A stretch of DNA of 32,412 bases from Verrucomicrobiota bacterium (GTDB lineage: Bacteria > Verrucomicrobiota > Verrucomicrobiia > Opitutales > Opitutaceae), in assembly GCA_025361935.1 (NCBI GenBank), contig JANYJB010000037.1, positions 1-32,412 on the forward strand, in the 5' to 3' direction. Both the position numbers and the translations under genes were made by a program. The notes beneath the pieces are model-generated. The model was not told the origin of the DNA and did no database searches. It saw only the letters and a program-made list of their open reading frames with translations. Below, in pieces: positions 1 to 32,412 of this stretch. The number at the start of each line of letters is the position of its first letter. Position 1 is the stretch's first letter.

Positions 1-35
1 CGATTCTCACCCTTTGCCCTGTTCCCTATGCAGCC

Positions 36-335
36 ATGGCGTGGTTTCTTACCCATACTCCTGAAGGCGTTTTCATCGGCAACCCACGCGTGCATTTTCA
101 ACATTACGCCGGTCGCATGAATGAACCCCGCCGTGAACTGCGGCGCGCTCGTGCCTGGGCTTGCTGGGCTCTCACCCGGCGTATTCGCCCGATGTTGCCT
201 GCCGACCTCAAACACGTGGTCGTCGAACCTCTGGAAACCGAAATCGCCACCGCACTCACCGCTGTGGGATTAAAAGGGGAAACGGATGCCTGGAAGCGTG
301 TTTTGGAGGGCTGCACATCCGTTCGATTGTCTTAA
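36..335 (+). CDS. hypothetical protein, 99 aa
   Basis: I do not recognise this protein. It begins MAWFLTHTPEGVFIG and is rich in Arg and Trp in its middle part, with an acidic C-terminal third; there is no signal peptide, membrane segment or known motif. The ATG at 36 is the first in frame; another ATG at 28 lies in a different frame that closes after about 30 codons. No Shine-Dalgarno is visible, as for most genes here. The amino-acid composition looks like a real protein and the frame ends before the tRNA promoter. The opposite-strand open frame over the same bases is Arg/Ser-rich and looks like a shadow. Function unknown. Confidence 0.6.
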   Translation: MAWFLTHTPEGVFIGNPRVHFQHYAGRMNEPRRELRRARAWACWALTRRIRPMLPADLKHVVVEPLETEIATALTAVGLKGETDAWKRVLEGCTSVRLS

Positions 336-369
336 CGAAAAATCACGAAGATTTGCGTTGAAACGACGC

Positions 370-397
370 TTGACAGTGGGTCCGCGGATTCTACTTT
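370..397 (+). promoter_or_regulatory. sigma70-type promoter of tRNA-Asp
   Basis: A perfect -35 hexamer TTGACA (370-375) is followed after 16 nt by TACTTT (392-397). The predicted start near 404 would leave a short leader before the tRNA at 418. Position, spacing and hexamers all fit a stable-RNA promoter. Confidence 0.75.
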
Positions 398-417
398 CGC
401 CCTCTTTCCTCATTTCC

Positions 418-494
418 GGGGTGATAGCTCAGCTGGTTAGAGCGTCTGCCTGTCACGCAGAAGGTCGCGGGTTCGAGTCCCGTTCATCCCGCCA
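418..494 (+). tRNA. tRNA-Asp (anticodon GTC)
   Basis: A full cloverleaf can be drawn. The 7-bp acceptor GGGGTGA pairs with TCATCCC (one G-T). The anticodon stem TCTGC/GCAGA carries the loop CTGTCAC with GTC at its centre, giving Asp. The T arm has the GTTCGAGTC core, and the CCA end is encoded at 492-494. Its own promoter lies upstream and a hairpin terminator follows directly, so it is probably transcribed alone. Confidence 0.97.
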
Positions 495-502
495 GTTTTA
501 AT

Positions 503-534
503 CCCTCATCCCTAAAAAAGATGAGGGGTTTTTT
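503..534 (+). terminator. Rho-independent terminator of tRNA-Asp
   Basis: CCCTCATC (503-510) pairs with GATGAGGG (520-527) around an A-rich loop, and a run of six T follows (529-534). It lies 9 nt after the tRNA. Confidence 0.9.
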
Positions 535-688
535 GTGTCCGATTCTCGAACGGCATTTCGGGCTTAAAGTCGCGTTGCACCCGGCAAGCCTCCGCAAAGA
601 GGCACGACGAATAAGTCTGGCGCCACCTAACTTCTGCGGGCATACTTTTCACGTTAGAAGCTTATCTACACCAACACCCCCGCGTAAG

Positions 689-1126
689 ATGAAAACTTCA
701 GGTTCATTTACGCCCGTCGCCGAGCAGTTGACGGACGCAATTGTTATTACTGACGCAAAAGGCCGCGTCAATTGGATCAACCCCGCCTTCACCCGCCTGT
801 GCGGTTACAGTCTAAAGGAGATCAAAGGTCAAAAACCAGGGAACTTCCTGCAAGGGCCTCTAACCGACTCGGCGACCGTGCACATGCTTCACAATGCCGT
901 GCGGCGCGGACGCAAGGTTTCCGTTGAAATTGTCAACTACCACAAAGGCAAGTGGCCCTACTCGGTCTGGATTACACTTAATCCCATTAAAAACAAAGCG
1001 GGCAAAACCACGGGGTTTGTAGCAGTGGAGCGAGAAACCACCGCGCTTCAAAACGAACTGCGACAGCGAGAGGCCGATATCATTCAACTTTATAATGCCC
1101 TTTGCCGTGTGACCGCCGCACAATAG
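689..1126 (+). CDS. single PAS-domain protein, 145 aa
   Basis: The protein is essentially one PAS domain (residues about 10-125) with the typical pattern ITDAKGRVNWINPAFTRLCG, then GQKPGNFLQG, then a beta-sheet half ending in GFVAVERETT, and a short C-terminal helix. The GxxxxxFLQG segment resembles the LOV flavin-binding signature GxNCRFLQ, but the photo-reactive Cys is replaced by Pro, so blue-light adduct chemistry is not expected. No kinase, cyclase or DNA-binding output is attached; it may act by binding another signalling protein. The frame is open back to 521, but that ATG lies inside the tRNA-Asp terminator stem, so the ATG at 689 is chosen. Base composition is visibly less GC-rich than the rest of the window. 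Confidence 0.85.
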   Translation: MKTSGSFTPVAEQLTDAIVITDAKGRVNWINPAFTRLCGYSLKEIKGQKPGNFLQGPLTDSATVHMLHNAVRRGRKVSVEIVNYHKGKWPYSVWITLNPIKNKAGKTTGFVAVERETTALQNELRQREADIIQLYNALCRVTAAQ

Positions 1127-1151
1127 GATCAACTCAAAGGCTTCACGCGTC

Positions 1152-1209
1152 TCACGCTTCATGTATCGAGCGCTTTCGAGCGCCGTTCAACGAATATTTT
1201 GAAGCGTGA
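1152..1209. repeat. nested inverted repeats between convergent genes
   Basis: The outer arms TCACGCTTCA (1152-1161) and TGAAGCGTGA (1200-1209) are perfect complements. Inside lies GCGCT-TTCG-AGCGC (1170-1183), a stem with a UUCG-type tetraloop. The structure spans the end of the 114-residue minus-strand gene. There is no T tract, so it is either a Rho-dependent or processing structure for both convergent transcripts, or a decayed repeat. Confidence 0.5.
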
Positions 1210-1531
1210 AGACCAGGTAGTTGTCGAGTTCGGTCAGACTATTGAACTGACGCTTTCCTTGGATGAATTTTCCAAGAAGCCCATCAACGGCTAGGAGCAA
1301 TTGCTTATAATAAGCCACGTGCTGCGGATTATTTAGCAGTGCCACGTCGTTTACGGCTGGCCAAGCGGCCTTGTTCTCCCTGTAGCCGCCGTGATCATTC
1401 CGGTAATCGGCTAGGGATGCCGCGATCAGATCCTCGGTGAAACCTCGGCTCAACCGGTCTCTACAGATGATCAGCAACGCCGTGGTCGTATCGCGCACGC
1501 GATCATCGTTCCATTTGATTTTCAATCCCAT
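1187..1531 (-). CDS. hypothetical protein, 114 aa
   Basis: I do not recognise this protein. It is soluble, with no signal peptide, and reads as a balanced helical protein: MGLKIKWNDDRVRDTTTALL at the start and FNSLTELDNYLVFTLQNIR at the end, with a Tyr/Leu-rich middle. The ATG at 1531 overlaps the end of a 25-codon reading frame (ATGGGATTGA shared), an arrangement typical of translational coupling. It lies downstream of the GH39 gene in the same direction, with the small frame between them. Its lower GC matches the convergent PAS gene. Function unknown; a two-gene module with the small upstream frame is possible but unproven. Confidence 0.7.
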   Translation of the reverse strand: MGLKIKWNDDRVRDTTTALLIICRDRLSRGFTEDLIAASLADYRNDHGGYRENKAAWPAVNDVALLNNPQHVAYYKQLLLAVDGLLGKFIQGKRQFNSLTELDNYLVFTLQNIR

Positions 1532-1599
1532 GACTTCATCTCGTTCATTTCCGGAATCGGGTCAACGGGCGTCATAACAATGCCCCGTTGGTGAAACAC
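1522..1599 (-). CDS. possible 25-aa peptide or gene remnant overlapping the 114-aa gene
   Basis: Starting at GTG 1599, the frame reads MFHQRGIVMTPVDPIPEMN, then EMKSWD, and stops inside the next gene's start codon region. An AGGAGG-like purine stretch lies about 11 nt before the GTG, which is rare in this window. Its in-frame extension upstream reaches the stop codon of the GH39 gene. The composition looks protein-like. It could be a leader peptide that couples translation of the 114-aa gene, a tiny partner protein, or the surviving C-terminus of a deleted gene. An internal ATG at 1575 is an alternative start. Confidence 0.35.
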   Translation of the reverse strand: MFHQRGIVMTPVDPIPEMNEMKSWD

Positions 1600-1635
1600 C
1601 GAGGCAAACTCCTCCTCGGCGAACGCAGGGCCTGC

Positions 1636-3117
1636 TCACACGCGATCAATCTCCCAGCAGATCAACGCGCAGGGCGCCAGTTCTTGCACGAGCGTGAACT
1701 CCCCATGTATATCCAACACCTCGTCGCGTAGGCAGACAGGCTCGGCGGCGGTTTTCAGCGCAGCGATCTCGGCGGGCTTCGGATAATCAGGCGCGCCCAT
1801 CGCCCGCCAGGCGTGAAGCGCATTGCCGCGCTGATCGTCCACTGTGAATACCCGCACGCGGTAGCGGCCGTCCAGACCCTTCAGCGAAAACGAATCGGTC
1901 CGCGTCGCGCCCTTGATCTTCCAGTCACCGCCTCCGAGGTCGGTCTCGATGACTTCGGGCAGATTCCATGCGAGGATACGCACGTCGCCTTGCGTCGAAC
2001 GGGTCGCACGCGCGGAAGTGTGGGCCAGCGGAATTTCCTGATCATAGAGCCGCGCCAGCCAGCGGAAGGCGTGAAACACGGGTTTCTTGATGCCATGCTG
2101 GTTGACGAGTCCGTATTTTCCGGTGAACGGCCGCAGGCTGAGTCCGCTTTCCTCGAAAATATCACTTACCGTCCACCACATATAGGAGTCCACTTTGCCG
2201 GAGACTTCCTTGATAGTCTGGAGCGCGAAGACCGCAGTGAATGCCGTGTCCTTGCCGTAAACGTCCTCGTGGGCCGGACAGGAATTCCACTCGGTGAAGT
2301 GCAGCTCGGCGTGCGGAAACGCCGAGGCGGCGATCTGCGCACGCACTCGCTCGACGTCACCGACCATGCCTTTCATCCCGCGATAATACATCGGGCCTTC
2401 CGGCACGCCCTGCACGAGATCAGCGTCCACGCAGTAGTGGTGCGTGGAGATGAAATCGAGCGGCACCTTTTGTTTAGCACAAAACGCGAGCAGGTCCGGC
2501 ACCCACATGGTCTTTGATGTGGCGGGGCCGCCGACGCGCAGGCGGGCGTCCACCGACTTCACCGCGCGGGCGGTCTCGGCGTAGAGTTGAAAGTAGTCCT
2601 CCATCGATCCGGTCCAAAATGTGTTGTGCAGATCGGGTTCGTTCCAGACCTCGAAATGCCAGGTGAGCACTTCGGCGATCCCAAAGTGGGCAACCAGGTG
2701 GGCGACGAAACGGCGCACGAGGCGCGTCCACTGCGCCCAGTCCTTCGGCGGCGTGATATTGCCGCGATAGTCGAAGATCGTCTGCGGGCCGCTCGCGAGG
2801 CGCACGGGCATGAAACCGAGTTCGACAAAGGGCTTCATGCCCTGCGCGACGAAAAATTCGTATATTTTGGTGGCGTTTTGGAAGTTGAGCTTCGGTCCGT
2901 CGGCTTCTTCGCCGTTGTGCACCACGCCGACGTATTCGGTAAAAATGCCATGGAAGCGGATGCCACCAAAGCCGATTTCCTGCTGCGCCAGCCGCACGTG
3001 CTCTCGGAAATCTTCGCGCAGCGTCAGGTAGGCGTGGCATGAGCCGACGCCACGCTGGAAAAACCGATTGAAAGGCACCGACTCCGAGGCGAGATCAACA
3101 GCGATGGGGGAAGACAT
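1636..3117 (-). CDS. GH39-family beta-xylosidase-like glycoside hydrolase
   Basis: The 493-residue protein has the GH39 layout: an (alpha/beta)8 catalytic barrel followed by a beta-sandwich. The acid/base Glu is in HFEVWNEPD (E160) and the nucleophile Glu in HFTEWNS (E276); these positions match those known for bacterial XynB enzymes. TWHFE, STHHY and SYMWWTVSD are further GH39 landmarks. There is no signal peptide, so it should act in the cytoplasm on imported xylo-oligosaccharides or related beta-glycosides; members of the family also include alpha-L-iduronidases, so the substrate is inferred. The start is set at ATG 3117; an in-frame TTG five codons upstream is less likely. It is apparently transcribed alone or with the small genes downstream. 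Confidence 0.92.
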   Translation of the reverse strand: MSSPIAVDLASESVPFNRFFQRGVGSCHAYLTLREDFREHVRLAQQEIGFGGIRFHGIFTEYVGVVHNGEEADGPKLNFQNATKIYEFFVAQGMKPFVELGFMPVRLASGPQTIFDYRGNITPPKDWAQWTRLVRRFVAHLVAHFGIAEVLTWHFEVWNEPDLHNTFWTGSMEDYFQLYAETARAVKSVDARLRVGGPATSKTMWVPDLLAFCAKQKVPLDFISTHHYCVDADLVQGVPEGPMYYRGMKGMVGDVERVRAQIAASAFPHAELHFTEWNSCPAHEDVYGKDTAFTAVFALQTIKEVSGKVDSYMWWTVSDIFEESGLSLRPFTGKYGLVNQHGIKKPVFHAFRWLARLYDQEIPLAHTSARATRSTQGDVRILAWNLPEVIETDLGGGDWKIKGATRTDSFSLKGLDGRYRVRVFTVDDQRGNALHAWRAMGAPDYPKPAEIAALKTAAEPVCLRDEVLDIHGEFTLVQELAPCALICWEIDRV

Positions 3118-3387
3118 ATTGGGTGGGAGCAAGATGCACTGTGGTCGTTCATGCGCGGAGGTCGAGCCGAAGGCGGTAAAAATCCAGCGGATGCGTTATC
3201 ATTTGGGACTTTCCCAGCCTATATTTTGCGCTTATTCATACTCGTCGTAAGCTCCCCATGTTTCCGAAGAGCCCCCAGGGCTTTCGAGAAATCCAAGAAT
3301 CAACTATCATCAGAATACGCAGACCAATCACGAGGCTCTCTTAATCGCCCAATGTTTTAAAAAGTTCCAACCCAAACAACCACCCCA

Positions 3388-3840
3388 ATGAACACCCCGT
3401 TATCCCACATCCTGTCTCAAAAAGGCACCGCAGTGACCACCGTCACCCCCACCACGACCGTCAGCGAAGCCGTCCGCGTGATGAATCAACTCCGTATCGG
3501 CGCCGTGCTTGTAGCTGATGCGGACAACAAACCTCTTGGTATTTTTACCGAGCGCGATGTGCTCAGCCGCATCATCGGCCCAAGTGCCGACCCCAAGACA
3601 ACCCAAGTGCAGACCGTAATGACCACGAAACTAGTCACCACCACCCATGTCACCACGGTTGATGAGGCCATGTCGTTGTTTATGGACAAACGCATCCGCC
3701 ACCTGCCCGTGGTCGATGGTGGCAGGCTCGTCGGCATGATTTCCATCGGTGACATCAACCGCTGTCTGCTTGAAGAAAACCTACAGGAAACTCGGCACCT
3801 CCGGGATTACATCCACGGCAGCGCTCCTTCCACCGTCTGA
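3388..3840 (+). CDS. CBS-domain pair protein
   Basis: At 150 residues the protein is a bare tandem of two CBS domains (about residues 8-65 and 75-130), each with the pattern ...A...M...IGAVLV/RHLPVVD...L(G)I/GMISIGDI. CBS pairs bind adenosine nucleotides such as AMP, ATP or SAM and act as energy-state sensors for partner proteins. No catalytic or membrane domain is attached, so the partner is unknown. The gene converges on the phosphorelay operon, so they do not share a promoter. The leader is pyrimidine/A-rich with no Shine-Dalgarno. The family call is secure; the specific role cannot be read from the sequence. Confidence 0.93.
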   Translation: MNTPLSHILSQKGTAVTTVTPTTTVSEAVRVMNQLRIGAVLVADADNKPLGIFTERDVLSRIIGPSADPKTTQVQTVMTTKLVTTTHVTTVDEAMSLFMDKRIRHLPVVDGGRLVGMISIGDINRCLLEENLQETRHLRDYIHGSAPSTV

Positions 3841-3865
3841 CGCGCTCCCCAGCGGCGATGACACG

Positions 3866-3889
3866 CTAGGCCCGGACTAACGGGCCTAG
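3866..3889. terminator. perfect hairpin between convergent CBS and hybrid-kinase genes
   Basis: CTAGGCCCG (3866-3874) and CGGGCCTAG (3881-3889) form a 9-bp GC-rich stem with a 6-nt loop. It overlaps the stop codon of the kinase gene. No T tract follows on either strand, so it is not a canonical intrinsic terminator; it may stop or protect both converging transcripts. Confidence 0.5.
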
Positions 3890-6303
3890 TCAACAAGCAC
3901 TGTTTTCAGCATCCTGAGCATCGCCTCGGCCGAATACGGTTTGGCTAAAAAATGTTTCACGCCGCCCGTTGCGGCGCGCACGGCGTTACCGTTGGCGTTG
4001 AGTCCGCTGGCGGCGACTACTCGCACCACCGGATTGATGCGCATGAGGGCGGCAATCAGCGCAGGACCATCCATCACGGGCATCATCATATCCGTCAGCA
4101 CGACGGCGATTTCTTCGCGATGGAACGCGTAAAGGCCGATGGCCTGGGCTCCGTCCTCGGCGGTAACCACCTTGTAGCCGAAGGTTTCGAGGGTCTGTTT
4201 TGTGATGTCCAAAATGGAAGTCTCGTCGTCCACCACCATGATCAACTCACCATTACCGCGCGGGAGAGTCCCCGCTTCCGGATCGCGCTCTGCATTGCTT
4301 GTGTCATCCGCATGCGCAGGAAGGTAGACTTTGAACACGCTGCCCCTCCCCGTTTCGCTGTAAACGTTCACAAAACCACTATGGCTGCGCACGATGCCCA
4401 GCACGGTTGAAAGGCCCAACCCCGTGCCCTTGCCCAATTCCTTGGTCGTGAAAAACGGCTCGAAAATACGATCCACGATTTCCTTGGGCATGCCGCAGCC
4501 GCTGTCGGAGACCTGAAGAACGACATACTTTCCCGCGGAAGCCCCGCGGTTCATGACCGCGTATTGCGCATCCACCTCGACGTTGCTGGCCGTTATGGAG
4601 AGATGTCCTCCTTCGGACATGGCGTCGCGGGCGTTGACGCAAAGATTGATCAGCACCTGGTTGAGTTGTGTGGAGTCCGCCATCACCAGCCACAAATCCG
4701 GCGGAATTTCCGTTCTGATGATGATATTTTTAGGGAAAGTATTTTCGGCGATCGACTCGACCTCACGGACGACCGTGCGAACTTGCAGCGCAACGCGGGT
4801 CCCTTCGACTCCGCGGGCGAACGACAGCACCTGCCTGACGAGATCGGTGCCGCGTTTCGCGCTGCGCTCGATGTTTTCAATAATCGTGAGCGTGCGGGGC
4901 GTTGCGTCGAACTGCTTGAGCAGGTCTACGCCCATGACGATCGGCGCGAGCAGGTTGTTGAGATCGTGCGCGATGCCGCCGGCGAGGGTGCCGATACTCT
5001 CTAGCCGCTGGGCGCGCAGGAATTGCCGTTCGATCTTCTTGCGCTCCGTCACATCGGTATTCACCGCAAGCACTGACTTCGGTGCTCCGGATTTCTCGCG
5101 GAGTAAAGTCCAGCGGCACTCCATGCAAAGCTCGGCTCCCGCCTTGGTGAATTGCATCAGCTCACCCGCCCACTCGCCCTGGCGCATGAGCGTTTCCATG
5201 GCGCCGGCCAACGGGCCGGACTCTCGGTAGAGGAGTTCGTTAACGTGTCGTCCCACCATCTCGGCGGCCGTCCAGCCGTAAATGCGCTCGGCTCCCTTGT
5301 TCCAAAATAAAATCCGCTGCGCGAGATCACGCACAATGATGGCCTCCTGGGTCTGGTTGAGCAGAGCAGCCTGTTCTTGGATCTGCGCCGTTGCCTGTTT
5401 GCGGTCGGTGACGTCGCTCTGGATGGCCACAAAATGGGTGATTTCCCCGTTTGCCTCGCGAATGGGTGCGATGCGCCACTCCTGATCGTAAGCCGTGCCA
5501 TCCTTGCGATAGTTGACGGTCTCGCCTTGGAACATTTTGCCGTGCTCTAGGTTTTTTCGCAGCCGGTCGAGGACAGCCCGGTCCGTGCGGTGGCCCTGCA
5601 AGATGCGGGGAGTCTTGCCGATCACTTCCTCGGCGGTATAGCCGGTCATCCGGGTGAAGGCCGGATTCACAAAGATGATTCTCGGGCCGGGCGAATTGAT
5701 TTCCGCATCGGTGATCATGATGGATTCGTTGGCCTGCAGAACGGCGGAATTGAGCAGGCGCAGCGTATCCTCAGCGCGTTTCCGGTCTTCCACATCCCGC
5801 ATCAGGACGCAGTTGGTTTCTTCCAACTGCAGCGTCTTTTCCTCCAGTTTCCGAATCAAGGTCTCGCTATAAATTTTAAAGGTTTCGTTTTCCTCGCCGA
5901 TAGGCGTTTTCGGCGCGACGGGAACGGCCGCGCCGAAATTGGCCTGCACCTCCCGCAGCCGGGCTAGAAAATCCTCGGGGTCGGCGGGCTTGAGGATGAA
6001 GGCGTCGGCCCCGAGATTAAGCGCCAGCCGCTCGTCTTCCGCCTCCGTGTAGGTCGCGGTGTAAACAATGAACGGGATGCGCTTGAGCCGCGCGTCGGCC
6101 TTCCAGTGGCGCAGCAGCGTGTAGCCGTCCATCACCGGCATGAGCAGGTCGGAGATAACGACATCGGGCGGAGCCTGCCGCGCCTTAACGAGCGCCTCGG
6201 CACCGTGACGCGCCGATTCGACCTTGCAGCCGTTCCCCACCAGCAGCGCCTGCAGGTAATAAACGTTTTCCTCCTTGTCATCGACGATCAGGACGCGAGT
6301 CAT
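3886..6303 (-). CDS. hybrid histidine kinase, REC-PAS-PAS-HisKA-HATPase-REC
   Basis: This 805-residue cytoplasmic kinase starts with a receiver domain (DD at 8-9, phospho-acceptor D52 in [11 protein letters not shown]105), then a coiled coil (about 145-185), PAS (about 185-300, with GKTPRILQG), PAS (about 305-425), HisKA with H445 in GGIAHDLNN, HATPase (N557 box, DSGCGM, GTGLGL) and a C-terminal receiver (D737 in [11 protein letters not shown]787). HDLNN places it in the HisKA class common in hybrid kinases. It is the last gene of a three-gene operon; its ATG overlaps the stop of the receiver gene by 4 nt. The N-terminal receiver can accept phosphate from an upstream kinase, so phosphate could pass through this protein in steps. 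No transmembrane segment or DNA-binding output is seen. Confidence 0.95.
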
Positions 6304-6695
6304 TGGGAGGAGGGGTTGGCTGGAGGAGGCGTGCGGACAAAGTTTTCTATTTCGACAATGAAAGTCTCCGGATTGATCGGTTTTTCGATGTAGCCGTTGC
6401 AGCCTGCGGCCAGAGACCGTTCCCGATCGCCGATCATGGCGTAAGAGGTGACCGCGATCAGCGGGGTTTCTCGCAGCTCTGCAACCCCGCGCAAAGCCTG
6501 CGCCACGGCGTGGCCGTCCATCTTCGGTAGTTGGATGTCGAGCAGAATGAGATCGGGCGAGAGACTGCGTGCCAGCTCGATGCCGGCGGGTCCGTCAGAG
6601 GCGGTAACGACCCGGTAGCCGTGCTTCTCGAGCAGAAAAGTCGCGAGATAGCGGTTCTGCTCGTTGTCTTCGATAAGAAGGACCGTGCGGCTCAT
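6300..6695 (-). CDS. stand-alone response-regulator receiver (CheY/DivK-like)
   Basis: The 131-residue protein is a single receiver domain: acidic pair E9-D10, phospho-acceptor D53 in LLDIQLPKMDG, switch Thr T83, and K105 in YIEKPINPE. The EKPINPETF ending is typical of receivers that work beside hybrid kinases (DivK-like). Only about 15 residues follow the domain, so there is no output module. It overlaps the genes on both sides by 4 nt (ATGA), indicating translational coupling in a kinase-receiver-kinase operon. Its likely role is a phosphate shuttle or allosteric partner between the two kinases; this is inferred from domain and context. Confidence 0.95.
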   Translation of the reverse strand: MSRTVLLIEDNEQNRYLATFLLEKHGYRVVTASDGPAGIELARSLSPDLILLDIQLPKMDGHAVAQALRGVAELRETPLIAVTSYAMIGDRERSLAAGCNGYIEKPINPETFIVEIENFVRTPPPANPSSQ

Positions 6696-9600
6696 GGGAT
6701 GGAACGGTTACGTGTCGGCAGAATGACGATGAACTCGCTTCCGAGCGACCATTCACTTGCAGCGGAAACTTCACCTCCCATTAAAGTAACAAGACGCCGG
6801 CAGATAGCGAGCCCTAGTCCCGTGCCCTCGTGCTGGCGCGCAAGCCCGGTGTCAATCTGTCGGAAGGGTTGGAAAAGCGTGGCAAGGTCAGCCGGCTTGA
6901 TTCCGATGCCGGTATCTTTCACGCTCAATTTCACCACCTCGACAGGTGGGGCGATGGGCGTGGCACGATGTTCGGCGAGAACCTCCGCCGTAAACGTCAC
7001 CCGCCCCCGGTCAGTGAACTTGATGGCGTTGTTGAGAAGGTTCAAAAGTATCTGCTCAACACGACGGCGGTCGCCCGTCATGACGCTCACTGCCGGGGAA
7101 AAAGCCGTAACCAACTCCAGCCCCTTCTTACCCGCCAAAGGACGAACTAATCCGGCAATGCGGGAGAGAGACTGCGACAAATCGAAAGGCTCGGCGGCCA
7201 CCATGAGCTGGTCCGCCTCGATCTTAGAAATATCGAGCACGTCATTGATAAGTTCGAGCAGGTGCCGCGCGCTGCCCTTCACCATTCCAAGCTGCTTGGT
7301 CTGCTCTTCATTTAAGGGACCGGCCAGCCCCTGCAGCACGATGCCCGTGAAACCGATGATGGAATTGAGCGGGGTGCGCAGCTCGTGCGACATGGTGGCG
7401 AGAAAGGCGGATTTGATACGGTCGGCAGCCTCGGCGCGCTCGACGGCGGCGCGCATTTCGGCGGTGCGCTCAACCACGCGATGCTCGAGGGTATCATTGA
7501 GTTCGCGCAAAGCCGTCTCGGCATTGCGTTGCTTCGTGATGTCGGTGCCCACGCTCAAGATCTCGAACACGCGTCCCTGGGGATCACGCAGAATGCGGTT
7601 GGTCCATGCAATCCACACGCGCTCACCGCCTCGGCGCATGTTCTCGTTCACGTTTTCCTCGAAACGCTCAGGTGAGGCGCAGATTTGATCCATCAAATCG
7701 CTCAAATCCTGTCCCCCGGTATCGGCGCCGGGGACAATCGTTCCCACCACATGGTGGCCGATGATTTCGTTGGCCGGATAACCGAAAAAACGTTGCCCGT
7801 ATTCGTTGAGGAAAGTGACTTCGCCCTTGGAATTCCAGCGCAGGATGATGCTGTTGGCCAGCTCGACGAGTTCCCGGTATTTCAGCTCGCTCTCCGCGAT
7901 CAAAATCTCGGCCTGCTTGCGCGCGGTGATGTCCTCCACCATCGCGATATGCTGCCGTCCAGGACCCGATTCGTGCCACAGCGGGACGCAGGTAAGCCCG
8001 ACCCACACCGTCGCTCCATCCTTGGAGATGTAGCGCTTCTCGATCCGGAACGACGGCAGATCACCCTCTCGCAGGCGTCGCATGTTGGAGAAGTCGCTAG
8101 CAATGTCGTCAGGATGCGTGATCTGATCGAATGATATCCCCAGCATCTCCGCCTCGGAGTAGCCGACTATCTTGCAGTATTGCGGGTTAATTTTCAGGAA
8201 GCGGCGGGTGTTCGAATCAATCACCGCAATTCCCATGGGTGCCTGCTCGAAGAGCGCCCTCAGCTTGGACTCGCTTTCGCGCAAAGCCATCTCCGCCTGT
8301 TTGCGCTCGGTGATGTCGCGGATCATCCCCATCAAATTGCCGTCGGGCATCACCGTGGCGATGACCTCGGCGGGAAATACGGAGCCATCCTTGCGACGGA
8401 AACTCCACTCGCGGTGATAATCGGCGCGGGTTTTGATCTCGTTCAGGGCCGTTTCGATGCGCGAAATCTCCGTTGTCACCACGATGTCCGCAGCGTTCAT
8501 CCCGACCAGTTTTTCGCGTGAATAACCGAGCATGCGGCACATGCTCGCGTTCGCATCGAGGTAATTGCTTCGGCCGTCGGCTATCACGATGCCATCTGGC
8601 GCGTGATCAAAAAGCGTGTGGTAACGTGATTCACTGGCGAGCCGCGCCTCCTCGGCTTTTTTGCGGGAGCTGATGTCGATACCCACACCCACCAGACAGT
8701 TTCTGTTATCGAACAGCGTCTTTATGCCCGTGAAATAATAAGGGGTCTTTTTCCCATCTTTTGAAACTAAATCGGCCTCCACGCTGGAGCTGCCCGTTTC
8801 AAACACTTCGCCAATCCGGGCGGCGACCCGCTCCTTGTCCGCGCCCTCAAAAAGATCGAGCGGATGCATGACGGCGATCTCGGTGGCCGTGTAGCCGGTG
8901 ACATGCTCAAGATTATCATTCCAGCGAAGGAAGCGGCCTTGCTGATCATAAAGATAGAGCACACCGGGCATGCTGTTAAGCATAGCCTGTGAAAAATCAC
9001 GCTCGACCCTCACCTTTTCATCTGCGCGCCGACGCTCCTCGTTGCGGGCGAAATTATCCATGCCGAACGACATGTCTCCGGCCGCCTCCTCCAACAGCGC
9101 GATTTCTTTGTCACGGAAAAAACCCGGTTCGTCGGCGTAAACCGTGAGTGTCGCGACCGCCGCGCCCTGGCATCTGATGATAAACACCGCCGAGGCGCGA
9201 AATCCCCGCCGCTCGATCTCCGCGCGCCAAGGCCTCGTCGCGGCATCGTTGAGCACGTCGTTGCAAATATAGGAACGGTTTTTCCGGAAGGCGGTGCCCG
9301 TGGGTCCGCGCCCCTCGGGGCGGTCGTCGGAGTAAACCTTGATGCTGTTAATGTAGTCGTTTTCGTCGCCCCACGCGGCCACCGGCGCCAACTCATGCGT
9401 CACCGGATCGCTCCACCCGATCCAAGCCATGTGAAACCCTCCGAAATCGACCAGGACACGGCAGACCTTGGCAAACAGCTCGTCACGGGTGGACGTCATC
9501 ACGATGGCCTGGTTGATCTGGCTAAGCGCCGCATAGAGTCGCGACAACCGTGCAATTTCACGCTCACGCTCCTTCAATACGGTGATGTCGCGGGCGATCT

Positions 9601-9970
9601 TTGAAACCCCGACGATGTTGCCTTCCTTATCTCGGATGGGCGAGGCCGTGACGGAGACTTCAATTAACCGGCCATCCTTAGTCAGGCGCCGCGTTTCAAA
9701 ATGCTCCAGCCGCTCCCCGCGCCGGATTTTCCCCAAAATCAGGTCTTCGTCCGCACGCCGCTTCTCGGGAATCAGCTTCATGATGGACTGCCCCACCATT
9801 TCCACCGTCGTATAGCCGAAGATTTTTTCCGCACCCTTGTTCCAGCTGTTGATGACGCTATTCAGATCCTTGCTGATGATGGCGTCATCCGAAAATTCGA
9901 TGATCGCGGCGGCCAGCGCGAGATCCACCCCGGAGAGACTGGTTGCTTTTGATAACGGAACCATGCTCAT
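6692..9970 (-). CDS. multi-sensor histidine kinase, PAS-GAF-PAS4-HisKA-HATPase
   Basis: This roughly 1090-residue soluble kinase carries, in order, PAS (about 20-140), GAF (about 150-315), four PAS domains (about 330-445, 455-565, 575-690, 705-820), a coiled coil, HisKA with the phospho-His in ATMSHELRTP (near 862) and HATPase (NLLNNAIKFT, DTGIGI, GTGLGL). PAS domains end in the usual DIT-R-K linkers. No transmembrane helix is present, so it senses cytoplasmic or membrane-permeable signals such as redox, gas or small ligands; no ligand-specific residues can be named. It is the first gene of the phosphorelay operon and has no receiver of its own, leaving that to the next two genes. ATG 9970 is chosen; GTG 9988 and ATG 9964 are in-frame alternatives and none has a ribosome binding site. 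Confidence 0.94.
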   Translation of the reverse strand: MSMVPLSKATSLSGVDLALAAAIIEFSDDAIISKDLNSVINSWNKGAEKIFGYTTVEMVGQSIMKLIPEKRRADEDLILGKIRRGERLEHFETRRLTKDGRLIEVSVTASPIRDKEGNIVGVSKIARDITVLKEREREIARLSRLYAALSQINQAIVMTSTRDELFAKVCRVLVDFGGFHMAWIGWSDPVTHELAPVAAWGDENDYINSIKVYSDDRPEGRGPTGTAFRKNRSYICNDVLNDAATRPWRAEIERRGFRASAVFIIRCQGAAVATLTVYADEPGFFRDKEIALLEEAAGDMSFGMDNFARNEERRRADEKVRVERDFSQAMLNSMPGVLYLYDQQGRFLRWNDNLEHVTGYTATEIAVMHPLDLFEGADKERVAARIGEVFETGSSSVEADLVSKDGKKTPYYFTGIKTLFDNRNCLVGVGIDISSRKKAEEARLASESRYHTLFDHAPDGIVIADGRSNYLDANASMCRMLGYSREKLVGMNAADIVVTTEISRIETALNEIKTRADYHREWSFRRKDGSVFPAEVIATVMPDGNLMGMIRDITERKQAEMALRESESKLRALFEQAPMGIAVIDSNTRRFLKINPQYCKIVGYSEAEMLGISFDQITHPDDIASDFSNMRRLREGDLPSFRIEKRYISKDGATVWVGLTCVPLWHESGPGRQHIAMVEDITARKQAEILIAESELKYRELVELANSIILRWNSKGEVTFLNEYGQRFFGYPANEIIGHHVVGTIVPGADTGGQDLSDLMDQICASPERFEENVNENMRRGGERVWIAWTNRILRDPQGRVFEILSVGTDITKQRNAETALRELNDTLEHRVVERTAEMRAAVERAEAADRIKSAFLATMSHELRTPLNSIIGFTGIVLQGLAGPLNEEQTKQLGMVKGSARHLLELINDVLDISKIEADQLMVAAEPFDLSQSLSRIAGLVRPLAGKKGLELVTAFSPAVSVMTGDRRRVEQILLNLLNNAIKFTDRGRVTFTAEVLAEHRATPIAPPVEVVKLSVKDTGIGIKPADLATLFQPFRQIDTGLARQHEGTGLGLAICRRLVTLMGGEVSAASEWSLGSEFIVILPTRNRSIP

Positions 9971-10053
9971 CGCATAAAAAGTATGCACGAACCCCGTGCG
10001 GTGGGAAGAGGTTTTGACTGCGTATCCAACCTATTCTCGCCTTTGCCTCAATC

Positions 10054-10992
10054 ATGGCCTTTTTGAACCACGAACCGATGGCTTCACGCTCGCCCCAACA
10101 TTTATCCGAAAAGAGCGGCCCGCATCCGCGAAACCGTCATCGGGCGCGGTATGACTTTCACGCGCTTGTCACGAGCAGCCCGGAACTCGCGCGGTTCATC
10201 GTCCCCCACCCGCTCGGCGGGGACACGATTAACTTTTTCGATCCAGTCGCTGTCACCACGCTCAACCGCGCCCTGCTCCGGCATGACTACGGGCTGACTT
10301 GGTGGGACATCCCGCCCGGTTACCTCTGCCCACCGATTCCGGGCCGGGCCGACTACATCCACCACGTCGCCGATCTCCTCGGCGAGAACAACCGACTGGG
10401 GGCACGCGTTCTCGACATCGGCACCGGTGCCAACTGCATCTACCCCATCATCGGCGCGTGCGAATACGGCTGGCGCTTTGTCGGCACGGATATCGACCCG
10501 GTCGCCATTCAGTCCGCCCAAAAAATCGTCGCCGCCAATCCCGTGCTCGCCGGTAAGATTGAGTGCCGTTTGCAGACGTCGCCGACGGATATTTTTAACG
10601 GAGTCGTGCGTCCCGGAGAACGCTTTGATCTCACCGTGTGCAACCCTCCTTTTCACGCTTCGGCCAAAGCGGCCGCCGAGGGAACGACACGAAAACTTCG
10701 CAACCTCGGCGAAGGACGTCCGTCCGACAAACCGGTTCTCAACTTCGGCGGGCGAAACCACGAACTCTGGTGCCCCGGCGGCGAGGCCGCCTTTGTGCGC
10801 CGGATGATCGCTCAAAGCGTGCCACTCGGCGACCGCTGCCGCTGGTTCACTACGCTCGTGTCAAAGCGCGGCAGTCTTCCGCCTATTTATCACGCACTCA
10901 ACGAAGCCAGGGCCATGGATGTCCGCACCATCGCGATGAGCCAGGGCCAGAAGCACAGCCGGATGGTCGCGTGGACGTTTCAGGCTCCGTGA
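10054..10992 (+). CDS. rlmF: 23S rRNA (adenine(1618)-N6)-methyltransferase RlmF
   Basis: RlmF methylates N6 of A1618 in 23S rRNA using SAM. The 312-residue length fits the family. The N-terminal part has HPRNRHRARYDF and the family pattern DPVAVTTLNRALL and WDIPPGYLCPPIPGRADYIH; the SAM-binding motif I is LDIGTGANCIYP (120-131), D146-D148 follow in GTDIDP, and the N6-adenine catalytic motif is NPPF (197-200). FGGRNHELWCPGGE is another RlmF signature. It is divergent from the phosphorelay operon and converges on priA with a 3-nt gap. The ATG at 10054 is chosen; ATG 10078 is possible. Confidence 0.95.
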   Translation: MAFLNHEPMASRSPQHLSEKSGPHPRNRHRARYDFHALVTSSPELARFIVPHPLGGDTINFFDPVAVTTLNRALLRHDYGLTWWDIPPGYLCPPIPGRADYIHHVADLLGENNRLGARVLDIGTGANCIYPIIGACEYGWRFVGTDIDPVAIQSAQKIVAANPVLAGKIECRLQTSPTDIFNGVVRPGERFDLTVCNPPFHASAKAAAEGTTRKLRNLGEGRPSDKPVLNFGGRNHELWCPGGEAAFVRRMIAQSVPLGDRCRWFTTLVSKRGSLPPIYHALNEARAMDVRTIAMSQGQKHSRMVAWTFQAP

Positions 10993-10995
10993 CGA

Positions 10996-13233
10996 TCAGC
11001 TCAGATTAACCGGATCCACGTCGAGCACCTGCGTGATCTCGTCGGGCCATGCGAAGGCGAGCCGCAGCATATTCAAATCGGCGATCACCCGCGTCACGCC
11101 GCCGGTGAAATACCAGAGCTGATAACGATACTCATCCTTGATTTTCTCGATCGGCGAAGGCGCCGGGCCGCGAAACTCCAGGCGTCCGCCGAGTTCTTTC
11201 TCCACGTGCTTCGCCCATTGCTCCGTGTAGAACTTGAGCTTCTCCTCGCTCGGTCCGCGAAACAAGTGGTGGATAAGGTGGCGATACGGCGGATAACGAA
11301 ACTCCTTCCGCATCTTTAGCTCGCTCGCCGCGAAACCCACAAAGTCGGCCTGACGCGAAAATTGGATCGCCTCGGCCTGCGGCGTGAACGTCTGCACGAT
11401 GACCTCGCCCGCGCGATCGCCGCGTCCGGCGCGTCCTGCCACCTGAACAAGGAGCTGGAATGTGCGCTCGTTGGCGCGGAAATCGGGGATGTGCATCGAG
11501 ATGTCCGCGTCGATCAGACCGACGAGCGTGACGTTGGGAAAATCGAGACCCTTGCCGATCATCTGCGTGCCCACAAGGACGTCGATCTTGCCCGCGCGGA
11601 ATTCCGAGAGCAGCTCGCGGAAGCGGTTTTTCTTGGACATGGTATCGGCGTCGATGCGCTCGATGCGCGCCTTCGGCAGCACGCGGCGCACGGACTCTTC
11701 GACGCGTTGCGTGCCCATGCCACGCCAGCGGATCTCGGGAGCGCCGCACGACGGACAACGCGCAGGCGCGTCGCGTTCGTGCGCGCAGAGGTGGCAGCGC
11801 AGCTGTTCGTCCGCACGATGGTAAGTCATCGTGATGCTGCAATGCGGACACTCCTCCACATGGCCGCACTTGGTGCAAAGCATGGACGACGAGTAGCCGC
11901 GGCGGTTGATAAACAGGATCGTCTGCTCGCGCTTGGTGAAGCGGTCGTGCATCGCGTCCACGAGCTTGCCGGAGAGCGAGGTGAAGCCGCGCTGGCGCAT
12001 CACCTCGATTTTCATGTCCACGATGTCGATGTGCGGGAGCTTGCGGGCATCCACGCGCTCCTTGAGTTCGAGCAGGCCGTATTTGCCGGCCTGGGCGTTA
12101 GAAAAACTTTCGAGCGAAGGCGTGGCCGAGCCGAGCAAACAGTGCGCGCCGGTGAGCTTGGCGCGCATCACGGCAACGTCGCGGCCATGGTAGCGCGGCG
12201 TCTCGTCCTGCTTGTAGGCGGGCTCGTGCTCCTCATCAACGACGATGAGCTTTAGGTTATGCACCGGGGCAAAAATCGCCGAGCGCGCCCCCACGACGAC
12301 GCGCGCCTCGCCGGTGGCGAGCGCGAGCCAGCCGTCGAGACGCTCGCCTTCGCTCAGGTGGCTGTGCCAAACGACACAGCGGTGGTCGGGCGCGATGGCT
12401 TCAAGGCGTCCGCGCAGGCGGGCGACCGTCTGCGGCGTGAGCGCGACCTCGGGCACGAGGAAGATAACGCCACCGCCGGCCTCCAGCGCGTCGTGGATGG
12501 CGCGCAGATAGACCTCAGTTTTTCCCGAGCCGGTGATGCCGTGCAGGAGAGTGACGCCGAACTTGTCCTCGTTGATTTTGGCGGAGAGCGCATCAACCGC
12601 CGCCTGCTGCTCGACGTTGAGGCGATGCGGTAGCGAGGCGACGACTTCGCCGGTGGACCAGTCGTCGGAATAGGCGATGCGTTCCACGCGGCGCTCCTCT
12701 TCGCGAACGATGCCCCGCTTTACAAGCGCGTTGACCACGGCGGCGGTGACGTCGAGGCGGGCGAGGACGAAGGATTTTTGCTGCGGCTTAAAATGCTGGG
12801 CGAGGAACGCGTAAAGTTTGCCCTGCGCCGGGGCGCGTTTGGTGAGCGCGGCGAGTTCGGCGGCGTCGAGCTGGCGGGTGATGGAGAGGAGTTTTTCGTG
12901 CTTGAGGCTGGCGGCGTTGCGCACGGCGGCGGGCAGCATGGCCTCGATGATCCCATCGAGCTTGGCGGCGTAGTAGCCCGTCATCCAGCGGGCCAGCCCG
13001 AGCAGATCGGGCGGCAGCGCGGGAAACGGATAGACCACGGCGGCCACGGACTTGAGCCGGTCGATGGGAAAATCTTTCGGCGCGCTGATCTCGCCCACGA
13101 TGCCGAGAAGCTGGCGGTTCAAAATGGGCACGCGCACCAGCGAGCCGACCGCGACCTGCGGGCGCAACGTTTCCGGCACTTTGTAGTGCAGGAGTTTGTC
13201 GAAGCCCGCGAGGGGATGCACGCCGACGATCAT
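10996..13233 (-). CDS. priA: primosomal replication-restart helicase PriA
   Basis: PriA binds stalled or repaired forks and reloads the replisome. The 745-residue protein has the N-terminal 3'-DNA-binding domain, a DEAD-type helicase core with Walker A in HGITGSGKTE (K238) and Walker B DEEH, the eight-Cys zinc region (CTKCGHVEECPHC, CHLC, CPSC), motif VGTQMIGKGLDFP, and the arginine-finger region QVAGRAGRGDR. The frame runs open upstream to 14208, but that extension is antisense to the fur-family and TPR genes and has shadow-like composition; the ATG at 13233 gives the conventional start with IVGVHPLAGFDKLLHY. It is divergent from the fur-family gene, with 111 nt between them. Confidence 0.96.
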   Translation of the reverse strand: MIVGVHPLAGFDKLLHYKVPETLRPQVAVGSLVRVPILNRQLLGIVGEISAPKDFPIDRLKSVAAVVYPFPALPPDLLGLARWMTGYYAAKLDGIIEAMLPAAVRNAASLKHEKLLSITRQLDAAELAALTKRAPAQGKLYAFLAQHFKPQQKSFVLARLDVTAAVVNALVKRGIVREEERRVERIAYSDDWSTGEVVASLPHRLNVEQQAAVDALSAKINEDKFGVTLLHGITGSGKTEVYLRAIHDALEAGGGVIFLVPEVALTPQTVARLRGRLEAIAPDHRCVVWHSHLSEGERLDGWLALATGEARVVVGARSAIFAPVHNLKLIVVDEEHEPAYKQDETPRYHGRDVAVMRAKLTGAHCLLGSATPSLESFSNAQAGKYGLLELKERVDARKLPHIDIVDMKIEVMRQRGFTSLSGKLVDAMHDRFTKREQTILFINRRGYSSSMLCTKCGHVEECPHCSITMTYHRADEQLRCHLCAHERDAPARCPSCGAPEIRWRGMGTQRVEESVRRVLPKARIERIDADTMSKKNRFRELLSEFRAGKIDVLVGTQMIGKGLDFPNVTLVGLIDADISMHIPDFRANERTFQLLVQVAGRAGRGDRAGEVIVQTFTPQAEAIQFSRQADFVGFAASELKMRKEFRYPPYRHLIHHLFRGPSEEKLKFYTEQWAKHVEKELGGRLEFRGPAPSPIEKIKDEYRYQLWYFTGGVTRVIADLNMLRLAFAWPDEITQVLDVDPVNLS

Positions 13234-13309
13234 AGAAGAGGTCGTTGATGAGGCTCCCGCCCTCCCCGCGCAAGCATCGGTCCCGCAAAAAATGCCGCCC
13301 ACGAACCAG

Positions 13310-13338
13310 TTGACAGGCTCCGCCCCGAAAGGGACATT
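13310..13338 (+). promoter_or_regulatory. promoter of the fur-family gene, predicting a leaderless mRNA
   Basis: A perfect TTGACA (13310-13315) is followed after 17 nt by GACATT (13333-13338), which keeps the key A2 and T6 of a -10 element. The expected start, about 7 nt downstream, coincides with the GTG start codon at 13345. Confidence 0.5.
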
Positions 13339-13344
13339 GCGCCC

Positions 13345-13812
13345 GTGAGCAACGACGCGGCCCGGGAAAAGTTCAAAGCCTACCTCGCCACCAAAGGCCT
13401 TCGGGTGACCAAGCCTCGCCTGGACATCTTTGAGGCGGCATTCGCCCGCAGCGACCATTTCACGGCCGAGGAGCTGCTCGAGCACGCACGCGCTATCGAC
13501 GACTCCGTCTCGCGCGCCACGGTTTATCGCACATTGCCGATCATGACCGAGAGCGCCCTCCTGCGCGAAGTCGATATCGGCAAGAACCTCAAATATTACC
13601 ACCCGAACACCGCCAACAACGCCCAGGTCGCGCAGGTCATCTGTCTCGATTGCGACAAGATCTTCGAGATCAGCGCGCCGTTCATGGAGTGGTATGGCAG
13701 CACCGTCTCCACCAAGCTCGGCCTCACTCCCGTCACCCAGCGCCTCCAGGTCAGCGCACACTGCAACACCCTTCGCGACACCGGCATTTGCAAGCACCGC
13801 GCTTCCGCATAA
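13345..13812 (+). CDS. Fur-family transcriptional regulator with altered metal sites
   Basis: The 155-residue protein has the Fur winged helix ([16 protein letters not shown]39 in [31 protein letters not shown]) and the dimerisation half with C100-LDC-C103. The His-rich stretch that normally precedes the first CxxC (HHHH or HDHH, part of the sensing metal site) reads [10 protein letters not shown] here, and the second Cys pair is spread to C140-x8-C149 instead of CxxC. It may therefore sense metal differently from Fur/Zur/PerR, or not at all; which subfamily it belongs to cannot be told. GTG 13345 is the start. A TPR gene and nadA follow closely in one probable operon. Confidence 0.88.
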
Positions 13813-13821
13813 TCTTACGAC

Positions 13822-14190
13822 ATGGCCCGCAAAGAAGACACCGCGTTTGAAATCACTTTTTACGAATCCGTGCTCCGGCGCGACCCGCGCTACACCGATG
13901 TGATCGAGATTCTCGGCGGCCTCTACACCAAGACGGGCCGCATCGCCGACGGCCTTAAGATGGACCGCAAGCTGGTGAAGCTGGAGCCGTCCAACGCCAC
14001 CGCACACTACAACCTCGCGTGCAGCCTCGCCCTGTGCCGCCGCAAGACTGACGCCCTCCGCACCCTTGAACGCGCCATCGAACTGGGCTACGATGACTAC
14101 CTGTGGATGGCCAAGGACCCGGACCTCGAAACACTCAAGCAGCACCGTGAGTTTCAGGCGCTCATCGCCAAACTGAAGCCGCAGAGTTGA
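13822..14190 (+). CDS. small TPR-repeat protein, 122 aa
   Basis: Tetratricopeptide-type helical pairs are visible (about residues 27-60 and 61-95: LGGLYTKTGRIADGLKMDRKL, truncated here, and the classical AHYNLACSLALCRRKTDALRTLERAIELG). The C-terminal part DDYLWMAKDPDLETLKQHREF matches the capping pattern often seen after the last TPR (residues expected to meet a damaged or partner segment). It has no signal peptide, so it is probably a cytoplasmic scaffold. It starts 9 nt after the fur-family gene and its stop overlaps the nadA start, so the three are likely co-transcribed. The partner is unknown. Confidence 0.88.
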   Translation: MARKEDTAFEITFYESVLRRDPRYTDVIEILGGLYTKTGRIADGLKMDRKLVKLEPSNATAHYNLACSLALCRRKTDALRTLERAIELGYDDYLWMAKDPDLETLKQHREFQALIAKLKPQS

Positions 14191-15200
14191 TGCTGAGTCA
14201 CCGGTCACTTCCCCTCATGCCCGCCGTTCTTAACTACGAGCCTCTCGTCCTCTCCCCTCGCAGCGAAGCTCCCCGGCTCACGCCCATCCAAGAGGAAATC
14301 ATCGCCCTCAAACGCGAGCGCAACGCCGTCATCCTCGCGCACAACTACCAGATCGAGGCGATCCAGCAGGTGGCCGACTACGTGGGCGATTCCCTCGGTC
14401 TCTCCTATCAGGCGCAGTCCGCGCAGGCCGACGTGATCCTCTTCTGCGGCGTCCACTTCATGGCCGAGACCGCGAAGATCGTTAACCCCGGCCGCACCGT
14501 CCTCCTCCCCGATCTCGAAGCCGGCTGCTCGCTCTCCGACTCCTGCCCCGCCGACCGCCTCGCCGCCTACAAGGCCGCCAATCCCAACGTCTACGTCGTC
14601 GCCTACATCAACTGCTCCGCCGGCGTGAAAGCTCTGAGCGACGTGATCTGCACCAGCGGCAACGCCGTGAAGATGGTCAACCAGATCCCCGCCGACCGCG
14701 AAATCCTCTTTGTTCCCGACCAGAACCTCGGCCAGTGGGTTTCCCAAAAAACCGGCCGCCAGATGCGCCTGTGGCCCGGCAGCTGTTACGCCCACGTGAT
14801 GTTCACCGTGCAGGCCGTCGAAAAAGTCCGCGCCCAGTTCCCCGGCGCGCCCGTCGTCGCCCACCCCGAGTGCGTGCAGGCCGTGCGCGACATCGCCGAC
14901 GAGGTCTGCTCGACCGAGCTCATGGTGAAATTCGCCAAGGAGACCCCCGCCAACGAAATCATCGTCGTTACCGAAAGCGGCATGTTGCACCGCCTGCGCA
15001 AGGAAGTGCCGCATAAGACATTCATCGCCGGTCCGACCGACACCTGCGCCTGCAACGACTGCCGGTTCATGAAGATGAACACCATCGAGAAGGTGCGCGA
15101 CGCGTTTAAAACGATGTCCCCGCAGATCGACGTCCCCGAGCCGATCCGCAGCGCCGCCCTCATCCCGATCCAGCGCATGCTCGACTGGAGCAAGCGCTGA
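14190..15200 (+). CDS. nadA: quinolinate synthase NadA
   Basis: NadA condenses iminoaspartate with dihydroxyacetone phosphate to quinolinate in de novo NAD synthesis, using a [4Fe-4S] cluster. The roughly 336-residue protein shows AHNYQIEAIQQVADYVGDSLGLS, the cluster Cys regions GCSLSDSCPAD, HPEC and GPTDTCACNDCRFM, and the substrate motifs FVPDQNLG and TESGMLHRL. The ATG at 14190 shares one base with the TPR gene's stop (TGATG), which supports coupling; ATG 14217 would also serve and would remove a poorly conserved nine-residue N-terminus. Neither nadB nor nadC is in the window. Confidence 0.96.
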   Translation: MLSHRSLPLMPAVLNYEPLVLSPRSEAPRLTPIQEEIIALKRERNAVILAHNYQIEAIQQVADYVGDSLGLSYQAQSAQADVILFCGVHFMAETAKIVNPGRTVLLPDLEAGCSLSDSCPADRLAAYKAANPNVYVVAYINCSAGVKALSDVICTSGNAVKMVNQIPADREILFVPDQNLGQWVSQKTGRQMRLWPGSCYAHVMFTVQAVEKVRAQFPGAPVVAHPECVQAVRDIADEVCSTELMVKFAKETPANEIIVVTESGMLHRLRKEVPHKTFIAGPTDTCACNDCRFMKMNTIEKVRDAFKTMSPQIDVPEPIRSAALIPIQRMLDWSKR

Positions 15201-15209
15201 AGCAGGCTC

Positions 15210-16223
15210 CTACCGCAGCCCGAAGAGCTGCTGCAGCACCGTTTCGAGATCCTTGCCCGCGACGTAGTTTCCGCGCCGCAGCACGGCGACGGACTTGCAG
15301 CGGTGCTTGCGCAACGCCTCCGCATCCACGTCGAGAAGCCGCACCTCGTTCGTTCGCCAGCCGGCCACGTCGGCCGCCTCCAACGGCGTCCACTCAAACG
15401 ACAGTCCCGTCCAGCTCACTTTGATCTCCCAGCCCGCCACGCCCGCCATGGGAATCTCTTTCGTCAGCAGCGAGGGATAACGCCGCACAAAATCCGGCAC
15501 CGTGCGCGTGGCGATGCGCACCTTGGCCACGACGGTCATTCGCGAGAAATAATCGTGGAAGTTGTCCACGCGGCGCGCCCGGAACTCGTTAAAAAAATCC
15601 AGCGGATCAACGCCCATCAGGTTCATGCCGTTGTAGAGCCCGTGTGAGTTGATGCTCCCGAACCCCCTCCAGTCATACCAACGCTGGAAATCGCGCGTTA
15701 ACATCAAACCGATCTCGAAATGCAAATGGGCTCGCTCGCGCGGAATGCCCTTGTCGGACGTGTGCCCCATCGTGGCGATGACCTGTCCGCGCGCCACTGG
15801 GTCGCCGATCTTCAGCCCCGGCGCTGTCGCGCTCAGGTGGGCGTAAAGCGTATAAACCGCCGGCTGCATGTGGGGGTGCTCCAGCACGATGTAGCGCCCG
15901 TAATTGCTCTCGCCGGCCACCGGATTGATGTAGCGCACGACGCCCGGCAGGGCCGCGAATATCGGATCGGTCGGCTCGCCCTGGCGGTTGCGCGAAACCG
16001 GCTTGAGATCCACGCCCTCGTGAAACTGCACCCCGCCGCTGCGCGCGCAGCCAAAGAGTCCCGACTCCGCCTCGCCCGAAGCGGTTGACTGGACATAGGT
16101 CTCGATCGGCTTGCCCTCAAGGTAGGCCGTGTTCGGCGTAGGCCAGGCAAGTTCGATGCGCGGCCCGGCGGCCATCAATCCCGACGATAGAAAAACAATT
16201 CCCCAGCCGAGACGAAGGCCCAT
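15210..16223 (-). CDS. exported M23-family metallopeptidase (LytM/peptidoglycan endopeptidase)
   Basis: The 337-residue protein has an N-terminal signal peptide (WGIVFLSSGLMAAG) and an M23 domain near residues 60-175. All zinc and catalytic residues are present: H68 and D72 in HEGVD, H129 in YAHL, and H166/H168 in HLHFE. Such enzymes cut peptidoglycan cross-links or regulate amidases; the intact site suggests an active enzyme. About 165 residues of unassigned sequence follow, including WEIKVSWTGLSFEW, which looks like a beta-rich domain. It lies convergent to nadA (9-nt gap) and 9 nt downstream of a lipoprotein gene on the same strand, so the two envelope genes are probably co-transcribed. 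Confidence 0.93.
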   Translation of the reverse strand: MGLRLGWGIVFLSSGLMAAGPRIELAWPTPNTAYLEGKPIETYVQSTASGEAESGLFGCARSGGVQFHEGVDLKPVSRNRQGEPTDPIFAALPGVVRYINPVAGESNYGRYIVLEHPHMQPAVYTLYAHLSATAPGLKIGDPVARGQVIATMGHTSDKGIPRERAHLHFEIGLMLTRDFQRWYDWRGFGSINSHGLYNGMNLMGVDPLDFFNEFRARRVDNFHDYFSRMTVVAKVRIATRTVPDFVRRYPSLLTKEIPMAGVAGWEIKVSWTGLSFEWTPLEAADVAGWRTNEVRLLDVDAEALRKHRCKSVAVLRRGNYVAGKDLETVLQQLFGLR

Positions 16224-16232
16224 CGGTCAAAA

Positions 16233-16739
16233 TTATTTCTTGGCGATCTCTTTCTGAATGTCCGCGCTCGTGGCATTCAGATTCTTGATGAGCGCCGGCA
16301 ACTGGTCTTCGGGTATCTCGACGAAAATCGCGATGTAGCCCCCGTTGAAAGGACGGTCGATCTGCCGCGCACCCAAGGCGACGCCGTTGATCGCCACGAT
16401 GACGCGCTTACCTTGGTTATCACCGGTGAAACGGTAAAGATCACGCGAAGCCGACGCCGTCAGTTGAAACACCAGGTAATGTCCCATGTCGGACGTGGCC
16501 AGATCGACGTGCACGATGTCGAGTTCCGTGATGAACGGCTTGCTGCTGACCGCGACCCTCACGCCGCTGATCGGAAGGACGGCCGAGGCGAACGCATCAC
16601 CCTCATTGGCCTCGATAAAGAAACGCGCCGCCGTCGTTTCGTAGTCATGCTTTTTGGACAGGCTGTTGCAGCCCGTGACAAAAAACATCGTGACCAGACC
16701 AAGCACGAAAAGGGAAAGCCGCAAAACAGAGGTTTTCAT
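16233..16739 (-). CDS. predicted lipoprotein, 168 aa
   Basis: A type II signal peptide (MKTSVLRLSLFVLGLVTMFF) ends in the lipobox VTGC with the lipidated C24. The mature part is a mixed alpha/beta domain with no family I can name; it contains VRVAVSSKPFITELDIVHVDLA and HYLVFQLTASASRDLYRFTGDN, which suggest a small beta-sandwich. It is placed between hemW and the M23 peptidase on the same strand, so it may be a companion of the peptidase at the cell envelope; this is context only. The frame is open further upstream, but the ATG at 16739 gives the clear lipoprotein signal. Confidence 0.85.
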   Translation of the reverse strand: MKTSVLRLSLFVLGLVTMFFVTGCNSLSKKHDYETTAARFFIEANEGDAFASAVLPISGVRVAVSSKPFITELDIVHVDLATSDMGHYLVFQLTASASRDLYRFTGDNQGKRVIVAINGVALGARQIDRPFNGGYIAIFVEIPEDQLPALIKNLNATSADIQKEIAKK

Positions 16740-16821
16740 AAGAAGATCAGCCAAAAGAAAAAGATAAGAGCATGGGACCATTGCCAACGACGAGACGGAA
16801 TAGCAAGGGCCTACCCCAGCC

Positions 16822-18006
16822 TCATGCGGCAACCTCGTCGGAAAACGCATCCATGAGGTTTGTCCCCACCGAATCCACCAAAAGCCGCCCTCGCGGAGTC
16901 AGCCGCAAGCTGTCGCTACCCTGTTCGGCCAGCCCCGCTTCGACAAGCCGCACCATCTCATCGCGAACCTTCCCCCACGGCGCATCAGGAAAACGCCGCT
17001 TCAAAGCCGCCAGATCAACGCCGTCATTCATGCGCACCCCAAAAATCAAAGCGTCTTCCGCCAGCAGCGACGGCGTGAGCGCCACGCGGTCCTCGGTCCG
17101 CCGCTCGCCGCGCGCCACGCCGGCCAGCCATTGATCAAGATCGGCGACGTTGCCGCCGCGCCAGCCGGCGTGCTGCGAAGCGGCGGACGGTCCGAGCCCG
17201 ATCCATTCGTGCATCCGCCACGTGTTGAGATTGTGCAGGCAGGCATGTCCCGGCCGGGCGAAGTTGGACACCTCGTATTGGGCGTAGCCGGACGCCTCCA
17301 GTTGCGCCCAGGTGGTTTCGTAGAGCCGCGCCTCGTGCTCGGTGTCGAGCTTCACCTGACCCTTGGAAAGTTTCACCCAAAGCTTCGTGTCTTCCTCGAA
17401 CGTCAGGCAATACGTGGACAGGTGGTCTGGCGCCAGCGCCAGCGCCTCGCCCAGGTCCGCAAGCCACGCCGCTTCGTCTTGTCCCGGCAGGGCGAACATC
17501 ATGTCAATGTTCACGCTCGCAAAATCCGCCGCGCGGATACGCTCATAGGCCCGGAAAATCTGCTCCCGCGTGTGCTGCCGCCCCAGCCCTTCCAATAACG
17601 CCGGCTGGAACGACTGCGCGCCCATCGAGATGCGGGTGACGCCGATCTCCTTGAGCGCATCCAGCCGCGCCGCCGTCACCGAAGCCGGGGCCATCTCCAC
17701 CGTCCACTCGACGGGCGCGCCGCCGAGCCGCGCCCCCACGATATCGCCCAAGCGCCGGATGTGGTCCGGCGCCAGCAATCCTGGCGTGCCGCCTCCCCAG
17801 AAAACCGTCGCGACGGGCCGCCGCCATTCGATCAACGCCGCCTCGTCGGAGATGCCCTTAAGAAACCGCTGCACCCCGTCCGCCGTTGGTGCGGTCTGGT
17901 AAAAGGCGCAAAAATCACAGGTCGAGGCGCAAAAAGGCACGTGCACATACACCCCCAGCGGCTCGGCGTGGGGCGCGATGGACGGCGCGGTGATTATTTC
18001 GCTCAT
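16822..18006 (-). CDS. hemW: radical SAM heme chaperone HemW (HemN-like)
   Basis: HemW is a radical-SAM protein that binds heme and is thought to deliver it to target enzymes. The 394-residue protein has the cluster motif CASTCDFC (Cys 26, 30, 33) in VHVPFCASTCDFCAFY, the SAM motif FWGGGTP, then ISMGAQSFQPALLEGLGRQHT and NIDMMFALPGQ, and the C-terminal HemN_C domain. The CxC fourth Cys typical of true coproporphyrinogen dehydrogenase HemN is missing (FCAFYQ), which favours HemW. ATG 18006 is preferred over a TTG two codons upstream. It is divergent from the TIG lipoprotein gene with only 56 nt between them. Confidence 0.93.
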   Translation of the reverse strand: MSEIITAPSIAPHAEPLGVYVHVPFCASTCDFCAFYQTAPTADGVQRFLKGISDEAALIEWRRPVATVFWGGGTPGLLAPDHIRRLGDIVGARLGGAPVEWTVEMAPASVTAARLDALKEIGVTRISMGAQSFQPALLEGLGRQHTREQIFRAYERIRAADFASVNIDMMFALPGQDEAAWLADLGEALALAPDHLSTYCLTFEEDTKLWVKLSKGQVKLDTEHEARLYETTWAQLEASGYAQYEVSNFARPGHACLHNLNTWRMHEWIGLGPSAASQHAGWRGGNVADLDQWLAGVARGERRTEDRVALTPSLLAEDALIFGVRMNDGVDLAALKRRFPDAPWGKVRDEMVRLVEAGLAEQGSDSLRLTPRGRLLVDSVGTNLMDAFSDEVAA

Positions 18007-18062
18007 TGCCAAGGTGCGGTGTTTCTGTTGCCTCTCAGGCGACTTTGAATCTTAAAAACCCA

Positions 18063-18977
18063 ATGCAAAACAACCGTTTCTCCCACGCGAGACGAATCTT
18101 CCTGGCGATCAGCGCGGCGCTGGGCCTCTTCATCCTCTCCGGCTGCCAAACGTCGATCACCAACCTCACGCCCGGCACCATCCCGGAAAACCCCTCGCAG
18201 ATCTACACGATCTCGACCCGCGTCAACCCGAAGATGGGGAACATCATCCCGGGCAGCCTCACCGTCCGCATCATCATCGACGGCCAGAGCTTTGACATGA
18301 AGAAGAGCGATCTGGGCACCGACATCTACACGTTCGACTACCAGCTCCCCGCCGGTCGCGACGAGATAGCCTACTACTTCCTAGTTAACTACAATTTCGT
18401 GGCCAGCGGCCTTACCCGCTCCGCCGAGGAATTCATCGAGACCGTCCACACGAAGATCGTCGGACGCTATGTGCTCTCGCTTGAGACCAATCGCGGTCCC
18501 ATCGGCGCACGCATCAGCATCCTCGGCCGCGGTTTCACCGCGCAGGACACCGTCACCTTTGACAGCACGCCCATCCGCACCGTCTTCGAGTCGCCCAATT
18601 CCGTGAGCTTCTTCGTTCCGGCCGTCGAACCGGCCCGCAACTACAAGGTCGAGATCTCTGGCGACAAAGGCACTTCCACCGTCGGCACCTTCCGGGTCGA
18701 TCCCACTTCGCTCACCGTGTCACCGACCGAGCTTGGTCTCGCCCGCGGCCAGTCGCAGCCCCTCACGTTCACCCTGCCGGCGCCCGCCCCCACCGGCGGC
18801 CTCCTGCTTGATGTCACGACCGATGTCCCCGAGAGCGTTATCATGCCCGAGATCATCGTTCCCGCCGGAGAAACCAGCATCACCGTCAACGTCACCGGCG
18901 GCAAACCCGGCACCGGCAGCCTCGTCCTCAAGGGCTATGGCGCCGGCCAGGTTTCGGTTCCCGTCACGGTAAAATAA
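18063..18977 (+). CDS. lipoprotein with IPT/TIG-like domain
   Basis: The 304-residue protein starts with a lipoprotein signal (IFLAISAALGLFILSGC, lipidated C28). Residues about 140-215 form an IPT/TIG-type immunoglobulin fold (GARISILGRGFTAQDTVTFD, then VPAVEPARNYKVEISG). A further beta-sandwich of Ig type (about 220-304) ends in VTVK and is rich in Pro, Thr and Gly. A Tyr-rich beta region precedes these. The design suggests an outer-membrane-anchored adhesion, binding or assembly factor at the cell surface or in the periplasm; no ligand can be named. The ATG at 18063 is chosen because it gives the clean signal peptide. A strong terminator follows. Confidence 0.88.
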   Translation: MQNNRFSHARRIFLAISAALGLFILSGCQTSITNLTPGTIPENPSQIYTISTRVNPKMGNIIPGSLTVRIIIDGQSFDMKKSDLGTDIYTFDYQLPAGRDEIAYYFLVNYNFVASGLTRSAEEFIETVHTKIVGRYVLSLETNRGPIGARISILGRGFTAQDTVTFDSTPIRTVFESPNSVSFFVPAVEPARNYKVEISGDKGTSTVGTFRVDPTSLTVSPTELGLARGQSQPLTFTLPAPAPTGGLLLDVTTDVPESVIMPEIIVPAGETSITVNVTGGKPGTGSLVLKGYGAGQVSVPVTVK

Positions 18978-18996
18978 ACCGCATCGTTTTTTAACG

Positions 18997-19027
18997 AAGC
19001 CGGCATCCCTCGGATGCCGGCTTTTTT
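18997..19027 (+). terminator. Rho-independent terminator after the TIG lipoprotein gene
   Basis: AAGCCGGCATCC (18997-19008) pairs with GGATGCCGGCTT (19012-19023) around a 3-nt loop, with a T run to 19027. It lies 20 nt past the stop codon and just before the convergent phosphatase-family gene. Confidence 0.93.
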
Positions 19028-19035
19028 GCGGCCGC

Positions 19036-19932
19036 TTATTTCTTGAAGTCAAACAACGCCACGAGCGGGCGGTGATCGCTGGCCGCAATCGTCTCAGGCG
19101 CGTCGCCGATCCGGCCCGCCTGCCCGCGCACCATCGGCAGCAGCCCGGGCGAAACCAAGATGTGATCGACGCGCGAGTAGGAATCCTCGCGCTTGAACCA
19201 GTGCGTCCACCGCTCGCCCCGGCCGTCCTCAGCCGGCAGCCACTCGGCGATCTTGGTTTTTCCCCGCTCCAGCATCGCGCGCACCGGCCGACTTGTCCGC
19301 GTGTCGTTGAAATCGCCCAGGATAAGAAACCGTGCCCGCGCCGGATCGGGGAAAATCTTCAGCACGCGGTCGCGGATGGCCGTCGCCTCGCCAGCGCGCT
19401 GGAGCGCCGACTCGGGATCGTTCTTCCGGTCAGTGTAGCGGCTCTTCAGATGCACGACAAAAAGCGCCACGTCGCCCGTCTCCGTCGCCAGATGCAGTTC
19501 CAGCATACCGCGTTTCACCGATTCTACGCCGTCAAAATATTTGAACGTCATGTCCGTGTGGCGGGTGACCGACGTGAACGCCCGGCGGGACAGCACGGCG
19601 ACATGCCGGTCTTCGTCTGCCGCGTTGAGCACCTCCGCATAAGAATAATCCGTTCCTTCACGAAGCAGGTCGCGCTGGAGTTCCTTGAGAAACGCCTCGC
19701 CTCCGATCTCCTGTAGCGCGATCACGTCGGCGTTCAGGCTACGGATAACCGCACGCAACGCCGTCTTCTCCGCCTCGGGCTTCGGGTAGGCCTTGCGAAA
19801 GGAGCCTTCCGCCATGCGATCGGCCAGCGTGTAGTTTTCCACGTTGTAGGTCGCGACCGTAAGCGTCTCCGAACGGCCGCAAACCAGCAGAGCCAGAAAC
19901 CATCCGATCAAAAGCGGCCGACTTGGTTTCAT
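19036..19932 (-). CDS. exported endonuclease/exonuclease/phosphatase (EEP) family protein
   Basis: The 298-residue protein has a signal peptide (PLLIGWFLALLVCGRSE) and a complete EEP (DNase I-like) fold: N30 in ATYNVEN, metal ligand E75 in ALQEIGG, H161 in VVHLKSRY, D207 and N209 in LGDFNDTR, D in RVDHILVS and the catalytic D286-H287 in SDHRPL. The fold cuts phosphodiester bonds in DNA, phosphoinositides or other phosphoesters; substrate is not readable. As an exported enzyme it could degrade extracellular DNA or organic phosphate. It starts 4 nt after the M48 protease gene ends, so the two are likely an operon. Confidence 0.92.
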   Translation of the reverse strand: MKPSRPLLIGWFLALLVCGRSETLTVATYNVENYTLADRMAEGSFRKAYPKPEAEKTALRAVIRSLNADVIALQEIGGEAFLKELQRDLLREGTDYSYAEVLNAADEDRHVAVLSRRAFTSVTRHTDMTFKYFDGVESVKRGMLELHLATETGDVALFVVHLKSRYTDRKNDPESALQRAGEATAIRDRVLKIFPDPARARFLILGDFNDTRTSRPVRAMLERGKTKIAEWLPAEDGRGERWTHWFKREDSYSRVDHILVSPGLLPMVRGQAGRIGDAPETIAASDHRPLVALFDFKK

Positions 19933-19936
19933 GCCG

Positions 19937-21178
19937 TCACGCGTCCTTCACAAGCGCCGCCTCCCGCTCCACCAGGGTCGGGTGTGAATAATAAAACCCG
20001 CTGAACCACGGATGCGGCGTCAGGTTGCTCAGGTTCTTCTGGGCGAGCTTGCGCAGCGCGGCGACAAGCGGCGCAGGACCGCCCATCGCGTTGCGGGCAA
20101 AGGCGTCGGCCTCGTATTCGTGCTTGCGCGACATGAGATTTCCCACCGGCGTGAACCAGAACATCGCGACACCGCCGAGCAGCCCGAAGAGCAGGAACGC
20201 CGGCGCTAGCTCATGCGCCGGAAATCCGAACGCCGGGTTGAACCATTCGCTGCCCGCCAGCCACGCGATGGCCGCGAAGCCGCCGAGCTGGATGAGCGCA
20301 GTCACCGCCAGCATCTTCGGAATGTGCCCGCACCGGTAGTGGCCGACCTCGTGGGCCAGCACCGCCTCCAACTCCTCGGGCGTGAGTTGGGCGATGAGCG
20401 TGTCGAAAAGAACGATGCGGCGGAAGCGGCCGAAGCCCGTGAAGAACGCGTTGGAGTGCCCCGAACGCTTGCTGCCGTCCATCACCTCGATGGTCGCAGC
20501 CTTGAACCCCGTGCGATCCGCCAGCGCCATCAGTCGGGTGCGCAGCTCGCCTTCGGGCAGCGGCGTGAGCTTGTTGAAAAGCGGCATGATGAGCTTCGGA
20601 TAGAGCACCATCATCAGCAGTTGAAATCCGAAGAGCAGCGCGAAGCCCCACACCCACCAGAGACTGCCAACCGCCGTGACCAGCGACAGCAGCCCCCACA
20701 GCAATGGAAACCCGATCACAAACGCCAGCGCCGTGCCCTTGAGCTTGTCCATGATCCAGAGCTTCGGCGTGGCTTTATTAAAACCGAACCGCGCCTCCAA
20801 CCGGAACTGTCCCCACCAGTCGAATGGCAGGCCCGGGATACTCAGCAGCACGCCCGCAAAAAGTATGAACAGGGCGTCGTCCCATTTGCCCGCCGGCGAC
20901 CAGGCGCCCACGTGGGAGAACAGCAAGGGCAACACCCCGCTTGCGATGACGAGCAGCAACAAGCCCGCATCGAAAATCATCTCGAAGCTTCCGAACCGGT
21001 TTTTCGCCAGCGTGTAATCGACCGCTTTTTTATAGGTTTCTCCATCCATGATGGCGGCGACCGCATCGGGCGCGCGGTCGGCATGACGCCGGACGTTGGC
21101 CCGGTTAAGCGCCGCCAATCCCAGCTCGGCGAGAAGCTTTGCCACGACAAGAAACACTGCGATTACTAAAACAACCAT
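19937..21178 (-). CDS. M48A (Ste24-type) integral-membrane metalloprotease
   Basis: The 413-residue protein has several hydrophobic segments (about 1-22, 65-90, 100-118, 148-200, 288-312, 326-345) and the zinc motif HEVGH (276-280), with the third ligand in RKHEYEADAFA (near 354). This matches the CAAX prenyl protease 1/Ste24 subfamily rather than HtpX, as shown by length, the FGFNK motif and the FYYSHPT C-terminus. In bacteria, which lack farnesylated proteins, it is thought to take part in membrane-protein quality control. It is co-directional with the EEP gene. The ATG at 21178 is the first Met of a good membrane N-terminus. Confidence 0.94.
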   Translation of the reverse strand: MVVLVIAVFLVVAKLLAELGLAALNRANVRRHADRAPDAVAAIMDGETYKKAVDYTLAKNRFGSFEMIFDAGLLLLVIASGVLPLLFSHVGAWSPAGKWDDALFILFAGVLLSIPGLPFDWWGQFRLEARFGFNKATPKLWIMDKLKGTALAFVIGFPLLWGLLSLVTAVGSLWWVWGFALLFGFQLLMMVLYPKLIMPLFNKLTPLPEGELRTRLMALADRTGFKAATIEVMDGSKRSGHSNAFFTGFGRFRRIVLFDTLIAQLTPEELEAVLAHEVGHYRCGHIPKMLAVTALIQLGGFAAIAWLAGSEWFNPAFGFPAHELAPAFLLFGLLGGVAMFWFTPVGNLMSRKHEYEADAFARNAMGGPAPLVAALRKLAQKNLSNLTPHPWFSGFYYSHPTLVEREAALVKDA

Positions 21179-21232
21179 CGCGCCACTCCAGCGGATTCCC
21201 CCCGCGCGCCAACCTCAATTTACCGAGAGAAG

Positions 21233-21241
21233 CCCCCCCCC
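21233..21241. repeat. run of nine C in a gene-free stretch
   Basis: The 269-nt region between the M48 protease gene and the GH43 gene holds a C9 homopolymer. It lies outside any frame, about 210 nt upstream of the GH43 start, so slippage would not change a protein. Confidence 0.9.
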
Positions 21242-21307
21242 GCTTAAAATTGATAAAACTCATCTGGCCCTTTTGGGGGCGACCTCCACCCCGGTGAGCC
21301 AAAATCT

Positions 21308-21321
21308 TTGCGCGCTCGCAA
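21308..21321. promoter_or_regulatory. possible LacI-family operator upstream of GH43
   Basis: TTGCG (21308-21312) and CGCAA (21317-21321) are perfect complements around a 4-nt centre CGCT. The form resembles LacI/CcpA-type operators, which often regulate sugar-use genes, and it lies about 130 nt before the GH43 start. It is a single, short match with no known regulator gene nearby. Confidence 0.25.
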
Positions 21322-21447
21322 GCAATGGTGCGTAGGTAGCCTAGTCCAAACCACGAAAACAGACTCTTAAAAACCTCGCAGATACCTGACCCACCTCAAA
21401 ATATACAAAGCCAGCCCAGCCCCTTTTTTAAGTCCCTTTCATAAGCT

Positions 21448-22488
21448 ATGATAATGTTACAACAAAACATGTCTCCCTATACGCCATTAACCACTCGGAA
21501 CCTCTCCAATTCGTTTCGTCACTTTATCCTTTTCGTATTTGTCTACCTGTCCGCGTTGCTCGCCTGGACCACCCCTATCAAAGCCGCCAACCCGTTCGTG
21601 AGGCACCTCTTCACCGCCGACCCAGCGGCCCGAGTTTTTGGCGACCGTCTCTACGTCTATACCTCGCATGACCAGAATGATGCCACCTATTATGATATGG
21701 TGGACTGGCGGTTGTTCTCCACCGATGACCTCGTCACATGGAAAGACCACGGAGCGGTTTTCCAATTGAAGGACTTTGCGTGGGCCAAAAAATTTGCTTG
21801 GGCACCCGACGCCATATTTGCCAACGGCAAGTATTATCTCTTTTTACCCACCGATCGAAACAAGATCGGTGTCGCGGTTGGCGACACACCGGCGGGGCCA
21901 TTCAAGGACGCCATCGGTGCTCCGCTGATAGACTACTCCACAACGCCAGAAGCGGGTAGTGAGCCGATTGACCCCGCACTATTCACAGATGACGACAGCT
22001 CTACGTGGCTCTACTTTGGCTGTCGCCAACCGATGGTGGTGAAGCTCGATCCATCGCTCACAAAGCTGGCGGGGCCATTGCAGCAAGTCGTGATTCTCGA
22101 CCCGTCCGGCCAGCCAGTGCCGCGTGCGAAGCCTGACAAGCAGCCACCACTACCCAGGGGTTACGGCGAGGCCCCGTCGATGTTCAAGCGAGAAGGCCGC
22201 TACTATTTCGTCTATTCCAATGGCTGGGCGAAGGACTCCACGCTCGTTTATGCCATCGGCGATTCGCCCGCCGGGCCATTTACCTATCAAGGCAAAGTCA
22301 TGAATCACGTCGCCTGCAGCACCCACCATGGGATGGTGTGTGAGTTCCGCGGCAAGTGGTATGTTTTCTACCACACAGCCGAGCTGTCCGGTGGCAACGG
22401 CTTTCGGCGCTCCGTTTGTGTGGACGAACTGACCTTTGCTCCCGACGGTAAAATCATTCCCGTTACGACCACCTCCAGCTTGAAATAG
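21448..22488 (+). CDS. exported GH43-family glycoside hydrolase
   Basis: The 346-residue protein has a hydrophobic signal segment (FRHFILFVFVYLSALLAW) with a probable cut after PIKAA, then one five-bladed beta-propeller. The three GH43 catalytic residues are visible: D58 in TADPAARVFGDRLYVYTSHD, D175 in EPIDPALFTDDDS and E241 in GYGEAPSMFKREG; THHGM (292-296) provides the metal-site His. The family cleaves arabinose or xylose side chains and xylo-oligosaccharides; which one is not certain. There is no carbohydrate-binding module. The start is ATG 21448, with ATG 21454 and 21469 possible. It converges on the GH116 gene. Confidence 0.92.
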   Translation: MIMLQQNMSPYTPLTTRNLSNSFRHFILFVFVYLSALLAWTTPIKAANPFVRHLFTADPAARVFGDRLYVYTSHDQNDATYYDMVDWRLFSTDDLVTWKDHGAVFQLKDFAWAKKFAWAPDAIFANGKYYLFLPTDRNKIGVAVGDTPAGPFKDAIGAPLIDYSTTPEAGSEPIDPALFTDDDSSTWLYFGCRQPMVVKLDPSLTKLAGPLQQVVILDPSGQPVPRAKPDKQPPLPRGYGEAPSMFKREGRYYFVYSNGWAKDSTLVYAIGDSPAGPFTYQGKVMNHVACSTHHGMVCEFRGKWYVFYHTAELSGGNGFRRSVCVDELTFAPDGKIIPVTTTSSLK

Positions 22489-22598
22489 TGCAGCCAAGCC
22501 GAAGGAACCTCTTCGCGTTTTATTAATTTCCAGTGTTCGTCATCAGTGAACGAACGCATCCGCCTTGCCCCAACTAGATTTGGCGAAAGCTCATTCGT

Positions 22599-25208
22599 TT
22601 AGCGCAACGTCACGACCAACGACTCGCCGGCGACAAGCTCAATCGGTTGCGTCCAGTGGATCAGGGTTTCGCCTTCGCCGCGCTCGATCGTTCCGGTGAT
22701 CATGCGCGATCCGATGCGGCCGCTGACGTTCGTCGGGGTGAATCCATCAGCCATCTGCACGCCGAGGGTTTGGAGGGACAACTTTCCGTAGGCGAGATCG
22801 AGCGTGGCGTTGAAGCTCTGGGCCGACCGTTCTTGCGCGTAGCTGCCCCAACCTTCGGCGCTGGTGAAGGCGGCTTTGAAGTGCTCGGGCGAGAGTTTGG
22901 GCGCGAAAGCCAGCAGGCCGCTCGGTCCGTGATAACGGTAGCCGCACAGCGCGGTGAATACGCCGTAGCTGGCCATGGCGCGCGCGTAGTGGTCGCTGCA
23001 CTCGATTTCGTTGTAGGGATTGCGCTTGGCCGGGGAGTAGCGGTCGTGGATGGCGCGGGCGATGGCGAGGCCTTCGGTGACCATGCCTTCGTTGATCATG
23101 TGGCCGGCGACCTGCCACTCGAAGCCAGTCATGTATTCGTTGAAATACATGGCGGCCCACATTTTTTTGGGGTCGTTGCCAGTGGCCTTGAGATAATCCC
23201 AGTCCGGGCGCGGGAAGGTCGTCATGATCAGTCCAGCGTCGCCGGGCAGGCCATACCAGCGTCCGGGTTTGTTGAGCGCGCGCCAGGGACCGGCGTCGGG
23301 GCAAAAATTGTAGCGCCAGAGGCTTTTCAAGGCGCTGCGGGTTTCGGCTTCCGGCAGGATCCGACCGAGACCGGCTTGAAACGCCCAACTCTGGCCGAAG
23401 ACTTGGTCAATGTGGCAACCAGTGCCCGAGTTGATGTCCTTGGGAAACTTCGGGTCGAGGCGGTTGATGAAGTATTCGCCGTTGAAGAGTTCAGCCACCA
23501 TCGAGTGCTCGCCTTTGAGGCGAAGGGCGCGGCAGCGTTCGGCAAACGCGGAGTCGCCTAGGTCAGCGGCCATCGCTTCGCTGGCGCGGAGTGCGGCGTG
23601 ATACAGGCCGGAGAGCCAGGCGACCTGACCGTGCCAGTCGGTGTCGAGGGTGTTGTGCTGCGCGCCGTCGAGCAGGCCGTCGCCGCGATCCTTGGCGATG
23701 AGGTATTCCATCGCCAACTTCACCTTGGGCCAGAGCGGGCGCAGGAAGGTGTCGTCGGTCGTCATCGTGTGTTCACGCCATGTGCGCAGGATGCACATGG
23801 CCTGGCCGTCAATCGCGCCGCCGCCGTGTTCACCGCGGAAGCGGATGTCGCCAGTCTGGTCGTTGAAGGCTAGGCCGAAGTCGGTGCGGATGCGCAGATC
23901 GCGTTCGAGCGCGGGGAACAGGCGGCCCATGGCCTGACCGTAGCCCCAGACGTGGGTGCAGGTGCCTTCGCAGGCACCAATGCCTTCCCACGCCCAGAAA
24001 CGGCCGTCGGCGAAGCGGTAGGCGGTTGTGGTGGCGAGGATTGAGGTATTGAGGAAAGTGCGGTCGAGTGCCCATTGCGGCAGGGTCGAGTCGTTCCATG
24101 TGCGGCTCCAGCGCATCGTTTCGGCGTCGAGTCGGGTGAAGTTTTTGGCAACGTAGTCCGCGACCGCGCCGGCGTCAGCGAAGCGCGTGGCATACTCGCG
24201 GCCCAGTTTGTCCGAGGAACTGCCGGGAGCGGCGTTGGGGAAATGCCAGGCGATCACGGCGGTCACGGTGATCGCGCTGCCGGGCGGGATGGTTTTTTCC
24301 ACGCGGACGCCACCGATGGGGCGGCCCGCGACCGCCGCCACGAGGGACGGAGGAGTGGTGGTTGCACTGGCGGTGGCGGCGGGATCGAGAAGCGTGAGCG
24401 CCATCGTGCCGACATCGCGCAGACTGCGGAAAGGAGCCGGCGGCGTCCACGTGGCGTGCGCCGGAGTGGCGGTGGCGAGGAAGGTTGCACCGTTGACCTT
24501 GTTGATGCGGCGGATCTCGGCCGACGGACAGGTCTGGGCCCCGACGACGTTTTCCAACCAACCGAAGAGCGTCACGCTCACGGGCGTGGTGCTGGGATTA
24601 GCCAGCGTGTAGCGCAGGACGGTCGCGGGCAGGCTGGAGTCATCGAGATTGAGCGGGATGAACGGCGAGTAGGCCACGAGGTCCACGTTGATCGGCACCG
24701 CAGGATCGCGATACGAGACGCGGCCCACCGGATACGAACCGATGAAGCTCAGATCGGCCCAACCGCCGCTGCGATTCAGGACACGAGTGGATTCGACGCC
24801 GCCAGCCGACTTCCAAGAAAGGGCAAAACCTTGCTGCAAGGGTGAACTCTCGGTGCGTGGCGCCACATAGGCCGCGCCGTCTCGGGGGGGAACATTTTTG
24901 CCATCGAAGGGTGACGGTCTGCCGTCGATGCCCTCGCGTTTGGCGTCGTTGAAGATGTCCCACAGCCACAGCTGACCGTCGCCGCCGAGATACACCAATC
25001 CGGCGCAAAGTCCGCCCACGGGCATGCCGATGAACTTAAGCGAATCGCCTCGGCAAACCTCCGGGCCGCCCCGCTCCGTGAGAGACGCGATCCAGGTCGG
25101 CGCAAGATTTTTGTCGGCCGGAATCAAATGAACAAAATCAGCGGCGGCGGCCGAGCCTTGGAATCCGGCCAAAAACAGCAGCAACGAAGGAATCGACGCG
25201 AATCTCAT
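22599..25208 (-). CDS. exported GH116 (GBA2/DUF608-type) glycoside hydrolase
   Basis: The 869-residue protein starts with a signal peptide (MRFASIPSLLLFLAGFQGSAAAA), then the GH116 N-terminal beta-sandwich (about 30-330; ...FIGMPVGGLCAGLVYLGGDG...) and the (alpha/alpha)6 catalytic domain (about 370-790). The nucleophile Glu is probably E408 in AWEGIG. The acid/base region, which reads DQTYDGW in GBA2, is HNTLDTDW here (518-525), so the acid/base residue is uncertain and the enzyme belongs to a divergent GH116 branch. Known members act on beta-glucosides, beta-xylosides and glucosylceramide. The start at ATG 25208 gives the signal peptide. The RbsD/FucU-like lipoprotein gene ends 10 nt upstream on the same strand, so they are likely one transcript. 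Confidence 0.9.
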   Translation of the reverse strand: MRFASIPSLLLFLAGFQGSAAAADFVHLIPADKNLAPTWIASLTERGGPEVCRGDSLKFIGMPVGGLCAGLVYLGGDGQLWLWDIFNDAKREGIDGRPSPFDGKNVPPRDGAAYVAPRTESSPLQQGFALSWKSAGGVESTRVLNRSGGWADLSFIGSYPVGRVSYRDPAVPINVDLVAYSPFIPLNLDDSSLPATVLRYTLANPSTTPVSVTLFGWLENVVGAQTCPSAEIRRINKVNGATFLATATPAHATWTPPAPFRSLRDVGTMALTLLDPAATASATTTPPSLVAAVAGRPIGGVRVEKTIPPGSAITVTAVIAWHFPNAAPGSSSDKLGREYATRFADAGAVADYVAKNFTRLDAETMRWSRTWNDSTLPQWALDRTFLNTSILATTTAYRFADGRFWAWEGIGACEGTCTHVWGYGQAMGRLFPALERDLRIRTDFGLAFNDQTGDIRFRGEHGGGAIDGQAMCILRTWREHTMTTDDTFLRPLWPKVKLAMEYLIAKDRGDGLLDGAQHNTLDTDWHGQVAWLSGLYHAALRASEAMAADLGDSAFAERCRALRLKGEHSMVAELFNGEYFINRLDPKFPKDINSGTGCHIDQVFGQSWAFQAGLGRILPEAETRSALKSLWRYNFCPDAGPWRALNKPGRWYGLPGDAGLIMTTFPRPDWDYLKATGNDPKKMWAAMYFNEYMTGFEWQVAGHMINEGMVTEGLAIARAIHDRYSPAKRNPYNEIECSDHYARAMASYGVFTALCGYRYHGPSGLLAFAPKLSPEHFKAAFTSAEGWGSYAQERSAQSFNATLDLAYGKLSLQTLGVQMADGFTPTNVSGRIGSRMITGTIERGEGETLIHWTQPIELVAGESLVVTLR

Positions 25209-25218
25209 GGAGTGCGGG

Positions 25219-25758
25219 CTAGCGAGCGGACTTGGTCGCGAGGGCCGCACGCAAGCGGGTCTCGGCCTCGGGCGTCCAGTAGCCGCATTCCAATCGGAGG
25301 AAAACCGACGTGTATGGCAGCGTGAGGTTGGTTTTCAAAATGAGCACGTGCACGAGCGAACCGGCGCGGTCGAGGTCGCGGATGATGGCCTCGTGCGGGG
25401 TGCGTTCGACGACGGTGCCGGTGAGCACGCGGTCGAGCTCGGTGCGGTAGGCGTTGATGCCGGGGGCGTCGGCTTCGGCGACGGCAGGCAGTTCGGCGTC
25501 GATCACCGCAACGGGTTTGACATGGGGAGCTTTCCGAACGGAGGCCAAAATCTCGCGCACCACCGTGAGTTGGTCGGCGCCGGTGATGATCGTTTCAACC
25601 CCCGCGCTCGTCTGCGCAGGATAAGCCGAATCGACGATACAGATCCAGTTGCGATGCCCGTAAGCCGGAAGCCGTTCGGCCACGGTGCCACGCCATGAAG
25701 TGCAGCCGGAACCAGACACAATCAAGATCGCCATGAGCCAAAGGGGTAGTAAGCGCAT
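25219..25758 (-). CDS. RbsD/FucU-like (sugar mutarotase family) lipoprotein
   Basis: This 179-residue protein begins with a lipoprotein signal (MRLLPLWLMAILIVSGSGC, lipidated C19). The mature part matches the RbsD/FucU fold by eye: LPAYGHRNWICIVDSAYPAQ (31-50) lines up with the GHGDEIIFSDAHFPA segment of FucU, and VHVLILKTNLTLPYTSVFLRLECG lines up with the C-terminal VITGE-KYGNILLKKG segment. The catalytic-type His (H35) and Asp (D43) are kept; the final NI pair of FucU is replaced by TS. RbsD and FucU are cytoplasmic mutarotases, so a lipid-anchored version is unusual. It sits directly before GH116 and may act on the sugar that GH116 releases. Family assignment is by eye; activity is inferred. 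Confidence 0.75.
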   Translation of the reverse strand: MRLLPLWLMAILIVSGSGCTSWRGTVAERLPAYGHRNWICIVDSAYPAQTSAGVETIITGADQLTVVREILASVRKAPHVKPVAVIDAELPAVAEADAPGINAYRTELDRVLTGTVVERTPHEAIIRDLDRAGSLVHVLILKTNLTLPYTSVFLRLECGYWTPEAETRLRAALATKSAR

Positions 25759-25773
25759 GACCGCATAACGTGT

Positions 25774-25790
25774 TACTCCCCCTTGGAGTA
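25774..25790. promoter_or_regulatory. short inverted repeat upstream of the RbsD/FucU-like gene
   Basis: TACTCC (25774-25779) and GGAGTA (25785-25790) flank 5 nt in the 158-nt divergent region between the lipoprotein and xseB genes. It could be an operator or 5'-UTR hairpin; the evidence is only the symmetry. Confidence 0.25.
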
Positions 25791-25916
25791 GCGAGCCAAA
25801 ATATGATGAAGGAAGGACTGAATCAGCTTCAATTTCCTGCACATCCCGCAATTTCAGTTATGTCCCCATGTGACCTCCTAAAGTTTGATTGAAATACCGC
25901 TTTCATCCCGCATGGT

Positions 25917-26174
25917 TTGTCGGCTGTGGAAGCCAAAATCAAACAACCGCCCTCCTTCGAGGATGCCATCGAACGCCTCGAAACCATCGTCGAATCGATG
26001 GAATCCGGCGAGGTTCCGCTGGCCGAACTGCTGGCCAAGTTCGAGGAAGGCAACACGTTGCTAAAAGTCTGCGAATCCCGCCTTAAAGAAGCCGAGCTCA
26101 AGATCGAGCAGCTCAAAAAACAAAAGGACGGCTCGGCCGCCTTCCCCCCCTTTGAAACCGAACGCGGCGCCTGA
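25917..26174 (+). CDS. xseB: exodeoxyribonuclease VII small subunit XseB
   Basis: XseB is the small subunit of exonuclease VII, which degrades single-stranded DNA from both ends together with XseA. The 85-residue protein has the family helix PSFEDAIERLETIVESMESGEVPLAELLAKFEEG and a second helix rich in Lys and Glu (LLKVCESRLKEAELKIEQLKK). The start is TTG 25917; GTG 25926 is an alternative, and the ATG at 25912 is out of frame. dxs follows after 30 nt; xseB-dxs pairing is common in bacteria. xseA is not in the window. Confidence 0.93.
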   Translation: MSAVEAKIKQPPSFEDAIERLETIVESMESGEVPLAELLAKFEEGNTLLKVCESRLKEAELKIEQLKKQKDGSAAFPPFETERGA

Positions 26175-26204
26175 GCGCTTCCGCCGTTCCGATTCCCACC
26201 GTTA

Positions 26205-28166
26205 ATGAACACGCCCGCCGATTCTTCGGCCTCCTTTTCCGCCCCCCCGCTTCTCCCGACGATACACGGTCCGGCCGACGTCAAGGCACTGCCTCCCGGC
26301 CGGCTGCCCCAACTGGCACAGGAGATCCGTGACGAAATCATTGCCGTAACCGCCAAAAATGGCGGCCATGTGGGCCCGAATCTCGGCGTCGTCGAACTCT
26401 CGATCGCCCTGCACCGCGTGTTCTCAACTCCGGAGGACCAGTTTGTCTTCGACGTGGCCCACCAAGGCTACGTCCACAAGCTCCTCACAGGCCGGGGTGG
26501 TGAGTTTTTTCGAGGACTTCGCCAAAGCGGCGGCGCGAGCGGTTTTCTCTACCGCGCCGAAAGCAAGCACGACAGCTACGGCGCGGGCCACGCCGGCACC
26601 GCCCTTTCTGCCGCGCTCGGCATGGCCACCGCCCGCGACCTGCGGGGCACCCACGAGCACGTCGTCGCCCTCTGCGGCGACGCTGCCTTCACCTGCGGCA
26701 TCACGATGGAGGCGCTCAACAACGTCGTGAGCTCGACCAAACGCCTTATCGTCATCCTCAACGACAACGAGTGGTCTATCGCCAAGAACGTCGGCGCCAT
26801 TTCCAAATATCTCAACCGCCTCAGCACCAACCCCACCTACAACCGCGTCCACGGAGATCTTGAGCGGTTCTTCACCAGTCTGCCCGGCGGCCAGGACATG
26901 CACCAGATGTGGGTGAAGTGGAAACGCGAGACCAAGGACTTTTTCGTCCCTTCCTCCCTCTTCGAGAAATTCGGCCTGCGCTACATTGGCCCGATCAACG
27001 GCCACAATTTGGACGAGCTGGTTAAAAATCTGGAGTTCGCCAAGCAGAGCGACACTCCGATCATCCTCCACGTCCTCACCAAGAAAGGCAAAGGCCTCGA
27101 GGCCGCCCTCGCCCACCCCGAGAAATTCCACGGCGCGAGCCCCTACGATCCCGCCACGGGCGAAAGCCTCAAGCCGTCCGTTGCCCACGCCACACCCGCG
27201 CCGCCCCACTATCAGGACGTGATGGGCAAGGCCCTCGTCCGCTTCGCCAAGGCCGATGCCCGTATCGTCGGCATCACCGGCGCCATGCCCAGCGGCACCG
27301 GCCTCGCCCACCTCGCCAACGAGTGCCCGAAGCAGTTCTTTGACGTGGGCATTGCCGAGGAACACGCGGTGATTTTTGCCGCCGGCCTCGCCACCAAGGG
27401 CATCCGCCCGGTCGTCGCGATCTACTCCACGTTCCTTCAGCGCGGCTTCGACCCCATCGTTCACGACATCGCCCTGCAAAACCTGCCGGTGACTTTCGTC
27501 ATGGACCGCGCCGGCCTCTCCCCCAACGACGGCCCCACCCACCACGGCCTCTTCGACCTATCCTACCTGCGCTGTGTGCCCAACGCCGTCATCATGCAAC
27601 CCAAGGACGAAGACGAACTGGTGGACATGATGCACACCAGCCTGCAACTCCCCGGCCCCGGCTTCATCCGTTACCCGCGCGGCGCCGGACTCGGTGTGAA
27701 AATAAAAGACGCGCCCGCCGCCCTCACCGTCGGCCAGGCCGAGGTCATCCGCCAAGGTTCCAACATCATGATCTGGGCCCTCGGCACGATGGTGCAGGAC
27801 GCCCTCGCCCTCGCCGCACGTCTGGAAGCCGAGGAAAATCTCTCCGTCGGCGTGGTTAACGCGCGCTTCGTCAAGCCGCTCGACCGCACGCTTCTCCTTA
27901 GCCACGCCGCCTGCATCCCGCTCCTCATCACGATGGAAGATCACGTGCTCGCCGGCGGCTTCGGAAGCACCGTCCTCGAAGCCCTCCAGGAAGCCGACTG
28001 CCAGACCCCCGTCGAACGCATCGGCTGGCCCGATAAATTCGTCGAGCATGGCAGCAGTCAGGAAATCCTTCGCTCCTCCTACGGCCTGTCGGCCGACGAC
28101 ATATATCGCCGCGTGATCAGCCGCTGGCGCAACCGCCACGCCGACCACGTTGAGGCGGGCGCTTGA
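26205..28166 (+). CDS. dxs: 1-deoxy-D-xylulose-5-phosphate synthase
   Basis: DXS condenses pyruvate with glyceraldehyde 3-phosphate, the first step of the MEP isoprenoid pathway and a source for thiamine and pyridoxal. The 653-residue protein has all three transketolase-like domains: TPP-binding (ILNDNEWSIAKNVG), the catalytic Glu E385 in FDVGIAEEHAV, MDRAGLSPNDGPTHHG, and the C-terminal DHVLAGGFGS. The TPP/Mg motif normally written GDG reads GDA (158-160, CGDAAFTCGITMEALNN), and the GGHxxSxLG region reads GGHVGPNLG. These look like a lineage-specific DXS variant rather than loss of function, since the rest is intact. Translation follows xseB. A terminator ends the operon. Confidence 0.95.
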   Translation: MNTPADSSASFSAPPLLPTIHGPADVKALPPGRLPQLAQEIRDEIIAVTAKNGGHVGPNLGVVELSIALHRVFSTPEDQFVFDVAHQGYVHKLLTGRGGEFFRGLRQSGGASGFLYRAESKHDSYGAGHAGTALSAALGMATARDLRGTHEHVVALCGDAAFTCGITMEALNNVVSSTKRLIVILNDNEWSIAKNVGAISKYLNRLSTNPTYNRVHGDLERFFTSLPGGQDMHQMWVKWKRETKDFFVPSSLFEKFGLRYIGPINGHNLDELVKNLEFAKQSDTPIILHVLTKKGKGLEAALAHPEKFHGASPYDPATGESLKPSVAHATPAPPHYQDVMGKALVRFAKADARIVGITGAMPSGTGLAHLANECPKQFFDVGIAEEHAVIFAAGLATKGIRPVVAIYSTFLQRGFDPIVHDIALQNLPVTFVMDRAGLSPNDGPTHHGLFDLSYLRCVPNAVIMQPKDEDELVDMMHTSLQLPGPGFIRYPRGAGLGVKIKDAPAALTVGQAEVIRQGSNIMIWALGTMVQDALALAARLEAEENLSVGVVNARFVKPLDRTLLLSHAACIPLLITMEDHVLAGGFGSTVLEALQEADCQTPVERIGWPDKFVEHGSSQEILRSSYGLSADDIYRRVISRWRNRHADHVEAGA

Positions 28167-28176
28167 GCCGTAAAAA

Positions 28177-28202
28177 AACCGCCTTCGTTTGAAGGCGGTT
28201 TT
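28177..28202. terminator. bidirectional Rho-independent terminator
   Basis: AACCGCCTTC (28177-28186) pairs with GAAGGCGGTT (28191-28200) around GTTT. A T run follows on the plus strand, and the A run before the stem gives a T run on the minus strand, so it can end both dxs and the convergent Cys-rich gene. Confidence 0.92.
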
Positions 28203-28225
28203 GAGAGTTAGAGATGCCGAAGATG

Positions 28226-28474
28226 TTACTTAACGTCGCACTTCTTGGCGTCGTCCTTTTTCGCATCGTCCTTTTTGTCATTCGCGTGAGTGGCCTTGGC
28301 GCCGTTGCAGCAACAGTCCTTGTCCACGCCACATTCCTTGGCGTCACTGCCGGTTGGGCAGCCACACTCGGCCTTCCCGGTTTTTTTGGGGGCGGCGGCA
28401 TCTTCAGCCCGCATGACGGGAGCCAGAAGCAGCGATGCAAACGCGAGGGCGGAGATCAATCGGATGGTTTTCAT
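28226..28474 (-). CDS. secreted Cys/Lys-rich small protein, 82 aa
   Basis: I do not recognise this protein. It has a clear signal peptide (MKTIRLISALAFASLLLAPVMRA), and a mature part of about 59 residues with seven Cys (C37, C39, C48, C54, C55, C56, C79), Lys/Asp-rich. KKDDAKKDDAKK is a short tandem repeat. The grouped Cys (CGC, CCC) suggest metal binding or disulfides in the periplasm. It ends at the shared terminator with dxs. Metal storage or resistance is a guess. Confidence 0.8.
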   Translation of the reverse strand: MKTIRLISALAFASLLLAPVMRAEDAAAPKKTGKAECGCPTGSDAKECGVDKDCCCNGAKATHANDKKDDAKKDDAKKCDVK

Positions 28475-28544
28475 GATGGATGTATTGGGTTGGTGGGAAA
28501 GCCGTCACCGCAAAAGGTTTCGGCTTAAAAGCATTTCGTTAAGA

Positions 28545-28550
28545 ATTATA
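28545..28550 (-). promoter_or_regulatory. -10 element (TATAAT) upstream of the Cys-rich gene
   Basis: A perfect TATAAT is read on the minus strand about 70 nt before the start codon. No good -35 hexamer is seen at the usual spacing, so this is a weak promoter call. Confidence 0.3.
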
Positions 28551-28629
28551 CGCCGAAATCTTCAAAACCCCTCACGATTTCTTTATTTTTTAAGGATAAC
28601 CCTGCCGCGTGTTCATTCCAAGAAGACGC

Positions 28630-28657
28630 TTGCGAGCGGAATGGGGTCGGCTTTGAT
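28630..28657 (+). promoter_or_regulatory. possible promoter of tRNA-Gly
   Basis: TTGCGA (28630-28635) and TTTGAT (28652-28657) are spaced by 16 nt and end 17 nt before the tRNA. The match is moderate only. Confidence 0.4.
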
Positions 28658-28674
28658 GACGGCGTTTTGGTCGC

Positions 28675-28749
28675 GCGGGTATAGTATACCGGCTATTATG
28701 TGTGCTTCCCAAGCATGAGAAGAGGGTTCGACTCCCTCTACCCGCACCA
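28675..28749 (+). tRNA. tRNA-Gly (anticodon CCC)
   Basis: The acceptor GCGGGTA pairs fully with TACCCGC; the anticodon stem TGTGC/GCATG holds the loop TTCCCAA with CCC; the T arm is GAGGG-TTCGACT-CCCTC; CCA is encoded at 28747-28749. The D stem is weak (GTAT against TTAT) with a GG pair in its loop, within the range of tRNAs. The gene stands alone; I see no clear terminator after it. Confidence 0.93.
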
Positions 28750-28781
28750 AATCCCCTAAGCGCAGATACAATCAGCACCGT

Positions 28782-29495
28782 TCAACTAATGAGCAGCAAG
28801 CGCGGCGGCTGACCGATGATCGTGGCAGGCGCCCGGTGAATACAAGGCGGCACAGGACTGCCCGGACACTCCGTGGCTATACGCCAGAGATTTCCCAACC
28901 TGAATGGAAAAGGCCGCGCATCCGGAACCGCGACATAATGCAGGTCGTAGAAATGCTCGCTCAAAAAAGCACGGAAGCTGCCGTCATCCGCGCCGCCGTA
29001 GCGCCGAAGAAGTTCCGCGCGGGTTTCGGGAATATCCACGCACCGCCGCGCATCTGCATTACGCAGACCTTCGGACGACGCCACCGTGTAACTGCACAGG
29101 TATGTGTCGGCCACCACGGTGGCGCTGTCGGCGTGAAACGAATAGACATCGACGGGCACCGGGCCGATTTCCTCATCGCGCGGATAAGCCGGGATGCAAT
29201 CAAGGGACGGCGACAATCCGGCCGCACGCAACCGCCGCAGATCCCCGATGAGAACATCACGGGCCGCCTGCCCCGCAGGGCTCAACACAAGCGCGCGCAA
29301 ATCCTCTTCCTCCAAGCTGGTGATTTCCTCGATCACCCCGAGTTTGGACATAATCTCGTCAAAATTCCCCGGAAGCGCACGTTGCCAGCAAAGCGCATTC
29401 ACCCCTCCGGCAAACGGAGTGGCCACAAGTTCTTCAAAACTACCCACGACTTTTACACAGTCATAACCGCCGAGAGACGTAAAAACACTCTTCAT
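28782..29495 (-). CDS. DUF1826-like protein of unknown function, 237 aa
   Basis: The protein has no signal peptide. Its C-terminal half has a FHAD motif (H121-A-D123), a run of beta strands, and NLWRIATECPGSPVPPCIHRAP with H220, ending in PPRLLLIS. This layout resembles DUF1826 proteins (FHVD...HRSP...RLLLV), which in other genomes sit near zinc-regulated CobW GTPases; no CobW gene is near here. The HxD and later His could form a metal triad as in cupin-type or 2-oxoglutarate-dependent oxygenase folds, which is only a guess. ATG 29495 is chosen. The frame runs further upstream to 29540 with shadow-like composition. Confidence 0.7.
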   Translation of the reverse strand: MKSVFTSLGGYDCVKVVGSFEELVATPFAGGVNALCWQRALPGNFDEIMSKLGVIEEITSLEEEDLRALVLSPAGQAARDVLIGDLRRLRAAGLSPSLDCIPAYPRDEEIGPVPVDVYSFHADSATVVADTYLCSYTVASSEGLRNADARRCVDIPETRAELLRRYGGADDGSFRAFLSEHFYDLHYVAVPDARPFPFRLGNLWRIATECPGSPVPPCIHRAPATIIGQPPRLLLIS

Positions 29496-29641
29496 GAATC
29501 TCAAAAGTGCTCTTCGAGCTGCCCCGCGAGGGCAAGCCACGACTCAAAAACTCGCAAAATCTTTAATCGAGGCTTGGGGCTGAGCCCGCCTGCGGCTTAG
29601 CTGATACCGGCATTTCCCAAAGCCTCTTTCATCGCGCGCCC

Positions 29642-30838
29642 ATGCAACTTCCGTTTTTCACCAAAGCCGGCAATCCCATCCACGATCGTTGCAAAAAAGA
29701 CGCCGCAACAAAAATGCGGCTGAAATACGCGCCCTACTATCACGCGATGGAGCAGCAGCATGGCACCAGCGTGAAGCTCCAAGGTCGCGACATGATCATG
29801 CTTTCGAGCAACGATTACCTCGGTCTTTCCTTTCACCCCAAAGTCATCGAGGCCGGCCGCGCCGCCCTCTTGAAATGGGGCTCCAGCACCACCGGCGCGC
29901 GCATCTCCAACGGCTCCCGCTCCTATCACCTCCAGCTTGAGGGAAAACTCGCCGCCTTCCTCGGCCGCGAAGCCTGCCACGTCCACGCCGCCGGTTACCT
30001 TTCCTGCCTATCCGGCGTCGCCGCCTTCGCCCAGAAAGGGGACATCATCCTTGCCGATAAAAACATCCACTCGTGCCTCTGGGACGGCATCCGCCTCTCC
30101 ACCGCCACCGTCGAGCGTTTCTCGCACAACAACCCCGACGACCTGCGCGCCGTCGCCGCTAGCCTCCCCGCCGCCACCCCGAAGATGATGGTCGTCGAGG
30201 GCGTCTATTCCATGGAGGGCCATATCGCCCGCCTGCCCGAACTCATCGCCATCGCCAAGGAACACGCGTGCTTCAACGTCATCGACGACGCCCACGGCTT
30301 CGGCGTTCTTGGCCATCAGGGACGCGGCACGGTCGATCACTTCGGCCTCAACGCCGACGTGGACCTCATCTGCGGCAGCATGTCCAAATCCCTCGCCAGC
30401 ACCGGAGGCTTCGTCGCCGGTTCCCGCGAGCTGATCGACTACCTGCGCACCCACGGTAAGCACACCATCTTCAGCGCCGCGCTCAGCCCGTCCCAGGCTG
30501 CCTGCGCCGAGGCCGCGCTCGACGTGATGCAGACAGAACCCGAACACCTCGAACGCCTGCGCGCCAACCGGAAAACCTATACCGCGATGCTCAAATCCCT
30601 GGGGCTCGACACCTGGGACAGCGAAACCCCCGCCGTGCCCATCGTCATCGGCTCGGCCGAGCGCGCCTACGCCTTCTGGAAAGCGCTCCTTGAAAAAGGT
30701 GTTTTCACCGTCATGGCCCTCTCCCCCGCCGTGCCTCCGGGCAAGGACCTCATTCGCACCGCCATCTCCGCCGGACACACCGACGAGCAACTCGCGCGCA
30801 TCGCCGAGGCCATGTCCTACGCGGCTAAAAAAATCTGA
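29642..30838 (+). CDS. alpha-oxoamine synthase family PLP enzyme
   Basis: The 398-residue enzyme belongs to the family of 8-amino-7-oxononanoate synthase (BioF), serine palmitoyltransferase and 2-amino-3-ketobutyrate ligase, which join an amino acid to an acyl-CoA with loss of CO2. Seen motifs are LSSNDYLGLS, TTGARISNGSRSYHLQLE, H143 in DKNIHSCLWDG, DDAHGFGVLGHQGRG (D215, H218) and the PLP lysine K249 in GSMSKSLASTGGFVAG. The SKSLASTGGF form is closer to serine-palmitoyltransferase-like members than to BioF or Kbl, but this is by eye. No biotin genes are nearby. It converges on an SDR gene 16 nt away. ATG 29642 follows a Cys-poor, A-rich leader without Shine-Dalgarno. Confidence 0.88.
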   Translation: MQLPFFTKAGNPIHDRCKKDAATKMRLKYAPYYHAMEQQHGTSVKLQGRDMIMLSSNDYLGLSFHPKVIEAGRAALLKWGSSTTGARISNGSRSYHLQLEGKLAAFLGREACHVHAAGYLSCLSGVAAFAQKGDIILADKNIHSCLWDGIRLSTATVERFSHNNPDDLRAVAASLPAATPKMMVVEGVYSMEGHIARLPELIAIAKEHACFNVIDDAHGFGVLGHQGRGTVDHFGLNADVDLICGSMSKSLASTGGFVAGSRELIDYLRTHGKHTIFSAALSPSQAACAEAALDVMQTEPEHLERLRANRKTYTAMLKSLGLDTWDSETPAVPIVIGSAERAYAFWKALLEKGVFTVMALSPAVPPGKDLIRTAISAGHTDEQLARIAEAMSYAAKKI

Positions 30839-30854
30839 CCGCCCGCCACCGGGT

Positions 30855-31688
30855 TTACTTAAGGCCGAAATATTTCCGCTGCGACGCGAAGCGCCACGAA
30901 CCGGGCGCAAAACGCACGAGCAACGGCGCGAGCCGCGCCTGAAAAAACGACCCCGTGCGCAACACCCCGCGATGCCGGCGCAGCAACGCCCGCCGCAGAT
31001 CCGCCGCCGCGCGCTCCGGCAGGGGCGATGCGTCCAGCGTGGCTTCCAACCGGAGCCACACCGCTTGCATCCGCGAACGATTCACGCCCCGCTCGGCACG
31101 CTCCGCCGCGCGGTTGAAATCCGTGCGAAAATCCCCGGGTCTCAGGTCTATCACCGCGACATCCGTTCCCGCGAGTTCGTAGGCCATGCTCTCGCTCCAC
31201 GCGGAGAGCCCCGCCTTGGCTACGTTGTAACCGCTCATATAGGGAATCGGAAACTCCACCGCCAGAGAGCTCACGTTGACCAGACAGCCCCGCCCGCGCA
31301 TGGCCATACCTCGCAACGCTAGGCGCCCGATCCGCAGCGGCGTCTGCAACATGTCCTCGATCTGCCCGTGCCACACGTCCGCGGAGGACTCCAATGCGTC
31401 GGCAAAAATTCCGTAGCCGGCGTTGTTGATGACGAGATCAAATCCGCCTGCCTGTTCGGCAGCACGCGCGAAAACCGTTTCGGCCAGAGCGCCGTCGCGC
31501 AGATCAAGCACCACGGCGGTGAACCCCGCCCGCTGGTCCCATTGATCAAGACGCCTGGCGTCGCGCGCCGTGCCCCACACGCGCACGCCTTCCGCGAGCA
31601 GCATCTCCGCAAACGCGCGCCCGAGCCCACGGCTCGCGCCGGTCACGAAAGCCGTTTTATAGAGCGAAGTGAGAACGGGCGCAGCCAT
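30855..31688 (-). CDS. short-chain dehydrogenase/reductase (SDR)
   Basis: The 277-residue protein is a classical SDR: the NAD(P)-binding TGASRGLG (16-23), NNAG (88-91), and the catalytic S140/S141, Y154 and K158 (YNVAKAG). The Arg residues after the first strand (TARDARR) favour NADPH. The substrate pocket is not assignable. It follows recR after 13 nt on the same strand and so is probably in the ebfC-recR operon. It is convergent to the alpha-oxoamine synthase; since 3-ketosphinganine reductases are SDRs, a link is possible but not shown. Confidence 0.9.
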   Translation of the reverse strand: MAAPVLTSLYKTAFVTGASRGLGRAFAEMLLAEGVRVWGTARDARRLDQWDQRAGFTAVVLDLRDGALAETVFARAAEQAGGFDLVINNAGYGIFADALESSADVWHGQIEDMLQTPLRIGRLALRGMAMRGRGCLVNVSSLAVEFPIPYMSGYNVAKAGLSAWSESMAYELAGTDVAVIDLRPGDFRTDFNRAAERAERGVNRSRMQAVWLRLEATLDASPLPERAAADLRRALLRRHRGVLRTGSFFQARLAPLLVRFAPGSWRFASQRKYFGLK

Positions 31689-31701
31689 GGATCAAACGAC
31701 C

Positions 31702-32298
31702 TCACGCATAATCGCGCCGCGCGTCCAGCGCGCTCTTTAGCGTCACCGAATCCGCGTAAAGCACCCCGCCGCCACTCGGCAGACCGAAACCGATACGAGT
31801 TACTTTGACCTGACCGCCCGGCGGCAAGTGCTGCGTCAGGTAGTGGCACGTCGCCTCGCCTTCCACGTCGTTGGACAAAGCGAGGATCAACTCGCGAACC
31901 TCGCCGGATTTCACCCGCGCCAGCAGGCCGGCGAGGTTGATGTCGCCCGGCCCAACACCGTGAATAGGCGAAAGTTTTCCGTGCAACACATGATAGCCGC
32001 CGCGATACGCCCCCGAGCGTTCGAGCGCGACCAGATCGGGCACGTGCTCAACGACGCACACGATGCGGTGATCGCGACGTTCGTCCGCGCAGATCGCGCA
32101 AAGTTCGCCCTCGGCTAGGCTTCCGCAGCGCGTGCAACGCCGCACGCTGCGCGAGGCTTCTTCGAGAGCGGCCATCAACACGGGCAGCGAGGCGGGTTTG
32201 CCCACGAGCAGGTGCAACGCCATGCGCTCCGCAGAGCGGTAGCCGACTCCGGGCAGTTGCTTCAACTGCTGCTGGAGCTTCTCGAAGGCGGGGGTCAT
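31702..32298 (-). CDS. recR: recombination mediator protein RecR
   Basis: RecR acts with RecO/RecF to load RecA on gapped DNA. The 198-residue protein has the N-terminal helix-hairpin-helix (LPGVGYRSAERMALHLL), the zinc-finger Cys C55, C58, C67, C70, and the Toprim domain with VVEHVPDLVALE and YHVLHGKLSPIHGVGP, ending in the Walker-B-like region typical of RecR. It sits between ebfC (partial, upstream) and the SDR. The ebfC-recR pair is common in bacteria. Confidence 0.97.
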   Translation of the reverse strand: MTPAFEKLQQQLKQLPGVGYRSAERMALHLLVGKPASLPVLMAALEEASRSVRRCTRCGSLAEGELCAICADERRDHRIVCVVEHVPDLVALERSGAYRGGYHVLHGKLSPIHGVGPGDINLAGLLARVKSGEVRELILALSNDVEGEATCHYLTQHLPPGGQVKVTRIGFGLPSGGGVLYADSVTLKSALDARRDYA

Positions 32299-32326
32299 GC
32301 TGGAAGCCGGAGCGGCTGCAACGCGC

Positions 32327-32412
32327 TCAGAACATCCCCGGCATCTGGAAGGCCGAGGTGACCTTCTGCATTTCGGCGTCGTTAAATTCCTTGGCCTGCT
32401 TGGCAGCGTCCT
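32327..32412 (-). CDS. ebfC: YbaB/EbfC nucleoid-associated protein (C-terminal part, cut by window edge)
   Basis: Only the last 27 residues are present, reading DAAKQAKEFNDAEMQKVTSA then FQMPGMF and a stop. The sequence up to the GMF end fits YbaB/EbfC proteins, small DNA-binding dimers usually encoded just before recR, as here (28 nt spacing). The start lies beyond the window. Confidence 0.85.
   Translation of the reverse strand, partial: DAAKQAKEFNDAEMQKVTSAFQMPGMF

Follow-up and report, generated by a model that had tools for sequence, protein, structure and literature searches.

An RbsD/FucU-like protein with a predicted export signal recurs beside GH116 glycosidase genes in Verrucomicrobiota

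What would a protein of the RbsD/FucU superfamily, which is pictured as an intracellular family, do outside the cytoplasm and next to a sugar-cutting enzyme? The question is raised by a locus in the window, the whole stretch of 32,412 nucleotides from a Verrucomicrobiota bacterium (Opitutaceae) that was analysed. A first-pass annotation of this DNA had proposed an extracytoplasmic pair, in which a glycosidase works with an anomer-interconverting partner. Using sequence comparisons and a structure model, we document here the fold of the protein, its catalytic-type residues, its export signal and its recurrent pairing with GH116. The pair and its convergent neighbour comprise the following features.

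21448..22488, plus strand: GH43-family protein (PF04616, E 1.9e-40), convergent neighbour of the pair
22599..25208, minus strand: secreted GH116 glycosidase, 869 aa (PF12215, PF04685, own signal peptide)
25209..25218, minus strand: intergenic gap of 10 nt, both genes on the same strand
25219..25758, minus strand: RbsD/FucU-like protein with predicted export signal, 179 aa (translation, PF05025, AF2 and Foldseek, hhalign)

Fold and conserved residues of the RbsD/FucU-like protein

The RbsD-like open reading frame runs on the minus strand from 25758 down to 25219 and encodes 179 residues followed by TAG. Translation confirmed the frame, and the C19, H35 and D43 named in the first-pass annotation are correct. 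The TAG occupies 25219–25221 and the ATG of the GH116 gene lies at 25208; the secreted GH116 reported to lie 10 nt away in the same direction is therefore present as described, both genes being on the minus strand. A pattern scan of 22300–26300 found no sigma-70-like site, but with only 0.7 expected this is uninformative. Residues ∼1–18 of the RbsD-like protein form a hydrophobic signal peptide, with C19 as the candidate lipidation site. The motif at C19 reads G-S-G-C, with Gly at –3, and does not match the strict lipobox pattern; the less stringent PROSITE PS00013 would presumably accept it. In alignment A1, which contains 14 homologues (lowest identity to the window protein, 42%), Cys is also present at the C19 position in L021 and L022. 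Judged from these features, the N-terminal export signal of the window protein is well supported and its lipidation at C19 is plausible.

We compared the protein with PF05025 (RbsD_FucU), a check named in the first-pass annotation. Residues 29–154 match with 23.8 bits and an E-value of 6.8e-5, but this is slightly below the curated cut-off of 25. All 14 homologues of A1 match PF05025 at E ≤ 0.1, the best with 1.9e-7. Among the 33 rows listed for branch A (the group of the window protein, see below), the cut-off is passed by 23, in two cases only with neighbours in frame; the window protein is one of the 10 below. When A1 was compared by hhalign with 17 canonical RbsD/FucU sequences (E. coli FucU and RbsD among them), the result was 96.3% with an E-value of 1.5e-9. 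The AF2 model built from A1 has a pLDDT of 89 and a pTM of 0.80. In a Foldseek search of the PDB, this model has 21 matches at E ≤ 0.001; 20 of them are ribose pyranase/RbsD/FucU chains and one is 2ob5, a putative sugar-binding protein. Match 22 follows only at E 0.04. The TM-scores, 0.44–0.52 by query length, are modest. PDB sequence searches, with the single sequence or with the profile, gave no significant RbsD/FucU match; in the profile search, RbsD and FucU rank third to fifth (E 0.8–2). The lone match of the single-sequence search, a ribosomal protein (E 0.04), was judged to be due to chance. The RbsD/FucU-like domain assigned at first pass was thus upheld by the profile comparison, the predicted structure and the catalytic-type residues, and the modelled fold places the window protein in the RbsD/FucU superfamily, at superfamily level.

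H35, R36, N37, D43, Y46, P47, D87, E89, H122, K142, Y149, S151, C158, Y160 and W161 are invariant in all 32 intact branch-A sequences. By alignment, H35, D43, H122, Y149 and S151 occupy positions equivalent to the active site. The invariant columns of the canonical set (17 rows) are H, D, P and N; hhalign pairs H35, D43 and P47 with the canonical invariant H, D and P, and Y149 with a mostly-Tyr column. In E. coli FucU, the counterparts of H35 and D43 are H22 and D30, and this His and Asp form the catalytic pair of RbsD/FucU. The GH...D...P core (H35, D43) noticed in the window protein is kept in 32/32 branch-A sequences, P47 included. The canonical invariant Asn (N131 of E. coli FucU) is replaced by Ser (S151) in all 32.

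D-ribose pyranase RbsD (PDB 1ogc, 3e7n and 3p13) provides the best fold matches to the window protein; its His, Asp, Pro and Y-x-[N/S] strand are aligned with those of the window protein. Like branch A, E. coli RbsD and the related canonical rows have His in the H122 column. Different from RbsD, the window protein has a predicted export signal and carries Ser in place of Asn. Branch A also has an extra C-terminal CGYW..E..LR motif, the C, Y, W, E and R of which are invariant in 32/32, and its partner is a glycosidase, whereas the partners in E. coli rbsDACBK are an ABC transporter and a kinase. The fold and the His/Asp pair are common to the window protein and the L-fucose mutarotase FucU (PDB 2wcv and 4a34). 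However, E. coli FucU has no export signal, adjoins fucI/fucK and has Arg at the H122 column, and branches A and B form a clade separate from it.

Two branches, export signals and linkage to GH116

Searched with the single sequence, a sample of 252 genomes from the window's own family yielded 15 homologues, spread over 14 genomes, and a contig scan of close relatives gave three loci; two of the three named contigs belong to Opitutaceae. With the A1 profile, matches were found in 40/387 genomes phylum-wide and in 73/384 class-wide; the two draws overlap and the matches include both branches. Intact branch-A sequences have scores of more than 200 bits, and branch B, which comes from family f10 with L095 apart, scores 115–166 bits. 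In the tree, 50 intact rows (A and B) lie opposite the 17 canonical rows across a 100/99 branch, where the program flags the meeting of long branches; on these sequences, the clade is separate from canonical RbsD/FucU. The support of branch A itself is only 82/78. The window protein shares a 100/100 clade with L021, L022, L023 and L024.

The branch-A set of 32 omits L032 (premature stop; GH116 adjacent), L080 (broken frame; GH116 fragment 2.6 kb off), L096 (partial; no GH116) and L097 (fragment; GH116 adjacent, on the other strand). The L032 gene (9162–9533) is near-identical to the L033 gene apart from the premature stop, and the intact copy lies in a sister genome. A canonical RbsD/FucU copy is present in 21 of the 34 genomes (rows above 70 bits); in these, the branch-A protein is therefore an addition and not a replacement.

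Export was called by a hydrophobicity rule and a start-codon check, not by a trained predictor. A signal is predicted in 25/32 branch-A proteins, including that of the window, and these proteins would thus depart from the cytoplasmic location of RbsD/FucU proper. The lipid anchor postulated for the window protein was rejected as the key conserved trait: the export signal is common, but a strict lipobox occurs in 4/32 sequences only, is not conserved and is lacking in the window protein. Within the fetched stretches, GH116 is found in the locus of 21/25 signal-bearing members and 0/7 members without signal (Fisher test, p 1e-4, relatedness ignored); a tree-based independent-pairs test of this link had too few pairs. 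In 20 of those 21 loci, GH116 lies within 150 nt on the same strand; at L028, a sulfatase lies between. The signal-bearing members without GH116 are L026, the contig of which ends 345 nt upstream, and L086, L087 and L089, which have flanks of at least 7 kb on both sides and no GH116 in them. Two unsignalled loci are close to contig ends, L029 (547 nt upstream) and L094 (163 nt downstream).

The survey for the gene pair confirmed that it recurs far beyond the window genome (21/25 exported loci), and the observation in the window holds more generally than one genome could show. Homologues with neither lipobox nor GH116 neighbour, named at first pass as the case against its reading, also exist, as a minority of 7/32 that are unsignalled. 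A chance gene pair was rejected: the same-strand adjacency occurs in 20/25 exported loci, in several families, in other classes and in both orders. The 34 genomes have 45 GH116 rows, and the chance of adjacency is near 0.1% if ∼3,000 genes per genome are assumed. Either the RbsD-like gene or the GH116 gene comes first, depending on the locus. In L021 and L022, GH116 is downstream and is 78–79% identical to that of the window. In L023 and L024, the RbsD-like protein is 74–77% identical over the matched segment and GH116 is upstream, only ∼40% identical to the window enzyme. By these identities, the GH116 partner was exchanged within the 100/100 clade of the window while the partnership stayed.

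Contig ends truncate two of the 21 GH116 partners; each of the remaining 19 starts with a hydrophobic stretch, which is above the threshold used for the RbsD-like proteins in 13 and below it in 6. Judged by eye, the GH116 of L027, L030, L085 and L091 have Tat-like N-termini (RRDF, RREF, RRRF), and their RbsD-like partners have a Sec-type signal. A gene fusion at L027 and L082, to which long open frames had pointed, was rejected, an internal ATG and a signal-like stretch being present just before the domain in both. A GH116 assignment at L090 was also discarded; the ORF there clusters only via the L080 fragment and does not match the window GH116 directly.

Five of the seven unsignalled branch-A members (L034, L090, L092, L093 and L094) are near an aldo/keto reductase, and four of these have a Zn-dehydrogenase too; the aldo/keto reductase near L099 is distant, 27–29% identical to the others. 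The genes of these loci may form a pathway whose substrate resembles L-fucose, L-galactose or D-arabinose. Their layout is like that of the L-glucose/L-galactose lgu pathway of Luteolibacter LG18, also of the Verrucomicrobiota; in the available part of that paper (PMC12632266), the cluster is described as having two dehydrogenases, one of them for a sugar, along with a regulator, and a figure legend lists a gene annotated 'rbsD' (BCU76178) next to lguG by protein number.

Branch B was analysed as 17 f10 loci fetched from a larger number of matches, together with L095. Family f10, which we infer to be probably Akkermansiaceae, has branch-B profile matches in 104 of 117 genomes (one draw). Across the 18 sequences, H35 and D87 are kept in none and H122 in two; at the D43 position, 5 sequences have Asp and 13 have Glu, and Y149, Y160 and W161 are kept in 18/18. 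L095 has a low score, has lost H35 and kept Asp, and groups with branch A on a long branch. Comparison of the branch-B profile with canonical RbsD/FucU gave 95.9% and an E-value of 6e-9, and PF05025 matches 14/17 members at E ≤ 0.1. A strict lipobox is present in 15/18. The neighbours are an AMP-binding enzyme (11/18), PhoH (8/18), NADH dehydrogenase subunit C (NuoC, 5/18) and, in 12/18, a small protein whose similarity to RNase III is weak and does not reach the cut-off. Some branch-B proteins among L098–L116 carry a proline-rich tail. G338 and G462 hold both branches, and there GH116 is only beside the A copy. Since the catalytic residues are gone, the branch-B proteins are most likely pseudoenzymes with a structural or binding role. 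Our literature searches found no paper on this lipoprotein family.

The GH116 partner and the possible role of the pair

The window GH116 matches PF12215 (E 3e-39) and PF04685 (E 1e-34). In the PDB, it matches 8ic6 with an E-value of 5.7e-78, compared to 3e-16 for the bacterial beta-glucosidase TxGH116 and 3e-21 for a glucosylceramidase; when 12 of the 21 partners were combined into a profile, the values were 8e-124 for 8ic6 and 1e-36 to 1e-39 for beta-glucosidases and glucosylceramidases. The closest solved relative is ExoMA2 (GH116 subfamily 4, PDB 8ic6 and 8ic7), whose PDB chain numbering, by our deduction, is that of the paper plus 4. According to the available part of that paper (PMC10509167), ExoMA2 has E431 as nucleophile and D557 as acid/base, R483 and H446 replace His507 and Asp452 of beta-glucosidase, and the first product is beta-D-arabinofuranose, which mutarotates afterwards. 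The window enzyme shares all four key residues: nucleophile E408, acid/base D522, H419 and R458 correspond to E431, D557, H446 and R483, respectively. They are kept in 21/21 RbsD-linked GH116. The same four residues are found in 20 or 21 of 21 unlinked GH116 from these genomes and are therefore a mark of the subfamily, not of the pair; the check covered ORFs of at least 600 aa, which left out a single ORF each in L161 and L166. As its nearest relative is an exo-beta-D-arabinofuranosidase, and not a beta-glucosidase, the GH116 partner may release a furanose, a better guess than the xylose or glucose offered at first pass.

D-arabinan found no support as the substrate: its marker families GH172 and GH183 were found neither in the window's assembly, which is 88% complete, nor, among the matches listed, in a pair locus; D-arabinose is therefore only the nearest analogy. 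GH172 is present in 12/32 genomes and GH183 in 6/32. The published ExoMA2 cluster, in contrast to the window assembly, has both GH183 and GH172, and the available part of PMC10509167 names no RbsD in it. At G342 C20 (L163) and G723 C32 (L165), GH116 lies with GH172 (DUF2961) within ∼10 kb and has no RbsD-like neighbour; these loci are candidates for real D-arabinan loci.

The pairing of an exported RbsD-like protein with a sugar-cutting enzyme suggests joint work on the released sugar. To our knowledge, no activity has been assigned to any member of the clade. We think it rather probable that the protein is an exported ring-form isomerase (pyranase or mutarotase), predicted from sequence to act on the GH116 product, and that it belongs to a new, mostly exported RbsD/FucU clade. 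The cell would send the RbsD-like protein to the envelope, as it does GH116. There, outside the cytoplasm, GH116 would free a terminal glycan sugar in one ring form, and the RbsD-like protein, with H35 and D43 as general acid-base catalysts, would open and reclose the ring. The released sugar would quickly reach ring-form equilibrium, easing the product inhibition of GH116 and supplying the form taken by the importer. Our most specific guess, prompted by the likeness of the GH116 partners to exo-beta-D-arabinofuranosidase, is pyranase chemistry, from furanose to pyranose. Points against our reading are that free furanoses mutarotate spontaneously too, that Ser replaces the canonical Asn throughout branch A, that the TM-scores are modest, that unlinked GH116 keep the four residues as well, that the D-arabinan markers are missing from the window's assembly, and that L086, L087 and L089 carry an export signal but have no GH116 in their flanks. 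The unsignalled branch-A members may perform the same reaction inside the cell, for a dehydrogenase. The extracytoplasmic pair of the first-pass annotation thus gains from the export signals, the pairing and the residues, but does not extend to the 7/32 relatives without signal.

The same logic has been proposed for NanM, a periplasmic N-acetylneuraminate anomerase that is exported and acts downstream of a glycosidase; in the available part of PMC8141875, NanM is described as speeding the change of Neu5Ac from the alpha to the beta form, to the benefit of NanT, and as possibly easing the inhibition of sialidase. Different from the window protein, NanM is a Kelch-protein homologue of unrelated fold with Neu5Ac as substrate (same part of PMC8141875). 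Exported anomerases are thus already known, whereas our searches of the open-licence literature, judged by titles and abstract openings, turned up among the papers listed neither an RbsD/FucU protein that is exported nor such a clade linked with a glycosidase, GH116 included. Which ring form a sugar takes after its release is commonly seen as a matter of spontaneous equilibrium. If our reading is true, a dedicated exported enzyme of the RbsD/FucU type that accompanies one glycosidase family makes the ring form a selected step in polysaccharide use by these bacteria, and the intracellular picture of the RbsD/FucU family is widened. The analysis also points to a lipoprotein family, probably of Akkermansiaceae, with RbsD/FucU homology minus the catalytic residues. 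A bolder version combines the two: a secreted pyranase co-evolved with a GH116 exo-furanosidase and turns furanose into importable pyranose, and the sister branch, probably Akkermansiaceae, became a non-catalytic, near-universal envelope lipoprotein with a new job. We regard this combination as possible but doubtful.

The exported protein could instead be a mutarotase that interconverts the alpha and beta pyranoses of L-fucose or L-galactose; GH29 and other enzymes of sulfated-glycan loci would release these sugars, and GH116 would be a mere frequent neighbour. The fucose mutarotase known from the superfamily is FucU, and GH29 and sulfatase each occur in 8/25 exported loci. The canonical copy of the window genome (G000:C64:51786–52169; L001, L169) also fits, being surrounded by AraC-type regulators, an aldo/keto reductase and amidohydrolase 2, a layout that resembles the oxidative fucose pathway in the available part of PMC5080750. 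However, the constant partner is GH116 (21/25) and not GH29 or sulfatase, neither of which was found among the 17 window ORFs scanned against Pfam (up to 28166), and we hold this reading to be rather unlikely.

It is unlikely, too, that the protein is an exported sugar-binding protein, in which the RbsD fold would hold the released sugar or glycan, as a lectin or relay, and catalyse nothing. The replacement of Asn by Ser at the ligand site would suit such a role, and branch B, which is without H35 and mostly without H122 yet so widespread in its family, indicates that the fold is useful without catalytic residues. On the other hand, H35, D43, H122 and Y149 are kept in 32/32 branch-A sequences despite divergence (to 42%), which binding alone would not need, and the five unsignalled members near an aldo/keto reductase resemble the canonical copy of the window genome in this respect. 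The tight adjacency in either order might also be expected of an accessory subunit or folding partner in a complex with GH116, with no reaction of its own. This is very improbable, since a GH116 was swapped for one of ∼40% identity while the RbsD-like protein stayed 74–77% identical, and L086, L087 and L089 have no GH116 in their flanks.

Other genes in the window and the pair loci

Besides GH29 and sulfatase, GH43 types are present in several of the exported loci; the pair loci are glycan-degradation loci of mixed kind. A GH43 related to the convergent neighbour in the window is found in one other pair locus, L033 (with the broken near-copy L032). Elsewhere in the window, a GH39 protein is encoded at 1636–3132 on the minus strand. 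Two large sensor kinases with PAS domains are encoded on the same strand at 3886–6303 and 6692–9988; in the second, PAS stretches number up to five and are joined by a GAF domain.
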